Part shown: one piece after another, positions 1-61,182 of the stretch
How the letters are laid out: each line of letters opens with the position of its first letter
Numbering within the stretch: the stretch's first letter is position 1
NCBI RefSeq assembly: GCF_000721495.1
Contig: NZ_JOHY01000042.1
Coordinates: 1 to 61,182, forward strand
DNA: 61,182 nucleotides
Reading direction: 5' to 3'
Source of the DNA: Streptomyces sp. NRRL F-5123
Lineage (GTDB): Bacteria > Actinomycetota > Actinomycetes > Streptomycetales > Streptomycetaceae
Notes under the pieces: generated by a model
Told to the model about the DNA's origin: nothing
The model's input: the letters and a program-made list of their open reading frames with translations, nothing else
Databases searched by the model: none
Position numbers and translations under genes: made by a program

Positions 1-24
1 GGCTTGGAGAGCGCTCTCCAAGCC
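1..24. promoter_or_regulatory. Perfect palindrome, LacI-family-type operator
   Basis: The first 24 bases are a perfect inverted repeat: GGCTTGGAGAGC followed at once by its reverse complement. The core GAGAGCGCTCTC has the central GCGC typical of LacI-family operators in actinobacteria and is a close relative of the CebR box found intact at 50765-50778. It lies about 50 bp before the likely start of the phosphatase gene, or it may serve a gene to the left outside the window. Its regulator is unknown; a LacI-family gene lies at 35901-36926, but no link can be shown from sequence. Confidence 0.6.
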
Positions 25-75
25 CCCGGCCCCTCTCAACGCGCCCGGAGGCGCGCTCCGGGGGATGATCGGAGG

Positions 76-2163
76 ATGAGCCCCAGCGGCCAGGACACGG
101 GCATGCCCGAACTCGAACCGGAAGTGTTCGACAGCGCCATCGTGCCCGTGGCCATCACCGCCGGCGCCGAGCACCTGCTCGTCTACTACAACGCCGCCTT
201 CCGCCGCCTCTTCGGCCCGCGCCCGCTCGGCGCCCCGGCTCGCGAGGCGTTCGGCGAGCCCGCTGCCGCCCGGTTCGTGGACATGCTTGAGGACGTCTAC
301 CGCGACCGCACCGCCCGCCAAGTCACCTCGCCACGCACCACCGACGGCAGCGCCCCCGGCTCGCCCGGCGTCCAGCACTTCGTCTACAGCTGCTCGCCGG
401 TGGTCTCCCGGCACGGCCCGGGGGTGCTCGCGGTGGCGATCGACACCAGCGCCCAGGTCGCGGCGGCCCTGCGCGCGGAGGAGCTCTCCGAGCAGCGCCA
501 CCAGGCGCTCCAGCGCTACGAGGCGCTGATGTCCGCGGTCAGCCAGATCGTCTGGCTGATGCAGCCCAATGGGGAGATCACAGAGCTGGTCGGCGGCTTC
601 GAGGACTTCACGGGGGTGCCGTGGCGCCCGGTGATCGACCAGGAGTGGCTGGCCTCGGTCCACCCGCACGACCGCAACCGGCTGGTGCACACCTGGCGGG
701 AGGCGGCCGCCGACACCCCGTCGATGTTCGTGTGCACCTTCCGGATGCGCACCGCCTCGGGCACGTACCGGCACGTGCAGTCGCGCGCGGTGCCGATCGT
801 GCGCGGCAACGTCGCCGCCGAGTGGATCGGCACCACCGCGGACGTGGAGGACCAGTGGCGCAACCGGCTGCGCGAGCGGCTGCTGGCCCGGGTGGCGACG
901 GTGACGGCCGCCGCCGACGTGCCGCAGGCCTTCGCCGCCGTCACCGCCGCGGTGGTGCCCGAGCTGGCCGACGCCTGCACCGTCTTCCTGCTGCCCGGCC
1001 ACGGCATGGGCCAGGAGGCCCCGGGCGGCGGCCCGTCCGCCTCCCGGGTGGCCGCCACCGCGCGGGACGGGCTGCCCGCGACCCCGCCGCTGGGCGGCGA
1101 GCCGCGGCCGCTCGGCCCGGTCGCCCGGGAGGTCGTCGAGACCCGCCGCCCCCGGCTGCTGACCTTCCCCCCGGGCGAGCCGCCGGCCGGGGCGCTGGCG
1201 GAGATGTCCGCACAGTGGCTGCGCGAGGCGCGGGCCACCAGCGTGGCCCTGGTGCCGATCGTGATCGACGCGGCCGTCGCCGCCTTCGCCGCCGCCGTGG
1301 GCTGCGCCGACAGCCCGCCGCCCGGCCCCGCCGACCTCCAGCTGCTCGGCGAGGTGCTGCACGAGGTGAGCGACCCGCTGCGGCAGGCCATGGAGCTGCA
1401 GCGCACCCGGCACACCGCGCTGACCCTCCAGCGCTCGCTGCTGACGCCGACCCCGCGCGTGCCGGGCGCGGAACTCGCCGCGCACTACCAGCCCGCGAAC
1501 ACCACGGCCGAGATCGGCGGCGACTGGTACGACTCGCTGCTGCTGCCCGACGGCTCGGTCACCCTCACGATCGGCGACATCGCGGGGCACGACCTGGACG
1601 CCGCCACCGCGATGAGCCAGCTGCGCAGCATGCTGCGGGTCATCGCCTACGACCCGGCGCACCCGAGCACTCCCGCCGAGAGCCTGGCCCGGCTCGACCG
1701 GGTCGTGGAGGGCCTGGGCATCGCGCCGCTGGTCACGGCGGTGCACACGCACCTCGTACCGCGCGGGTCCGGCGGCTGGCAGGCGGCCTGGTCCAACGCC
1801 GGGCACCCGCCGCCGCTGCTGCTCCCGGCCGCGGGCCCGCCGCGCTTCCTGGAGGGCTCGGGGCCCGACCTGCCGCTGTGCGTGCTGCCGTCCATGGCCC
1901 GCAGGACCTGGCACCAGGAGCTGTCGGCCGGGGACACGCTGCTGCTCTACACCGACGGCCTGATCGAGGTGCCGGGCACCGACATCAGCGAGGGCATGGC
2001 GGCGCTGGCGCAGGAGGCGGTGCGCTCGCGCTCCGACGGGGTGTCGCTGACCGCGCTGTGCGCCCGGCTGCTGGCCTCCGCGGCCGACCGGCGCGACGAC
2101 GCCGCTGTCATCGGCTTCCGGCCGATCCCGGCCAAAGGCGAGCCGCGCCCGGACGCCGACTGA
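76..2163 (+). CDS. PAS-PAS-GAF-SpoIIE (PP2C-type) serine/threonine phosphatase
   Basis: A sensor phosphatase of about 695 aa of the SpoIIE/RsbU class. In actinomycetes such proteins usually dephosphorylate anti-sigma-factor antagonists in response to a signal. Two PAS-like domains (about residues 10-125 and 145-265) precede a GAF-like region (about 275-430). The C-terminal PPM domain keeps its metal-binding and fold motifs: GGDWYD, GDIAGHDLDAA, NAGHPPPLLL, LLYTDGLIE and the final DDAAVIGF. There is no transmembrane segment, so it should be cytoplasmic. The start is uncertain. ATG 76 directly abuts GGAGG (71-75), too close to use it, but has a G-run at 60-64; ATG 103 is the alternative. The frame is open to the left edge, but the palindrome at 1-24 argues against an upstream start. 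No anti-sigma or STAS partner is adjacent. Confidence 0.9.
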   Translation: MSPSGQDTGMPELEPEVFDSAIVPVAITAGAEHLLVYYNAAFRRLFGPRPLGAPAREAFGEPAAARFVDMLEDVYRDRTARQVTSPRTTDGSAPGSPGVQHFVYSCSPVVSRHGPGVLAVAIDTSAQVAAALRAEELSEQRHQALQRYEALMSAVSQIVWLMQPNGEITELVGGFEDFTGVPWRPVIDQEWLASVHPHDRNRLVHTWREAAADTPSMFVCTFRMRTASGTYRHVQSRAVPIVRGNVAAEWIGTTADVEDQWRNRLRERLLARVATVTAAADVPQAFAAVTAAVVPELADACTVFLLPGHGMGQEAPGGGPSASRVAATARDGLPATPPLGGEPRPLGPVAREVVETRRPRLLTFPPGEPPAGALAEMSAQWLREARATSVALVPIVIDAAVAAFAAAVGCADSPPPGPADLQLLGEVLHEVSDPLRQAMELQRTRHTALTLQRSLLTPTPRVPGAELAAHYQPANTTAEIGGDWYDSLLLPDGSVTLTIGDIAGHDLDAATAMSQLRSMLRVIAYDPAHPSTPAESLARLDRVVEGLGIAPLVTAVHTHLVPRGSGGWQAAWSNAGHPPPLLLPAAGPPRFLEGSGPDLPLCVLPSMARRTWHQELSAGDTLLLYTDGLIEVPGTDISEGMAALAQEAVRSRSDGVSLTALCARLLASAADRRDDAAVIGFRPIPAKGEPRPDAD

Positions 2164-2190
2164 CACCCGGGCCCTGGGCGGTACGGACGA

Positions 2191-2805
2191 TCATGCCCGC
2201 ACCGCCATCAGCACGCCCAGGGCGATCATCGTGCACGCTATGGCCGCGTCCAGCGCCCGCCACGAGCCGGGCCGGGAGAAGGGCCGCTCCAGCAGCCGGG
2301 CGCCGAAGCCCAGGCCGGTGAACCACACCACGCTGCCGGTCACGGCACCCGCCCCGAAGCCCCACCGCGAGTGGCCGTAGCCGTTGGCGACCGAGCCGAG
2401 CAGCAGCAGGGTGTCGAGGTAGACGTGCGGGTTCAGCCAGGTGATCGCCAGGCACGTGAGCACCGCCGTCCGCAGCGAGCCGCCGCTGCCGTCCGCCGCC
2501 GTCAGCGCCGCCTGCGGGCGCACCGCGCGGCGGGCGGCCAGCACCCCGTACGTGACGAGGAAGGCGCCGCCGAGCAGGCCGACCGCGGTGACAGCGGACG
2601 GCCGGGCGCGGACCACCGATCCGACGCCGCCGATGCCCGCCGAGATCAGGACGGCGTCGGACAGCGCGCAGATCGCCACCACCGCGGCGACGTGCTGGCG
2701 GCGTATGCCCTGCCGCAGCACGAACGCGTTCTGCGCCCCGATCGCCACGATGAGCGACAGGCCGGTGCCGAGGCCTGCCAGGGCGGCGAGCAGTGGAGTG
2801 GTCAT
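2191..2805 (-). CDS. LysE/ArgO-family basic amino-acid exporter
   Basis: A 204-aa inner-membrane protein of the LysE family, which exports lysine and/or arginine and analogues. The N-terminal segment has the family signature, with GAQNAFVLRQG at about residues 22-32. About six hydrophobic helices follow, including a conserved proline/asparagine-containing stretch TWLNPHVYLDT at about 120-130. Length is normal for the family (200-210). It is divergent from a LysG/ArgP-type regulator across 69 bp, the standard arrangement in which the regulator senses the amino acid and turns on the exporter. The hexamer TACGCT on the minus strand (2817-2812) ends 6 nt before the ATG and no Shine-Dalgarno is visible, so the mRNA is probably leaderless. 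Substrate (Lys or Arg) cannot be settled from sequence. Confidence 0.9.
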   Translation of the reverse strand: MTTPLLAALAGLGTGLSLIVAIGAQNAFVLRQGIRRQHVAAVVAICALSDAVLISAGIGGVGSVVRARPSAVTAVGLLGGAFLVTYGVLAARRAVRPQAALTAADGSGGSLRTAVLTCLAITWLNPHVYLDTLLLLGSVANGYGHSRWGFGAGAVTGSVVWFTGLGFGARLLERPFSRPGSWRALDAAIACTMIALGVLMAVRA

Positions 2806-2811
2806 GGTCCG

Positions 2812-2863
2812 AGCGTAGAAAGTCGGACAGTCAACAGTCCAGCTCAGTTTTCTTACGTAAGAT
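2812..2863. promoter_or_regulatory. Divergent lysE/lysG promoter region with LysR-type dyad
   Basis: The intergenic region holds a perfect 12-bp palindrome, TCTTACGTAAGA, at 2851-2862, with a -10-like TAAGAT (2858-2863) overlapping its right half just before the regulator start. The exporter side has TACGCT at 2817-2812 (minus strand). The dyad fits a LysR-type site from which LysG would control both genes. Confidence 0.55.
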
Positions 2864-2874
2864 TAGTTAATGTG

Positions 2875-3795
2875 ATGACGGACGGACTTCCGCTGGACCA
2901 GGTACGCACCCTGCTCGCTGCCGTCGACGAGGGCACCTTCGAGGCGGCGGCGGAGCGGCTGCACGTCACGCCGTCCGCGGTCAGCCAGCGCGTCAAGGCG
3001 CTGGAGCAGCGGACCGGGCGGGTGCTGCTGCTGCGCTCCAAGCCAGTGCGGCCGACCGAGTCCGGCGAGGTCGTCGTGCGCTTCGGGCGGCAGCTCGCCC
3101 GGCTGGAGCAGGACGCGGGCGCGGAGCTGGGGCTGGTCGGCGCGGCCGGGCCGTCGACGCTGCCGGTCGCGGTCAACTCCGACTCGCTCGCCACCTGGTT
3201 CCTGCCCGCGCTCGCAGAGGCCGCCGCCACCTCGGACGTCTGCTTCGACCTGCACCGCGACGACCAGGACCACACCGCGCTGCTGCTGCGCCAGGGCCGC
3301 GTGATGGCCGCCGTCACCTCGTCGCCGGAGCCCGTGCAGGGCTGCTCGGTGCGCCCGCTCGGCCGGATGACCTACCGCGCGTACGCCGCCCCGGCCTTCG
3401 CCGCCCGGTATCTCGCGGACGGCTCGCTGGCGGAGGCGCTGCCCGCCGCGCCCATGATCGTCTTCGACCGCAAGGACGACATCCAGGACGCCTTCCTGCG
3501 TGCCCTGGCCCCCGGCCGCCGCACCTCGGGCCAGCCGCGGACGTACGTGCCCGCGTCGGAGTCCTTCGCCGCGGCGGTCGCAGCCGGGCTCGGCTGGGGG
3601 GCGATCCCCGACGGGCAGGCGGCGCCGTACGTGGCCGCGGGGACGCTGACCGCCCTCGCGCCGGAGCGGCCGGTGGACGTGCCGCTCTACTGGCAGCAGT
3701 GGAAGCTCGACTCGCCGCCGCTGGCCGCCCTCACCGCGGCGGTCGTCCGCACCGCGGCGGCAGCCCTGCAGCAGGGGCCGCCGCGGCGCGGCTGA
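2875..3795 (+). CDS. LysR-family regulator, LysG/ArgP (IciA) subgroup
   Basis: A 306-aa LysR-type regulator. The N-terminal winged helix-turn-helix (about residues 6-65) reads LDQVRTLLAAVDEGTFEAAA then LHVTPSAVSQRVKALE, the hallmark of the ArgP/LysG subgroup, whose first helix is followed by TPSAVSQR. The remaining 220 residues form the periplasmic-binding-like effector domain, expected to bind lysine or arginine. Gene order (divergent from LysE) supports the role of activator of the exporter. The ATG at 2875 is chosen because it begins the conserved LPLDQ region; a GTG lies one codon upstream. No ribosome-binding site is seen, and with a -10 at 2858-2863 the transcript would start within a few bases of the ATG. 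The 3' end is 3 bp from the convergent repeat-protein gene. Confidence 0.88.
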   Translation: MTDGLPLDQVRTLLAAVDEGTFEAAAERLHVTPSAVSQRVKALEQRTGRVLLLRSKPVRPTESGEVVVRFGRQLARLEQDAGAELGLVGAAGPSTLPVAVNSDSLATWFLPALAEAAATSDVCFDLHRDDQDHTALLLRQGRVMAAVTSSPEPVQGCSVRPLGRMTYRAYAAPAFAARYLADGSLAEALPAAPMIVFDRKDDIQDAFLRALAPGRRTSGQPRTYVPASESFAAAVAAGLGWGAIPDGQAAPYVAAGTLTALAPERPVDVPLYWQQWKLDSPPLAALTAAVVRTAAAALQQGPPRRG

Positions 3796-3798
3796 GGC

Positions 3799-4065
3799 TC
3801 AGTCCTCGCGGTCGGCGCCGGTGTCGTCCGGCGAGCTGAAGTCGGGGCTGGAATAGCCGGGCCGGGAGAACCCGGCCTCCTCGGGGACGAGGTCGTCGGC
3901 GTCCTCTGCCTCGTAGTCCGGGCCCTCGAAGGGCGGGACCACGAAGTCGGGCACCTTGAAATCGCCGATCGTGTCGTCCGGGCCGGAGAAATCCGGACTG
4001 GAGAAGTCGGGGCTGGAGAAGCCGGGGGAGAAGTCGTCGTCCCCGGCCGCGGAATCCTGGCTCAT
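3799..4065 (-). CDS. Small acidic protein made of [F/Y]xxP[D/G] pentapeptide repeats
   Basis: An 88-aa protein that I do not recognise. A strong ribosome-binding site (GGAGGG, 6 nt upstream) fixes the ATG at 4065. The sequence is dominated by a five-residue unit with an aromatic residue, two variable residues, Pro and usually Asp. Block one has [15 protein letters not shown]; a middle block has [15 protein letters not shown]; the C-terminus has [15 protein letters not shown]. The DNA shows a matching 15-nt period. The protein is strongly acidic, has no Cys or His, no signal peptide and no membrane segment, and should be largely disordered. It is not the classic A(D/N)Lxx pentapeptide-repeat family. 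It is divergent from rpmJ across 116 bp. Function unknown; a binding scaffold for a repeat-recognising partner is a guess. Confidence 0.75.
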
Positions 4066-4181
4066 GCCGTGCCCTCCGTGCGCGCGGCGCCGTGCGGAAT
4101 GAACGCGAGGCTGCCGCCGTTGTGGTGCGTGCACGACAAAGTATGACCGGCTGGCCGGCATACGAGGAGAAAGGCCGGAAA

Positions 4182-4304
4182 ATGAAGGTACGCAATTCCC
4201 TGCGGTCGCTGAAGAACCGGCCGGGCGCCCAGATCGTCCGCCGCCGCGGCAAGGTCTACGTGATCAACCGCAAGGACCCGCGGATGAAGGCCCGCCAGGG
4301 CTGA
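4182..4304 (+). CDS. rpmJ: 50S ribosomal protein L36, cysteine-less (zinc-independent) paralogue
   Basis: A 40-aa, very basic protein beginning [20 protein letters not shown] and ending in [10 protein letters not shown]. It is the L36 variant that lacks the zinc-binding Cys/His residues of the main rpmJ product, replacing the CKVC-type segment. Such paralogues substitute for the zinc form under zinc limitation and are commonly Zur-repressed. Here I find no convincing Zur box in the 116 bp upstream. The start is set by GAGGAGAAAG at 4164-4173, 8 nt before the ATG. A clear hairpin terminator follows at 4321-4346, so the gene is monocistronic. Confidence 0.92.
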
Positions 4305-4320
4305 CCGCCCCGCAGACCCC

Positions 4321-4346
4321 GCGGCACGCCGCTCCCGGCGTGCCGC
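4321..4346 (+). terminator. Hairpin terminator after rpmJ
   Basis: A perfect 11-bp stem, GCGGCACGCCG (4321-4331) and its complement (4336-4346), closes a CTCC loop 16 nt after the L36 stop. A short TTCC follows. Actinobacterial terminators often lack a long U-tract. Confidence 0.75.
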
Positions 4347-4411
4347 TTCCGTGCGTCCGGCCCGGTGGCGCGGACCGGTCCGCACCGCTTCCCGTATCGG
4401 CCGGGTCCGTC

Positions 4412-5233
4412 TCAGCCGCGCGGGTTGCCCGCCGTGTGCCGGGAGGCCGCCGTGGCGGTGCCGATCCGGCGCAGCTGTTCGCGGGTGGCCGCGGGCGGGC
4501 TGTCCTGCGGGACGGTCACCGAGCGCAGGCCCGCGAGCTGGATGTCCAGATGCCGCCGCCAGGCGTCGGGCACAACCGCGCCGCCGGTCTCGACGATGCC
4601 GCGCAGACCCCAGATCAGCGCCATCACGTCACCCAGTTCGACGCCCGCCGCGACCCGGCCCGACTGCTGGGCCTGGACGAGCAGTTCGGTGATCCGGTCG
4701 CGCAGCACCTCCACGCAGGAGGCCTTGTGGCCCACGAGCTTGTCGGCGTAGCCGCGGTGCTCGCTCAGCGACCGGCCGATGACCCGCAGGAAGGCCTCCA
4801 GGCCCGCCCCGTCGGGCAGCGTGAGCGAGCGCCGCGCGACCTCGGTCAGCTCCTGGAGCATCAGCCCGGCGATCTCGTCGACCAGCGCCTCCTTGTTGGG
4901 GAAGCGCCGGTAGACCGTGCCGACGCCGACGCCGGCGCGGGAGGCGATGAGCTCCATGCTGGCGTCGGTGCCGAACTCCGAGAAGACCGCGCGCGCCGCC
5001 TCGACCACCAGATGGTGGTTGCGTACGGCGTCGCGCCGCATCGGCCGGGCCGGCTGGCACTCCGGCTCGCAGCCTTCCGGCCCGTCCGGGTGGTCCGTGC
5101 CGCCGGTCCCGGGGGCCCGGGTGTCCGGGGCGGGCCCGGACACCGCGGCGGGAGCGGGCGGTGCGGGCGGCGTCCGCGGGTGCGGTGCCGCCTGCTCGGG
5201 TGCCCGGTCCCTGGTGCGCGCATGACCTGTCAT
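4412..5233 (-). CDS. TetR-family transcriptional regulator
   Basis: A 273-aa TetR-type repressor. A proline/alanine-rich N-terminal extension of about 65 residues precedes the DNA-binding domain at about 66-115, with RSHHLVV-like helix 1 and the helix-turn-helix VGVGTVYRRFPNKEALVDEI. The rest is the ligand-binding domain. It lies 38 bp downstream of the MFS gene on the same strand, so the two likely form one mRNA and the regulator would control its own operon through the operator at 6757-6817. The ATG at 5233 has only a poor Shine-Dalgarno; a start nearer the MRRDAVRNHH region (about residue 65) is possible, and the extension would then not exist. Confidence 0.85.
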   Translation of the reverse strand: MTGHARTRDRAPEQAAPHPRTPPAPPAPAAVSGPAPDTRAPGTGGTDHPDGPEGCEPECQPARPMRRDAVRNHHLVVEAARAVFSEFGTDASMELIASRAGVGVGTVYRRFPNKEALVDEIAGLMLQELTEVARRSLTLPDGAGLEAFLRVIGRSLSEHRGYADKLVGHKASCVEVLRDRITELLVQAQQSGRVAAGVELGDVMALIWGLRGIVETGGAVVPDAWRRHLDIQLAGLRSVTVPQDSPPAATREQLRRIGTATAASRHTAGNPRG

Positions 5234-5271
5234 CGTCGCTCACTCACTCCCGCGTGCCCGGCCGCCGCAGC

Positions 5272-6741
5272 TCATTCGGGCTTGTCACCCACGACCGTAC
5301 CCCCGGGGACCATCGCCAACTCCGCGTGCTGCGGTTCGTCGGCGAAGTCGATCCGGGTGGTGCGCCGCGTGACCGGGATGAGCAGCGCCGCGACGGCGGC
5401 GATCAGCAGCGCCCCGCCGAGCATCGCGAAACCGTTGGTGTAGCCGGCCTCGCGCGGCAGGCCGTCGGCGGCCGGGCTCGCGGTGACGACGCTGGCCATC
5501 AGCGCGGCGCCGATGGAGCCGCCGATGGTGCGGATGTTGGCGTTCATGCCGCTGGCGACACCGGTCTGCGCGGGCGGGACCGCGCTGACGATCAGGCTGG
5601 ACATGGCCGCGAAGGTGAGGCCGAAGCCCGCGCCCATGATGCCGGTGGCGACGTACAGCTCCCAGGTGCTGGTGTGCGCGAAGGCCAGCAGCGCCATCGA
5701 GACGGTGCCGATCAGCGAGCCGATGAAGACGACCTTCTTGCCGCCGATCCGGTTGGCCAGGTTGTTGCTGCCCAGGCCGACCAGGAACATCATCACGGAC
5801 ATCGGCACCAGGATCAGGCCGGACTGGGTGATGCTCGCGCCGAAGCCGTAGCCGGTGGACTTCGGGGTCTGCACGAATTCCGGCAGGAAGGCGAAGACCG
5901 CGTACATGCCGACGCCGACCAGCAGTGCCACCAGGTTGTTGGTCCACACCGCCGGGCGGGCCATCATCTTCATGTCGATCAGCGGGGTGGCCGCGCGGTT
6001 CTCGACGGCCACCCAGCCGACCGCGAGCACCACGGCCGCCACGAGCAGGCCGATGACCTTGCCCGACGCCCAGCCCCACGTCGGGGCCTCGCTCAGGGCG
6101 ACCAGCAGCGCCACCAGCCAGGCCGACAGCAGCACCGCGGGAGCCCAGCTGATCCGGCCCGGGGTGCGCACCGGCGACTCGGGGACGAAGAAGAAGGCCG
6201 CCACCGCCGAGGCCAGCGTGAGGATCATCGGCAGCCAGAACAGCCAGTGGTAGTCGAGGGCGTTGACGATCGGGCCGGCCAGCACGATGCCGAGCCCGCC
6301 GCCGACCGCCAGCAGCGAGGCGATCATGCCCACCGCGCCGTTGAGCTTCTCGCGCGGGAACTCGTCCCTGATGATGCCGAAGGCGAGCGGCAGCACGCCG
6401 CCGCCGATGCCCTGGATCGCCCGGGCGATGATCATCACCTGGACGTTGGTCGCCAGCGCGGCGAGCAGCGAGCCGGCGGCCAGCGCGCCGAGCGTCGCGA
6501 CGAAGACACGCTCCTTGCCGATCATGTCGCCGATCCGGCCCATGATCGGCGTGAATATCGAGGCCGACAGCAGATAGGCCGTCAGGACCCATGTCACGGT
6601 GTTCTGGTTGGTGTGCAGGTCTTCCTGGATCGTCGGCAGCACCGGTGTGACCAGGGACTGGAGCAGCGAATACGCGGTCACACCCGCCGCAAGGACCGCG
6701 AACGTGACCTGGTGGTGCGTGCGCCGGGTCTCGGACGCCAT
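5272..6741 (-). CDS. MFS drug transporter, DHA2 (14-helix) family
   Basis: A 489-aa membrane protein of the major facilitator superfamily, proton-driven multidrug antiport (EmrB/QacA type). Features include the first-helix stretch SLVTPVLPTIQEDL, motif A in the first loop (GRIGDMIGKER at about 68-78), and the motif C-like segment GGGLGIVLAGPIV in helix 5. Length and about 14 hydrophobic segments fit DHA2. The gene is first in an operon with the TetR regulator. An AAGGAGTTCC-type ribosome-binding region precedes the ATG at 6741. A two-part TetR operator covers the promoter. Substrate unknown. Confidence 0.9.
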   Translation of the reverse strand: MASETRRTHHQVTFAVLAAGVTAYSLLQSLVTPVLPTIQEDLHTNQNTVTWVLTAYLLSASIFTPIMGRIGDMIGKERVFVATLGALAAGSLLAALATNVQVMIIARAIQGIGGGVLPLAFGIIRDEFPREKLNGAVGMIASLLAVGGGLGIVLAGPIVNALDYHWLFWLPMILTLASAVAAFFFVPESPVRTPGRISWAPAVLLSAWLVALLVALSEAPTWGWASGKVIGLLVAAVVLAVGWVAVENRAATPLIDMKMMARPAVWTNNLVALLVGVGMYAVFAFLPEFVQTPKSTGYGFGASITQSGLILVPMSVMMFLVGLGSNNLANRIGGKKVVFIGSLIGTVSMALLAFAHTSTWELYVATGIMGAGFGLTFAAMSSLIVSAVPPAQTGVASGMNANIRTIGGSIGAALMASVVTASPAADGLPREAGYTNGFAMLGGALLIAAVAALLIPVTRRTTRIDFADEPQHAELAMVPGGTVVGDKPE

Positions 6742-6756
6742 GGAACTCCTTCAGAG

Positions 6757-6817
6757 TGAAACGGAACGATCATTCCGGAATACAGGATAAGCCATCAGGA
6801 ATGACGGTTCCGTTTCA
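6757..6817. promoter_or_regulatory. Duplicated TetR-type operator upstream of the MFS-TetR operon
   Basis: Two 20-bp arms, TGAAACGGAACGATCATTCC (6757-6776) and GGAATGACGGTTCCGTTTCA (6798-6817), are reverse complements at 18 of 20 positions, separated by 21 bp. Each arm is also an imperfect palindrome by itself (GGAA-N6-TTCC). The whole lies 16-76 bp before the MFS start, where a repressor would block transcription. This is a typical TetR operator, present twice in inverted orientation. Confidence 0.75.
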
Positions 6818-7090
6818 TGACGATGAGGGAAAGCGCACATCGATACCGGGAATACGCCCGCCCGCCCGCGCACACCGCCACCGGACTGCGGCTTCCGCCC
6901 GCTGCGCGCGGACCCGGGCACCGGGGTCGGGGAGAGCGCTTCCCCGCCCGCGCGCTCCCCCTTACGGGGTGCAGGGGCCGCGCGCCGCGCCGCAATCCGC
7001 CCGCTCACCCTAGTCTTCGCTCAGGAAAGCAAGGGGAGAGCTCAGGGAGCGCCTCGGGACCTCAGGGGCGCCAGGGAAGGGGAGACCGCC
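6818..7090. other. Intergenic region before the prenyltransferase
   Basis: I see no convincing gene here. A -10-like TAGTCT lies near 7010 and an AAGGGGAGA ribosome-binding site at 7075-7085 serves the GTG at 7091. An open frame beginning at ATG 6817 overlaps the TetR operator arm and lacks typical coding character. Confidence 0.5.
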
Positions 7091-7867
7091 GTGCGGATCA
7101 CGACACCGGTATACGCCCTCTACACCCGCCGGCTGCGCCGGAGGCTCCGCGCGGGAGCGCTGCCGCGGCACATCGGGCTGATCATGGACGGCAACCGCCG
7201 GTGGGCCCGCAAGGCCGGGCTGGCCAGTCCCAGCCTCGGCCACAAGGCCGGCGCCGAGCACGTGGACGACGTCCTGGCCTGGTGCGAGTCGCTCGGCATC
7301 GGCCATGTCACCGTCTTCGTCTGCTCCACCGAGAACCTGGCCCGCCGCGGCGAGGCCGAGGTCGGCTTCCTCATGGACCTGATCACCCAGGTCGTCACCG
7401 AGCGGCTCGCCCGCCCCGGTTCCCGCTGGCGGCTGCATGTCGCCGGCGACCTGTCGGTGCTGCCCGACCGTACCGCGCACGCGCTGAAGGAGGCCGTGGA
7501 CGCCGGCCGGGACATCGCCACCGGGCACCACGTCACCCTCGCGATCGGCTACGGCGGCCGCCAGGAGGTCGTCGACGCGGTGCGCGAACTGCTCACCGAG
7601 CACGCCGGGTCGGGCCGCTCGCTGGCCGAGGCCGCGGCCGCCTTCGAGCCCGGCGACATCGCCCGGCACCTGTGGACCGCCGGCCACCCCGACCCCGACC
7701 TGGTGATCAGGACCAGTGGCGAGCAGCGGATGTCCAACTTCCTGCTGTGGCAGGCCGCCTACGCCGAGCTGTACTTCTGCGACGCGCACTGGCCGGCCTT
7801 CCGCGAGGTCGACTTCCTGCGGGCGCTGCGCAGTTACGCCGCCCGGGAGCGCCGCCGCGGCAGATGA
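7091..7867 (+). CDS. uppS: Isoprenyl transferase (cis-prenyltransferase, UppS family)
   Basis: A 258-aa cis-prenyltransferase that condenses isopentenyl diphosphate onto an allylic primer to give Z-polyprenyl diphosphate for cell-wall lipid carriers. The pyrophosphate-binding loop IMDGNRRWARK (about residues 32-42) holds the catalytic Asp. The conserved FVCSTENLAR (about 76-85), IGYGGRQEVVDA (about 155-166) and the C-terminal DLVIRTSGEQRMSNFLLWQ with AYAELYF are all present. GTG at 7091 follows AAGGGGAGA by about 6 nt. Streptomycetes usually carry several homologues, so it may be an accessory copy making a shorter prenyl chain. It could also act on other allylic primers; product length cannot be read from sequence. 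Confidence 0.92.
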   Translation: MRITTPVYALYTRRLRRRLRAGALPRHIGLIMDGNRRWARKAGLASPSLGHKAGAEHVDDVLAWCESLGIGHVTVFVCSTENLARRGEAEVGFLMDLITQVVTERLARPGSRWRLHVAGDLSVLPDRTAHALKEAVDAGRDIATGHHVTLAIGYGGRQEVVDAVRELLTEHAGSGRSLAEAAAAFEPGDIARHLWTAGHPDPDLVIRTSGEQRMSNFLLWQAAYAELYFCDAHWPAFREVDFLRALRSYAARERRRGR

Positions 7868-7913
7868 ACGTCCCGCGCGGGGCCGGCGGCGGGGTCCGGG
7901 GGACCTGCCCGCC

Positions 7914-7929
7914 TATCCTTGGCCGGGTG
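7914..7929 (+). promoter_or_regulatory. Putative leaderless promoter of the methyltransferase gene
   Basis: TATCCT (7914-7919) ends 7 nt before the GTG start at 7927, so transcription would begin at or next to the start codon. No Shine-Dalgarno precedes the GTG. The same spacing occurs before sdhC, the MFS gene at 23141 and the LysE gene. Confidence 0.5.
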
Positions 7930-8712
7930 TTCTCACCCGAGGGGCCCACCCTGCGCGAGCTGGCGGTCCAGGCGCTGTCGTCCGTCGAGCGCGGCTACGA
8001 CCTGCTCGCCCCGGCCTTCGACGCCACCCCCTTCCGCACCCCCAACCTCTTCCTCGACGCCACCGCCGCCGCGCTCGCCCCGCTCGGCCCCTTCGACGCG
8101 GGGCTGGACCTGTGCTGCGGTACGGGAGCAGGGATGGGGGTACTCGCGCCGCTGTGCCGCTCGCAGGTCACCGGCGTCGACTTCAGCGCCGTGATGCTCG
8201 CCCAGGCCCAGGCCCAGGCCCAGGCGCAGGCCCAGGCGCAGGCGCAGGCGCAGGCGCAGGCCAGGACCCGGACCGCCGCCGCGCCCGCGGAGGGCCCGCG
8301 GCAGTGGTGGGTGCGGGCGGACGCGCGCGCCCTGCCCTTCGCCGGGTCCTTCGACCTGGCCGTCAGCTTCGGTGCCTTCGGCCACTTCCTGCCTGCCGAG
8401 CGGCCCGGCCTGTTCGCGCAGGTCCACCGGGCGCTGCGGCCCGGCGGGCTGTTCGCCTTCCCCGTGGGCGCCCCGCCGCCGGTGCGCTCGCCCTGGTACT
8501 GGGCCTTCGCGGGCTTCGACGCCGTCATGCGGGTGCGCAACGCCGTACGCCGCCCGCCCTTCGTGATGTACTACCGCACCTTCCCGCTCCCCGCCGTCCG
8601 CGCCGACCTCGCGGCGGCCGGCTTCGAGGTCGCCCTCAGCCCGCTGGCCGCCCTCGGCCGCCGCGCCGACGGCAGCCCCCGCGCGCGCCTGGTGCTGGCC
8701 CGCCGCCGCTGA
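7927..8712 (+). CDS. Class I SAM-dependent methyltransferase with an internal Ala-Gln repeat
   Basis: A 261-aa methyltransferase. Motif I is DLCCGTGAGMGVL (about residues 60-72) and the post-I acidic residue lies in VTGVDFSAVMLA (about 80-91). After the insert come ADARALPFAGSFDLAVSFGAFGHF (motifs II-III region, with the Asp at about 135) and the HRALRPGGLFAF element. Directly after the VDFSAVML segment sits a run of ten Ala-Gln dipeptides encoded by a hexanucleotide microsatellite, in a helix-turn region that normally faces solvent. The substrate is unknown. The frame is also open far upstream through the prenyltransferase in another register, which I regard as chance. The GTG at 7927 is chosen because it begins the first conserved segment and has the leaderless-type promoter. 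Confidence 0.8.
   Translation: MFSPEGPTLRELAVQALSSVERGYDLLAPAFDATPFRTPNLFLDATAAALAPLGPFDAGLDLCCGTGAGMGVLAPLCRSQVTGVDFSAVMLAQAQAQAQAQAQAQAQAQAQARTRTAAAPAEGPRQWWVRADARALPFAGSFDLAVSFGAFGHFLPAERPGLFAQVHRALRPGGLFAFPVGAPPPVRSPWYWAFAGFDAVMRVRNAVRRPPFVMYYRTFPLPAVRADLAAAGFEVALSPLAALGRRADGSPRARLVLARRR
8200..8259 (+). repeat. In-frame hexanucleotide microsatellite, (GCSCAG)10
   Basis: Ten consecutive copies of GCC/GCG-CAG run from 8200 to 8259 inside the methyltransferase gene and encode (Ala-Gln)10. Copy-number change by slippage would keep the frame and alter only protein length. Confidence 0.9.
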
Positions 8713-8808
8713 GCGGCGGGGCGCGCGGCCGCGCCGCATGCGCGACGGGGCGGCTGCGGCCACCATGGAGCCAGGGGGGCGTCCGCCGGTTGCGAGGAGA
8801 TGATCCCC

Positions 8809-9873
8809 ATGAAGGCCATGGTCTTCCACGGTCCCGGCCGGTCCGGCTGGGAAGACGTGCCGGACCCCGTGCTCCAGGACGCGGGCGACGCCATCGTGCG
8901 CGTCGAGGCCACCACCATCTGCGGCACCGACCTGCACATCCTGGGCGGCGACGTGCCGGACGTGCGGCCGGGCACGGTGCTGGGCCACGAGGCGGTCGGC
9001 GAGGTCGTCGAGACCGGCGCCGCGGTCCACGGGGTCCGCCCCGGCGACCGGGTGCTGGTGTCGTGCGTCAGCGGCTGCGGGCGCTGCCGCTACTGCCGGC
9101 AGGGCGCGTACGGGCAGTGCCTGGGCGGGGGCGGCTGGATCCTCGGCCACCTCGTCGACGGCACCCAGGCCGAGTACGTGCGGGTGCCCTTCGCGGACTT
9201 CGGGCTGCACCCGCTGCCCGCCGCGGTGGACGCCGCGCAGGCCGTGCTGCTCGCCGACATCTTCCCCACCGGCTACGAGGTGGGCGTGCTCAACGGCCGG
9301 GTGCGGCCCGGCGACACGGTCGTGGTCGTGGGCGCCGGGCCGGTGGGGCTCGCCGCCGTCGCCACCGCCCAGCTGTTCTCGCCCGCGCGCACCATCGCCG
9401 TCGACCTCGCGCCGGGTCGGCTCGACGCGGCCAAGCGCGTCGGCGCCGACGCGATCGCGGGCGTCGCCGAGAGCGAGCAGCTGGTCGCCGACCTCACCGG
9501 CGGGCTCGGCGCGGACGTCGTCGTGGAGGCGGTCGGCCGCCCCGAGAGCTTCGAGCTGTGCGCCCGCATGGTCCGCCCCGGCGGCCACCTGGCGAACGTC
9601 GGCGTGCACGGCAGGCCGGTCACCTTGCACCTGGAGGACCTGTGGATCAGGAACCTGACCCTGACCACCGGCCTGGTCGACACCTACTCCACACCCGACC
9701 TGCTGCGCATGCTGGTCGACGGCAGGCTCCCGGCGTCCGTGCTGGTCAGCCACACCTTCCCACTGGCGCGGATGGAGGAGGCGTACGAGGTCTTCGCCGG
9801 CGCCGCCGACACCGGCGCCCTCAAGGTCGTGCTCGGCGAGCCCCGGCACGAGGAGCTGACGCTGCGCACCTGA
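8809..9873 (+). CDS. Zinc-dependent alcohol dehydrogenase (MDR superfamily)
   Basis: A 354-aa medium-chain dehydrogenase. Catalytic zinc ligands are in TICGTDLHILGG (Cys at about residue 36) and GHEAVGEV (His-Glu at about 58). The four structural-zinc cysteines lie in CVSGCGRCRYCRQGAYGQC (about 84-102). The nucleotide-binding motif is VVVVGAGPVGLAAV (about 165-178). It should oxidise an alcohol or polyol, or reduce the aldehyde, with NAD(P). ATG 8809 is preferred over the in-frame ATG 8800 because GAGGAGA (8794-8800) is 8 nt before 8809 but overlaps 8800. It is alone on this strand; the convergent GH65 gene ends 13 bp away. Substrate unknown. Confidence 0.92.
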   Translation: MKAMVFHGPGRSGWEDVPDPVLQDAGDAIVRVEATTICGTDLHILGGDVPDVRPGTVLGHEAVGEVVETGAAVHGVRPGDRVLVSCVSGCGRCRYCRQGAYGQCLGGGGWILGHLVDGTQAEYVRVPFADFGLHPLPAAVDAAQAVLLADIFPTGYEVGVLNGRVRPGDTVVVVGAGPVGLAAVATAQLFSPARTIAVDLAPGRLDAAKRVGADAIAGVAESEQLVADLTGGLGADVVVEAVGRPESFELCARMVRPGGHLANVGVHGRPVTLHLEDLWIRNLTLTTGLVDTYSTPDLLRMLVDGRLPASVLVSHTFPLARMEEAYEVFAGAADTGALKVVLGEPRHEELTLRT

Positions 9874-9886
9874 CCGGCGGCGCCCC

Positions 9887-12271
9887 TCAGCGCGGCAGCT
9901 CCACCGTGACCTCGCGGCCCGGCGCGACCTCGTAGGCGCGTCCGTCGACCGCCACCGCGATCGGGTCCTGGCCGGAGTCCGGCACCCCGACCCGCAGCCG
10001 GCCCCCGTGCAGCGCCAGGTCGACGCCCCAGTGCGCCCGGTAGCGCAGCGACAGCGAGAAGCGGGACAGCTGCGGCAGCGGCACCGGGTCCAGCCTCAGG
10101 CAGTCGCCCTGCGGCTGGAGGCCGGTCAGCCCGCGCTGCACCAGGTCCAGCGTCCCGGCCATGGCGCCCAGGTGGATGCCCTCGCCCGTGGTGCCCCCCT
10201 GGAGGTCGGCGACGTCGCCGAGCAGCGCCTCGCGCACGTGCTCCCAGGCGCTCTCGCGGCGCAGGCGGGCCAGCACCCAGCCGTGCACCAGGCCGCTGAG
10301 CGTCGAGCCGTGGCTGGTGCGCGCCAGGTAGTGGGTCACCGTCCGCGCCCACAGCTCGTCGTCCAGGGTGTGCCCGAGCCGGGCGAGGAGCGCGGCCAGT
10401 TCCGCGGGCGGGAAGAGGTAGCCGAGCATCAGCACGTCCGCCTGCTTGGACGCCTGGTAGCGGTTGACGCTGTCGCCCTCGGCCTCCAGGATCCGGTCGA
10501 GCCGGCGGATGTCCCCGTAGCGCTCGCGGTAGCCGTCCCAGTCCAGCTCGTCCAGCTCACCGAAGCCGTCGAACTGGCTGATCACGCCTGCGTGGAAGGG
10601 CACCCGCAGCCGCCGGGAGACGTCCTCCCAGCGCTCCGGCTCGTCCGGGCCGATCCCCAGCCGCTCGAACAGCTCGGCGCGGCGCGGCGCGGGCATCGCC
10701 TCCGCCAGCTCCAGCGCGCGGGCCAGCACCCACGCGGCCGTGACGTTGGTGTACGCGTTGTCGTCCAGCCCCGGGCGGTCCGCCCCCGGGTAGGCGGTGT
10801 GGTACTCGTCGGGGCCCACCACCGAGCGGATGCGGTAGCGCTCGTACTCCGTGTCCCACACCGCGCTGCCCGCCCAGAAGCGGGCGACCTGCAGCAGCAT
10901 CTCGGCGCCCTCGCCGTGCAGGAAGGCGGTGTCGCCGCTGGCCAGGCAGTACTGCCAGACGTTGTACGCGACCGCCGAGCCGACATGGTGCTGCAGATGC
11001 GTGTGGTCCGGAAGCCAGCGGCCCGAACGCGGGTTGAGGTGCAGCCGCTGGGTCTCCTCGTGGCCGTCGCTGCCGCTCTGCCACGGGTACATCGCGCCCT
11101 GCCGCCCCTCGGCCCGCGCCGCCCGGCAGGCCGCCTCCAGCCGCCGGTGCCGGTACATCAGCAGCGCCCGCGACACCTCGGGCAGGTGCAGGTTGAGGAA
11201 GGGCAGCACGAACAGCTCGTCCCAGAAGACGTGCCCGCGGTAGGCCTCGCCGTGCAGCCCGCGGGCCGGCACCCCCACGTCCAGGTCGGAGGTGTGCGGC
11301 GACAGCGTCTGGAGGACGTGGAACAGGTGCAGCCGCAGCACCGCGCCGACGGAATTCGGGACCTGGATCCTGGCGCGCTCCCACAGCCCCTCCCACGCGG
11401 TGGCGTGCTCCGTGAGCAGCCCCGCGACGTCCGCCGCGCGCGCCACCCGCTCCAGCGCGGCGTTCAGCGGGTCGTGGATCGCCGGGTCCCGCGAGGTGTG
11501 CAGCGCGACGACCTTCTCGACGACGACCGGCCGGGTGCCGCCCACCGCCGCGGTCAGCCGCCGCAGCACCCCGCGCCCGCCCGGGACGGGCGGCTGCCCG
11601 CGCACGTCCGTGCCGGTCACCCGGATGCGGGCGGCCAGCGCAACCTCGATGTTGGAGCTGGAGGTGCGGCAGCTCAGCCAGCCGGTGTCCTGCCCCCGCG
11701 CGCCCGCGCGGTGGCCGGTCAGATGCCGGCCGTCCAGGTCGCCGTAGCGGGCGACGCCGCTGTTGGTGACGTCGCCGTCGAGGCCCGCCTCGATCTCCAG
11801 GTCACCGCTCCAGCCCTCCGCGGTGACCTGCAGCCGCTGCGCGGCCAGATGCGGGTCGCCCATGTGCACCAGGCGGGTCTCGGTCGTGGCGAGGATCCGC
11901 CCGGCGCCGTCCCGCAGCCGCATCCGCCGCTCCAGGGTGCCGCGGCGCAGGTCGAGGACGACCTCGTGGTCGAGCACCTCGCAGCCGTCGGGGCCGAACC
12001 AGGAGCCGCCCGCCGGGCGGACCCGCAGCGGCAGCCAGTTCGGCAGGTTGACCATGTCCTCGTTGTCGACCTCGCGCGCCGCGACCTTCGACGTCAGCCG
12101 GTTGTAGCAGCCGGCCGCGTACGTGCCCGGGTAGTGCGCGCCGCCCGCCGGGGACTCGGCCGCCGCGCCGCGGGTCGCGAAGTAGCCGTTCCCCAGCGTG
12201 CACAGCGCCTCGCGCAGCTGCTCGCGCTCCGGGTCGTAGCCCGCGTAGCGCCAGGCCCAGCCGTCCTCCAT
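9887..12271 (-). CDS. Glycoside hydrolase family 65 protein (disaccharide phosphorylase/hydrolase type)
   Basis: A 794-aa GH65 protein. Family members cleave maltose, trehalose, kojibiose or related alpha-glucosides, usually with phosphate to give beta-glucose 1-phosphate. The N-terminal beta-sandwich begins about residue 10 (LREALCTLGNGYFATRG). The (alpha/alpha)6 barrel carries HVFWDELFVLPF, the general-acid segment VVGPDEYH and DDNAYTNVTAAWVL, and KQADVLMLGY. The C-terminal beta-sheet domain is present. ATG at 12271 follows AAGGGA by 8 nt. The window has a second, quite different GH65 at 52328-54691; only that one has an adjacent beta-phosphoglucomutase. Whether this one is a phosphorylase or a hydrolase is open. 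Confidence 0.88.
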   Translation of the reverse strand: MEDGWAWRYAGYDPEREQLREALCTLGNGYFATRGAAAESPAGGAHYPGTYAAGCYNRLTSKVAAREVDNEDMVNLPNWLPLRVRPAGGSWFGPDGCEVLDHEVVLDLRRGTLERRMRLRDGAGRILATTETRLVHMGDPHLAAQRLQVTAEGWSGDLEIEAGLDGDVTNSGVARYGDLDGRHLTGHRAGARGQDTGWLSCRTSSSNIEVALAARIRVTGTDVRGQPPVPGGRGVLRRLTAAVGGTRPVVVEKVVALHTSRDPAIHDPLNAALERVARAADVAGLLTEHATAWEGLWERARIQVPNSVGAVLRLHLFHVLQTLSPHTSDLDVGVPARGLHGEAYRGHVFWDELFVLPFLNLHLPEVSRALLMYRHRRLEAACRAARAEGRQGAMYPWQSGSDGHEETQRLHLNPRSGRWLPDHTHLQHHVGSAVAYNVWQYCLASGDTAFLHGEGAEMLLQVARFWAGSAVWDTEYERYRIRSVVGPDEYHTAYPGADRPGLDDNAYTNVTAAWVLARALELAEAMPAPRRAELFERLGIGPDEPERWEDVSRRLRVPFHAGVISQFDGFGELDELDWDGYRERYGDIRRLDRILEAEGDSVNRYQASKQADVLMLGYLFPPAELAALLARLGHTLDDELWARTVTHYLARTSHGSTLSGLVHGWVLARLRRESAWEHVREALLGDVADLQGGTTGEGIHLGAMAGTLDLVQRGLTGLQPQGDCLRLDPVPLPQLSRFSLSLRYRAHWGVDLALHGGRLRVGVPDSGQDPIAVAVDGRAYEVAPGREVTVELPR

Positions 12272-12404
12272 GCCGCGGTCCCTTCGGCTCGTCCGGCGCA
12301 GGAACCGCCGGCTCTCGGTGGTGGGTCGGTGGGGGCCGTGCCGTGGCGCCGCTACCGGGGTCCGGCCGGGCGGCACCCGTTCGGGGAGGGCGCGCGGGGC
12401 CCGT

Positions 12405-13073
12405 TCACTCGGTGTCGATACGGCGGCCGGTGACGCTCTTGGGACGCACCCGTATCCACACCGGGCGGTCGCCGCCCGCCCAGGGCTCCTGGGAACGGGA
12501 GGCCAGCACCTCGGTCTGCGCGGGGTCGTCGACGTGCTCGGCGGTGCCGGTGAGCAGCACGCTCCAGCCGCGGCTGAGGTGGTCGTCGATCTGGTCGACC
12601 TGGAAGGACACGCCCTCGCCGGGCGCGGGCGCCGCGGGTCCGCCGGGCGCCGTGCGGTAGACCACCGTGTCGCCGTCCACCAGGTAGTTCACCGGCAGTA
12701 CCGCGGGCCCCGGCTGCACCGGCACCGCTATGCGGCCGACGCCGTGCGTGCCCAGGCGGTCCCAGCACTCGTCGGCGCTGAGGTGGGCGAGCACCGGGCG
12801 CGGCGCCGCATCCGGCCGGCCTGGCGGCGGGTCGCGGCGGCCCTCCATCAGCTCCTGGTACGTGAGGTCCAGCGCGGCGGCCACCCTCACCAGCCCGCCC
12901 GGGTCGAAGTCCCGGCCGCAGTCCAGCAGGTGCTGCAGATACCGGGGGGACATCGCCGCCCGGGTCGACAGCGCGCTCTCGCTCAGCCCGAGCTGCGCTC
13001 GTCGCTCCGCGATGCGCCGCACGATTGGATCCCGGTCGGTCCGCTGCCCGCCGGTGCGCGTTTCGCCGGCCAT
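12405..13073 (-). CDS. HTH (XRE-like) fused to pyridoxamine 5'-phosphate oxidase-like flavin-binding domain
   Basis: A 222-aa two-domain protein. Residues about 15-75 form a Cro/C1-type helix-turn-helix (LGLSESALSTRAAMSPRYLQ then LVRVAAALDLTYQELM). Residues about 95-215 match the PNPOx-like split-barrel flavin-binding family (LSADECWDRLGTHGVGRIAV, VNYLVDGDTVVYRT, and an SVLLTGTAEHV strand). Actinobacteria have many of these, usually without known ligand; a redox- or flavin-responsive regulator is a reasonable inference. The ATG at 13073 has GGAGGGAGA upstream. It lies 133 bp before the GH65 gene on the same strand and could be co-transcribed with it. Confidence 0.85.
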   Translation of the reverse strand: MAGETRTGGQRTDRDPIVRRIAERRAQLGLSESALSTRAAMSPRYLQHLLDCGRDFDPGGLVRVAAALDLTYQELMEGRRDPPPGRPDAAPRPVLAHLSADECWDRLGTHGVGRIAVPVQPGPAVLPVNYLVDGDTVVYRTAPGGPAAPAPGEGVSFQVDQIDDHLSRGWSVLLTGTAEHVDDPAQTEVLASRSQEPWAGGDRPVWIRVRPKSVTGRRIDTE

Positions 13074-13274
13074 GTCGGACTCTCCCTCCGCCCGAACCTC
13101 GGGCAAGATGCCACACCCGTAAATCCATGGTCACGCACCTTGGCCTTCCGCGCCACGCGGGAGCGCGCCCGCCGGGCCCCGGGCGGCGGCTCCGGTCAGG
13201 ACGACGAGCACTCCGTGCGCGGCCGGTGACGCACAGGCGTCGCGGGCGGGTGCGCCCGGCGCAAGGGGGTGCGG

Positions 13275-13353
13275 CGCGGTACGCGCCCCGGGCGCGTACC
13301 GCGTTCCGCGCGTTCTGCGGCACAGAAATCCGCGGCGGCCCCTCCGAGGGGCC
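13275..13353. terminator. Two hairpins in the gap before the decayed gene
   Basis: A perfect 13-bp stem, CGCGGTACGCGCC (13275-13287) with 13291-13303, is followed by an 8-bp stem, GGCCCCTC (13337-13344) with 13346-13353. The rest of 13074-13396 shows nothing I can assign. They could terminate transcription coming from the right or protect a transcript end. Confidence 0.45.
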
Positions 13354-13408
13354 ATCCGGGTACGGGGGACGGACTGCGGCGGCGTCCACCACACGTGAGG
13401 AGCACTTC

Positions 13409-13800
13409 GTGCGCAGCCCCTGTACCGCGCTCTCTCGCTGCCGCTGCCGCTGCCGCTGCCGCTGCCGCCGTCCTCGGCGCCGCCGGGCCGCTCGCCGCTC
13501 CGGCGGCCGCCGCCTTGGCCACGGCCAGGTGCAGGTCGCCGTCGAAGCTGCCGTGAATCGCTTCGACCTCGTCGAAGACGGCGTCCGGCCACGACGGCTC
13601 GACCGCGGCGGAGGGGCCCGTGTGCGCGGCGGCGACGTCCGCCTGGGCGGCGGCCGGGGCCCAGCCGGCCCTGGCAGCTGCCGTCGGCGTTCGGCGCGGC
13701 CTGCGCGGTGGTGAACGGTGCGGCGGGCGCCGCGGCCTCGGCGGAGCGCCTGGTGCTGACCGACGGCACCGCCGCGCTCGAGGCGGCTGCTCGTCCGACG
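13409..13800 (+). pseudogene. Possible decayed gene for a secreted protein
   Basis: GAGGAG (13397-13402) lies 6 nt before a GTG at 13409 that starts MRSPCTA. The next frame encodes a typical signal peptide, with Ala-Ala repeats from five GCTGCC units (13437-13466), then VLGAAGPLAAPAAAALATA. After that the coding-like sequence returns to the first frame (GQVQVAVEAAVNRFDLVEDG), then moves again (GSTAAEGPVCAAATSAWAAA, and LPSAFGAACAVVNGAAGAAA). The signal-peptide frame hits TGA at 13554. This pattern of good start signals plus several frame changes suggests a broken secreted-protein gene, or sequencing errors in a repeat-rich region. I cannot name the family. Confidence 0.35.
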
Positions 13801-13810
13801 CCGTATCCGT

Positions 13811-13849
13811 CCCGTCCGGGCCCGTCCGCGGCGGACGGGCCCGGACGGG
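13811..13849. terminator. Perfect 19-bp hairpin, terminator of the ABC operon
   Basis: CCCGTCCGGGCCCGTCCGC (13811-13829) pairs perfectly with 13831-13849 around a single base. It lies 7 bp after the permease stop (minus strand) and can act on both strands. Confidence 0.8.
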
Positions 13850-13855
13850 CGGCCG

Positions 13856-16345
13856 TCACTCCAGCAGGCGGCGGGCGATCCCGGCCGGCTCCCGGCCCGC
13901 CGCCAGCCAGCCGCCCGCCGCGGCGAGCAGCGGTATGCCGGGGAAGGCCGTGAGCAGCGCCGCGACCGGGACGTGGGAGAGCTGGCCCAGGTCGTCGCCG
14001 TAGGCGCACAGCAGGATCAGATACGCGCCCAGGGCGCCCAGCACCGTACCGGCCAGGGCGAGGCCGCCGGCCGTCGTGGCGGTGAGCGCGCGCCGGGTGC
14101 GGGAGGTCGCGCCCGTCGCGGTGAGCGTCCGCAGGTCGTCGGCCGCCTCGGCGCGCAGCGTGCCCACGGTCATCGCCAGCACCGCCAGCGCGAGCGCCCC
14201 GCCCGCCGCGACGGAGGCCAACCGCAGGGTGCGCAGTCCGTCGCGGGCGTCGCGCACCTCGACCTGGAGGCCCTCGCCCGCCGCCATGGTGCGGGCGGCG
14301 GCGCGGTCGTCCGCGGTCAGGTCGTGCCGCGCGGTGACGAGCCAGCCCACCGGGACCGTCCGCAGGTGCATGTCCGCCACGGCGGAGGGCGTGAGGAAGG
14401 CATGCGGATCCGAGCCGTACGCGCTGCCGCGCACCGTCGCCTGCCGCGGGGGATCGTCCTCGGCGGTCCGGTCCGTGCCGCCCACCACAGCCAGCGGCCC
14501 GCCGCCGGGGAGCGAGGACACCATCCGGGCGTCGGGAGCCGCGGCCATCGCCGCCGCGAGGCCGAACTCCCGTACCGCGGCCGGGGTCGCGACGTACAGC
14601 GGGTGCGTCGCCCAGGAGTTCGCGGACCTCCTGCTGCCCGCCTCCACGACCGGCTGCCCCTCCGCCCCGTCCGGCCCGGTGCTGCGCGGCACCGCCGGGT
14701 CGTAGGCCATCTCCAGCGGTACCGCCGTGCCGTGCACCGTTGCCGCCCACCGCTCGACCACGTCCTGCTGCACCCGCAGCGCCCGCGCCGACGGCACCGG
14801 GACGACCGTGCCGCGCCCCCCGATGCGCACCAGCACCTGGCGGGCCGGCAGATTCCCGGTCGCCGCCGTCGGCTGGTTGACCGCGGCCAGCACGCTGACC
14901 GCCACCGGTATGCCCAGCGCGAGCGTGACCGCCGCCAGCGCGGCCCCCGACCTCGCCTGATGCCGCCCCAGGTCGCGCAGCGCGACCCGTGCGGCGAAGG
15001 GCATCCGGCCCGCGGGCGCGGCCAGCAGCCGGACGGCCGGGGGGCTGAGCAGCAGCAGTCCTGCGACCACGGCGACGATCCCGCCCGCCACCAGCAGGCC
15101 GCTGGCGCGGTGCGACGCGACGAGGCCCGCCGCGCCCGCCGCGAGCAGCACCGCCGCCGCCCACACCGACTGCCGCGCCGGCACCGGGCGCGGCGGCCGG
15201 GCCGACAGCGCCCGCGTGATCGGCACCCGCGCCACCGTGCGGGCCGGCCACCACGCGGCGGCGGTCGGCGCGGCCACCGAGACGGCCAGCAGCAGCGCCA
15301 GCAGCGGCCAGGGCAGCGCGAGGCGGTCGATACGGTGGTCGGCGCCGTGCTCCAGCGCGGGCGCCAGCGGCACCCACACCGCCGCGCCGAGCACCGCCCC
15401 GCAGCCCACCGCGGCGAGCCCGGTCAGCGCGCCGTGCCCGACCAGCACCAGCCGCAGCCCGCGGTCGGTGGCACCCAGCGTGCCGAGCATCCCGATCTGC
15501 CGCAGCCTGCGCTGCGCGACGGCCGCGAACGCTGCCGCCGCGACCAGAGCGACCAGCAGCAGCCCCACGGTGGCCATCACCAGCACCAGGGTGTCGGCGG
15601 CGCCGCGCCCGAGGTCGCCGCGCCGCTCGACCAGCACCGCGGTCGTGCCGCCCGCCGCCCGCCGGAAGGTGTCGACGGCGGCCCGCGGCGCGTTCGTGAG
15701 CAGGTCGGCGGAGGCCGCCGGACGTCCGGCGACGGTGGCGCCCGGCGCGGGGGCGGCCAGCGAGAACGTGTCGCCCAGCAGGCCGGGATTCTCCACCGTG
15801 CCGGTGACCGCGAAGCGCTGCCCGCCGAGCGTGACCGCACCGCCGGCGCGGGCGCCCAGCAGTCCGGCGGCGGGCGCGCTGAGCGCCACCTCGCCGGGGG
15901 CCGCCGGGTAGCGGCCCGACACCAGCCGCAGCCGTCCGGCGGTGAACGGCCCGTGCGGATCCTCTGCCCGCAGGTCGAGCGTGTCGACGGAACCGGGCAC
16001 CGGCACCCGCCGGTGCGCGACCACGTCCACGGGCGCCAGGCCGGCGCGGGCCGCCCGGACCGCCGCGGGCAGCCCGGCCCCGTCCGCGCCGCCGGTCAGC
16101 ACGATCCGCTGCGAGGCCGGGCCGTACGTACCGGCCGGGGTCGGCACCCATGCGTGCACGGCGGCGAGCCCGCACACCGCGGCGCACACGGTGAGCGTGA
16201 GCAGCGCCAGCAGCAGGACCTGGCGGCGCCATTCGCGCCGCAGCATCCGCCACGACCAGCGCAGCACCGCCATCCGCGCGGCGAGCCCGCCGCCCCGGGC
16301 GCCGGAGCGCCGCCCGGCGGCGCGCTCCCGGACGGGGGCGGCCAT
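13856..16345 (-). CDS. ABC transporter permease, FtsX/MacB type with duplicated FtsX domain
   Basis: An 829-aa membrane protein. After a basic N-terminus comes a first helix (WRRQVLLLALLTLTVCAAVCG, about residues 40-60), a large extracytoplasmic loop, then three helices forming an FtsX domain (about 245-385). A second unit repeats this, with helices at about 475-500 and the last three at about 715-815. The size and double layout match actinobacterial MacB-like permeases. Its ATG overlaps the ATPase stop (TGATG), so translation is coupled. With the ATPase it should form a mechanotransmission or efflux-type ABC system, under PadR control. The substrate, perhaps an antimicrobial peptide or drug, is an inference from the family. 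Confidence 0.88.
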   Translation of the reverse strand: MAAPVRERAAGRRSGARGGGLAARMAVLRWSWRMLRREWRRQVLLLALLTLTVCAAVCGLAAVHAWVPTPAGTYGPASQRIVLTGGADGAGLPAAVRAARAGLAPVDVVAHRRVPVPGSVDTLDLRAEDPHGPFTAGRLRLVSGRYPAAPGEVALSAPAAGLLGARAGGAVTLGGQRFAVTGTVENPGLLGDTFSLAAPAPGATVAGRPAASADLLTNAPRAAVDTFRRAAGGTTAVLVERRGDLGRGAADTLVLVMATVGLLLVALVAAAAFAAVAQRRLRQIGMLGTLGATDRGLRLVLVGHGALTGLAAVGCGAVLGAAVWVPLAPALEHGADHRIDRLALPWPLLALLLAVSVAAPTAAAWWPARTVARVPITRALSARPPRPVPARQSVWAAAVLLAAGAAGLVASHRASGLLVAGGIVAVVAGLLLLSPPAVRLLAAPAGRMPFAARVALRDLGRHQARSGAALAAVTLALGIPVAVSVLAAVNQPTAATGNLPARQVLVRIGGRGTVVPVPSARALRVQQDVVERWAATVHGTAVPLEMAYDPAVPRSTGPDGAEGQPVVEAGSRRSANSWATHPLYVATPAAVREFGLAAAMAAAPDARMVSSLPGGGPLAVVGGTDRTAEDDPPRQATVRGSAYGSDPHAFLTPSAVADMHLRTVPVGWLVTARHDLTADDRAAARTMAAGEGLQVEVRDARDGLRTLRLASVAAGGALALAVLAMTVGTLRAEAADDLRTLTATGATSRTRRALTATTAGGLALAGTVLGALGAYLILLCAYGDDLGQLSHVPVAALLTAFPGIPLLAAAGGWLAAGREPAGIARRLLE

Positions 16346-17088
16346 CAGCGGGCCTCCCCGGAATCCCCGGGTGTGCCGCCGGCCAGCAGCGACTCGGGCC
16401 CGGCGAGCGGGCTCGTGGCGTCGACGATCTCGCCGTCCCGTACGAAGACCACCCGGTCCGCCCAGGAGGCCAGCTGCGCGTCGTGCGTGACCAGCACGGC
16501 CGCGGCCCCGCCGTGGCAGGCCGTCCGGATCAGCCGCATCACGTCCTCACCGGTGCGCGAGTCCAGCGCGCCGGTGGGCTCGTCGGCCAGCAGCAGCCGG
16601 CGGTCCCCGACGAGCGCGCGGGCCAGCGCGACTCTCTGCCGCTGCCCGCCGGACAGCTCGTCGGGGAAGCTGTCGGCACGGTCGGCGAGCCCCAGCTCCT
16701 CCAGGGCCGCGAGCCCGGCACCCCGCGCCCGGCGGTGCCGCATCCCGTCCAGCTCCAGCGGCATCGTGATGTTCTCGACCGCGGTCAGCCCTGGCAGCAG
16801 GTTGAAGTCCTGGAAGACGTAGCCGATGTGACGGCGGCGCAGCCGGGCCCGCTCGTCCCGGCTCAGTCCGGCGAGCCCGGTGCCCTCGATCAGCACCTCG
16901 CCCTCGGTCGGCTCCTCCAGGCTGCCCGCGATGGCCAGCAGCGTGGACTTGCCCGACCCGCTCGGGCCCATCACCGCGACCATCTCCCCGGCGGCGACGG
17001 TCAGATCGGCCCCGGCGAGCGCGTGCACGGCGGCCGGCCCCTCGCCGTAGGTCTTGCGCACCCGGCGCATCTCCAGCGGCGCCGTCAT
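16345..17088 (-). CDS. ABC transporter ATP-binding protein, MacB/LolD type
   Basis: A 247-aa ATPase. Walker A is GPSGSGKST (about residues 39-47), the Q-loop lies in YVFQDFNLLP, the signature is LSGGQRQRVALARAL (about 138-152), Walker B is LLLADEPTGALD and the switch His is in VLVTHD. The Q-loop/FNLLP form and the LDSRTGEDVM segment are typical of partners of FtsX/MacB-type permeases. It overlaps PadR by four bases (ATGA) and the permease by one base, giving a tight three-gene operon padR-ATPase-permease. Confidence 0.93.
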   Translation of the reverse strand: MTAPLEMRRVRKTYGEGPAAVHALAGADLTVAAGEMVAVMGPSGSGKSTLLAIAGSLEEPTEGEVLIEGTGLAGLSRDERARLRRRHIGYVFQDFNLLPGLTAVENITMPLELDGMRHRRARGAGLAALEELGLADRADSFPDELSGGQRQRVALARALVGDRRLLLADEPTGALDSRTGEDVMRLIRTACHGGAAAVLVTHDAQLASWADRVVFVRDGEIVDATSPLAGPESLLAGGTPGDSGEAR

Positions 17089-17684
17089 CGCACGGCCCCC
17101 TTCGCACGGGGCGCGCGCGGCAGGCCCGCGGCGCCCGGACCGGGGTGCGGGGCGGCGGGCGCGGGGGAGCGGTGGCGCAGCCGGGCCTCGGCCGCGTCCA
17201 GCCAGCGCACCACCGACTCCAGTCGGAAGAGCTGTGCGTCGGCCACCAGCAGCAGGGCCAGCCCGTCCCCGTCGTCGCGCGCCTGCTCCTTCACCCGGGT
17301 GTACTGCTGCATCCGCTCGATGGTGGCCCGGCGGTGCGCCTGGAGGATCGCGGGCAGGTCCGCGCCGGGCAGTCGCAGCGCGACCAGCACCTTGATCACC
17401 AGCTCGTCGCGCGGCGGGGCGTCCGCGTCCGGCGGGGTGCGCAGCCAGGCGGCCAGCTCCGCGGCGCCCTCGGCGGTGATGCGGTAGGCCTTCTGCGGGC
17501 CGGCCTCCGCCTCCTCCTCGGACTCCACCAGGCCGTCCCGCTCCAGGCGCTGCATCGTCGAGTAGACCTGCCCGACGTTGAGCGGCCAGACCTCCCCCGT
17601 CCGCGCCTCGAACTCCTGCCGCAGCTGGAGCCCGTACTTGGGCCCCTCGCTCAGCAGGGCCAGCAGCGCATGGCGCACGCTCAT
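17085..17684 (-). CDS. PadR-family transcriptional regulator
   Basis: A 199-aa PadR repressor. The winged helix (about residues 1-85) begins MSVRHALLALLSEGPKYGLQ, with the GEVWPLNVGQVYSTMQRLER recognition region and the wing around RITAEG. The C-terminal helical part is the dimerisation domain of the PadR-s2/Vir type, followed by a Pro/Ala/Arg-rich tail. It is first in the operon with the ABC transporter, and a palindrome at 17726-17752 lies 42 bp upstream of its ATG, so autoregulation is likely. PadR proteins of this kind often respond directly to the exported compound. Confidence 0.9.
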   Translation of the reverse strand: MSVRHALLALLSEGPKYGLQLRQEFEARTGEVWPLNVGQVYSTMQRLERDGLVESEEEAEAGPQKAYRITAEGAAELAAWLRTPPDADAPPRDELVIKVLVALRLPGADLPAILQAHRRATIERMQQYTRVKEQARDDGDGLALLLVADAQLFRLESVVRWLDAAEARLRHRSPAPAAPHPGPGAAGLPRAPRAKGAVR

Positions 17685-17725
17685 CCGTTCCCCCGTCCCC
17701 TCGTGTCCATCCCCTCGATGGCTGA

Positions 17726-17752
17726 GTATACCCGGTATCATACTCGGTATAC
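17726..17752. promoter_or_regulatory. PadR-type operator
   Basis: A 27-bp inverted repeat starts GTATACCCGGTAT (17726-17738), has a central C, and ends ATACTCGGTATAC (17740-17752). The arms match at 11 of 13 positions. Its AT-rich composition stands out, and it overlaps the only plausible -10 elements (TATACC, GTATAC) for the padR-ABC operon. Confidence 0.7.
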
Positions 17753-17818
17753 ATGGTGCCGGAAAGCGGCCCGCGGGAGCGATTCCCGCGGGCCGCCCTC
17801 GGCTTGGCCGGGTGGATG

Positions 17819-19426
17819 TCAGCCGCGCCCGTCCGAGCGCTTGCGGTGCAGCGTGAACTGCTCGAAGACCGACAGCTCGCCGTGCGGCTTGTTCACGTTG
17901 TAGTACGTGACGTGCAGCCGGGTCGTGTCGCCGGGGAAGCGGCCCGGGTCGACCGTGAAGGCCGCGAAGCCGTACGGGTGGTCGATGTCGCGCACACCCG
18001 TCCAGACCGCCTGCTCCCTGACGTACGTCGCGGCGCGCTTGCCGCCGCCCGAGGGGCGGCTGTCGGCCACCGCGGTGATCACCTTGGCCGTACCGTCCTT
18101 GAAGAAGGCCTGGTTGGTGGTGCCCGAGACACCTCCGCCGCCCAGCACCATGTGGACGGTGCCGAGGCTCGTGTCGATGTCGTCGGTGCGGGCCGAGGCG
18201 GGGTTCGGGGTCAGCGTCTCGCTGCCGCTCACCACGCCGCGCACCGCGAGCGACCGCTCGTAGTTGTGTTCGTGGCCGCACACGACGAGGTCGACCTGGT
18301 AGCGGTCGAACAGCGGGCCGTACGCCGCCCGGAGGCCGAAGTCCGCGCCGTTGGCGTCGGAGGAGCTGATCATCACCTGGTGCATCGCCACGACGATCCA
18401 GTCGATGCCGCTGTCCCGCCGGGCCGCCTTCAGCTCCCGCTCCAGGAAGGCCAGTTGGCGCCCGCCGGAGTATCCGTGCACGTAGTTGTCGCCGCCGTCC
18501 TGGAGGGCCACGTCGTCGTTCTGCAGCACGATGACCCGCACCGAGCCGGCCGTGAAGGCGTACCACAGGCCCGCGAGCTCGTCGTCCGTCTCGGTCGAGG
18601 GCAGCTCGAAGTACGCCTGGTACGCGCCCAGGCCCAGCGGGCCGTTGCCGGACTCGATCTCGTGGTTGCCCGCGGCGGGCATCCACGGCCGGAAGCGGGC
18701 CGAACGCGAGTTGTTGGCGAAGAAGTTGTTCCAGGTGCGCACCCGGTCCACGTCCAGGTTGGCGTAGCACAGGTCGCCGTTGAGCAGGTGGAAGAGCGGC
18801 GCGACCTGCTCGACGCCGGTGACGATGTCCATCGTGGCGGGTGTGGAGTTGGCGTCCAGTGCCACCGTGCCGTCCGCCGACCAGGTCACCTGCGGAGCGG
18901 ACTGGTCGCCGAAGCTGGTGAAGGTGAGCGGCTGCCGGCCGCGCGGCGCGGTGCGGAAGGTGCCGCTGTCCGGGGTGCCGCCGTCGTGCGAGGCGAGGTA
19001 GTAGTAGTCGGTGCCGGGGCGCAGCCCGCCGAGCAGCACGTGGTGGACGTACACCGTGCGGCCCGACTTCCCGTCGGTGTAGGTACGGGTCCGCGCCGCG
19101 GCGCCGGAGCCCAGGCCGTGCTCCAGCGTGCCGTAGAGCACCCGGGGACGCTTGACCGGGCCGTCGGTGATCCAGGACACCGTCATCTGGCTGGACGGGT
19201 CCTTGCCGAACGTCAGGTGCAGGCCCAGCACCGGGGAGGCGCCGCCCGCGTCGGGGGTGGGATGGAACGCGGGCGCGCCGGCCGGGGCGGCCGCCGCGGG
19301 GCCCGCGCTCAGCAGCGGCACGGCGACCGCGCCCACCCCCGCGCTGCCCAGCAGGCCGACCGCGGTGCGCCGGCTGAGGCGGTCCCCGGGTGCGGACGGC
19401 TCCGGGGTGTCCATCTGTGCGACCAT
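17819..19426 (-). CDS. Tat-exported purple acid phosphatase-like metallophosphoesterase
   Basis: A 535-aa secreted phosphatase. The Tat motif is LSRRTAVGLLG (about residues 17-27), with cleavage likely after AGPAAAA. A fibronectin-like N-terminal domain (about 60-155) is followed by the metallophosphatase domain. The family's metal ligands are visible: FGDQ (about 172), GDLCYAN (about 218), GNHE (about 255), VAMHQVM (about 350) and GHEHNYE (about 390). These correspond to the five blocks of purple acid phosphatases; the first block reads GDQSA where GDxG is usual. It should release phosphate from organic esters outside the cell. ATG 19426 follows AAGGAG by 6 nt. The divergent neighbour is a Tat-exported phospholipase C, suggesting joint phosphate or lipid scavenging. 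No clear PHO box was identified. Confidence 0.9.
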   Translation of the reverse strand: MVAQMDTPEPSAPGDRLSRRTAVGLLGSAGVGAVAVPLLSAGPAAAAPAGAPAFHPTPDAGGASPVLGLHLTFGKDPSSQMTVSWITDGPVKRPRVLYGTLEHGLGSGAAARTRTYTDGKSGRTVYVHHVLLGGLRPGTDYYYLASHDGGTPDSGTFRTAPRGRQPLTFTSFGDQSAPQVTWSADGTVALDANSTPATMDIVTGVEQVAPLFHLLNGDLCYANLDVDRVRTWNNFFANNSRSARFRPWMPAAGNHEIESGNGPLGLGAYQAYFELPSTETDDELAGLWYAFTAGSVRVIVLQNDDVALQDGGDNYVHGYSGGRQLAFLERELKAARRDSGIDWIVVAMHQVMISSSDANGADFGLRAAYGPLFDRYQVDLVVCGHEHNYERSLAVRGVVSGSETLTPNPASARTDDIDTSLGTVHMVLGGGGVSGTTNQAFFKDGTAKVITAVADSRPSGGGKRAATYVREQAVWTGVRDIDHPYGFAAFTVDPGRFPGDTTRLHVTYYNVNKPHGELSVFEQFTLHRKRSDGRG

Positions 19427-19752
19427 CGTTGCTCCTTGGTGCAATGGCTGGGAACGCGTGAAGACTCGCGCCCTCCGGCGACGCCCAGTTGAACACCGGC
19501 TGTCCGCCGCGAGTCGGAAGCCGCCGCCGTGCCCGCTCCCCGGCCCCCGCCGGAGCCCGGCCGCCCGGAAGGCCGCGTCCCCGCTCGGGGGCTTCCGCCG
19601 CGCGGCGGGCGGCTGTTCGTGACGCGTACCGTGGCACGTCACGCGGGCGACACGGGCGGTTCGCCCGGGGTCGCTGCTGTGGGGACCGCCCCGCGTATCC
19701 CCGAACTCCCGGCACTCCCGCATCCTCGACGAGCTAAGAGGTGTTCCGACCC

Positions 19753-21828
19753 ATGGCCGAACCCACCCGGCGGCGTTTCCTGCAGATCGCCGGTGCCACC
19801 GCCGGCTTGAGTGCCCTGTCCGGCAGCATCGCCCGCGCCGCCGCGATCCCGGCCCGGCGCCGCACCGGCACCATCAAGGACGTCGAGCACATCGTCGTCC
19901 TGATGCAGGAGAACCGGTCCTTCGACCATTACTTCGGCACGATGCGCGGGGTGCGCGGCTTCGGCGACCCGCGCCCGGTGCTGCTGGGGAACGGCAAGCC
20001 GGTCTTCCACCAGCCCGACGGGGCGGGCAACGAGGTGCTGCCCTACCACCCGGACGCCGGCGACCTGGGCATGCAGTTCATCGAGGGCCTCAACCACGAG
20101 TGGACCGGCAGCCACGCGGCCGTCCACGACGGCCGCTACGACCGCTGGGTCCCCGCCAAGTCCGCGGCCACGATGGCGTACCTGACCCGCGAGGACATCC
20201 CCTTCCACTACGCGCTCGCCGACGCCTTCACCGTCTGCGACGCCTACCACTGCTCCTTCATCGGCGGTACCGACCCGAACCGCTACTACATGTGGTCCGG
20301 CTGGACGGGCAACGACGGCAAGGGCGCGGGCCCGGTCGTCGACAACTCCGAGCTCGGCTACTCCTGGACGACCTATCCCGAGCGGCTGGAGCGGGCCGGG
20401 ATCTCCTGGAAGGTCTACCAGGACATCGGTGACGGCCTGGACGCCGCGCACTCCTGGGGCTGGATCGACGACGCCTACCGCGGCAACTACGGCGACAACT
20501 CGCTGCTGTACTTCGACAACTACCGCAACGCCCGGCCCGGCGACCCTCTCTACGAGAAGGCCCGCACCGGCACGAACGCCGCGGCGGGCGACGGCTTCTT
20601 CGACGTCCTGCGCGCCGACGTCACCGCCGGGCGGCTGCCGCAGATCTCCTGGATCGCCGCCCCCGAGGCCTTCTCCGAGCACCCCAACTGGCCCGCCAAC
20701 TACGGCGCCTGGTACATCTCGCAGGTCCTGGACGCGCTCACCGCCGACCCGGAGGTGTGGAGCAGGACCGCGCTGTTCATCACGTACGACGAGAACGACG
20801 GCTACTTCGACCACGTGGTGCCGCCGGCTCCGCCCGCCGCGGCCGGCCGCGGCGCCTCCACCGTGAGCACCGACCTGGAGGTCTTCCCCGGCAACAGCAC
20901 CTACGCCGCCGGCCCCTACGGGCTCGGGCAGCGGGTGCCGATGACGGTCGTCTCCCCGTGGAGCAGCGGCGGCTACGTGTGCTCCGAGGTCTTCGACCAC
21001 ACCTCGCTGGTCCGGTTCATGGAGCGCCGCTTCGGGGTGCGCGAGCCGCAGATCTCGCCGTGGCGCCGCGCCGTCTGCGGCGACCTGACCTCGGCCTTCG
21101 ACTTCTCCCTCGCCCGCGAGCGGCCCGCGCCGCTGCCCGCCACCGACGGCTACCGCCCGCAGGACGGCGGCCGGCACGACAGCTACGTGCCCGTGCCGCC
21201 GGCCGACCAGAAGCTGCCCGTGCAGGAGCGAGGCAGCCGCCCCACCCGCGCGCTGCCGTACGAGCCGCTGGTGGACGCCTCCGTGGCCCCCGCCAAGGGC
21301 ACCGTGACCCTCACCTTCTTCGGGGGAGCGGGCGCGGGCGCGTGCTTCCACGTCACCGACGCGGGCGGCACCGACGGGGGAAGTGACGATGCCCCGCGGA
21401 CGTACACCGCGGCAGCCGGCCGCACCGTCTCCGGCCGATGGGAGACCGCCGACCGGGACGGCTCCTACGACCTGACGGCGTACGGCCCGGCCGGCTTCCT
21501 GCGCGCCTTCCGCGGCTCCGCCGTCCAGACCGGGCCCGAGGTGACCGCACGCCACGACGCCGCGTCCGGCGGGGTCGAGCTGACCCTCGTCAACAACGGC
21601 CGCAGCGACGTCCGGCTGACCGTCCGCAACTCCTACGACGGCCACCACGCCACCTACACCCTGCGGGCCGGCCACCGCGAGACGCACACCGTCGACCTGG
21701 CCCGCAGCACGCGCTGGTACGACCTGACGGTGACCGCCGACCACGACCCGGCCTTCCTGCGCCGCCTCGCCGGCCACGTCGAGAACGGCCGGCCGGGCGT
21801 CAGCGACCCCGCCCTCGCGACCGGCTGA
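19753..21828 (+). CDS. Tat-exported phospholipase C, phosphocholine-specific type
   Basis: A 691-aa phosphoesterase of the bacterial PlcC/PlcN (AcpA) superfamily that hydrolyses phosphatidylcholine or sphingomyelin outside the cell. The Tat signal is TRRRFLQIAGATAG (residues 4-17). The catalytic domain begins VEHIVVLMQENRSFDHYFGT, with Asn-Arg-Ser-Phe-Asp-His conserved, and continues with SFIGGTDPNRYY, YDENDGYFDHV and GLGQRVPM. Two C-terminal DUF756-type repeats follow (about 485-580 and 590-680). The ATG at 19753 is chosen because AAGAGGTG (19736-19743) is 9 nt upstream; the GTG at 19741 would lie inside that site. A perfect hairpin follows at 21847. Confidence 0.92.
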   Translation: MAEPTRRRFLQIAGATAGLSALSGSIARAAAIPARRRTGTIKDVEHIVVLMQENRSFDHYFGTMRGVRGFGDPRPVLLGNGKPVFHQPDGAGNEVLPYHPDAGDLGMQFIEGLNHEWTGSHAAVHDGRYDRWVPAKSAATMAYLTREDIPFHYALADAFTVCDAYHCSFIGGTDPNRYYMWSGWTGNDGKGAGPVVDNSELGYSWTTYPERLERAGISWKVYQDIGDGLDAAHSWGWIDDAYRGNYGDNSLLYFDNYRNARPGDPLYEKARTGTNAAAGDGFFDVLRADVTAGRLPQISWIAAPEAFSEHPNWPANYGAWYISQVLDALTADPEVWSRTALFITYDENDGYFDHVVPPAPPAAAGRGASTVSTDLEVFPGNSTYAAGPYGLGQRVPMTVVSPWSSGGYVCSEVFDHTSLVRFMERRFGVREPQISPWRRAVCGDLTSAFDFSLARERPAPLPATDGYRPQDGGRHDSYVPVPPADQKLPVQERGSRPTRALPYEPLVDASVAPAKGTVTLTFFGGAGAGACFHVTDAGGTDGGSDDAPRTYTAAAGRTVSGRWETADRDGSYDLTAYGPAGFLRAFRGSAVQTGPEVTARHDAASGGVELTLVNNGRSDVRLTVRNSYDGHHATYTLRAGHRETHTVDLARSTRWYDLTVTADHDPAFLRRLAGHVENGRPGVSDPALATG

Positions 21829-21846
21829 CCGCCGGGTAACATGCCG

Positions 21847-21872
21847 GGGGCGCTCCCGGCCGGGAGCGCCCC
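21847..21872. terminator. Perfect 26-nt palindrome between the lipase and rraA-like genes
   Basis: GGGGCGCTCCCGG (21847-21859) is followed at once by its exact complement (21860-21872). It sits 18 bp after the lipase stop. A -10-like TAACAT (21837-21842) just before it means it could also form the 5' end of the next mRNA. Confidence 0.6.
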
Positions 21873-21889
21873 GCACGGAAAGGCCGGCC

Positions 21890-22513
21890 ATGGGCGACGC
21901 GCACGACTTCCGGGAGATCTCCCCGACGACCCTCGCGGACGTCCTCGGACGCGGCCAGGTGATGGACCACGGGTTGCGCCCGCTGTGGGGACCGGCGCCG
22001 CGGATCGCGGGCCCGGCCTTCACCGTGCGCTGCCCGCCCGGTGACAACCTCATGCTGCACGCCGCCATCCACCGGGCCCCGGCCGGCTCGGTGGTCGTCA
22101 TGGCGGCCGGGGACACCGACTACGCGGTCGCGGGCGGCAACGTCTGCGCGGTCGCCCGGCGCCGCGGCATCGCCGGCTTCGTCGTCGACGGGGTGATCCG
22201 CGACCTGGCCGAGATCCGGGAGATGGGCTTCCCGGTGCTCGCCCGCGGCGTCGTGCCCTGCCCGGGGGCGAAGTCCGCGGTGCTGCCGCTGGGCGAGCCG
22301 GTCGACTGCGGCGGCGTCCGGGTGCACGCCGGCGACATCGTGGTGGCGGACGAGGAGGGTGTCGCCGTCGTCCCGGCGGGCCGGGCGGACGAGGTGCTGG
22401 CGGCCGCCCGCAGGAAGCTCGCCAAGGAGGCCGCCCAGGATCTCGACGCCTGGGAGGCCGAGCACCGCGCCCGTATCGACGCGGCTCTCGCCGAGGGCGG
22501 CCACCGGGACTGA
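21890..22513 (+). CDS. RraA-family protein (HMG/CHA-type aldolase fold)
   Basis: A 207-aa protein of the RraA superfamily, often misnamed demethylmenaquinone methyltransferase. Members act as 4-hydroxy-4-methyl-2-oxoglutarate/oxaloacetate lyases or as RNase E regulators. The active-site segments GGNVCAVARRRGIAGFVVDG and VIRDLAEI (about residues 82-108) supply the conserved Arg and the Asp that binds the metal; GDIVVADEEGVAVVP is the typical C-terminal strand pair. The extended C-terminus (KEAAQDLDAWEAEHRARID) resembles the lyase group more than E. coli RraA. GGAAAGG at 21877-21883 is the ribosome-binding site. Physiological substrate unknown. Confidence 0.85.
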   Translation: MGDAHDFREISPTTLADVLGRGQVMDHGLRPLWGPAPRIAGPAFTVRCPPGDNLMLHAAIHRAPAGSVVVMAAGDTDYAVAGGNVCAVARRRGIAGFVVDGVIRDLAEIREMGFPVLARGVVPCPGAKSAVLPLGEPVDCGGVRVHAGDIVVADEEGVAVVPAGRADEVLAAARRKLAKEAAQDLDAWEAEHRARIDAALAEGGHRD

Positions 22514-22548
22514 TCCGGCACCGGCCGGCGGGGGTCGTTCCGGGGCCG

Positions 22549-22968
22549 TCAGGGCATCGGGCCGCCGCGGTCGTCGTAGCCGGTACGGGCGGTGGCCACG
22601 TCGCCGGCGTGCTCCCGCCACCACTCGGTGAGGTGGTGGAAGAGCGGGGCGAGGCTCATCCCCAGCTCGCTGATCTCGTACTCCACCCGGGGCGGCACCT
22701 CCGGATGGTAGGTGCGCACCACCAGGCCGTCGCGCTCCATCTGGCGCAGCCGCTGGGTCAGCACCTTCGGGGTGATCGTGCCGATCCGGCGCTCCAGCTC
22801 CACGAAGCGCTGCCGCCCGAACTCGTTGAGCGCCCACAGGATCGGCGTCGTCCAGCGGCTGAACACCAGGTCCACGACCGGCCCGATGGGGCACGGCTCC
22901 GCCTGGACCCCCGCGGCGGCGCCCCGCGCGGGACGCGCGCCGGCGGGCGGGGACATCATCTCGGGCAT
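22549..22968 (-). CDS. HxlR-family transcriptional regulator
   Basis: A 139-aa winged-helix regulator of the HxlR family. The core runs from about residue 25 (EPCPIGPVVDLVFSRWTTPI) through ELERRIGTITPKVLTQRLRQME to the wing RVEYEISELG. The Cys before Pro-Ile at about residue 26 matches the redox- or aldehyde-sensing position found in many HxlR proteins. Only a weak ribosome-binding site (GAAAGG) precedes the ATG. It is divergent from an MFS transporter across 172 bp, which holds AT-rich dyads suited to HxlR binding. Confidence 0.9.
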   Translation of the reverse strand: MPEMMSPPAGARPARGAAAGVQAEPCPIGPVVDLVFSRWTTPILWALNEFGRQRFVELERRIGTITPKVLTQRLRQMERDGLVVRTYHPEVPPRVEYEISELGMSLAPLFHHLTEWWREHAGDVATARTGYDDRGGPMP

Positions 22969-23088
22969 GGCTGCTGCGCCTTTCGGGACTCGGCGTGCCG
23001 GACTCGGTTCTCGGGGCCCTGGCGGCCCCGCTGAGCTGGACCGACGCCACCGCCCCGGCGGACCGTGCCGGAGCGGCGGGAAGATCCG

Positions 23089-23133
23089 TAGTCACTATCC
23101 TCTAGGTACCTACTATATCCGCGTTGCTAGCGT
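23089..23133. promoter_or_regulatory. HxlR/MFS divergent operator-promoter with leaderless -10
   Basis: Two dyads stand out from the GC-rich background: TAGTCACTA (23089-23097) and TAGGTACCTA (23103-23112, perfect). TAGCGT (23128-23133) ends 7 nt before the MFS ATG at 23141, with no Shine-Dalgarno, so the transcript should be leaderless. The second dyad then sits over the -35 position, where a bound HxlR protein would block polymerase. Confidence 0.6.
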
Positions 23134-23140
23134 CCGCGCC

Positions 23141-24589
23141 ATGTCACTCACCGCCGCCCGGCGCGGCTCCGCACCGCACGCCCCGGCCGCCGTACGTCCC
23201 GGCCTGGTCCTGGCCTTCCTCTGCGTGGTGCAGTCGATGGTCTACCTCGACGTCACGATCGTGAACGTCGCCCTGCCCTCCCTCCAGCGCGGCCTCGGCA
23301 TGGCCGACGGCGACCTCCAGCTCGTCGTGACCGCCTACGGAACCGTCCTCGGCGGCTTCCTGCTGCTCGGCGGGCGGCTCGCCGACATGCTCGGGCGCCG
23401 CCGCCTGCTGCGGGCCGGCATGGCGCTCTTCGGCGCCGCCTCGCTCGCCGCCGGGCTCGCGCACGAACCCGCCCTGCTGATCGCCGCCCGCGCCGTCCAG
23501 GGCCTGGGTGCCGCGCTGACGGCGCCCGCCGCGCTGTCCGCGCTGACCACGACCTTCCCCGAGGGCGCCGAGCGCAACAAGGCGCTCGGCATCTGGGGCG
23601 CGCTCGCCGGTGTCGCCTCCGTCGTCGGGGTGCTGCTCGGCGGGCTGCTCACCCAGGGCCCGGGATGGCGGTGGATCTTCTTCATCAACGTGCCCGTCGC
23701 GCTCGCCGCCCTGGTCCTGGCGCCGCGCGTGCTGCCCGAGAGCCGGGCCGCGCACGACGGGCCGCGCCGCTTCGACGCCGCGGGCGCGGCGGGCCTGACG
23801 GCGGGGCTGCTGCTGCTCATCTTCACCCTCGACCAGGCGGTCACGGCGGGCTGGGCCACCGCGCGCACCGTCGGCGGGCTGGCCGGCGCCGCGCTGCTGC
23901 TCGCGGCCTTCGTCGCCGTCGAGCTCCGCACGGCGGCGCCGCTGCTTCCGATGCGGATCTTCCGGCTGCGCGCACTGCGCACCGCCAACATCGGCGCGAT
24001 GCTGATGCTCGGGGCGATGGGTACGCTGTTCTTCTTCGCGAGCCTGTTCATGCAGCAGGTGCTGGGCTACGACGCGCTCAGGACCGGGCTCGCCTACGTC
24101 CCGCTCGCCGTCGCCGTGATCGTGGGGGCGGGCCTCGCCTCCGGCCTGGTGACCAAGCTTCCGGCCAGGGTGGTCCTCGCCACCGGCCTCGCGCTGGCCA
24201 CGGCGGGCCTGCTGCTGCTCGCCCGGCTCCCCGTCGACGCCGGGTACGCCGGGCGGGTGCTGCCGCCCTTCCTGCTGGTCGGCGCGGGGCTGGGGATGTC
24301 CTTCGTGCCGCTGCAGATCGCCGCGGCCTTCGGGGTGACCGAGCGCGAGTCGGGCGTGGCCGCCGGGCTGATCACCACCAGCCAGGAGGCGGGCGGCGCG
24401 GTCGGCGTGGCGGTCGTGTCCACCGCGGCGTTCACCCGTATCGGCCACGCGGTGTCGGGCCCGTCCGAGAGCGGCCTGCGGGCGGCCCGGGCGAGCGGCT
24501 TCCACGAGGCCTTCCTCATCGGCGCCGGCTTCGCGCTGGCCGCGCTGCTGGTGGCGCTGCTGCTGCCGACGGTGCGGGCGCAGGACTAG
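23141..24589 (+). CDS. MFS drug transporter, DHA2 family
   Basis: A 482-aa, about 14-helix proton antiporter. Helix 1 carries the DHA2 signature LDVTIVNVALPSLQ (about residues 35-48). Motif A reads GGRLADMLGRRRLL (about 80-93), and motif C-like residues appear in VGVLLGGLLTQGPGWRWIFF. The stop codon TAG lies within CTAG (24586-24589), the target site of the MITE that follows directly, so the insertion left the protein intact. Expression is probably controlled by the divergent HxlR gene. Substrate unknown. Confidence 0.9.
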   Translation: MSLTAARRGSAPHAPAAVRPGLVLAFLCVVQSMVYLDVTIVNVALPSLQRGLGMADGDLQLVVTAYGTVLGGFLLLGGRLADMLGRRRLLRAGMALFGAASLAAGLAHEPALLIAARAVQGLGAALTAPAALSALTTTFPEGAERNKALGIWGALAGVASVVGVLLGGLLTQGPGWRWIFFINVPVALAALVLAPRVLPESRAAHDGPRRFDAAGAAGLTAGLLLLIFTLDQAVTAGWATARTVGGLAGAALLLAAFVAVELRTAAPLLPMRIFRLRALRTANIGAMLMLGAMGTLFFFASLFMQQVLGYDALRTGLAYVPLAVAVIVGAGLASGLVTKLPARVVLATGLALATAGLLLLARLPVDAGYAGRVLPPFLLVGAGLGMSFVPLQIAAAFGVTERESGVAAGLITTSQEAGGAVGVAVVSTAAFTRIGHAVSGPSESGLRAARASGFHEAFLIGAGFALAALLVALLLPTVRAQD

Positions 24590-24792
24590 GCCGTGTCTGA
24601 CAAATCCCGTCTGCCTGGCGGTGTCTGGCACGCACGCTTGCCGCGTTGTCGGTCGTCGGCGCAGCCCGCTGCGCTCTCTCCCCCTGGGCCTGGCGGCCCG
24701 GGAGGTGCCCCCACCCTCCGCCTTGCAATCGCACGCACCAGACACCGCCAGCCCCGCCCTGCGGGCGGACGACGCTATTTGTCAGACACGGC
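24590..24792. mobile_element. 203-bp MITE with 16-bp terminal inverted repeats and CTAG target duplication
   Basis: GCCGTGTCTGACAAAT (24590-24605) is exactly repeated in inverse at 24777-24792. The element is flanked by CTAG on both sides (24586-24589 and 24793-24796), a four-base target duplication typical of part of the IS5 family. Subterminal inverted repeats CTGGCGGTGTCTGG (24615-24628 and 24738-24751) are also exact. There is no transposase frame, so movement would need one encoded elsewhere in the genome. The element abuts the MFS stop codon and may act as its terminator. Confidence 0.88.
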
Positions 24793-24858
24793 CTAGCGCC
24801 CGGTTCGAAGTACGCACCGGGCCGGCGCCGGACCGGCCGGGCACGGGGCCGACCCGGT

Positions 24859-25791
24859 TCAGGCACGGCCCGGGTGCAGGCCCGGCGAGGCCACCGCCCG
24901 GCGGGCCGCCGTCAGCAGCACGTCCTGCAGGACGCGGGCGGCCCGCGGCGGGGCGACGTCGCTGCGGTGGGCCAGGGCGACGGTACGCCGCAGGCCCGGG
25001 CGGGCCAGCGGGGTGACGCGCAGGTCGAGCCCCGCCCGGGCGGCGACGGTCGCGGGGACGACGCCGATGCCGAGCCCCGCCCGTACGAAGCCCAGCACGG
25101 CGTCCATCTCACCGCCCTCGACCGTGAGGTACGGCTCGAAGCCCGCCGCCCGGCAGGCGGCCAGGGTGAGGTCGCGCAGGTCGTAGCCGTGCCGGAACAT
25201 CACCATCGGGCGGCCCTCCAGATCGGCGATCCGCAGCGGCCCGCCGGCCGGCTCCGCGGGCGGCGGATCGGCGGCGGACGAGACGACCACCAGGTCCTCC
25301 TGGAACAGCTCCACCGTCGTCAGCGCGGGCGACGGGCTGGGCAGCGGCAGCACCACGAGCGCGAGGTCCAGCGCCCCGCGGGCCAGATGCCGCACCAGGT
25401 CGTGCGAGCCGCCCTCCTCGATCAGCAGCCGGATGCCGGGGTGCCGGTCGTGGAAGGCCCGCAGCACGTCCGGCAGCAGCCCGGTGGCCAGGCTCGGGGT
25501 CGCGCCGAGCCGGACCCGGCCGCGGCGCAGCTGCACCAGCTCCAGCACCTCGTGCCGCGCGGTGTCGGCGTCGGCCAGGATCCGCCTGGCCAGCGGCAGC
25601 AGCGTCTCGCCGGCGTCGGTGAGCGCGATGTTGCCGCGGGCCCGGCTGAACAGGGCCGCGCCCAGTTCCTTCTCCAGCGCCCTGATCTGCTGCGACAGCG
25701 ACGGCTGGGAGACGTGCAGGGCTTGCGCGGCCCGGGTGAAGTGCCGGGTGTCCGCGACGGCCACGAAGTACGCGAGCTGCTGGAACTGCAC
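24859..25791 (-). CDS. LysR-family regulator divergent from sdhCAB
   Basis: A 310-aa LysR-type regulator. The helix-turn-helix (residues 1-60) reads QQLAYFVAVADTRHFTRAAQ then LHVSQPSLSQQIRALEKELG. The effector domain spans about 90-295. GTG 25791 is the start because it immediately precedes the conserved FQQLAYF; GGAAGG lies upstream. It is divergent from succinate dehydrogenase, and the intergenic region holds an exact ATAG-N7-CTAT dyad (T-N11-A type). Control of sdhCAB by this protein is the natural inference; the effector is unknown. Confidence 0.88.
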   Translation of the reverse strand: MQFQQLAYFVAVADTRHFTRAAQALHVSQPSLSQQIRALEKELGAALFSRARGNIALTDAGETLLPLARRILADADTARHEVLELVQLRRGRVRLGATPSLATGLLPDVLRAFHDRHPGIRLLIEEGGSHDLVRHLARGALDLALVVLPLPSPSPALTTVELFQEDLVVVSSAADPPPAEPAGGPLRIADLEGRPMVMFRHGYDLRDLTLAACRAAGFEPYLTVEGGEMDAVLGFVRAGLGIGVVPATVAARAGLDLRVTPLARPGLRRTVALAHRSDVAPPRAARVLQDVLLTAARRAVASPGLHPGRA

Positions 25792-25811
25792 GCGGCAAGC
25801 GTAGCCCTTCC

Positions 25812-25826
25812 ATAGCCAGTGCCTAT
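25812..25826. promoter_or_regulatory. LysR-type T-N11-A box
   Basis: ATAGCCAGTGCCTAT is an ATAG/CTAT dyad, midway between the LysR start (25791) and the sdhC promoter. Its centre is about 67 bp upstream of the predicted sdhC transcription start, the usual place for a LysR recognition site. Confidence 0.7.
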
Positions 25827-25847
25827 CGACTCCAGCCCGATCATGTC

Positions 25848-25886
25848 TTGGACCACTGGTCACCCACGGCCGTAGCGTCGTGTCCA
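25848..25886 (+). promoter_or_regulatory. Leaderless promoter of sdhCAB
   Basis: TTGGAC (25848-25853), 19 bp, then TAGCGT (25873-25878). The ATG at 25886 begins 7 nt after the -10, and no Shine-Dalgarno is present, so the mRNA should begin at the start codon. Confidence 0.6.
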
Positions 25887-26590
25887 TGGCATTGGCAACG
25901 CGGCCGGACCGTCGCCCATCGGCGGTCCGCACGGTCTGGGACTCATCCGTCGGCAAGAAGGCGGTCATGGCGGTGAGCGGCGTGGTGATGCTGCTCTACC
26001 TGGTCGTGCACATGTACGGCAATCTCAAGATCTTCTTCGGTCCCGGCACCTTCGACGCCTACGCGCACTGGCTGCGCACCCTCGGCGAGCCCTTCTTCCA
26101 CTACGAGTGGGCGCTGTGGATCGTCCGGGCCGGCCTCGTCGCCGCCGTGGTCGCGCACGGCGTGTGCGCGTATCAGCTCAGCCGCCGCGACATCCGCTCG
26201 CGCCCGGTCGGCTACGTCCACCGCAAGGCCCGGTCCAGCTACGCGACCCGCACCATGCGCTGGGGCGGTGTGATCCTCGCGCTCTTCATCGTGTGGCACA
26301 TCCTGGACCTGACCACCGGCACCGTGCAGCGCGGCTTCGTGCCCGGCCACCCGTACCACAACGTGGTGGCCGCCTTCCACGACTGGTGGAACAACGTCTT
26401 CTACATCGCGGCGATGCTCGCACTCGGCCTGCACGTCCGGCACGGCTTCTGGAGCGCAGCGCAGACCCTCGGCGCGGGCAGCGCCACCCGCGACCGGGTG
26501 CTCAAGGGCACCGCGAACGTCCTCGCCCTGCTGCTGACGGCAGGCTTCGTCGCCGTGCCGGTCGGCGTGATGACCGGCCTCGTGAGCTGA
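25886..26590 (+). CDS. sdhC: Succinate dehydrogenase cytochrome b subunit (SdhC, b558 type)
   Basis: A 234-aa membrane anchor of complex II with five helices, the single-subunit di-heme b558 type. The conserved start [23 protein letters not shown] (about residues 22-44) contains a heme-ligand His, with further His in [23 protein letters not shown] and LHVRHGF. It carries electrons between the iron-sulfur subunit and menaquinone. First gene of sdhCAB, 10 bp before sdhA. A GTG at 25880 is an alternative start, but ATG 25886 fits the leaderless promoter. Confidence 0.93.
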
Positions 26591-26600
26591 GGGATCCGAC

Positions 26601-28555
<1,955 letters not shown>

Positions 28556-28559
<4 letters not shown>

Positions 28560-29305
28560 GGCTCACCCTGCGCATCTGGCGCCAGCACGACGCGGCCGCG
28601 CTCGGCGGCATGACCACCTACGAGGTGGACGGCATCTCGCCCGACATGTCCTTCCTGGAGATGCTCGACACCCTCAACGAGCGGCTCACGGTCGAGGGCG
28701 AGGAGCCGGTCGCCTTCGACCACGACTGCCGCGAGGGCATCTGCGGCGCGTGCAGCCTGGTCATCAACGGCGACGCACACGGCCCCGAGCGCACCACCAC
28801 CTGCCAGCTGCACATGCGCTCCTTCCGGGACGGCGACACCATCGACGTCGAGCCCTGGCGCGCGGCCGCCTTCCCGGTGGTGCGCGACCTGGTGGTGGAC
28901 CGCTCGTCCTTCGACCGGATCATCCAGTCCGGCGGCTACGTCACCGCCCCCACCGGGTCCGCCCCCGAGGCGCACGCCACCCCCGTGCCCAAGGCCGCCG
29001 CCGACACCGCCTTCGAGCACGCCGAGTGCATCGGCTGCGGCGCGTGCGTGGCCGCCTGCCCCAACGGATCGGCGATGCTCTTCACCTCCGCGAAGATCAA
29101 CCACCTGAACGTCCTGCCGCAGGGCGCCCCGGAGCGCGAGACCCGGGTGCTGGACATGGTCGCGCAGATGGACGCCGAGGGCTTCGGGGGCTGCACCCTG
29201 GCCGGCGAGTGCGCGACCGCCTGCCCCAAGGGCATCCCGCTGACCTCCATCGCCTCGATGAACCGCGAATGGCTGCGCGCCAACCGCAAGGTCTCCCGTG
29301 GATGA
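28556..29305 (+). CDS. sdhB: Succinate dehydrogenase iron-sulfur subunit
   Basis: A 249-aa electron-transfer subunit with the three expected clusters. The [2Fe-2S] ligands are in [13 protein letters not shown] and the later Cys of TTTCQLH. The [4Fe-4S] cluster is in [14 protein letters not shown] (about residues 158-171). The [3Fe-4S] cluster is in [15 protein letters not shown] (about 212-226). Start ATG overlaps the sdhA stop (ATGA), indicating translational coupling. Confidence 0.95.
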
Positions 29306-29486
29306 GACACCCCACCGCGGTACGGGCAGGGTCCGTCCGCCTGCTGCCGTGCCCGACCTGCGGCTGCGCCACCCGCGTTCCTTCCCGGTGGTCGCCCGGC
29401 AGCTGAACACACGCGCTCCGTCCTGAGGGCCGCCCGCCGCCCGGCGGAAACAGCCGTTCGCGGGCGGCAGCCACCGCGAAATCCGG

Positions 29487-29537
29487 TTGCCGCCCGCGAG
29501 GGCACCCTGGTGTAGTCGGCGGGTCATCACCGCCGAC
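29487..29537 (+). promoter_or_regulatory. Putative promoter and hairpin before the ribosome-protection gene
   Basis: TTGCCG (29487-29492), 18 bp, TGTAGT (29511-29516). An 8-bp hairpin, GTCGGCGG (29515-29522) with CCGCCGAC (29530-29537), ends immediately before the GAAGGAG of the leader ORF. Between sdhB and here (29306-29486) I see only a weak stem (29430-29438 with 29461-29469) that may end sdhCAB transcription. Confidence 0.45.
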
Positions 29538-29553
29538 GAAGGAGCACTGAGCA

Positions 29554-29664
29554 ATGCGCGGTCCCGTCATGCCCGCCCCGACAGGAATCCCTTCCCCTCC
29601 TGAGGACATGACAGCCCGTGGCTTCACTCAACCTCGGCATTCTCGCGCACGTCGACGCAGGTAA
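29554..29664 (+). CDS. Putative 36-codon leader ORF overlapping the ribosome-protection gene
   Basis: A short frame with a better ribosome-binding site than the main gene: GAAGGAG (29538-29544) lies 9 nt before ATG 29554. It encodes a proline-rich start (MRGPVMPAPTGIPSPP) and an arginine-rich end (SRARRRR), stopping at TAA 29664, 47 bases inside the main gene. Its codons are unlike those of normal genes here, so the peptide itself is unlikely to have an enzymatic role. Leader peptides precede several tetracycline ribosome-protection genes, such as tet(M), where ribosome speed on the leader sets expression. Here translation through the leader would disturb or open the weak start region of the main gene. 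Confidence 0.45.
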   Translation: MRGPVMPAPTGIPSPPEDMTARGFTQPRHSRARRRR

Positions 29665-31660
29665 GACCAGCCTCACCGAGCGGCTGCTGTACGAGGCCGG
29701 CGTCATCGACACCGTCGGCAGCGTCGACCGCGGCACCACCCGCACCGACACCCTCGCGCTGGAGCGCCGGCGCGGCATCACCATCAAGGCCGCCGTCGTC
29801 TCCTTCCCGCTCGGCGGCACCACCGTCAACCTCGTCGACACCCCCGGCCACCCCGACTTCATCGCCGAGGTCGAGCGGGTGCTCGGCGTCCTGGACGGCG
29901 CCGTCCTCGTGGTCTCGGCGGTGGAGGGCGTCCAGCCGCAGACCACCGTGCTGATGCGCACGCTGCGCCGGCTGCGCATCCCGACGCTGGTCTTCGTCAA
30001 CAAGCTCGACCGCTCCGGCGCCGACCTCGACCGCACGCTGGCCGCCCTCGCAGACCGCCTCACCCCGGACGTCGTGCCGATGACCGCCGCCCGGCGGCAG
30101 GGCACGCCGCAGGCCGCCGCGGTCCCGTACACGCCCGAGGACGCCGCCTTCACCGCGCGGCTCACCGAGGTGCTCGCCGGGCAGGACGACGGGCTGCTCG
30201 CCGCCTGGGCCGAGAGCGGCGGAGCCGGGCTGCCGTACGGGCGGCTGCGGCCCGCGCTCGCCGCGCAGACCGCGCGGGCCGCGGTGCACCCGGTGTACGC
30301 CGGGTCCGCCGTGACCGGCGCCGGGGTGGCCGCGCTCGCCGACGGCATCGCGCGGCTGCTGCCCGGCGCGTACGGCGACCCGGGCGCGCCGCTGTCCGGC
30401 ACGGTCTTCGCCGTGCGGCGCGGCGCCGCGGGCGAGCGCGTGGCCTACGTACGGGTCGGCGCGGGCACCCTGCGTGTGCGCGACCGGCCCCCGCTGCACC
30501 GCGACGGCGCGGCGGCGGGGAAGGGCCGGGTCACCGCGCTCAGCGTGTTCGCCGACGGCACCGACACCCCGGCGGCGAGCGTGCCCGCCGGGCGCATCGC
30601 CAGGGTGTGGGGCCTCGGCGAGGTGCGGATCGGCGACACCGTCGGGGCTCTCGACCCGGCGGCGGCGCCCTCCCGGCACTTCGCACCGCCCACCCTGGAG
30701 ACGGTCGTCGCCGCGCGCCGCACCGCCGACCGCGCGGCCCTGCACACCGCGCTGGGCCGGCTCGCCGAGCAGGACCCGCTCATCGGGCTGCGGCGCGACG
30801 AGGACCGCGGGGAGATCGCGGTGTCCCTCTACGGCGAGGTGCAGAAGGAGGTCATCCAGGCCACCCTGGCCGGCGAATACGGCGTGGACGTGGTCTTCGA
30901 GCCTACGACCACGCTGCACATCGAGCGGGTCACCGGCAGCGGCGCGGCCGTGGAGTTCAACAAGAAGGACGGCAACCCCTTCCTGGCCACGGTCGGGCTG
31001 CGCGTCGACCCGGCGCCGCCCGGCAGCGGCGTCGCCTTCCGCCGCGAGGTCGAACTCGGCTCGCTGCCCCATGCGTTCTTCGCCGCCGTCGAGGAGACCG
31101 TGCACGCCACGCTCGCCCAGGGCCTGTACGGCTGGCAGGTCGCCGACTGCACGGTGACGGTGACGCACTCGGGCTACAGCGCCCGGCAGAGCCACGCCCA
31201 CGCGGTCTTCGACAAGAGCATGTCCAGCACCTCCGGCGACTTCCGCAACCTGACCCCGCTGGTGCTGGCGGCCGCGCTGCGGCAGGCCGGCACACGGGTG
31301 CACGAGCCCGTGCACCGCTTCCGGCTGGACCTGCCCGCCGACGCGCTGGGCGCGGTGCTGCCCGCGCTCGCGAAGCTGCGGGCGCTGCCCCGCGGTCCCG
31401 GCGCGGCGGGCCCCGGCCGCCACGTGCTGGAGGGCGCCATCCCGGCGGCCGCCGTGCACGCCCTGGAACGGCAGCTGCCCACCCTGACCAGCGGCGAGGG
31501 CGTGCTGGAGACGGCCTTCGGCCACTACGCCCCCGTCACCGGCACGATCCCGGTACGCCGCCGCACCGGCCCCGACCCGGGCGACCGCAGGGAGTACCTG
31601 ACGGCGTTGCGGCGGCGGCTCGGCTCCGTGCCGCACCGCACCGCGGCAGGGGGTGCTTGA
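29618..31660 (+). CDS. Ribosome-protection GTPase, OtrA/Tet(M)-like (EF-G superfamily)
   Basis: A 680-aa translation GTPase that by family should dislodge tetracycline-type drugs from the ribosome. GTPase motifs: AHVDAGKTSLTE (G1, residues 10-21), RRRGITIKAA (switch I), DTPGHPDF (G3, about 74-81), NKLDRSGA (G4, about 128). Domains II-V follow; domain IV contains the region HSGYSARQSHAHAVFDKSMSS (about 510-530), where EF-G-like and Tet-like proteins contact the decoding centre. Length is slightly above Tet(M) (639). Such genes are widespread in streptomycetes and are not by themselves proof of resistance. GTG 29618 is fixed by ASLNLGILAHVD; its ribosome-binding site (GAGGA, 29602-29606) is 11 nt away and weak, and can pair with the preceding TCCTC. 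Confidence 0.88.
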   Translation: MASLNLGILAHVDAGKTSLTERLLYEAGVIDTVGSVDRGTTRTDTLALERRRGITIKAAVVSFPLGGTTVNLVDTPGHPDFIAEVERVLGVLDGAVLVVSAVEGVQPQTTVLMRTLRRLRIPTLVFVNKLDRSGADLDRTLAALADRLTPDVVPMTAARRQGTPQAAAVPYTPEDAAFTARLTEVLAGQDDGLLAAWAESGGAGLPYGRLRPALAAQTARAAVHPVYAGSAVTGAGVAALADGIARLLPGAYGDPGAPLSGTVFAVRRGAAGERVAYVRVGAGTLRVRDRPPLHRDGAAAGKGRVTALSVFADGTDTPAASVPAGRIARVWGLGEVRIGDTVGALDPAAAPSRHFAPPTLETVVAARRTADRAALHTALGRLAEQDPLIGLRRDEDRGEIAVSLYGEVQKEVIQATLAGEYGVDVVFEPTTTLHIERVTGSGAAVEFNKKDGNPFLATVGLRVDPAPPGSGVAFRREVELGSLPHAFFAAVEETVHATLAQGLYGWQVADCTVTVTHSGYSARQSHAHAVFDKSMSSTSGDFRNLTPLVLAAALRQAGTRVHEPVHRFRLDLPADALGAVLPALAKLRALPRGPGAAGPGRHVLEGAIPAAAVHALERQLPTLTSGEGVLETAFGHYAPVTGTIPVRRRTGPDPGDRREYLTALRRRLGSVPHRTAAGGA

Positions 31661-31720
31661 CCGTGCCCGGACGATCTGCCTACGGTCGCAGATGCCGCTC
31701 TCCAACCTCAGGGAGGACCC

Positions 31721-32089
31721 GTGGAGCGCACCGTGAAGACGCCAGGCCCGGACCACCCGATCACCGTCGAGCCCAACCCCGCCCGGGTCACCGTCCGCGC
31801 CGCCGGGAAGGTCGTCGCCGACACCACGCGGGCGCTGACCCTCCGGGAGGGGACGTACCCGCCGGTCCAGTACATCCCGCTGGAGGACGTCGAGCCGGGC
31901 GTGCTGGTGCCCGGCGACAAGAGCACGTACTGCCCGTACAAGGGCGACGCCTCCTACTACGCGCTGGTCACCGCGGACGGCACGGTGCCCGACGCGGTGT
32001 GGACGTACACCGAGCCCTTTCCCGCGGTCGGCGGGATCGCCGGGCACGTCGCCTTCTACCCGCAGCACGTCGAGCTGACGGAGGACTGA
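31721..32089 (+). CDS. DUF427-domain protein
   Basis: A 122-aa protein of the DUF427 family, a small all-beta fold of unknown function common in actinobacteria. Typical segments are VTVRAAGKVVADTTRAL, then PVQYIPLEDV, the CPYKGDASYY motif and VWTYTEPFP. GTG 31721 has GGGAGGA at 31711-31717. It is 60 bp after the ribosome-protection gene on the same strand and may share its transcript; the strong hairpin at 32138-32167 would end both. Confidence 0.9.
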   Translation: MERTVKTPGPDHPITVEPNPARVTVRAAGKVVADTTRALTLREGTYPPVQYIPLEDVEPGVLVPGDKSTYCPYKGDASYYALVTADGTVPDAVWTYTEPFPAVGGIAGHVAFYPQHVELTED

Positions 32090-32137
32090 ACCCCGGCGCG
32101 GGCCGGCGAACTCTCCCGGCTGCCCTGGTCCTTGTCC

Positions 32138-32167
32138 GTGAGGCTCCGTGGATCCACGGAGCCTCAC
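32138..32167. terminator. Perfect 30-nt palindrome terminator
   Basis: GTGAGGCTCCGTGGA (32138-32152) is followed directly by its exact reverse complement (32153-32167), 49 bp after the DUF427 stop. It folds as a 13-bp stem with a GATC loop. Confidence 0.8.
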
Positions 32168-32402
32168 GCGAGGACAACGCGCCGAGGAGACCGCACGCCC
32201 GTGCGTGAACTCGCCGGAAACACCGCCGTCGCCATCGGCGCCGCCCGGTGGCCTTCTTCCGGTGGCGCCGCTCTGCGCGCAGCGCCGCTCAGCGGCGGCT
32301 CCGTGGCCGCCGCCCCAGCCGACGGGGGGTCCCGCCGCGACGAGCCGGGCATCCGCCGCACGGCGCGGGGTGCCCCGGTTGCGATGACTTTGCGGGCCGG
32401 GC

Positions 32403-32424
32403 GGTGTCTGTACTCGTGGACACC
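32403..32424 (+). promoter_or_regulatory. Inverted repeat at the ECF sigma-factor promoter
   Basis: GGTGTC (32403-32408) and GACACC (32419-32424) are exact complements 10 bp apart and lie 28 bp before the sigma-factor start, around the likely -10. The interval 32168-32402 shows nothing I can assign. Confidence 0.45.
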
Positions 32425-32451
32425 GGTCCCCTGAGCACCCGGAGAGGTCAC

Positions 32452-33483
32452 GTGAACACCCTGAGCGGTCACACCACCACCGCGCACGCAGCGCCCGACG
32501 ACGGCGACGACTTCCTGGAGCGGGCCGCCGCCTACCGCCCGGAGCTGCTGGCGCACTGCTACCGGATGCTGGGCTCGGTGCACGACGCGGAGGACCTGGT
32601 CCAGGAGACCCTGCTGCGCGCCTGGCGCGGCCACCGCGGTTTCGAGGGACGCTCCTCGCTGCGCTTCTGGCTCTACCGCATCGCGACCAGCGCCTGCCTG
32701 ACCGCGCTGCAGCACCGCAGCCGCCGGGTCGTGCCCGCGGGGCTCGGCGCGCCCAGCGACGACCCGGACGTGGTGACGGACACGCCCGCGGGCGGCATCG
32801 AGTGGGTGCAGCCGATGGCCGACCCGCCACCCGACCCCGCGGCGGTCGTCACCGAACGCGGCAGCGTGCGCCTGGCGTTGATCGTCGCGCTGCAGGAACT
32901 GCCGCCCCGGCAGCGCGCGGTGCTCATCCTGCGGGACGTGCTGGCCTGGCGCGCCGCCGAGGTCGCCGAGATGCTCGGCACCAGCACCGCCGCCGTCAAC
33001 AGCGCCCTCCAGCGGGCCAGGGAGCGGCTGGAGCGCGCGGCGCCGCGCGAGGACGACGTCCACGACGCCCTCGACGCCGAAGGTCGCGCCCTCGTCGAGA
33101 CCTTCGCCCGCGCCTTCCAGGAGGCCGACATCGACGCCCTGGCCCGGCTGCTGCGCGACGACGTGCGGCTGGAGATGCCGCCCGAGCCCGTCTGGTTCGC
33201 CGACCGCTCGGTCGCGCTCGAATTCCTCCGGCGGCAGGTCTTCCCCGTCCTCCCCGACCAGCGGTCGCGCGGTCTGGCCGTCAACGACGGGCAGCCCGCG
33301 CTCGCAATCTACTGGCGCGGTGCGGACGGCGTCTTCCACCCGCACGCCGTCAGCGTCCTGACGCTGCGCGAGCGGCGGATCGCCCGGGCCGTCGTCTTCC
33401 GCGACCCGGCGCTCTTCCCGCTCCTCGGCCTGCCCGGGGCGCTCGCCCCGGGCACCGCGCCGGAGGTGTCATGGCTGCGCTGA
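32452..33483 (+). CDS. ECF sigma factor with SnoaL-like C-terminal domain (SigG/TIGR02960 type)
   Basis: A 343-aa sigma factor. Region 2 is at about residues 20-90 (AYRPELLAHCYRMLGSVHDA, EDLVQETLLRAWRG, the FEGRSSLRFWLYRIATSACL core). Region 4 is at about 145-200 (LPPRQRAVLILRDVLAWRAA, EVAEMLGTSTAAVNSALQRA). The C-terminal 130 residues (ALVETFARAFQEADIDALARLL) form a SnoaL-like domain that in this group takes the place of a separate anti-sigma factor. GTG 32452 has GGAGAGG 5 nt upstream. The last 13 bases overlap the next gene, so the two are co-translated. The stimulus is unknown. Confidence 0.9.
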   Translation: MNTLSGHTTTAHAAPDDGDDFLERAAAYRPELLAHCYRMLGSVHDAEDLVQETLLRAWRGHRGFEGRSSLRFWLYRIATSACLTALQHRSRRVVPAGLGAPSDDPDVVTDTPAGGIEWVQPMADPPPDPAAVVTERGSVRLALIVALQELPPRQRAVLILRDVLAWRAAEVAEMLGTSTAAVNSALQRARERLERAAPREDDVHDALDAEGRALVETFARAFQEADIDALARLLRDDVRLEMPPEPVWFADRSVALEFLRRQVFPVLPDQRSRGLAVNDGQPALAIYWRGADGVFHPHAVSVLTLRERRIARAVVFRDPALFPLLGLPGALAPGTAPEVSWLR

Positions 33484-34091
33484 CCGAGCGCGGCCGGGCG
33501 GTGCTGCTGCTGGAGGAGGCCGTCGGGTACGGGCTCGGCTGCGTCGAGGCCGTCACGTCCGCCCGGCTGCGGCGGCCGACGCCCTGCGCGGGCTGGGACC
33601 TGGAGCACCTGCTGTGGCATCTGCACGAGTCGATGGCGGCGCTGCGGGAGGCCCCCGACCGCGGGGGAGTCGCGCTGCTGCCCGCCGGTCCCGGCGCCCC
33701 GCCGCCCGCGGACCCGGTCGCCGCCGTACGCGACGGCGCGGGCGAGCTGCTGGAGAGCTGGCGGTGCTGGGCGGCCCGGCCGGGCCCGTCCTGCGCGCCC
33801 GTCGCGGTCGGCGGGATGCCCATACCCGGTGAGACGGTGGCGCTGGTCGGGGCGCTCGAAGTGGCCGTGCACGGCTGGGACATCGCCCAGGCGTGCGGCT
33901 ACGCCCGCCCCATCCCGGCGCCGCTGGCACTGGCCATCCTGCGCCGCGCCCCGCAGGTGGCCGACGCCGGCACCCGCCCCGCGCTCTTCGCGGCGCCCGT
34001 GCGTGTACCGTCGCAGGCGCGTGCGGGGGACCGCCTCGTCGCCTTCCTCGGCCGCCCCCCTGACCGCGTCCCGCCGGACCCCGCGGCCTGA
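33471..34091 (+). CDS. DinB-like mycothiol-dependent maleylpyruvate isomerase family protein (TIGR03086 type)
   Basis: A 206-aa protein of the DinB/MDMPI superfamily. Metal ligands are suggested by HLLWHLHESM (about residues 46-55) and VAVHGWDIAQACGY (about 128-141), the three-His arrangement of the fold. Conserved features are PTPCAGWDLEHLLWHL and the helix bundle around them. Members use mycothiol or act as metal-binding regulators; several are co-encoded with ECF sigma factors. ATG 33471 has GGAGG 4 nt upstream and overlaps the sigma-factor end by 13 bases, pointing to a linked function. Confidence 0.82.
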   Translation: MAALTERGRAVLLLEEAVGYGLGCVEAVTSARLRRPTPCAGWDLEHLLWHLHESMAALREAPDRGGVALLPAGPGAPPPADPVAAVRDGAGELLESWRCWAARPGPSCAPVAVGGMPIPGETVALVGALEVAVHGWDIAQACGYARPIPAPLALAILRRAPQVADAGTRPALFAAPVRVPSQARAGDRLVAFLGRPPDRVPPDPAA

Positions 34092-34203
34092 CACCCGTAC
34101 GGCGCGGGCGTGTCCGTGGTCCGCGCCGATCGTGTCCGTCCGCGCCGCGGGGCCGGTGGCGTCCGGGTCATAAGGTGCGCCCTCCGCCCCGCGGCCGGTC
34201 AGG

Positions 34204-35733
34204 TCAGGCGGTGCCGCCCGCCGTGCCGGGACGCTGCGGGCGTGCGGCGTCCTCCTCGTGCTTGCCCGGCGCCAGCAGCGCGACGGCCGCTCCGGCGGCG
34301 GCCGCCGCGGCCGCGACGACCTCGGCGGCCCGGAAGCCGGACATGAACGAACTCACCGACCCGTAGCCCCCGTTGGCGGCGAAGACGGCCACCAGGACGG
34401 CCACGCCGAAGACCCCGCCCGCCTCCCGCACGGTGTTGTTGGTGCCTGCCGCCACGGCGGCGTCCTCGACCGGCACCGCGCCGACCACCGCGTTCGCCAC
34501 CGTCGGGAAGACCATCGAGATCCCCACACCCGCCACGATCAGCGGACCGACCACGCTGCCGTATCCGGTGCCGGCGTCCGCGACCAGGGCGAGCCACAGC
34601 AGGCCCACCGCCTGGAGGAGCATGCCCAGCACCATGAAGGGCCGGTTGCCGATCCGTTCGGACAGCGCACCCGCGAGCGGCGCGACGAGCATCGGCATCG
34701 CCGTCCACACCAGGATGCGCAGCCCCGTCTGCAGCGGGTCGTAGCCGAGGCCCAGCTGGAACATCTGGGTGATCATGAAGAGCGACCCGATGAGCGAGAA
34801 CGTCATGAAGAAGACCGTCCCGTTGGCCACCGAGAAGCCGCGTACGCGGAAGTAGCCCAGCGGCAGCATCGGGAAGCGCGCCCTGAGCTGCCAGCCGAGG
34901 AAGCCGGCCAGCAGCACCGCGCCCGCCGCGAGCGCGGCCACGACCTCCGCGGAGCCCCAGCCCACCGAGGGCGCCCGCACCGGCGCCCACACCAGGCCCA
35001 GCAGCCCGGTGCTGACCAGCGCCACGCCCACCAGGTCCAGTTGCGGGCGGCTGCCGCGGCTCTCCTCCAGTACCACCGTCGCCAGTACCGCGACCGCGAC
35101 ACCGACCGGCACGTTGATCCAGAAGATCCACTGCCAGGAGATGTCCTGGATGACGACCCCGCCGAGCACCGGCCCCAGGGCGACCCCGAGACCGGTGACG
35201 GCGCCCCACACGCCGATGGCCGCGCCCCGCTTCTCGACCGGGAAGGCGTGGCTGATCAGGGTGAGCGTCAGCGGGAGCACCACCGCGGCGCCCGCGCCCT
35301 GCACCACCCGGGCGGCGATCAGCGCGGGCGCGGAGCCGGCGCTCGCGCAGGCGATCGACGCCAGCGTGAAGAGGGCGACGCCCAGCGCGTACGTGCGGCG
35401 GCGTCCGAAGCGGTCGCCGAGTGCCGCGCCGGTGAGCATCAGGCAGGCGAAGGCCAGGTTGTAGCCGTTGAGCGTCCACTCCATCTCGGCCAGGCTCGCG
35501 TGCAGGCTGTCACGCAGCGTGGGCAGCGCGGTGGCGACCACCACCACGTCGAGCGAGGTCAGAAAGGCTCCGAGCGAGGCGAGGACCAGCGTCCAGGCCG
35601 TCCGCGCGGCCGGTTTCGCGCCTCCCGCTGCGCCGGGTGCCGGCCGGTCCGGCTCGTGCGCCGTCGATCCCGTGCGTGGTGCGGGTGGTGTGGATGTGGT
35701 CGGTGTGGTTGGCGTGGTCGGTGTCGTTGACAT
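34204..35733 (-). CDS. MFS drug transporter, DHA2 family, with Thr-Pro-rich N-terminus
   Basis: A 509-aa, about 14-helix transporter. The first 44 residues are a flexible tail with a TTPTTPTTPTT repeat (from a short DNA repeat at about 35694-35730). Helix 1 carries SLDVVVVATALPTLRDSL. Motif A is GAALGDRFGRRRTYA (about 105-119), and motif C-like is GLGVALGPVLGGVV (about 178-191). WQWIFWINVPVG is typical of DHA2. It is convergent with the DinB-like gene and 167 bp from the LacI gene. GGAGG lies 11 nt before the ATG. No dedicated regulator is obvious besides the LacI-family neighbour upstream. Confidence 0.9.
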   Translation of the reverse strand: MSTTPTTPTTPTTSTPPAPRTGSTAHEPDRPAPGAAGGAKPAARTAWTLVLASLGAFLTSLDVVVVATALPTLRDSLHASLAEMEWTLNGYNLAFACLMLTGAALGDRFGRRRTYALGVALFTLASIACASAGSAPALIAARVVQGAGAAVVLPLTLTLISHAFPVEKRGAAIGVWGAVTGLGVALGPVLGGVVIQDISWQWIFWINVPVGVAVAVLATVVLEESRGSRPQLDLVGVALVSTGLLGLVWAPVRAPSVGWGSAEVVAALAAGAVLLAGFLGWQLRARFPMLPLGYFRVRGFSVANGTVFFMTFSLIGSLFMITQMFQLGLGYDPLQTGLRILVWTAMPMLVAPLAGALSERIGNRPFMVLGMLLQAVGLLWLALVADAGTGYGSVVGPLIVAGVGISMVFPTVANAVVGAVPVEDAAVAAGTNNTVREAGGVFGVAVLVAVFAANGGYGSVSSFMSGFRAAEVVAAAAAAAGAAVALLAPGKHEEDAARPQRPGTAGGTA

Positions 35734-35900
35734 GGGAAGAAATGACCTCCGGTCCGGCCCGCGCAGAGCGCCACGGGCATCCGCGGGCGGCGCCGGGACC
35801 CGCCGTCCCCGGAACGCGCGCCGTCGCGAGCGGCACGGTGGGAAGGGGGACGGGGGCGGACGCGGCCCTCAGGAATACAGACCAGGCCGGTGCGGGAAAG

Positions 35901-36926
35901 TCATCGTGGGCCGGCGGCCGGCGCGGGGCCGGTCGAGCCGCGCAGCACCAGCTGAGTGGCCAGCTCGACGTGCAGCGCGTCCACGGTGTGCCGGTCCAGC
36001 AGCCGCATGAGCAGCGAGACGGCCATCCGGCCCATCTCCTCCAGCGGCTGGCGGACGGTCGTCAGCCGCGGCACGGTGCTGCGGCTCAGGTCGATGTCGT
36101 CGAAACCGGTGATCGACAGGTCCTCGGGCACCCGCAGCCGCCGCTCGTACGCCGCGCGCAGCGCGCCGACCGCCGCCTTGTCGTTGAAGGCGACCAGTGC
36201 GGTGGGGCGATCATGCAGGTCGAGCAGCTCGCAGGCCGCGGTGTACCCCCAGTCCGCAGTCGGCTCGATGCTGCGCAGCAGCTCGGGGGCGGGCAGCACG
36301 CCGGCGTCGGCGAGCGCGGAGGTGTGCCCGGAGAGCCGGGAGCGGCTCGCGAGCCAGTCCCCAGGGCCGCCGATCACCCCGATACGGCGGTGGCCGAGCT
36401 GCACCAGGTGGGCGGTGACGGCGCGCGCCGCCGTGAGGTTGGCGGCGGAGACGGAGGCGATGTCCTGCGGCAGCGGGGTGCGTGGATCGACGACGACGAA
36501 GGGGAAGTCGGCGGCGCGCAGCGCCGCGAGGTCCCGCTCCGGCTCGGGCGGCACGACGAGCACCGCGCCCGCGACGGCCGGATCCTCCGGCAGCCCGCCC
36601 AGCACCTCGCGGTCGCGGGCCGCGTCGCCCGCGCTGAGCACCAGGCGCCGCCCGTACAGGTCCAGCGTCTCCGCGATCGAGGAGACGATCACCCCGAAGT
36701 AGTCGCTGAGCACGTAAGGGCAGCGCACATAGATCGCGCCGTCCGCGGTGCCGCGCCGCGCGGGGGCGTGCGCGCCCAGCCGGGCCGCCGCCCGGCGCAC
36801 CGCCTCACGGGTGTCGGGCGTGACGGAGGCGTGCCCGTTCATCACCCGCGAGACGGTCGCGATCGACACGCCCGCCTCGGCCGCGATGGCCCGGACCGTG
36901 GCCCGGGAGCCCGGCTGCCTAGCCAC
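35901..36926 (-). CDS. LacI-family transcriptional regulator
   Basis: A 341-aa regulator. The LacI DNA-binding domain is at residues 8-60 (TVRAIAAEAGVSIATVSRVM then NGHASVTPDTREAVRRAA). The periplasmic-binding-like effector domain follows, with DYFGVIVSSIAETL, GHRRIGVIGGPGD, TALVAFNDKAAVGAL and the ITGFDDIDLS motif. GTG 36926 begins the conserved region. A sugar or glycoside effector is the family norm. Two related motifs upstream (36927-36949 and 37036-37055) could be its own operators. The nearest carbohydrate-linked gene is the secreted propeller protein upstream at 37192-39237. Confidence 0.9.
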   Translation of the reverse strand: MARQPGSRATVRAIAAEAGVSIATVSRVMNGHASVTPDTREAVRRAAARLGAHAPARRGTADGAIYVRCPYVLSDYFGVIVSSIAETLDLYGRRLVLSAGDAARDREVLGGLPEDPAVAGAVLVVPPEPERDLAALRAADFPFVVVDPRTPLPQDIASVSAANLTAARAVTAHLVQLGHRRIGVIGGPGDWLASRSRLSGHTSALADAGVLPAPELLRSIEPTADWGYTAACELLDLHDRPTALVAFNDKAAVGALRAAYERRLRVPEDLSITGFDDIDLSRSTVPRLTTVRQPLEEMGRMAVSLLMRLLDRHTVDALHVELATQLVLRGSTGPAPAAGPR

Positions 36927-37055
36927 GCGTTACACAGATCTGTTCCATGCGCAGCAGACTAGCGGCGCCCGCAGGCGCATTGACAGAGGGAGGACCGCGA
37001 GGGGTGTGCCGGAGCACCCCCGGTCGGGCGCTCCGGCGTTACATCGTGTTCCATG
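36927..37055. promoter_or_regulatory. Twice-occurring motif GCGTTACA...GTTCCATG upstream of the LacI gene
   Basis: GCGTTACA (36927-36934) and GTTCCATG (36942-36949) recur together at 37036-37043 and 37048-37055. The internal spacing is 7 bases in the first copy and 4 in the second. The first copy spans the palindrome ACAGATCTGT (36934-36943). The copies lie 109 bp apart and could hold a looping regulator. Confidence 0.5.
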
Positions 37056-37058
37056 GTT

Positions 37059-37090
37059 GCGCCCCTCCCCGCCACGGCGGGGAGGGGCGC
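37059..37090. terminator. 15-bp hairpin terminator of the propeller gene
   Basis: GCGCCCCTCCCCGCC (37059-37073) pairs perfectly with 37076-37090. It lies about 100 bp after the stop of the minus-strand gene at 37192. Confidence 0.75.
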
Positions 37091-37191
37091 GTGACGCCCC
37101 GCCGGACGGCGGCTGCCGACGGATCGGCTGCGGCCGGGCGGGGCGTTCCGGCGCACCGGAACCTGACGGCGGCTGCGAGGAGGGACTGCCG

Positions 37192-39237
37192 TCAGGGTTT
37201 GGAGAAGGTCAGCGTCAGCTGCGGGTGGCCCGACGTGCCGGGCGCCTCCCGGGACCAGAACCACGCCGAGTCCGTGCCCGCGGACGTCAGCGCAAGGCTG
37301 TAGCCGCCGCCGAGCGAGGGGCTCAGCGCCGACGCGGTGAGCGGGGCGCTGTAGTCGGTCTGCAGCGCGGTGGGCGCGGGCAGGGTGCCGAGCGAACCGG
37401 CGTCCGGGGCGGGCTGGTTCGCCCATGTCACGCCCGTCTCGGTCCAGCTCCCCGCGACATGCTGCACGCTGAGCGTGTCGGCGGAGTTCGCGAGCGCGTC
37501 GGAGGTGGTGCGCACGGCGAGCGACGCGCTCTTCAGGGTCATCCCGGTCGGCGCCGCGGGCAGCTTGAAGTGCAGGTACGTCCGGTAGGCGGAGCTGCCG
37601 CGGACCGCCAGCTGCTGGTCGCCGCCGTAGTTGACGGCGGTCGCGGCGGCGTTGGTGTAGCTGTCGGCGTCCGCCGGCACGATCACGGTGGTGGCCGTCG
37701 GGGTGCCGGAGGTGGTCACGCTCGCCGCCTCCGACCTCGCGCTGGCGTTGCCCGCCCCGTCGGACGCGCTGACCTGGTAGCTGTACGTGGTGCCGGGCTT
37801 CACTCCGGTGTCGGTGCCACTCGTCCGCGGCTCGTTCCAGAACGTGGACGACGCGGTCACCACCCCGATCTTCACCCCGTCCCGGTAGACGATGTACGTC
37901 AGCGCTGTGTCGTCGAGGTCGAGCGACGTCTGCCAGGTGACCCGCACCCCGGTGGGGGCGACCGCCGCCGTCACCTGCTGGGGCACCGAGGGGGCACGCG
38001 TGTCGGGGGTGTTCGGGAAGCGGACCAGGCCCTGCTGGAGCCGGTTGCCGTTGCTGGCGATACGGGTGAACTCGCCACCCACCCACAGGTAGTCCGTACC
38101 GTCCTTGCTCGCGGTGGTCATGGCCCGCGGGCCGATCTGCTCGGTGCCCGCCGGGCCGTCGTCGGTGTCGGGGAACCAGCCGAGCAGCGGGCGCGGATTG
38201 CCGACCGACTCGGCGAGGAGGTGCTGCCGGTCGTTCATCTGCGGGAACTGCCCCATGCTGGAGCAGTTGTGGGCGTGCGAGGCGCTGTACAGCACGCCCT
38301 GGTAGACCTGTACCGCCTGGGTCGCGCCGAGGCAGGTGTCGCGCCAGCGCTCGTTCAGCGTCGTCCAGTCGACGGCGATACGGCCGTCGAAGCCGCCCGT
38401 GCCCTCGTTGGCGGTGTAGAAGCCGGTGGCGTCGGACGCCAGGTCCTGCACGGTCGAGGTGCTGCCGATGAAGCCGGGATACGTCCGGACGATCGCGCCG
38501 CTCGTGGCGTTCACCACCGCCAGGGCGTGCGAGGAGGCGCCGTTGACGGTGTTGAAGTCGCCGCCGAGCACCACCCGGGAGCCGTCCGGCGTCAGCAGCA
38601 GCGCCTTGCCCGCGTCGTCGGCCGCGGGCGCGAAGGGGAGCAGCGCGCCGGTGCTGCTCACCGCCGCGAAGTGCTGCCGGGTCTGGCCGCCGGCCGAGGT
38701 GAAGTTGCCGCCGAAGTAGACGGTGTCGCCCGTCGCCAGGATGGTGCGCACCTGCGCGGACACCGCGACCTTGAAGTCGGTGCGTACGGTGCAGCTCGCG
38801 ATGTCGACCGCCGCCAGGTTGCTCACCGCGACGCCGCCCGCGGAGCCGAACGTACCGCCGACGTACAGCGTCTGCCGGTCCGGCGACACCGCGAGCGCCC
38901 GCACCGTGGCGGTGCCGCTGCCGACGGTGAAGGCCAGCCGGCAGGAGGTCGGAGCGCCCGTCGCGGCGTCGAACGCCTGGAAGTTCAGCGCCTCCTGCTC
39001 GTCCGTGCCCGCCGCCGCGCCCGGCGGCCGCACCGAGGAGAAGGTGCCTCCCGCGAAGACCACGCCGTCCGCCTGGGCCAGCGACCACACCACGCCGTTG
39101 GTCTGCCAGGTCGGCAGGTCGTCCGCGGTCATCGCCACCGGCGGCGTCAGCGCGCTCGCCGGTCCGCCCGCGGCGAGTCCCGTCAGGGACGCCGCCGCCA
39201 GTCCCAGCGCCGCCAAGCCCGCGCCGTATCTCCTCAT
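37192..39237 (-). CDS. Secreted beta-propeller-like protein with FnIII and DNRLRE (CBM96-like) domains
   Basis: A 681-aa exported protein. A Sec signal peptide (MRRYGAGLAALGLAAASLTG, cleavage near PASA) leads to a repeat region at about residues 40-385, with recurrent VYFGGNFTSAGG, LYVGGTFGSAGG and VVLGGDFNTVNG units. This GG-[D/T/N]-F pattern gives propeller blades of about 50 residues. A fibronectin type III domain follows (about 395-490), then a DNRLRE-type domain (about 495-680), recognised by ADADSYTNAAATAVNYGGDQ and TYLHFKLP. DNRLRE modules bind surface polysaccharide. No catalytic residues are evident. GGGGGAG is 7 nt before the ATG. Confidence 0.85.
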   Translation of the reverse strand: MRRYGAGLAALGLAAASLTGLAAGGPASALTPPVAMTADDLPTWQTNGVVWSLAQADGVVFAGGTFSSVRPPGAAAGTDEQEALNFQAFDAATGAPTSCRLAFTVGSGTATVRALAVSPDRQTLYVGGTFGSAGGVAVSNLAAVDIASCTVRTDFKVAVSAQVRTILATGDTVYFGGNFTSAGGQTRQHFAAVSSTGALLPFAPAADDAGKALLLTPDGSRVVLGGDFNTVNGASSHALAVVNATSGAIVRTYPGFIGSTSTVQDLASDATGFYTANEGTGGFDGRIAVDWTTLNERWRDTCLGATQAVQVYQGVLYSASHAHNCSSMGQFPQMNDRQHLLAESVGNPRPLLGWFPDTDDGPAGTEQIGPRAMTTASKDGTDYLWVGGEFTRIASNGNRLQQGLVRFPNTPDTRAPSVPQQVTAAVAPTGVRVTWQTSLDLDDTALTYIVYRDGVKIGVVTASSTFWNEPRTSGTDTGVKPGTTYSYQVSASDGAGNASARSEAASVTTSGTPTATTVIVPADADSYTNAAATAVNYGGDQQLAVRGSSAYRTYLHFKLPAAPTGMTLKSASLAVRTTSDALANSADTLSVQHVAGSWTETGVTWANQPAPDAGSLGTLPAPTALQTDYSAPLTASALSPSLGGGYSLALTSAGTDSAWFWSREAPGTSGHPQLTLTFSKP

Positions 39238-39303
39238 GAGCCGCTCCCCCGTAACCGATCGTCGCAGATCAGGCTTTCGGGACAAGGCTAGCCTTCCCGG
39301 CCC

Positions 39304-39372
39304 GCGCGGGAGTCCGCTTCCGCGCTTCCCGTCCGCGCGGGAGTCCGCTTCCGCGCTTCCCGTCCGCGCGGG
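39304..39372. repeat. 31-bp tandem repeat, two full copies and a partial one
   Basis: A 31-base unit beginning GCGCGGGAGTCCGCTTCCGC occurs at 39304-39334 and 39335-39365 without a mismatch, and its first 7 bases recur at 39366-39372. The partial copy runs into the left arm of the hairpin at 39360-39394. This looks like local duplication of part of the terminator. Confidence 0.85.
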
Positions 39373-39394
39373 GGAGCCGCCCCCGCGCGGACGG
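39360..39394. terminator. 14-bp hairpin terminator after the MFS gene
   Basis: CCGTCCGCGCGGGG (39360-39373) pairs perfectly with 39381-39394 around a 7-base loop. It lies 5 bp after the MFS stop (minus strand). Confidence 0.8.
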
Positions 39395-39398
39395 CGGC

Positions 39399-40844
39399 TC
39401 ACGGCCGGGCCACCGGTGCGCGGTCGGCGTCGCGTGCTTCCGCGGATGCCGCAGGTACGGGCGCGGGGCGGCGGGCCGGGATGCCCAGGGCGACGAGCAT
39501 GCCCAGGAACGCGTATCCCGCGACCGCGGCCATCGCCGCGGTGAAGCCGCGGCCGAAGTCGGCGCCCGACGCGTAGCCGCCGCGGCCGGTGAAGACGGCC
39601 ACGGTGACCGCGGTGCCGAAGACCCCGCCGAAGATCCGCAGCATCATGAACGCGCCCGACGCCTGGCCGATCTCCTGCGGCCGCACCGCACCGACCACCG
39701 CGCGCTGCGCCGCCGGCATCGCCATGGTCAGCCCGACCCCGCTGACGAGCAGGCCCGGCAGCAGCCGCGGGTAGGCGGTGCCGGTGTCCGCGACCGCCGC
39801 GATCCACGTCATGCCCGCGGCCTGGAGCAGCAGCCCGCCCGCCACGAACGCCCGCTCCCCGAAACGGTCGGTGAGCCGCCCGGCGATCGGCGCGCACACC
39901 ATCAGCGTCGCCGTCCACGGCATCAGCCGCAGTCCCGCGCCCAGCGGCCCCTGGCCCCGTACCGTCTGGAAGTACTGCGCCAGGAAGAAGAGCGTGCCGT
40001 ACAGCGAGGCGAAGACCAGGAAGTTCGCCGGGTTGGCCGTCGCGAAGGCCCGCAGCCGGAAGAAGCGCATCGGCAGCATCGGCGCGGGAGTGCGCTGCTC
40101 CCAGCGGACGAAGGCCACCAGCAGCACCACACCCACTGCCCAGGTGCCCAGCACCTCCGCGCTGCCCCAGCCCGCGGTGTTGCCCCGCACCAGGCCCCAG
40201 ACCAGGCCGAGGGCCCCGCCCGTCACCAGCAGCACGCCCGGCAGGTCGAAGCGGGCGCCGGGGCCCGAGCTCTCGGCGATCCGGCGCCCGGTGAGCGCCA
40301 TGGTCACCAGGCCCACAGGCAGGTTCAGCCAGAACACCCACTGCCAGGCCAGACCCTCGGCGATGACCCCGCCGACAAAGGGCCCGCTGAAGGTCGCCAG
40401 TCCCGTGATGCCCAGGTAGAGGCCCATCGCCTTGCCGCGCTGCCGCGGCGGGAAGGCCGCGCCGACCATGGTGAGCGACAGCGGCAGCACCATGGCGGCG
40501 CCCGCGCCCTGCAGCGCCCGGAAGGCGATCAGCGCGCCCACGTCCGGCGACAGCGCGCACGCCACCGACGCGGCGGTGAACAGCGCGAGCCCGCCGGTGA
40601 AGACGCGGCGCCGCCCGAAGCGGTCGCCGAGCGCCGATCCGGTCAGGAGCAGCGCCGCGAAGGTCAGGTTGTAGGCGTTGACCACCCACTCCAGCGCGGC
40701 GGTCGACGCCGTTAGGTCCTCCCGGATCGTGCCCAGGATCGTCGTGACGACCACGCTGTCCAGCGACATCATGAACGACGCCGCCGAGGCCAGGCCCAGG
40801 ATCCAGACCTGCGCCGACGTCATCCGTACTCTCTCGGTAGCCAC
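39399..40844 (-). CDS. MFS drug transporter, DHA2 family
   Basis: A 481-aa, about 14-helix proton-driven exporter. Helix 1: MMSLDSVVVTTILGTI; motif A: GSALGDRFGRRRVF; motif C-like: GLATFSGPFVGGVI; then WQWVFWLNLPVG. It is clearly related to the MFS gene at 34204-35733 in layout and length, so the two may be old duplicates. The start could be GTG 40844 (GGGAG 4 nt upstream) or ATG 40823 (GAGAG 5 nt upstream). The terminator hairpin follows directly. No local regulator is evident. Confidence 0.88.
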   Translation of the reverse strand: MATERVRMTSAQVWILGLASAASFMMSLDSVVVTTILGTIREDLTASTAALEWVVNAYNLTFAALLLTGSALGDRFGRRRVFTGGLALFTAASVACALSPDVGALIAFRALQGAGAAMVLPLSLTMVGAAFPPRQRGKAMGLYLGITGLATFSGPFVGGVIAEGLAWQWVFWLNLPVGLVTMALTGRRIAESSGPGARFDLPGVLLVTGGALGLVWGLVRGNTAGWGSAEVLGTWAVGVVLLVAFVRWEQRTPAPMLPMRFFRLRAFATANPANFLVFASLYGTLFFLAQYFQTVRGQGPLGAGLRLMPWTATLMVCAPIAGRLTDRFGERAFVAGGLLLQAAGMTWIAAVADTGTAYPRLLPGLLVSGVGLTMAMPAAQRAVVGAVRPQEIGQASGAFMMLRIFGGVFGTAVTVAVFTGRGGYASGADFGRGFTAAMAAVAGYAFLGMLVALGIPARRPAPVPAASAEARDADRAPVARP

Positions 40845-41034
40845 CGTTCTCCCTCTGCTTCCCGCTCCCTCCGCCCGCCGCGGCGCGCGGAGCTGTCCTG
40901 CCCGTGCAGACACGGCAGTCGCCGGAAAACAGTCGCCCCGGCCCGGAGGAGGCCGCGCCGAATGCGGCGCCCCGGCCCGGCGCCGCCCCGCGGCCCGCCG
41001 CGTGTCGGCCACGGCCCGGCGGCACCGCTGTTCC

Positions 41035-41320
41035 ACCCGCACACCGAAGGCGTGGGAGATGCGCAACCGCGCTGCGCTGCCGCCGATGCCGGCGCGCACG
41101 ATCTGCCGCAGCGCCTTGTGGTCGTACAAGGGCCCGCCGCTGTGCGGTGAGACCGGCCGGCTGCCGGTCCAGCCGTCGGCGGACGCCCGAGGCGCCGCGG
41201 CGGGGGAGTGGGGGAGAGTGCGGCCGGGGTGGCGGTGGTCGCACGCGAAGAAGCCGTCAGGAACGGTCCGGCGGCCAGGGTGGCGGCCGTCGAGACCGCG
41301 GTGCGTCGCACGGCGCGCAC
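41035..41320 (-). pseudogene. Truncated, frameshifted SGNH/GDSL hydrolase remnant
   Basis: A start ATG at 41320 opens a typical signal peptide (RRTAVSTAATLAAGPFLTAS). After about 40 codons the homology moves to another minus-strand frame, which reads WTGSRPVSPHSGGPLYDHKA and then LRQIVRAGIGGSAARLRISH-AFG. This is the N-terminal block of secreted actinobacterial SGNH hydrolases (WTGSW... R-x-I-V-x-x-S-x-GG... R-x-R-x-S-N-A-F-G). Several key residues are altered (His for Asn before AFG), and the remaining catalytic blocks are missing; the sequence decays before the MFS gene. A frameshifted and truncated pseudogene is the best reading. Confidence 0.65.
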
Positions 41321-41580
41321 ATGACCTTGCCCAGGAGGCTCCTGTGGTGTGGGGAATCGGCGCGCTCATTCCCCGCGGGCACCGGGCCGACACCCGTACG
41401 GCGGTGCAGTGCTCGGATGACCCGGTGGTCGATGCGGCTTACGGCGGCCTCATTTGACGAATATGTCTGCCGACATCGGGTCTCTGGAGCGGATTTGCCC
41501 GCGCGTGAGCGGGGTGCGCGGGCACGCCGCTCCCTCCGTGCCCCCGACCGTAATGCCGGTATTTGCTACCCTTGGGGCGA

Positions 41581-41622
41581 CCCGACGAGCGCGTCGTACC
41601 GGGACCCTGCAAAGACGGCGCA
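41581..41622 (+). promoter_or_regulatory. Guanidine-III (ykkC-III) riboswitch
   Basis: The sequence from CCCGACGAG (41581-41589) to AAAGACGGCGC (41611-41621) matches the conserved guanidine-III core, including ACGAG, GUACC and AAGACGGCGC. P1 is formed by GCGTCGT (41591-41597) with ACGGCGC (41615-41621), with one G-U pair. The pseudoknot is CCCG (41581-41584) with CGGG (41600-41603); relative to the usual CCGG/CCGG this is a compensatory change. A -10-like TACCCT (41567-41572) would start transcription just before it. It is directly upstream of a Gdx/SugE exporter gene. An alternative stem, CACCCCCGT (41621-41629) with ACGGAGGTG (41642-41650), would hide the Shine-Dalgarno when the aptamer is unbound. 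Confidence 0.88.
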
Positions 41623-41655
41623 CCCCCGTAAATCCCCGATCACGGAGGTGCCGTC

Positions 41656-41976
41656 ATGGCATGGGTCCTTCTTGTCGTCGCAGGCCTGCTCGAGGTCGTC
41701 TGGTCGGTCGGTATGAAATACACCGACGGCTTCACCCGGCTGTGGCCCAGCGTGGCCACCGGCGCGGGCATCGCCGCCAGCATGGTCCTGCTCGCGCAGG
41801 CGGCCCGCACGCTGCCCATCGGCACGGCGTACGGCGTCTGGGTCGGCATCGGCGCGGCGGGCGCCGCCGTCGCCGGGATGCTGCTGCTGGGCGAGCCCAC
41901 GACCGCCGCGCGGATCTTCTTCGTCGCCCTGCTGATAGCCGCCGTCGTCGGCCTCAAGGCCACCTCGGGCCACTGA
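41656..41976 (+). CDS. gdx: SMR-family guanidinium exporter (Gdx/SugE subtype)
   Basis: A 106-aa, four-helix small multidrug resistance protein. It has the Gdx features rather than those of EmrE: VAGLLEVVWSVGMKYTDGFT (residues 8-27) with the essential Glu and the WxxGxKY segment, LPIGTAYGVWVGIGAAGAAV (about 53-72) and GLK near the end. These proteins work as antiparallel dimers that export guanidinium in exchange for protons. The guanidine-III riboswitch in the 5' leader independently supports the substrate. GGAGG at 41644-41648 is the ribosome-binding site. Confidence 0.93.
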   Translation: MAWVLLVVAGLLEVVWSVGMKYTDGFTRLWPSVATGAGIAASMVLLAQAARTLPIGTAYGVWVGIGAAGAAVAGMLLLGEPTTAARIFFVALLIAAVVGLKATSGH

Positions 41977-42046
41977 CCAGCACGGGAAGCGACTCCTCCG
42001 GGGGCGGGGCCTTCTGCCGGCCCGCATCCCGGAGGAGACTGGAGCC

Positions 42047-42406
42047 ATGACCGCGACCTACCGGGACACCTGGATCCGCTGCACCGACGACGCGATACGC
42101 ATCCGCGGCTACTACTTCCCCTGGGGCACCAAGAAGATCCCCTACGGCTCGCTCGCCGCGGCGAAGCGGGTCCGGCTCGGCCCGATGACCGGGCAGTTCC
42201 GGATGTGGGGCACCGCCGGCTGGACGGTGTGGGCGAGCCTCGACCCGGGCCGGATGCGCAAGAGCGAGGGCGTGATGCTGGACACCGGACGCCGGGTGCG
42301 CGCGCTCGTCACGCCCGCGGACGTCGCCGCCTTCCTGGCCGCACTGGACGCGCACGACGTCCCGGGCGCGCGGCCCGACGGCACCGGCCAGGACGGCAGG
42401 ACCTGA
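42047..42406 (+). CDS. Hypothetical protein, possible PH-like small beta-barrel
   Basis: A 119-aa soluble protein without signal peptide. It starts with alternating beta-strand patterns (DTWIRCTDDAIRIRGYYFPW, GTKKIPYGSLAAAKRVRLGP) like bacterial PH-like domains, then MWGTAGWTVWASLDPGR and a final helix VTPADVAAFLAALDAHD. I recognise a family of short actinobacterial proteins but no function. GGAGGAG lies upstream of the ATG. It is 70 bp after gdx and 29 bp before the peptidase, so all three could share a transcript. Confidence 0.75.
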   Translation: MTATYRDTWIRCTDDAIRIRGYYFPWGTKKIPYGSLAAAKRVRLGPMTGQFRMWGTAGWTVWASLDPGRMRKSEGVMLDTGRRVRALVTPADVAAFLAALDAHDVPGARPDGTGQDGRT

Positions 42407-42435
42407 CGCCCGCCCGGCGCGGAGGAGGGAGCCCC

Positions 42436-43530
42436 ATGGAGGACCTGGAGGACCGAACGGCACCCGGCGCGGCCGACGCGCTCACCGACGTGGCCGGGCT
42501 GCGGGTCGGCCACGCGCAGCGCACCGGTGACGGCTGGCTCACCGGCGTCACCGTCGTCCTGGCCCCGCCCGGCGGCGCGGTGACCGCGGTCGACGTCCGC
42601 GGCGGCGGCCCCGGCACCCGGGAGACCGACGCGCTCGACCCCCGCAACATCGTCCCGCGGATCGAGGCCGTCGTGCTGGCCGGCGGCAGCGCCTTCGGCC
42701 TCGACGCGGCCTCGGGTGTCGCGGCCTGGCTGGAGGAGCAGGGCCGCGGCTTCCCCGTCGGCGGGCCCGGGCGTGTCGTGCCGGTGGTGCCCGCAGCCGC
42801 GCTCTTCGACCTCGGACGCGGCGGCGACTGGCACGCCCGCCCGGACGCCGCGATGGGCCGGGCAGCCGCCACGGCCGCCGCCGCGTCCCCGCAGGGCGCC
42901 CCTGTGCCGCAGGGCGCCGCCGGCGCCGGGACGGGCGCGGTCGTCGGCGGCCTCAAGGGCGGCACCGGCACCGCGAGCACCGTCCTGCCCTCCGGCGTCA
43001 CCGTGGCGGCCCTCGCGGTCGTCAACGCGGCGGGCTCCGCCGTCGACCCGGCCACCGGCCTGCTCTGGGCCGCGGCCCCGGGCGCGCCGCCCGTCCCGCA
43101 GGGCGTACGGGAACGGGCGCGCGAACGCCTGGCCGCCGCGGCCGCGCGGAACGCCGGGCGGGCGGCCGGTCCGCTGAACACCACCCTCGCGGTCGTCGCC
43201 ACCGATGCGGACCTCTCCCGCTCCCAGGCCCACAAGCTCGCCGGAACGGCCCACGACGGGCTGGCCCGCGCCATCCGCCCGGTGCACCTGCTCTCCGACG
43301 GCGACACCGTCTTCGCCGTGGCCACCGGCGCCCGCCCGCTCCTCCCGCACGGCGAGCCCGCCGCCGACCCGGCCTTCGGCGTCCACCTCGCTGCCGGCGC
43401 CCTCGACGCGATCTTCGCCGCGGGCGCCGACACCCTCGCCCGCGCGATCCGCAACGCCGTGCTGGCTGCCGAGCCCGTCACGGGTCCGGGCGGCGACTTC
43501 CCCTCCTACCGGCAGCTCTACGGTGGCTGA
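42436..43530 (+). CDS. P1-family (DmpA-like) peptidase
   Basis: A 364-aa member of the P1 family, N-terminal-nucleophile aminopeptidases/D-esterases that cleave themselves into two chains. The start LTDVAGLRVGHAQ is the family signature, followed by VVLAGGSAFGLDAASGVAAW (about residues 77-96), VPAAALFDLGRG and GAVVGGLKGGTGTAS (about 170-184). The self-cleavage region is AGPLNTTLAVVATDADLSRS (about 240-259), where the residue after Asn would be the nucleophile Thr. ATG 42436 has GGAGGAGGGA upstream. Cytoplasmic. Likely role: turnover of unusual N-terminal or D-amino-acid-containing peptides. Confidence 0.9.
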   Translation: MEDLEDRTAPGAADALTDVAGLRVGHAQRTGDGWLTGVTVVLAPPGGAVTAVDVRGGGPGTRETDALDPRNIVPRIEAVVLAGGSAFGLDAASGVAAWLEEQGRGFPVGGPGRVVPVVPAAALFDLGRGGDWHARPDAAMGRAAATAAAASPQGAPVPQGAAGAGTGAVVGGLKGGTGTASTVLPSGVTVAALAVVNAAGSAVDPATGLLWAAAPGAPPVPQGVRERARERLAAAAARNAGRAAGPLNTTLAVVATDADLSRSQAHKLAGTAHDGLARAIRPVHLLSDGDTVFAVATGARPLLPHGEPAADPAFGVHLAAGALDAIFAAGADTLARAIRNAVLAAEPVTGPGGDFPSYRQLYGG

Positions 43531-43563
43531 GCCCGCCACGGTGCCGGCCGAGGGGGCGCCTTC

Positions 43564-44667
43564 TCAGCCCGCCGCGCGGGCGATGCGGCGACGGGCCACC
43601 GCCAGCAGCAGGCCCGCGGCGATCAGGGTGCTGCCGCCGGTCAGGAACGCCGCGCGGGTGAAGCCGCCGGAGCCGGTCATCGCGAGGCTGCCGGGCTGCT
43701 GGGTGGCCCCCGGCGCGGTCGGCGAGGGGACCGGGGCGGCGTCGGACCTGCGGGCGGCCGCGGTCGCGGTGGCCGCCGCGGTGCGGTGGCGCGCCGCCGG
43801 TGCCGCGCGGTGCGGCGGGGTCGTGGGTGCGTCCGTGGCCGTCGCCGGGTCGGGAGGCGCCACCTGGACCTGGAGGGTCTGCGGCGCGGCGCCGCTCGCG
43901 TCGAGGTAGGGGTCCTCCGCCGCCGCCAGGGAGGTGGACGCCGTCCCCGTCGCGGTCGCCGTGACGTCCGCGGCGAAGCGCCCGTCGGCCCCGGTGCGTA
44001 CCGTACGGGCCACGGGTGCTGAGCCGCCGGCCGGCAGGTAGCCGATCCGCACCGGCACGCCCGCGACCGGGAGCCAGCCGCCGTCCGCGGCCCGCTCGAC
44101 GAGGCCTGCGGCCGTGACCGTACGGCCCTGGGCGGCCGGGGCGCCCAGCGTGTAGGCGGCCGTCAGCCGTACGGCACTGGGCACCGCCGTGACGTCCACC
44201 TCCGCCTCGGCGTCCCATGAGCCGTACGCGCCCCCACCGGGGCCGGGCGTACGGTGCAGCGCGTGCACCGGCACGGTCCACGGCCCCGGGCCCGCGTCCG
44301 CCGGGCGCAGGCCGATCGTCGCGTCCGGCAGCCGGAAGGCGCCGCCCGGGCCGGTCGTCACGGTGCCCAGCAGTTGCGCGCCGGCGCCGGACGGATCCCC
44401 GGCGACGAGGTCCACCGTCGCGCCCGCCGCGGGCTCCTGCGGGCCGCCGCCCTCGCGGCCGCCCCGCTCCAGCCGCCCGGCCAGCGTGACCGTGCGGTCG
44501 GCGTAGTCCGTCGCGGCCGGCTGCGCGGTGAAAGTGGGCAGCGTCCACCCGCCGGGCGGGTCGCCCGGCGCCGCCTGCGCCGCCCCCGGCAGCCACACCA
44601 GCACGGCCGCGACCGCCGCCCCCGCCGCGCCGGCCCGCCGTAGGCCCTGCGTCCCCGCCCCCGCCAT
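43564..44667 (-). CDS. Cell-wall-anchored surface protein with LAxTG-type sortase signal
   Basis: A 367-aa exported protein. A signal peptide (GAAGAAVAAVLVWLPGAAQA) precedes two or three immunoglobulin-like beta domains (about residues 40-250) with VTLAGRLERGG, TVTTGPGGAFRLPDA and RTVRTGADGRFAADVT. This is the pattern of 'carboxypeptidase regulatory-like' or CnaB modules. A Pro/Thr/Ala-rich stretch (about 260-325) leads to LAMTG, a hydrophobic helix and the RRRIARAAG tail. LAxTG is the motif used by class E sortases of streptomycetes. ATG 44667 is preferred over an upstream ATG at 44700 because GGAGG is 8 nt before it. No sortase gene is in the window. Confidence 0.82.
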   Translation of the reverse strand: MAGAGTQGLRRAGAAGAAVAAVLVWLPGAAQAAPGDPPGGWTLPTFTAQPAATDYADRTVTLAGRLERGGREGGGPQEPAAGATVDLVAGDPSGAGAQLLGTVTTGPGGAFRLPDATIGLRPADAGPGPWTVPVHALHRTPGPGGGAYGSWDAEAEVDVTAVPSAVRLTAAYTLGAPAAQGRTVTAAGLVERAADGGWLPVAGVPVRIGYLPAGGSAPVARTVRTGADGRFAADVTATATGTASTSLAAAEDPYLDASGAAPQTLQVQVAPPDPATATDAPTTPPHRAAPAARHRTAAATATAAARRSDAAPVPSPTAPGATQQPGSLAMTGSGGFTRAAFLTGGSTLIAAGLLLAVARRRIARAAG

Positions 44668-44949
44668 AGGTCCCGCCTCCTGCCACGTGCCCGTACCCAT
44701 TGGACGAGCCGGCGGCCCGTCCCGTTGCGGCCCGGGGAGGTAATTTCCGGTGAGGAGTGCGTGAATGCGCGCCCAACGTGCCTTTCACCCCCCCGGAACA
44801 CCCCCCGACAACCGCCCGCACCCCCGGACAACCGCCCGCGCCCGGCTGCCCCACGCTCTGCCGGCCTCGCGGATCCGCGGTGGCCGGGACGCCCCGGTTC
44901 GCGCACACCGCGGTGCAGACGGGCGGCCGCGCGGGGGAAGGCTTCCTCC

Positions 44950-45558
44950 ATGCACTCCATCACCGACTGGCTTTCGCGCTTGTCCGGCCCCGCCGTCTAC
45001 GCCGTCGTGGGAGCCCTCGTCTTCTGCGAGGACGCGCTCTTCTTCGGTTTCGTGCTGCCCGGCGAGACCGCCGTGGTGCTGGGCGGGGTGATCGCCAACG
45101 AGGGACGGGTCTCGGTGTACTGGCTGGCCGCCGTGGTCGTGCTGGCCGCTGTCGCGGGGGATTCGGTCGGCTACGAGATCGGGCGGCGGTACGGGCCGCG
45201 CATCCTGGAGGTCAGGACGCTGCGCGGACACCGCGAGCGGATCGACCAGGCGCGGGACCTCATCCGCAGGCGGGGCCCCGCCGCGGTCTTCCTCGGGCGC
45301 TTCATCGCCTTCTTCCGCGCCATGATGCCCGCGCTCGCCGGCATCTCGCGGATGCGCTATCCGACGTTCCTGCTCTTCAACGCGATGGGCGGGCTGGTGT
45401 GGGGTGTCGGCTTCACCCTGCTGGGCTACTTCGCCGGAAATGCCTACAAGCGCGTCGAGAAGACGGCGGGGACCGCGGTGGCGATCGTGGTCGCCGTGGT
45501 CGTGGTGGCGGCGCTGGTGGTGTGGCAGGTCCGCAAGCGGCGCGGCGAACGCGACTGA
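44950..45558 (+). CDS. DedA-family (VTT-domain) membrane protein
   Basis: A 202-aa inner-membrane protein of the DedA/SNARE-associated family, linked to recycling of undecaprenyl phosphate and phospholipid flipping. Features are the early acidic FCEDALFFGFVLPGETAVVL (about residues 24-43), the GDSVGYEIGRRYGP motif (about 69-82), and the conserved FLGRFIAFFRAMMPALAG (about 113-130) with two essential Arg. A C-terminal helix and an RKRRGERD tail end it. ATG 44950 follows GGGGGAAGG. It may pair functionally with the cis-prenyltransferase of the same lipid cycle, although not adjacent. Confidence 0.9.
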   Translation: MHSITDWLSRLSGPAVYAVVGALVFCEDALFFGFVLPGETAVVLGGVIANEGRVSVYWLAAVVVLAAVAGDSVGYEIGRRYGPRILEVRTLRGHRERIDQARDLIRRRGPAAVFLGRFIAFFRAMMPALAGISRMRYPTFLLFNAMGGLVWGVGFTLLGYFAGNAYKRVEKTAGTAVAIVVAVVVVAALVVWQVRKRRGERD

Positions 45559-45630
45559 CCGCGACCGGCGCGGGCGCGGCGGCGGGGCGTGCGGCCCGGT
45601 TCGCCCGTGTGTACGCGGGCCGTACGGGTG

Positions 45631-45675
45631 TGCCGTTTCCGCTGTTCCGCACGGTGACAATGTGCGGAAACGGCA
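45631..45675 (+). promoter_or_regulatory. Two mutually exclusive hairpins before the lipoprotein gene
   Basis: TGCCGTTTCCGC (45631-45642) pairs perfectly with GCGGAAACGGCA (45664-45675). Inside, TTCCGCAC (45645-45652) pairs with GTGCGGAA (45662-45669), which shares the same 3' strand. Either could form in the RNA, downstream of dedA and upstream of the lipoprotein start at 45729. Confidence 0.5.
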
Positions 45676-45728
45676 ACAATCGGGCCGGACGAGGTTCGAA
45701 GCGGGCCTGGCGTGAGAAACCGAGCAGT

Positions 45729-46463
45729 ATGGCTAACTCGTCCTCTCACTCCGCGACGGCGGACCGGTCGCGGCCGCGGTCGCGGCGCCGTCCGGCCGTT
45801 CTCACCGCCGCGGCGGTGGCGCTGCTGTCCGCCGCGGCCGCCGGCTGCAACGGCGGCGGCGACGGCTCGGCCGCCGGTCCCACCGCGGACGGCAACGGCA
45901 CGCACTCCGCCCCGGCCACCACGTCCGGCGCGGCGACGCCCACCGACGGCGCCTCCGCCGGTCAGGCCACGACCGCCCCGGAGCCCCCGGCGGGCACCAC
46001 CGAGCCCCCGGCGACGGCAGGGGCCGCCGGTTCCTCGGGCTCCTCCGGCGGTACGCAGCAGCAGGCCGCGGCCCGCTGCACCGTCACCGACCTCAAGATG
46101 ACACTGGGGCGCGGCGACCCGGGCGCCGGCAACATCTACTTCCCGCTGGACTTCACCAACACCACCGGGCACAGCTGCACCCTCAACGGCTTCCCCGGCG
46201 TGTCCCTGCTGCGGGGCGACGGCAGCGTCATCGGCAAGGCCGCGACGCGGCAGACGGTGACGGCGGCCGCGGTGCGGATCGCCCCGGGCCAGACCGTCGA
46301 GGCCGACCTGCACACCCTCAACCAGGGGGTCAGGGACGGCGGCTGCTGGCGGACGCCCACCCTGATCATGGTCTACCCGCCGGGATCGACCCAGTCCATG
46401 ACGCTGGCCACGAACAACCCCGTCGTCTGCGGCGACACCTTCGACGTCGGCCCCGTGCACTGA
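45729..46463 (+). CDS. Secreted lipoprotein with DUF4232-like domain
   Basis: A 244-aa lipoprotein. A positively charged N-terminus and hydrophobic helix end in the lipobox LSAAAAGC (Cys at about residue 40). A low-complexity Ser/Thr/Gly/Pro-rich linker follows (about 41-113). The C-terminal domain (about 115-240) has four Cys (RCTVTDLKM, HSCTLNGFPG, GGCWRTPTLI, NNPVVCGD) and the GFPGVSLL segment typical of DUF4232 proteins of actinomycetes. It should sit on the outer face of the membrane. Function unknown. The ATG at 45729 has only a weak ribosome-binding site. Confidence 0.85.
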   Translation: MANSSSHSATADRSRPRSRRRPAVLTAAAVALLSAAAAGCNGGGDGSAAGPTADGNGTHSAPATTSGAATPTDGASAGQATTAPEPPAGTTEPPATAGAAGSSGSSGGTQQQAAARCTVTDLKMTLGRGDPGAGNIYFPLDFTNTTGHSCTLNGFPGVSLLRGDGSVIGKAATRQTVTAAAVRIAPGQTVEADLHTLNQGVRDGGCWRTPTLIMVYPPGSTQSMTLATNNPVVCGDTFDVGPVH

Positions 46464-46574
46464 CCGCCCCCGGATCGGCGACCGCGCCGGCCCCGACCCG
46501 AGCCCCCAGCCCCCGAGAGCCCCGCACCACCGCACCACCGCACCACCAGCGCACGAGCACGGAAAGGGACCGCC

Positions 46575-47408
46575 GTGACGGTCAACGGCATCGACGTCGC
46601 CTCCTACCAGAGCAGCGACTACAGCACCAGCGGCCTGGACTTCGTCGTCGTCAAGGCCACCGAGGGGTCGAGCTACACCAATCCGAAGCACGCCGGGCAG
46701 GTCGCCACCGCCCGCGAGCACGGCCTGGTCGTCGGCCACTACCACTTCGCCCGGCCCGGCTCGGTGAGCGCCCAGGCCGACTACTTCCTCGCGCACGCCG
46801 GGGCGAAGGCCGGGGATTTCCTGGCCTTCGACTGGGAGGACACCGGCGTGTCCGGCGCCGACAAGGACGCCTGGCTGCGCCACGTCAAGGCCAAAGCGCC
46901 CGAGCACCGCGTGGTCCTCTACTGCAACCGCGACTTCTGGCTCCATCGCGACAGCACGTCCTACTGCGCCGACGGCCTGTGGATCGCCGACCCCTCGGCG
47001 CCCAAGGGCCACCCCCGCGTCGAGCACCCCTGGCTCTTCCACCAGTACAGCGAGGCGGGCGGCCTGGACCGCAACGTCGGGAGCTTCGCCGACCGCGCCG
47101 CCCTGCACGCCTGGGCGGGCAGGAGCGCCCCGGCACCGCGGTACGAGCCCTTCCCGGGCACCGCCTGGTTCACCACCGGGCGCCGCTCGCCCGTCGTGGC
47201 GGCGATGCACGACCGGCTGGTCGCGGTCGGCTGCAACCACTACCGGAGCACGGCCGACAAGGACGTCATCGGCTCCGGCGACGTCGCCTCCTACGAGGCC
47301 TGGCAGCGCAAGTACAACACCGAGCACCACAAGGGCTGGACCGGCTCGGCCCTGAAATGGCCTCCCGGCAAGGAGACCTGGGACGCCCTGCACGTGCCCA
47401 ACGTCTGA
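46575..47408 (+). CDS. GH25 muramidase (lysozyme), endolysin-like, no signal peptide
   Basis: A 277-aa enzyme. The GH25 domain (residues 1-190) begins NGIDVASYQ, has FVVVKATEGSSYTNP, GLVVGHYHFARPG, the catalytic FDWEDT (Asp and Glu about 94-96) and LWIADPSAPKGH. The C-terminal 80 residues (about 195-277) resemble wall-binding domains of actinophage endolysins (AAMHDRLVAVGCNHYRS, SYEAWQRKYN). No signal peptide is present. No other phage gene is nearby, so this is a stand-alone muramidase, perhaps released by lysis or by a holin elsewhere. An 8-base unit (CGCACCAC) is repeated three times just before the gene (about 46520-46545). GTG 46575 follows GGAAAGGG. Confidence 0.88.
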   Translation: MTVNGIDVASYQSSDYSTSGLDFVVVKATEGSSYTNPKHAGQVATAREHGLVVGHYHFARPGSVSAQADYFLAHAGAKAGDFLAFDWEDTGVSGADKDAWLRHVKAKAPEHRVVLYCNRDFWLHRDSTSYCADGLWIADPSAPKGHPRVEHPWLFHQYSEAGGLDRNVGSFADRAALHAWAGRSAPAPRYEPFPGTAWFTTGRRSPVVAAMHDRLVAVGCNHYRSTADKDVIGSGDVASYEAWQRKYNTEHHKGWTGSALKWPPGKETWDALHVPNV

Positions 47409-47500
47409 CGGCGGCCGCCGCCCCGTCCCGGGCGGACGCGAACGTGTGACCCGCCGCGCCCCGCCGTTACGCGCGGGGCCGGGCCGGGAAACGGGTGTCC

Positions 47501-48535
47501 ATGGAGCCGATCGAGGCACTGGAGCGGATCGCCTTCCTGCTGGAACGCGCCGACGCGCCCGTCTACCGCATCCGCGCGTTCCGCAACGCCGCCGCCGTGC
47601 TGGCCGCCCTGCCGCCCGGCGAGCTGGAGCGGCGTACGGCGGCCCGCCGCTTCACCGACCTCAAGGGCATCGGCAGCACTACGGGCACCGTGCTCGCCGA
47701 GGCCGCGCAGGGACGCACCCCCGGCTACCTCGCCGACCTCGAACGCGACCACGGCGGCCCGCCCGTCTCCGGTGGCGCCGCCCTGTGCGCGGCGCTGCGC
47801 GGCGACTGCCACCTGCACTCCGACTGGTCCGACGGCAACAGCCCGATCGCGGTGATGGCGGACGCAGCCCGTGCCGCCGGGCACGAGTGGGCGGTGCTCA
47901 CCGACCACTCGCCGCGGCTGCGCGTCGCCCACGGGCTGACCGCCGACCGGCTGCGCCGCCAGCTCGACACCGTCGCCGAGCTGAACGGGCGCCTCGCCCG
48001 GGGGCCCGCGCCCTTCCGGCTGCTGACGGGCATCGAGTGCGACATCCTCCCGGACGGCTCACTCGACCAGGACGACGAGCTGCTCGGCCGGCTGGACGTC
48101 GTCGTCGCCTCGGTGCACTCCGAGCTGCGGATGGCCGCGCCCGCCTTCACCCGCCGGCTGCTCGCCGCGGTCGGCAACCCGTTGGTGGACGTGCTCGGTC
48201 ACTGCACGGGCCGGCTCGTCGGCGAGCGCCGGACCCGCCCGGAGTCCTCGTACGACGCCGAGGCGGTCTTCGCCGCGTGCGCCGCGGCCGGCACCGCGGT
48301 GGAGATCAACAGCAGCCCGCAGCGGCTCGACCCGCCGCGTCGGCTGCTCGCGCTCGCCAGGGACGCCGGCGTGCTCTTCGCGATCGACAGCGACGCCCAC
48401 GCCCCCGGCCAGCTCGGCTGGCAGGCCTACGGCTGCGCGCGCGCCGAGGAGGCCGGGATCCCGGCCGAGCGCGTCGTCACCACCTGGAGCGCGGAGCGGC
48501 TGCTGGCCTGGAGCGGCGGACGGCGCCTGCCGTGA
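47501..48535 (+). CDS. PHP-domain phosphoesterase with N-terminal helix-hairpin-helix (PolX C-terminal-like)
   Basis: A 344-aa protein related to the second half of bacterial DNA polymerase X. The first 85 residues hold helix-hairpin-helix elements (YRIRAFRNAAAVL, DLKGIGSTTGTVL). The PHP domain (about 100-340) has the metal ligands CHLHSDWSDG, LTDHSPRL, GIECDIL, SVHSEL and IDSDAHAPGQLG. The polymerase palm is absent. The family includes 3'-5' exonuclease and phosphatase activities; a DNA repair role is likely but unproven. GTG 47495 is an alternative start. Confidence 0.88.
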   Translation: MEPIEALERIAFLLERADAPVYRIRAFRNAAAVLAALPPGELERRTAARRFTDLKGIGSTTGTVLAEAAQGRTPGYLADLERDHGGPPVSGGAALCAALRGDCHLHSDWSDGNSPIAVMADAARAAGHEWAVLTDHSPRLRVAHGLTADRLRRQLDTVAELNGRLARGPAPFRLLTGIECDILPDGSLDQDDELLGRLDVVVASVHSELRMAAPAFTRRLLAAVGNPLVDVLGHCTGRLVGERRTRPESSYDAEAVFAACAAAGTAVEINSSPQRLDPPRRLLALARDAGVLFAIDSDAHAPGQLGWQAYGCARAEEAGIPAERVVTTWSAERLLAWSGGRRLP

Positions 48536-48560
48536 AGGGCGTGAAGGGGGCGGGAAAAGC

Positions 48561-48605
48561 GCCTGCCGCGCCCGGCGCCCCTGACAGGCGCCGGGTGCGG
48601 CAGGC
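48561..48605. terminator. 19-bp bidirectional terminator
   Basis: A stem of 19 pairs, GCCTGCCGCGCCCGGCGCC (48561-48579) with 48587-48605, has one G-U pair and a 7-base loop. It lies between the convergent PHP and glycoside hydrolase genes. Confidence 0.85.
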
Positions 48606-48623
48606 AGTCCGGTGGGCAGGATG

Positions 48624-50711
48624 TCACACCGTGGTGCAGACCGTCCCGTTGAGGGTGAAGACCGTCGGCGGCTGGTAGGCGCCGTTGTTCGCGCCGGTGA
48701 AGCCGAAGGTCGCCGAGTTGCCGCCGTTCGGGGCGAGCGTGGCGTTCCAGTCGACCGGGGTCGCCGTCACATGGCTGCCCTCGGACTTCAGGTTGGCGTT
48801 CCAGAAGCCGCTGACCGTTTCACCGCTGCTCGGGAAGGAGAAGGCGAGCGTCCAGCCGTTGATGGTCGCCGGTCCGGTGTTCGTGACCGTCACGTTGGCG
48901 TTGAAGCCGCTGCCCCAGCCTGCCGTCAGATCGTACGACACCTTGCAGGTGGAGTCCTGCGGGGTGCCGGTGCGGACGGTGAGCGGGTCCGAGGGCCGCG
49001 ACAGGTGCCCGTTGGCGTCCCTGGCCAGGATGTTCCAGGTGCCGGTGCTGCCGGGCACCAGGTTGTGGACGGTCGCCGAGGTGCCGGTCGAGGTCGCCAC
49101 CAGCTCGCTGTTGGCGCCGATCTGCCGGTAGACCTCGTAGCGGTCGGCCTTGCCGCCGGTCGACGGCGTCCAGCTGACCGTCGCGTTCGTGGCGTCCGCC
49201 GCGGTGACCTTCGGCGCGCCCGGTGCGCTGAGGGCCGAGCCGGTGCCGGCCTTCGGGTGCACGGTGACCGTGGTGATCGAGTACGGCGGCAGCGTCCAGC
49301 TCCCGGTGGCGGGAGCGGTGGTGCTGTCGATCGACGAGGCCTGGTCGCGGAAGGTGTCGACGGTCGCCGTCGACCCGTCCGGGACGAAGTTCCGGTAGTC
49401 CAGGGCCACGGTCTGCGCGTTGGCCGGGTCCTTGTTGATGAGCATGACGCTCAGGTCGCCGTTCTTGCGGTGCACCGCGTGCGCCGCAACCAGCGGGCTG
49501 CCGCTGGCCGCCCCGATGAGCTGGTCGCCCGGCGTGCCGAGGTGGCTGAGCATCGAGATGGCGTGGTAAGGCGCGAAGGGCGTGTTGAGCGGCGGCTCGC
49601 ACACGTCACCGACGCAGGTGCCGCTGGAGAGGATCCCGTAGTCGTTGAAGTCCGTCGCGCCGTCCGGGGCGGTGCTGATCGAGCCGGGCCCGTTGTGGGT
49701 GTCCCACCAGTCGACGGTGAAGACGCCGTTCTGCAGCGCCGTCAGGTACGCGTCGGCGCCGAACAGGGCGTTGGGCTGGGTGTCCTCGAAGACGTTGGAG
49801 TTCAGCTCGGTCAGTGCGACCGGCATGTCCGCCGCGCCGTTCTCGGCGAGCTGGTCGTGCAGCTGGGCCAGCTCGCCCGCCAGCTGGGAGGGGGTGTTGA
49901 GCATCCCGGCCGCGTCCGAGCCGCCCGGGTACCAGTGGACGATGACGAAGTCGGCCTTGCCGGCGATCAGCGGGATCACCGTGTGGTTCCAGTCCGACGT
50001 CTCGCTGCCCGCCATCACGCCGTCCGGCCAGTTGCCGGGCAGCGTCAGGACCGCGCCGACCTTGACCGTGGGGTCGACGGCCTTCATCGCGGTGACGTAG
50101 TCGGCGACGTTGTTCCCGTAGGCCGTCGGCGAGGTGTCGGCGTGGTTGTCGGTCTCCCAGTTGCCGCCGTAGTGGCTGTTGCCGTACAGCTCGTTGCCGA
50201 CCTCCCAGAATTTCGCGCCGTAGCCCTTGGTGACGTTGGCGTAGCGCACCCAGTCCGCGGCCTCCTTCGGGGTGCCGGATCCGTAGTTGGCGATCAGGAT
50301 GGGCTGGGCGCCGATCTTCTTGACGGTGCCCATGAAGGCGTCGAAGTCGGTGCCGGGCGCGACGTAGCCGCCGGGGGCGGTGTTGTCGACCCAGTGGTAG
50401 ATGTCGCCGTAGGAGCCACCGGGGTAGCGCAGCATGCCGATGTTCGCGGCCGACAGCAGGTTCTGGACCTCGGGGACGTTCATCTGGGAGTCCCACACCG
50501 CGCTGTTGAGGCCGTAGGCGGTGGCCGGAATGGTGCCCTGGCCCTCGGCGGCGTTCACCGTGACGCCGACGGGCTGCGCGGCCGGGTCGCCGGGATCGGC
50601 CAGCGCGGTGCCACCGCCGGCGAGCAGCGCGGCGCCGAGCGCCAGCGCGGAGGCGCAGGCGGCGAGCCGTCTGCGCGGATGTGCCGAGCTTTTCGCAATG
50701 CCTGGACGCAA
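48624..50711 (-). CDS. Secreted clan GH-A glycoside hydrolase (GH51/GH39-like) with FnIII and CBM2
   Basis: A 695-aa exported enzyme. A signal peptide (ACASALALGAALLAGGGTAL then A) is followed by a TIM-barrel (about residues 45-400). Its acid/base is in KFWEVGNELYGNSH (Glu at about 173) and its likely nucleophile in PVALTELNSNVFE (Glu at about 295), the Asn-Glu/Glu pair of clan GH-A. A beta-sandwich follows (about 400-490), then FnIII (about 500-585), and a C-terminal family 2 carbohydrate-binding module (CKVSYDLTAGWGSGFNANVT to VCTTV) bounded by two Cys. It probably removes arabinose or xylose units from cellulose-associated hemicellulose. TTG 50711 is the start (AAGGTGA 7 nt upstream); no other start is in frame nearby. 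Promoter and CebR box at 50765-50806. Confidence 0.85.
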   Translation of the reverse strand: MRPGIAKSSAHPRRRLAACASALALGAALLAGGGTALADPGDPAAQPVGVTVNAAEGQGTIPATAYGLNSAVWDSQMNVPEVQNLLSAANIGMLRYPGGSYGDIYHWVDNTAPGGYVAPGTDFDAFMGTVKKIGAQPILIANYGSGTPKEAADWVRYANVTKGYGAKFWEVGNELYGNSHYGGNWETDNHADTSPTAYGNNVADYVTAMKAVDPTVKVGAVLTLPGNWPDGVMAGSETSDWNHTVIPLIAGKADFVIVHWYPGGSDAAGMLNTPSQLAGELAQLHDQLAENGAADMPVALTELNSNVFEDTQPNALFGADAYLTALQNGVFTVDWWDTHNGPGSISTAPDGATDFNDYGILSSGTCVGDVCEPPLNTPFAPYHAISMLSHLGTPGDQLIGAASGSPLVAAHAVHRKNGDLSVMLINKDPANAQTVALDYRNFVPDGSTATVDTFRDQASSIDSTTAPATGSWTLPPYSITTVTVHPKAGTGSALSAPGAPKVTAADATNATVSWTPSTGGKADRYEVYRQIGANSELVATSTGTSATVHNLVPGSTGTWNILARDANGHLSRPSDPLTVRTGTPQDSTCKVSYDLTAGWGSGFNANVTVTNTGPATINGWTLAFSFPSSGETVSGFWNANLKSEGSHVTATPVDWNATLAPNGGNSATFGFTGANNGAYQPPTVFTLNGTVCTTV

Positions 50712-50764
50712 CGGTCTCTCACCTTCGCGAGGCGTGACGTGGGGGGTGTGCGCGGTGCGGTGCG

Positions 50765-50806
50765 TGGGAGCGCTCCCATATTTGACACGGCGACCGTCGT
50801 TGTCAA
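50765..50806 (-). promoter_or_regulatory. CebR operator overlapping a strong sigma-70 promoter
   Basis: TGGGAGCGCTCCCA (50765-50778) is the exact 14-bp CebR box. On the minus strand TTGACA (50806-50801) and AAATAT (50783-50778) are 17 bp apart, an almost ideal housekeeping promoter, and the operator covers the transcription start. CebR (LacI family) releases DNA when cello-oligosaccharides are present. The leader to TTG 50711 is about 60 nt. Confidence 0.9.
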
Positions 50807-50853
50807 TGCCCGGGCGGGGACCGGGAAATCCGGGGAGGGCGCCGGGCCGCGCG

Positions 50854-52257
50854 TCAGTCGCCGAGCCGGTCGATCTGCCGCATGCGGTTGGTGACGTCGA
50901 GCGCCGCCACCTTGTACGACTCCGCCAGCGTCGGGTAGTTGAAGACGGCGTCGACCAGGTAGTCCACCGTGCCGCCGCAGCCCATCACGGCGTGCCCGAT
51001 GTGGATCAGCTCGGTCGCGCCGGTGCCGAAGCAGTGCACCCCCAGCAGCCGCCGGTCCTGCGGGGACACCAGCAGCTTGAGCATGCCGTGCGCGTCGCCG
51101 ATGATCTGGCCGCGGGCCAGCTCGCGGTAGCGCGAGACGCCCACCTCGAAGGGGACCGAGGCATCGGTGAGCTCGTCCTCGGTGCGGCCGACGAAGCTGA
51201 TCTCCGGGATCGTGTAGATGCCGATCGGCTGGAGGTCGGCGAGCGCGTGCACCGGCTCGCCGAAGGCGTGGTAGGCCGCGCAGCGGCCCTGCTCCATCGA
51301 GGTCGCGGCGAGCGCGGGGAAGCCTATGACGTCGCCGACCGCGTAGATGTGCGGCACCGCGGTGCGGTAGTGCTCGTCCACCGCGAGCCGGCCGCGCTTG
51401 TCCGCGGCCAGGCCCGCCCGGTCCAGGGCCAGCTCGTCGGTGAGGCCCTGCCGCCCCGCGGAGTACATGACGGCGTCGGCCGCGATCTTCTTGCCGCTCG
51501 CCAGCACCGTCAGGGTGCCGTTCTCGTGCCGCTCCACGGCCGCGACGGTCTCGCCGAAACGGAAGGTCACCCCGAGGTCGCGCAGGTGGTAGCGCAGCGC
51601 CTCGACGATCTCGGCGTCGCAGAAGTCCAGCATGCCCTCGCGCTGCTCGACGACCGTGATCCGGCTGCCCAGCGCGGCGAACATCGAGGCGTACTCCATG
51701 CCGATCACCCCGGCGCCGACGATCACCATGGAGCGCGGCACCCGCTCCATGCGCAGCACGCTGTCGGAGTCCATCACCGTGCGGTCGTCGAACTCCACGC
51801 TCGCCGGGCGGGCCGGCCGCGTTCCCGTGGCGATGACGACGCGGTCGGCGGTCACCACGCGCTCCTGGCCGCCCGCGTCGGTCACGGCCACGGTGTGCTC
51901 GTCCAGGAAGCGCCCGGTGCCGTCCAGCACCGTGATGCGGTTGCGGGACAGCTGGCTGCGCACCACGTCCACCTCGCGGCCGACGACGTGTTGCGTCCTG
52001 GCCGTCAGGTCGGCGACGGTGATGTCCTCCTTGAGCCGGTAGCTCTGCCCGTACAGATCCCGCTGGTTGAGACCGGTGAGGTAGAGCACCGCCTCGCGTA
52101 GCGTCTTGGACGGGATCGTGCCGGTGTGCAGGGACACCCCGCCGAGCCGGTCGGTGCGGTCCACCAGGGCCGCCCGCCTGCCGAGTTTCGCGGCCGCGAT
52201 GGCCGCCTTCTGCCCGCCGGGGCCCGAACCGATCACCAGTAGGTCGTAGTCGCGCAC
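50854..52257 (-). CDS. sthA: Si-specific NAD(P)+ transhydrogenase-like flavoprotein
   Basis: A 467-aa FAD-dependent pyridine nucleotide-disulfide oxidoreductase family protein. FAD motif: [18 protein letters not shown] (residues 5-22). NAD(P) motif: [20 protein letters not shown] (about 178-197). [20 protein letters not shown] and the C-terminal dimerisation domain are typical of soluble transhydrogenase. The redox-active CxxxxC pair of lipoamide dehydrogenases is missing ([19 protein letters not shown], both Cys replaced), which agrees with transhydrogenase rather than disulfide chemistry. It should balance NADH and NADPH in the cytoplasm. GTG 52257 has a CAGACT 6 nt upstream and no Shine-Dalgarno, so again it may be leaderless. 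Confidence 0.88.
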
Positions 52258-52327
52258 CCGGCCAGTCTGTCACCCGGTCCGCGCGCGCGTCACCGCTTCG
52301 GTACGGGCGGGAGCCCGCCCCGCGCGG

Positions 52328-54691
52328 CTACTTCGGGTGCTGCGGGCGGCGCAGCGGGGCGCGGCCGGGCGGTTGGGCGGGCGGTGGGCGGTGCTCGGGG
52401 GTGGGCAGGTCGTGCTCGGCGGGCTTGTCCGTGGTGAGGGTGAACTCCACGCCGTAGTGGACCAGCTGGAGCGGCTCGCCGGCCGCCAGGGTGTACGTGG
52501 CGGTGTTGCGGCCGACCTCCACCCGCAGTCGGCGGCCGCGGAAGAGCAGCCGGAAGGAGATGCGGCTGAGGGTCTCCGGCAGCCGGGGCGCGAAACGCAG
52601 CCGGCCGCCGTCGAAGAGCCGCATGCCGCCGAGCCCGGCCACCAGGGCCGTCCAGGTGCCGGCCAGCGCTGCGATGTGCAGCCCGTCGCGGGCGTTGTTC
52701 TCCAGGTCCTCCAGGTCGATCATCGCCGACTCGCCCAGGTAGTCGTACGCCAGTTGCAGATGCCCGACCTCGGCGGCGAGCACCGACTGGCAGTAGGCCG
52801 ACAGCGACGAGTCGCGGACCGTCAGCGGCTCGTAGTAGGCGAAGTTGCGGGCCTTCTGCTCCAGCGTGAAGGCGTCCCCGCGCAGGTACATCGCCAGCAC
52901 CAGGTCGGCCTGCTTGACGACCTGCTTGCGGTAGAGGTCGAAGTACGGGTAGTGCAGCATCAGCGGGTAGTGGTCCTCGGGGGTGCCCGCGAAGTCCCAG
53001 ACCTGGTGGCGGGTGTAGCCCGCCGACTGCTCGTGCACCCCGAGGCCGTCGTCGAAGGGCAGCGTCATCGCGGCGGCCGCGTCCCGCCAGGCGGCGGTCT
53101 CCTCGTCGGTCACGCCGAACTCGGCGGCGTGCCGCGGATGCCGCTCGGCGGCGTCCGCGGCGGCCTCCAGGTTCGCCTGCGCCATGAGGTTGGTGTAGGC
53201 GTTGTCGTCGCTGATCGCGCTGTACTCGTCGGGCCCGGTCACGCCGTCGATGTGGAAGGCGCCCGCGTGGTCGTGGTGGCCCAGCGAGCGCCACAACCGG
53301 GCGGTCTCGACGAGGAGTTCGAGCCCGGTGTCGCGCTCGAACGCCTCGTCCCCGGTGACGGCGACGTAGCGCACGACCGCGTCGGCGATGTCGGCGTTGA
53401 CGTGGAAGGCGGCGGTGCCGGCCGGCCAGTAGCCGGACGCCTCCTCGCCGTTGATCGTCCGCCACGGGAAGGCCGCGCCCGCGAGGCCCAGTTGGCGGGC
53501 CCGCTCCTTCGCGGTCGGCAGGGTGTTGCGCCGCCATCTCAGCACCTCGGCGGCGGCCCGCGGCGAGGTGTACGTCAGCAGCGGCAGCACGAACGTCTCG
53601 GCGTCCCAGAAGGTGTGGCCGTCGTAGCCGGAGCCGGTCAGGCCCTTGGCGGGGAGGGCCCGCTCCTCGGCCCGCGCGCCGACTTGGAGCACGTGGAAGA
53701 GCGCGAAGCGCACCGCCTGCTGGATCTCGGTGTCGCCGTCCACCTCGACGTCGGCGCGCTCCCAGAAGTCGTCCATGTACGCCCGCTGCTGGTCCAGCAG
53801 CCCCTTCCAGCCGGTGTCCCGGGCGCCCACCAGCGCCGCGTCCGCCTGGTCGCGCAGCGCCGGCAGCGAGCGGGTCGCCGACCACCCGTAGGCGACGAAC
53901 TTCTCCAGCCGCAGCGCCTGCCCGGCGCCCACCACCGAGGTGACGGTCAGCCGGCTGACGTCGTCGGCGGAGTCCGCGGACACCTGTGTGGTGCCCGCCG
54001 GGCCCTCCACCCGGTGGTCGGCGGCCACCGCGACCCGCAGCCTGCTGCGGGTGGTGGAGTGCACCAGCCGCAGCCGGGTGCCCGCGGCGCCGTGCTCCTC
54101 GCTCTGCAGCGGCGAGGACAGCGCGGCCGACACCCGCGGGTCGCCGGGGGAGTGCGGCACCTCCTCGTTGGCCGCCAGCTCCGACTGCACCACCAGCCGC
54201 ACCTCGCCGTCCAGCGGCTCGACCTCGTAGGCGATGGCGGCGACCGCGCGCTGCCGGAAGGACACCATCCGGGTCGAGCGCACCCGCACCGCGCGCCCGG
54301 CGGGGGAGACCCACTCGCACTCCCGGCGCAGCACCCCGGCCCGCAGGTCCAGCTCCCGCACGTGCGAGCGGACCGTGCCGTAGCGCAGGTCGAACGGCTC
54401 GTCGTCGACCAGCAGCCGGATCAGCTTGCCGTTGGTGACGTTGATGACCGTCTGCCCGGACTCCGGGTAGCCGTAGCCGGCCTCGGCGTACGGCAGCGGG
54501 TGCAGCTCGTGCAGCCCGTTGAGGTACGTGCCGGGCAGGCCGTTGGGCTCGCCCTCGTCGAGGTTGCCGCGCCAGCCGATGTGGCCGTTGGACAGTGCGA
54601 ACACCGACTCGCTCTGCGGCAGCAGGTCGAGGTTGAGCTCCAGCTCGCGCAGGCTCCAGGGTGAGACCTCGTAGGCCGGGTCGGTGATCAC
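52328..54691 (-). CDS. GH65 disaccharide phosphorylase-type protein (maltose/trehalose/kojibiose)
   Basis: A 787-aa GH65 protein. The N-terminal domain begins [20 protein letters not shown]. The (alpha/alpha)6 barrel carries [15 protein letters not shown], the acid motif [18 protein letters not shown], and [11 protein letters not shown], a set that matches true phosphorylases. The C-terminal tail is Pro-rich. It overlaps the following HAD gene (upstream on this strand) by 4 bases. A phosphorylase plus beta-phosphoglucomutase turns an alpha-glucosyl disaccharide into glucose and glucose 6-phosphate, saving ATP. Which disaccharide is used is open. Confidence 0.9.
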
Positions 54692-55431
54692 CTGGCGGGC
54701 TCCAGCAGTTCGGCGAGGTCGGTGACGACCGTGTCGGCGCCGTGCCGGCGCAGCTCCTCGGCCTGCCCCGTGCGGTCCACGCCCACCACCCGGCCGAACC
54801 GCCCGGCGCGCCCGGCGTCCATGCCGACCAGTGCGTCCTCGAAGACCGCGGACTCGTCCGGGCCGCAGCCCAGGTCGCTCGCCGCCTCCAGGTAGGTGTC
54901 CGGTTTGGGCTTTCCGCGCAGGCCCCGCTCGCGGGCCACGTTGCCGTCGATGCGCACGTCGAGCAGCTGCTCGATCCCGGCGGCGACCAGCACGTCCCGG
55001 CAGTTGGCGGAGGAGGAGACCACCGCGGTGCGCAGCCCCGCGGCGCGCACCGCCTCCAGGTAGCGCACCGAGCCGGGGTAGGGCTCGACGCCCTCCTCCC
55101 GGATCTTGTCCAGCACCAGCACGTTCTTGCGGTTGCCGACGCCATGCACGGTGTTCAGCTCGGGCGGGTCGTCCTCCTCGCCCTCGGGCAGCTCGATGCC
55201 GCGCGAGGACAGGAAGCTGCGCACCCCGTCCGCGCGCGGCCGGCCGTCGACGTAGGTGTCGTAGTCCGTGGTCGCGTCGAAGGGCTGGAAGTCCGGGCCC
55301 TCGATGGTGCGCAGCACCGCGTCGAAGGTGTCCTTCCAGGCGGCGGCGTGCACCAGCGCCGTCGGGGTGAGGACACCGTCGAGGTCGAAGAGGCAGGCAC
55401 GGATGCCGTCGGGAAGGCCGATCTCGGTCAT
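54688..55431 (-). CDS. HAD-family beta-phosphoglucomutase-like protein
   Basis: A 247-aa HAD hydrolase-superfamily protein. Motif [21 protein letters not shown] (about residues 13-32) with nucleophile and acid Asp. Motif [14 protein letters not shown] (about 138-149). Motif III Lys: [12 protein letters not shown] (about 174-185). Motif [14 protein letters not shown] (about 198-209). The cap has the beta-PGM-like helical region with [20 protein letters not shown]. It converts beta-glucose 1-phosphate to glucose 6-phosphate by family expectation. The 4-base overlap with the GH65 gene shows translational coupling. ATG 55431. Confidence 0.9.
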
Positions 55432-55534
55432 GACCCTGCTTGTGCCCGCTGACCGCGCCGGGTATGTCCAGCGCCCCGGAAGACCGCCCGACTCGCCGAA
55501 CGGCCGCCCGCCGTCCGGGCGGGACGCGCGGCGC

Positions 55535-56200
55535 TCAGGCGCCGAGCCGGTTGATGTCCCGGGTGGAGAGGATGTGCGGGCCCGCGCCCTCCAGCCGGAC
55601 GGCCGCCAGCATCGACCGGCCCAGCAGCGCGGTGGTGGTGACCCGGTCCGGTGCCAGCCGGTGCGCCAGCGGGTAGAGCCACGAGGTCAGCCGGTAGACG
55701 GTGCGGTAGAGCGGGGTGCGGGAGACGGCGCCGTCCACCGGGCGGATCCAGCCGGGGCGGAACATGTACGCGCGCATGTCCAGGGCCAGCAGTGCGTTCT
55801 CGGTGCGGCCCTTGACCCTGGCCCAGGCCACCCGGCCCTGCTCGGTGCTGTCGGTGCCGGCGCCCGAGACGTAGGTGAAGGCCAGCTCGGGGTTGCCGGC
55901 CGACAGCAGGCGCGCGGCGGCGAGCGGGAAGTCGTAGCTGACCCGGCGGTAGACCTCGGCGCTGTGGCCGCTGGTGGAGACCCCCAGGCAGTAGAAGCAG
56001 GCGTCCGCGCCGGCCAGCTCGGCCGCGACCGGGGACAGGTCGGTGAAGTCGGCGTGCGCGACCTCGCGCAGCTTGGGGTGGTCGACGCCCAGCGGGGCGC
56101 GCCCCACCGCGACCACCTCGGTCACGCCGCCGTCCAGCAGCGCGGCGCGCAGCGCCCCGTGCCCGATCATGCCGGAGGCACCGAAGACAACCACCTTCAT
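55535..56200 (-). CDS. NAD(P)-binding Rossmann-fold oxidoreductase (atypical SDR)
   Basis: A 221-aa protein. The Rossmann motif [19 protein letters not shown] (about residues 3-21) marks an atypical short-chain dehydrogenase, and an [11 protein letters not shown] segment (about 105) is followed by the [12 protein letters not shown] helix. There is no canonical YxxxK. The family includes NADH-flavin reductases and epimerase-like proteins of unknown substrate. ATG 56200 starts the Rossmann fold; a GTG at 56236 would add 12 residues. It is similar to the following gene in fold but not in sequence detail. Confidence 0.82.
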
Positions 56201-56327
56201 CGCGGGCCGCCGCCGCCTTCCCGAATCCGCCGTCACCGCTGACCGGGCGCCGAAGCGGCACCCGCGGAGGGACGATCGTAACTCCCCCCGCGGGCCGCCC
56301 GGTTCACGGCCGGACCCGCCGGGTCGC

Positions 56328-56966
56328 TCAGTCCGCGACCACCGCGACCTTGTGCAGGTAGTCGCCGGAGACGGCCCGGCCCAGCAGGAAGTCGGCGACG
56401 TCGGCCCGGGAGACGGTCGGCATCCCGTGGAGCGCGAGCTTCTCGCCGTGCCGGTAGCGGCGGGTGTGGGCGCCGTTGGTGAGCATCACCGGGTAGACCA
56501 GCGTCCAGTCCAGGCCGCTGTCGCGCAGTACCCGTTCGCCCGCGGCCTTGTCGGCGTAGACCCGGCCGAGCAGCAGCCGGTAGCCGAGCCGCGGCAGCGG
56601 TGGGACCTCCCCGAGCGTGTCGCCGACGCCGAGGCCGGACAGCCAGACCACCCGGGAGACCTCCGCGGCGCGCATCGCCGCCACGATCCGCGGCGCCGCC
56701 TCGGCCATCAGGGCGGGCGCGCGCAGGCCCTGCCAGGTGCGCGCGGTGCCCAGCGTGACCACCACGGCGTCGGTGCCGGCGACCGCGGCGGTCACCGCGT
56801 CCTGGTCGGACGTCACCTGCCCGACGGTGATCGTCAGCCCGGAGTGCGCGGGCGGCGCCTTGGCCGGGTCGCGCACGAAGGCGGTCACCTCGTGGCCGGC
56901 GGCCAGTGCCTGGGCGACCACCTGGCGCCCGGTCGCGCCGGTGCTGCCGAAGACCGCGATCCGCAC
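56328..56966 (-). CDS. NAD(P)-dependent oxidoreductase, NmrA/atypical SDR type
   Basis: A 212-aa protein. The N-terminal motif RIAVFGSTGATGRQVVAQAL (residues 2-21) is the GxxGxxG of NmrA-like/flavin-reductase-like proteins. Further segments are VTAFVRDP, TDAVVVTLGT, VVWLSGLGVG and LDWTLVYPVMLTNG, the usual strand order. GTG 56966 follows GGGAGGA by 5 nt, and the in-frame upstream codons lack a site. Such proteins reduce quinones or flavins, or sense NADPH. It is divergent to nothing; the MarR gene lies 124 bp upstream on the same strand, so co-transcription with MarR is possible. Confidence 0.85.
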   Translation of the reverse strand: MRIAVFGSTGATGRQVVAQALAAGHEVTAFVRDPAKAPPAHSGLTITVGQVTSDQDAVTAAVAGTDAVVVTLGTARTWQGLRAPALMAEAAPRIVAAMRAAEVSRVVWLSGLGVGDTLGEVPPLPRLGYRLLLGRVYADKAAGERVLRDSGLDWTLVYPVMLTNGAHTRRYRHGEKLALHGMPTVSRADVADFLLGRAVSGDYLHKVAVVAD

Positions 56967-57090
56967 GGCGTCCTCCCGCTGCTGTCGTGTCCGGTCCCAC
57001 CGGTGTCCTGCGGGGCGCGCCACCGGCCGGACGCCGGGCCGCGGCCCCGCTCGTACCGTACCCGCGCCGGCCGCGGGCGGGGCGGGGGTG

Positions 57091-57555
57091 TCAGGCGCCG
57101 ACCGGGTCGGCGAGGTGTTCGACGGCGCTGACCAGCGGGGCGAGCCGCGGGTCCTGGGCGGCCTGGTCGAGGGCCTCGCGCAGGGCCGCGTTGTTGGTCG
57201 GACGGGCGGCGTCGAGCAGTTCGGCGCCGGCCGCCGTGACGTCGGTGTAGATACCGCGCCGGTCGGTCGGGCACAGGTAGCGCGACAGCAGCCCGCGCTC
57301 CTCCAGCCGGGTGACCAGCCGGGTCGTCGCGGACTGGCTGAGCACCACCGCGTCGGCGACCTGCTTCATCTGCAGATGGCCGCCCTCGCCGTCGTGCTGC
57401 CGGCTGAGCACGTCCAGCAGCGAGAACTCCCGGACGCTCAGCTCGTGGTCGGCCTGCAGCGCACGCTCGATGTGCGCCTCGATCCGGCCGTGCAGCAGGG
57501 ACAGCGCGCACCACCCGCCGGCGAGTGCGGTCATGGCCGGATCCGTGGCGGTCAT
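57091..57555 (-). CDS. MarR-family transcriptional regulator
   Basis: A 154-aa winged-helix repressor. Helix-rich N-terminus (LSLLHGRIEAHIERAL), then the DNA-binding part LSVREFSLLDVLSRQH, LQMKQVADAVVLSQSATTRL (recognition helix about residues 75-85) and the wing LCPTDRRGIYTDVTAAG. AGGAGGAG precedes the ATG. Divergent from an MFS exporter across 199 bp containing AT-rich repeats, the standard MarR-controlled efflux arrangement. Confidence 0.92.
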   Translation of the reverse strand: MTATDPAMTALAGGWCALSLLHGRIEAHIERALQADHELSVREFSLLDVLSRQHDGEGGHLQMKQVADAVVLSQSATTRLVTRLEERGLLSRYLCPTDRRGIYTDVTAAGAELLDAARPTNNAALREALDQAAQDPRLAPLVSAVEHLADPVGA

Positions 57556-57630
57556 CGCTCCTCCTGGCCCGGTGCGGGCGGTCCGGCGCCCGGCTCCGCT
57601 GCCGTGCGCACTGGCCCCACTCTAACGCGC

Positions 57631-57659
57631 TTGCAATTAATCCGCGTCTGCAATTATTG
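57631..57659. promoter_or_regulatory. MarR-type operator, AT-rich direct repeat
   Basis: TGCAATTA occurs at 57632-57639 and 57649-57656, 17 bp apart. The second copy runs into the dyad CAATTATTG (57651-57659). It stands out in very GC-rich sequence between marR and the MFS gene. Confidence 0.65.
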
Positions 57660-57754
57660 TCGACGCTTGTTACGGGCCCATGCGGGCAACGTGCTGCCGC
57701 GCCCTGCGGCGGCGGAGCCGCGGGGCCACGGGACTACCGGAAGGGTTGCCTCTC

Positions 57755-58999
57755 ATGCCTCTCGCGCTGCTGGCCCTGGCCATCGGGGCCTTCGGGATCG
57801 GCACCACGGAATTCGTCCCCATCGGGCTGCTGCCGCAGATCTCCGACGCCTTCGACGTCTCGGTCCCGACCGCGGGCCTGGCCGTCACGGGGTACGCGCT
57901 CGGCGTCGTCGCCGGGGCGCCGGTCATGACGGCGCTGGGCACGCGTATCGCCCGCAAGCGGATGCTGATGCTGCTCATGGCGCTGTTCACGGTCGGCAAC
58001 CTGGTCTCGGCCGCCGCCCCCGACTTCGGGGTGCTGCTGGCCGGGCGGGTGATCACCTCGCTCGCGCACGGCGCCTTCTTCGGCATCGGCTCGGTCGTCG
58101 CCGCCGAGCTGGTCGCGCCCGCCCGGCGGGCCGGCGCGATCGCGATGATGTTCACCGGGCTGACCGTCGCCAACGTCGTCGGAGTGCCGCTCGGCACCCT
58201 CGTCGGCCAGGGCGCCGGCTGGCGGGTCACCTTCCTGGTCGTCGCCGTCCTCGGGGTGGCCGGCCTGCTCGGCGTCGCCCGACTGGTGCCCGACCTGCCG
58301 CGCCCGGAGGGCGTGAGCCTGCGGCACGAGCTCGCCGTCTTCCGCAACGCGCAGGTGCTGCTCGCGCTCGGCACGACCGTCTTCGGCTTCGGCGGGGTCT
58401 TCGCCGCCATCACCTACCTGGCGCCGATGATGACGGACGTCGCCGGCTTCTCCGACGGCGGCGTGACCTGGCTGCTGGTGCTGCTCGGCCTCGGCATGGT
58501 CGTCGGCAACCTGGCCGGCGGCAGGCTCGCCGACCGGCGGCTGATGCCCGCGCTGCTCACCGCGCTCGGCGGCCTGGCCGCGGTGCTCGCCGCCTTCACC
58601 GTGACCGCGCACCACCAGGCCGCCGCGGCCGTCACCGTCTTCGCCGTCGGCGCGCTCGGCTTCGCCACCACCCCGCCGCTGCAGAAGCGGGTGCTCGACC
58701 AGGCCGCCGGGGCACCGACGCTCGCCTCGGCCGCCAACATCGGCGCCTTCAACCTCGGCAACGCGCTCGCCGCCTGGCTCGGCGGGCTGGTCATCTCGGC
58801 CGGCCACGGCTACACCGCCGCCAACTGGGTCGGCGTCGGCCTGGCCGGCGTCGCGGTGCTGCTGGCGGCGGCGTCGATGGTGCTGGAGCGCGGCGGCGCC
58901 CGCCGCCCGGGCCGCGTCGTCGCCCGTTCCGCCGTCGCGGACCCGGCCGCGGCGGGCGCCGCCGCCGAGCTCAGCCCGCGGGGGTCGCGCCCACGCTGA
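57755..58999 (+). CDS. MFS drug transporter, DHA1 (12-helix) family
   Basis: A 414-aa, 12-helix exporter, close to the chloramphenicol/arabinose efflux (CmlR/AraJ) branch. It starts ALLALAIGAFGIGTTEFVPI, and the GTTEF segment is characteristic. Motif A: GTRIARKRMLMLLMAL (about residues 68-83); motif C: GLTVANVVGVPLGTLVGQ (about 133-150). ATG 57755 follows GGAAGGG by 9 nt. It overlaps the convergent secreted-protein gene by 29 bp. Likely controlled by the divergent MarR protein. Substrate unknown. Confidence 0.9.
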   Translation: MPLALLALAIGAFGIGTTEFVPIGLLPQISDAFDVSVPTAGLAVTGYALGVVAGAPVMTALGTRIARKRMLMLLMALFTVGNLVSAAAPDFGVLLAGRVITSLAHGAFFGIGSVVAAELVAPARRAGAIAMMFTGLTVANVVGVPLGTLVGQGAGWRVTFLVVAVLGVAGLLGVARLVPDLPRPEGVSLRHELAVFRNAQVLLALGTTVFGFGGVFAAITYLAPMMTDVAGFSDGGVTWLLVLLGLGMVVGNLAGGRLADRRLMPALLTALGGLAAVLAAFTVTAHHQAAAAVTVFAVGALGFATTPPLQKRVLDQAAGAPTLASAANIGAFNLGNALAAWLGGLVISAGHGYTAANWVGVGLAGVAVLLAAASMVLERGGARRPGRVVARSAVADPAAAGAAAELSPRGSRPR

Positions 59000-59492
59000 C
59001 GTACGTGACGTCGACGGTCGCGGGCTGCGCGGTCGCGCTCGTCGGCGCGGGCACGAAGCCCACCGTGCCGGTGCCGTAGCAGGGCAGGTTCAGGTCCTGC
59101 GGGATCGCAACCTTCACGCCGTACGCCTTGATCTCGGTGGCCGGCGCCGCCGAGGTCGGGTTCCCGAAGGCGACCAGGACGTGGTCGGCGGACTCGCCGG
59201 TGTAGCCGACCCGGGCCTGGGCCGGGGTCGACCCGGACACCAGCTGGACCGACACCGACTGACCGGCCATCGGGTGGCCGGTCGAGGTGCCGCTCACCGG
59301 GCCGAAGCAGCCGACCTGGATCACGGCGCCGATCGTGGCGCCGTTGACCTGGCCGACGAAGGTCTGGTGCGGCCGGATCGGGAGCGGGTCGACCTGGGCC
59401 GCCGCCGCGGACGACGTCCCGATCGCGCCGCCCAGCAGGGCGACGGCCGCGACGATGCCGGAATTCCGTAACCGATGGTGCGTGCTGCGCAT
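58971..59492 (-). CDS. Small secreted protein with a single disulfide-type Cys pair
   Basis: A 173-aa exported protein with signal peptide (NSGIVAAVALLGGAIGTSSA, then AAA). The mature part is all-beta in pattern (FVGQVNGATIGAVIQVGCFG, GQSVSVQLVSG, VLVAFGNPTSA) and has two Cys (about residues 62 and 139). I do not recognise a catalytic motif; similar 'hypothetical' proteins are common in streptomycetes. GGAGG 5 nt before the ATG at 59492 fixes the start. The 3' end overlaps the MFS gene by 29 bp tail to tail. Confidence 0.8.
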   Translation of the reverse strand: MRSTHHRLRNSGIVAAVALLGGAIGTSSAAAAQVDPLPIRPHQTFVGQVNGATIGAVIQVGCFGPVSGTSTGHPMAGQSVSVQLVSGSTPAQARVGYTGESADHVLVAFGNPTSAAPATEIKAYGVKVAIPQDLNLPCYGTGTVGFVPAPTSATAQPATVDVTYVSVGATPAG

Positions 59493-59776
59493 GTCTACCT
59501 CCGGACGTGGGGGTCCCGGGGCTTGTCCGCGGCCCCGGAGGACAACGAGGGCGAACCGTGCGAGAGCACCTGCATCGTAGTGGCCCCCGCTCCGAACGGA
59601 CCCCGCCCGGAAGCGTCCCGTCCGGCCCCCGTACGTCCCGGCCCGCCGCGCCCTCCGCCCGGGGCCTCCCGGCTGGCGGGGGCGGGGACGCCGCGGTAGG
59701 ACAGGAGGAGGTGCGAAGCCGCCGGCGGCGGGAAGGCGGAACCGGACCGCACGCAGCCCCAGAAGGGACGGACATC

Positions 59777-61141
59777 GTGGCACGACCCAGGATCCTCGTG
59801 GTGGGAGCCGGCTTCGCCGGAGTGGGCTGCGTCCGCAGACTGGAGCGCAACCTCGGCCGGGACGAGGCGGACATCGCCCTCGTGACGCCCTTCTCCTACC
59901 AGCTCTACCTGCCCCTGCTGCCGCAGGTCGCCTCCGGCATCCTCACCCCGCAGTCGATCGCCGTGTCGCTGCGCCGCAGCAGGCGCTACCGCACCCGGAT
60001 CATCCCCGGCGGCGCGGTCGGCGTGGACACCGCGGCCAAGGTCTGCGTGGTGCGGACGATAACGGACGAGATGTTCAACGAGCCCTACGACTACCTCGTC
60101 CTCGCTCCCGGCAGCATCACCCGCACCTTCGACATCCCCGGCCTGGTCGACAACGCCCGCGGGATGAAGACGCTCGCCGAGGCCGCGTACGTACGCGACC
60201 ACGTCATCGCGCAGCTGGACCTCGCCGACGCCTCCCACGACCCCGCGGAGCGCGAGTCGCGTCTGCAGTTCGTCGTCGTCGGCGGCGGCTACGCCGGCAC
60301 CGAGACCGCGGCCTGCCTGCAGCGGCTGACGACCGCCGCGCTGCACCGCTACCCGCGGCTCGACCCGAAGCTCATCAAGTGGCACCTCATCGACATCGCC
60401 CCCAAGCTCATGCCCGAGCTGGGCGACAAACTCGGCACCAGCGCCCAGCGGATCCTGCGCGACCGCGGCATCGAGATCTCCCTCGGCACCTCGATCGCCA
60501 AGGCCTCGCCGACCGAGGTGACCTTCACCGACGGCCGGGTGGTGCCCAGCCGCACCCTCATCTGGACCGCGGGCGTCGCGGCGAGCCCGCTGATCGGCAC
60601 GCTGGACGCGGAGACCGCGCGCGGCCGCGTCGTCGTCACCCCCGAGATGACGGTGCCCGGCCGGGAGGGGGTCTTCGCCCTCGGCGACGCCGCGGCCGTC
60701 CCGGACCTCACCAAGGACGCGGAGGACGCGGTCTGCCCGCCCACCGCGCAGCACGCCATGCGGCAGGGCGTGCGCGCCGCCGACAACGTCATCGCGGCCC
60801 TGCGGCACCAGCCGCTCAAGCCCTACCGGCACAAGGACATGGGCCTGGTCGTCGACCTCGGCGGCCGCGACGCGGTGTCCAAGCCGATGGGTATCGAGCT
60901 GCGCGGCATGGCCGCGCAGGCCGTCGCCCGCGGCTACCACTGGTCGGCGCTGCGCACCAACGTCGCCAAGACCCGGGTGATGACCAACTGGCTGCTCAAC
61001 GCGGCGGCCGGGGACGATTTCGTGCGCACCGGCTTCCAGTCCCGCAAGCCCGCCACCCTGCGGGACTTCGAGTACACCGACGCGTACCTGTCGCCCGAGG
61101 AGCTGCGCGAGCAGGTCACCGGGGCGCAGCCGCAGACCTGA
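59777..61141 (+). CDS. ndh: Type II NADH:quinone oxidoreductase (NDH-2)
   Basis: A 454-aa FAD-dependent oxidoreductase. FAD motif: RILVVGAGFAGVGCVRRLER (residues 4-23). The NADH motif is VVVGGGYAGTETAACLQRL (about 168-186). TWTAGVAAS-type (LIWTAGVAASPLIG) and FALGDAAAVPD motifs follow. It passes electrons from NADH to menaquinone without pumping protons, at the inner face of the membrane. The C-terminal 60 residues are amphipathic, as expected for membrane docking. GTG 59777 follows AGAAGGGA by 8 nt. The remaining 41 bases of the window hold nothing. Confidence 0.9.
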   Translation: MARPRILVVGAGFAGVGCVRRLERNLGRDEADIALVTPFSYQLYLPLLPQVASGILTPQSIAVSLRRSRRYRTRIIPGGAVGVDTAAKVCVVRTITDEMFNEPYDYLVLAPGSITRTFDIPGLVDNARGMKTLAEAAYVRDHVIAQLDLADASHDPAERESRLQFVVVGGGYAGTETAACLQRLTTAALHRYPRLDPKLIKWHLIDIAPKLMPELGDKLGTSAQRILRDRGIEISLGTSIAKASPTEVTFTDGRVVPSRTLIWTAGVAASPLIGTLDAETARGRVVVTPEMTVPGREGVFALGDAAAVPDLTKDAEDAVCPPTAQHAMRQGVRAADNVIAALRHQPLKPYRHKDMGLVVDLGGRDAVSKPMGIELRGMAAQAVARGYHWSALRTNVAKTRVMTNWLLNAAAGDDFVRTGFQSRKPATLRDFEYTDAYLSPEELREQVTGAQPQT

Positions 61142-61182
61142 CGGCCGGACGGCGCGGGGGGCGCGGCACGCGGTGCACCGCG

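Follow-up and report, generated by a model that had tools for sequence, protein, structure and literature searches.

The window analysed here, a stretch of 61,182 nucleotides, carries a guanidine-III riboswitch upstream of gdx, a gene for a predicted guanidinium exporter, and raises the question of which pairing would hide the ribosome-binding site when no ligand is bound. The riboswitch class and its likely role as a translational ON switch are already known. In excerpts of the 2017 structure paper, guanidine-induced folding is proposed, in general terms, to expose the ribosome site, the mechanism of guanidine-II and -III riboswitches is called 'less well established', and no specific competing helix is named (PMC5696562). 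A sequence-only reading of the window suggested such a helix, a local hairpin over the Shine-Dalgarno (SD) sequence that extends into the aptamer, and described a complete translational ON switch. The riboswitch class, the exporter, and a fold that hides the SD and competes with the aptamer are all retained below, but 'complete' is an overstatement.

The guanidine-III aptamer

The covariance search that the sequence-only reading proposed as a check returns a significant match to RF01763 (Guanidine-III) at 41560–41624 on the forward strand, with 39.8 bits (gathering threshold, 36; E = 7.7e-5) over the full model (1–67). RF01763 is the sole Rfam family above its cut-off in the window, and a search of the genome gave no second match to it at E ≤ 0.001, indicating that the element is real and belongs to the guanidine-III class. 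The motifs named in that reading are found by direct reading where it placed them: ACGAG at 41585–41589, AAAGACGGCGC at 41611–41621, CACCCCCGT at 41621–41629, ACGGAGGTG at 41642–41650, and ATG at 41656. Guanidine-II (mini-ykkC) likewise exerts translational ON control, as inferred from its nearness to the ribosome site, and is composed of two hairpins joined by loops, unlike the fold in the window (PMC5696562); it has no Rfam match in the window.

We follow the helix naming and the T. fusca numbering of the crystal-structure paper, where P1 is the 4-bp pseudoknot helix and P2 is the 7-bp helix (PMC5696562). The helix that the earlier reading called P1 is P2 in this scheme, and P1 is the CCCG/CGGG helix. 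On the forward strand, the P1 5′ strand CCCG (41581–41584) pairs with the P1 3′ strand CGGG (41600–41603), as read directly, and the forms that differ among relatives remain complementary. The RF01763 alignment places the conserved ACGA and the third strand in ACGAGC (41585–41590), with the site residues as described in PMC5696562. The P2 5′ strand GCGUCGU (41591–41597) includes the ligand-contacting G17 (41596), and its partner ACGGCGC (41615–41621) is given by the RF01763 match and its listed pairs. P1 and P2 are joined by ACCCUGCAAA (41604–41613), and GACGGC (41614–41619) corresponds to G34–C39 of the aptamer. Besides G17, the ligand contacts C6 (41586) and G7 (41587) are present, and equivalents of A5, C6, G7, G17, A19, C20, G29, A32, A33, and G34 are all found in the RF01763 alignment; the roles of these ligand-site and core residues are taken from PMC5696562.

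The element shares with the T. fusca guanidine-III (ykkC-III) structure 5NWQ the ACGA core, GUAC, and AAGACG, a two-helix H-type pseudoknot with complementary P1 and P2, the contacts C6, G7, and G17, and an SMR exporter downstream (PMC5696562). It differs in having a third strand that is one base shorter and a U15–G38 wobble in P2. Its aptamer is ordinary, and it adds one member to a known riboswitch class; guanidinium binding and ligand-raised expression of gdx are predicted.

The sequence-only reading had set the pseudoknot helix apart, since CCCG/CGGG stands in place of the CCGG/CCGG of the RF01763 consensus. Both strands are present, but the form is no peculiarity. Among 222 distinct gdx leaders, CCCG/CGGG is found in 110, CCGG/CCGG in 82, GCGG/CCGC in 18, CCTG/CAGG in 10, and CTGG/CCAG and TCGG/CCGA in one each. 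The pseudoknot was therefore rejected as a sign of a new variant, CCCG/CGGG being the commonest form among the collected leaders. The pattern behind the 222 leaders demanded all four P1 pairs, so that P1 pairing is no result in that set. With a pattern demanding three of four pairs, all four are present, in six sequence forms, in 170 of the 172 loci that matched; two of 174 loci lacked the pattern, and one of the two three-pair loci (L171) is plainly in the wrong place. In an alignment of 26 leaders from the genus, the aptamer pairs are formed in 97.6% of 286 cells, and their covariation score is reached by 6 of 500 shuffles. P1 and P2 are complementary, with covariation, among relatives.

At aptamer positions 30–31 the window has CA, where the consensus has AC. 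An altered ligand specificity was considered and rejected, because more CCCG leaders have GCAAAG at positions 29–34 than any other form (63 of 110) and the gene is still gdx.

Two further features of the aptamer vary among leaders. An apparent base-triple swap is seen in the 222 leaders (for example, in L037 and L040 from Streptomyces): A10 goes with A38 in 96 of 96 and G10 with G38 in 81 of 85. In the 93 leaders with GAC as third strand, C15–A38 is found in 90 and U15–A38 in 3. The crystal structure shows a C15–G38–G10 triple (PMC5696562), in which A10/A38 may replace G10/G38, as judged from counts that ignore kinship. Long insertions in the P1–P2 joining loop are found in five Streptomyces leaders (L087, L106, L068, L114, and L116), and some of them seem capable of forming hairpins.

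The downstream gene

The aptamer is followed by gdx (41656–41976, forward strand), encoding a 106-residue SMR-family protein that matches PF00893 with 97.6 bits. The NCBIfam SugE model, which is made for SugE and not for Gdx as a whole, gives a near miss (124.8 bits; cut-off, 126). The best solved relative is PDB 6wk5, an SMR-family protein (E = 7.7e-34), which we take to be the guanidinium exporter Gdx-Clo. The product carries E13, W16, S42, Y59, and W62. These are the substrate-site residues of Gdx-Clo, and W16 is conserved in Gdx and is Gly or Ala in Qac (PMC7695847). The family match and the five residues common to Gdx-Clo and this actinobacterial protein, W16 above all, point to the Gdx subtype of SMR transporters. 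The exporter proposed in the earlier reading is thereby supported as a gene of the export or breakdown context of guanidine-III riboswitches, with guanidinium export as its predicted function.

Between gdx and the next ORF (42047) lies an inverted repeat, CTCCTCCGGG (41993–42002) and CCCGGAGGAG (42028–42037). The repeat (41993–42037) overlaps GGAGGAG near the start of that ORF.

Distribution of the riboswitch

The share of genomes with an RF01763 match is 27 of 35 in the genus, 352 of 394 in the family, 63 of 298 in a sample of the phylum, and 59 of 120 in a second family. The aptamer precedes all 80 gdx loci kept, which are the best 80 of at least 258 confirmed, from named genomes. For the comparisons below, 263 loci were collected. 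A strict aptamer is lacking in 21 and found in 242, of which 11 lack a gdx-like product, and the remaining 231 leaders reduce to 222 distinct ones. These form an uneven sample of the phylum, 75 of the 222 being from named Streptomyces. A set of 14 leaders before other genes was drawn from the loci without a gdx-like product (9 of 11) and those without a strict aptamer (5 of 21); L157 and L158, with starts about 100 nt away, were left out. Spread on plasmids was rejected, as a megablast comparison with 72,556 plasmid records gave no near match.

Three leaders of the genus (L004, 614–1489, reverse strand; L005, 1580–2458, forward strand; L006, 1580–2452, forward strand) place the riboswitch before a metallo-β-lactamase-fold protein, with no gdx; the fold is assigned by PF00753 for L005 and by likeness for L004 and L006. 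Nine others (L008, L024, L138, L144, L202, L246, L248, L260, and L263) place it before a small, hydrophobic-looking protein. A Pfam scan of the small proteins of L024, L138, and L202 (83–99 residues) gave no match, and the remaining six were grouped by their first residues.

The predicted transcript start

An extended −10-like element (TGnTAnnnT), TGCTACCCT, lies at 41564–41572 on the forward strand, 8 nt upstream of P1. Its position would place the transcript start at about 41578–41581, within a few bases of P1. TGnTAnnnT is found 4–11 nt upstream of P1 in 98 of the 222 leaders (shuffles: mean, 0.8; maximum, 3), and TAnnnT is found at the same spacing in 99 of the 110 CCCG leaders. A scan for consensus sigma-70 promoters found none. 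For the 26 bases preceding P1, a folding energy of −4 kcal/mol or below is obtained in 99% of the 82 CCGG leaders and 46% of the 110 CCCG leaders. The difference fits a loss in the CCCG group of the 5′ hairpin of the Rfam model, which we attribute to the promoter occupying that place. The leader in the window would have no room for this hairpin if transcription starts where predicted.

The predicted OFF fold

The minimum free energy (MFE) fold of 41579–41673 is a hairpin of −43.3 kcal/mol (z = −3.75) that would represent the OFF state; 200 dinucleotide shuffles average −31.0 kcal/mol and none is as good. In this fold, ACCCCCGU (41622–41629), the local anti-SD strand, pairs with ACGGAGGU (41642–41649), which holds the SD sequence GGAGG (41644–41648) by direct reading. 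Further out, GACGGC (41614–41619) pairs with GCCGUC (41650–41655), the GUC of which abuts the AUG. We refer to this helix as the start-codon latch; its pair probability is 0.999 in a model without pseudoknots. The fold adds a helix between 41601–41610 (the P1 3′ strand, 41601–41603, and the loop, 41604–41610) and 41659–41669 (codons 2–5 of gdx), which likewise uses the aptamer. The AUG sits in a small internal loop between the latch and this loop/coding-region helix.

The 9-bp SD-covering pairing of CACCCCCGU with ACGGAGGUG proposed in the sequence-only reading is there, but with a C41625–A41646 mismatch. The proposed extension (41616–41619 with 41650–41653) captures an outer helix with GACGGC, but the extension and C41621:G41650 both need G41650; in the predicted fold the inner stem begins at 41622:41649. 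The local stem (41622–41629/41642–41649) amounts to −7.0 kcal/mol alone and −9.9 kcal/mol with 41621:41650. The core of the proposed hairpin (41621–41629/41642–41650) overlaps the aptamer by a single base, C41621, and could therefore persist with ligand bound. Alone it makes a poor switch, and in the model the SD may remain partly covered by it when ligand is bound. The loop/coding-region helix was missed, as the proposed coordinates stop short of a pairing that runs past the start codon into codons 2–5. The weight of the competing helix should be placed at the start codon and beyond, not on the local hairpin.

In three other leaders (L046, L096, and L172, all Streptomycetaceae), the SD GGAGGUG is changed to AAGGGUG or AAAGGUG, and CACC after P2 is still matched.

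Once everything up to the end of P2 is removed, the computed cost of opening the region from SD to AUG falls from 20.4 to 13.6 kcal/mol. The same difference has a median of 0.7 kcal/mol at background starts and reaches 6.8 kcal/mol or more in 4.7% of them (n = 300, from 541 starts). The modelled ON-state cost of 13.6 kcal/mol compares with a background median of 8.8 kcal/mol, and 12% of the 300 are as high, which would count against a fully open ON state. With P2 at −9.3 kcal/mol and the downstream fold at −12.8 kcal/mol, the OFF fold is favoured in a comparison without P1 and the triplex, both of which lie outside the energy model. The affinity for guanidine is about 60 μM (PMC5696562), and on these model energies the margin looks hardly suppliable by such a ligand at equilibrium. 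Because the OFF fold looks far too stable for this, we infer that the switch, if it works, probably acts during transcription.

The proposed start-codon latch among leaders

GUC directly 5′ of the start codon, complementary to the GAC of the aptamer, is found in 164 of the 222 leaders and in 55 of 716 background starts (ORFs with an SD picked by a script and not by annotation, some of which may be false). By group, it is found in 20 of 29 relatives, 70 of 75 named Streptomyces, 32 of 39 other family members, 14 of 32 leaders of the phylum sample, and 28 of 47 of the second family. When leaders are split by the distance from GAC to the start, it is present in 46 of 81 short ones (below 36 nt) and 118 of 141 long ones. 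GUC also precedes the starts of other genes in 10 of 14 leaders: three of three for metallo-β-lactamase-fold proteins, seven of nine for the small uncharacterised proteins, and none of two for arginase-family proteins (one, three, and one gene, respectively, being covered by a Pfam scan and the rest grouped by first residues). In the leaders compared, GUC thus accompanies the aptamer before gdx and two other gene families.

The next position outward varies as well. In the 164 GUC leaders, base −4 is A or G in 10 and C or U in 22 of those with U37, and A or G in 5 and C or U in 127 of those with G37 (Fisher's test, 3e-5, with kinship ignored). In a swap test, own pairs of the P2 3′ strand and the sequence before the AUG were compared with swapped pairs in 2000 permutations. 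The own pairs score better in all leaders (z = −5.3; 0 of 2000) and in short leaders (z = −3.5; 2 of 2000). The result is not significant in the genus (z = −1.0), in a further set of 86 long leaders of the CCCG/CCTG forms, of which 75 are from named Streptomyces (z = +0.8), or in other long leaders (z = −1.3). In the last two groups the anti-SD swap test gives no support either (z = +1.8 and +0.6). When the 222 leaders are folded without pseudoknots, the latch pair exceeds a probability of 0.5 in 111, P2 in 6, and neither in 105.

Across the genus alignment, 93.0% of 602 cells keep the OFF pairs, compared with at most 48.9% when the pairing is slid. Shuffling gives a covariation score as high as that of the OFF fold in 230 of 500 cases, indicating no excess of covariation in the genus, and three of the latch pairs are disrupted, in 5, 7, and 11 of the 26 sequences. 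From this alignment RNAalifold predicts P2, a portion of the local anti-SD stem, and some further pairs; the latch is absent.

The predicted loop/coding-region helix

The loop/coding-region duplex of the window has an energy of −17.8 kcal/mol, which is reached by none of 541 background coding starts paired with the same loop. The duplexes of the genus range from −14.6 to −24.7 kcal/mol; elsewhere the median is −8.05 kcal/mol and the best is −18.8 kcal/mol. The helix is paired in 98.5% of cells in the 26 genus leaders, with changes from G–U to A–U in two and from A–U to G–U in two. Because the sequence hardly varies in the genus, this is conservation and not covariation. The alanine at codon 2 of gdx is encoded by GCA in all 26 genus leaders, compared with 7 of 423 later alanine codons; outside the genus, GCA is found in 30 of 143 leaders with alanine there. 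Swap tests of the helix are not significant in the genus (z = −1.0), other long CCCG/CCTG leaders (z = +1.4), other long leaders (z = −1.2), or short leaders (z = −1.0).

Mechanism and alternative explanations

The explanation that we consider probable, though by no means assured, is a guanidine-III translational ON switch on gdx with the start-codon latch as the competing helix. Transcription would begin at the aptamer, probably near 41579, and P1 (41581–41584/41600–41603) and P2 (41591–41597/41615–41621) could form first during RNA synthesis. With guanidinium bound, P1 and P2 would persist and P2 would keep GACGG. If no ligand is bound, the aptamer's 3′ half would refold, 41601–41610 pairing with codons 2–5 and GACGGC with GCCGUC before the AUG, and ACCCCCGU would pair with ACGGAGGU as well. 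The SD and the start codon would be locked in a single long hairpin, so that no Gdx would be made. Two points count against this explanation: folding without pseudoknots favours the OFF state, and in T. fusca, P1 and P2 are reported to have been still paired without ligand in earlier in-line probing (PMC5696562).

That the local hairpin (41621–41629/41642–41650) alone is the switch, the latch and coding pairings being incidental, is not very likely. Its four pairs adjoining P2 (columns 44:76 to 47:73) are each intact in at least 25 of the 26 genus sequences, RNAalifold recovers it in part, its two loop-side pairs are changed on both sides in two sequences each, and the anti-SD swap test in the genus gives z = −2.0 (61 of 2000 permutations as good). 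However, its only base in common with P2 is C41621, so that it could form alongside the aptamer; the two loop-side pairs are open in 5 and 8 of the 26 sequences; and the swap test runs in the wrong direction in the 86 other long CCCG/CCTG leaders (z = +1.8). In addition, the 81 short leaders have little or no room for the stem, and 46 of them still have GUC. Control mainly through mRNA stability, where the ligand-bound 5′-terminal pseudoknot stops 5′-scanning RNase E and SD masking is secondary, appears unlikely. Protection from RNase E is stated for guanidine-III in an excerpt of a 2025 review (PMC12186494, citing Richards and Belasco 2021), and with the predicted −10 element 8 nt before P1 the aptamer would be the 5′ end of the mRNA. 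This route leaves unexplained both the GUC at the start codons of gdx and two other families and the GCA at codon 2, and it is compatible with the start-codon latch and does not exclude it.

It is also quite improbable that the aptamer is real but regulation weak or absent, the GC-rich start region being complementary by way of the conserved MAWVL codons and a common SD context. The genus sequences are close, so that conservation partly reflects shared descent, neither the latch nor the loop/coding-region helix gains significant support from swap tests in the genus, codon-2 GCA is raised outside the genus too, and one leader from outside the genus has a stronger loop/coding-region duplex than the window (−18.8 and −17.8 kcal/mol). 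Such a reading is opposed by the enrichment of GUC across families and genes, by the fold z of −3.75, and by the window loop, which pairs with its own coding region better than with any of the 541 background starts. Transcription attenuation is disfavoured as highly improbable: the leader does have a long GC-rich hairpin, but this covers the start codon and no U tract is found in the leader, and terminator-based control was rejected, with no terminator-like site in 41400–42100.

Implications

It is quite possible, if on balance doubtful, that actinobacterial guanidine-III riboswitches share the start-codon latch, in which GAC(G) of the aptamer pairs with (C)GUC fixed next to the start codon, both for gdx and for two or more other gene families. 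In the genus the pairing would take up most of the aptamer's 3′ half, joining it to the SD, the surroundings of the start codon, and codons 2–5, and the OFF state would be too stable to switch at equilibrium, so that guanidine would have to be read during transcription. A search of titles and abstract beginnings in the open-licence PMC literature found no description of a GUC-AUG latch, which may nevertheless have been described before. The start-codon latch is set apart here from the local anti-SD hairpin, and the loop/coding-region pairing offers a reason for the rare alanine codon at position 2 of gdx in the genus. The recurring complementarity of GUC-AUG with GAC would assign the missing helix to a specific position that can be tested in many species.
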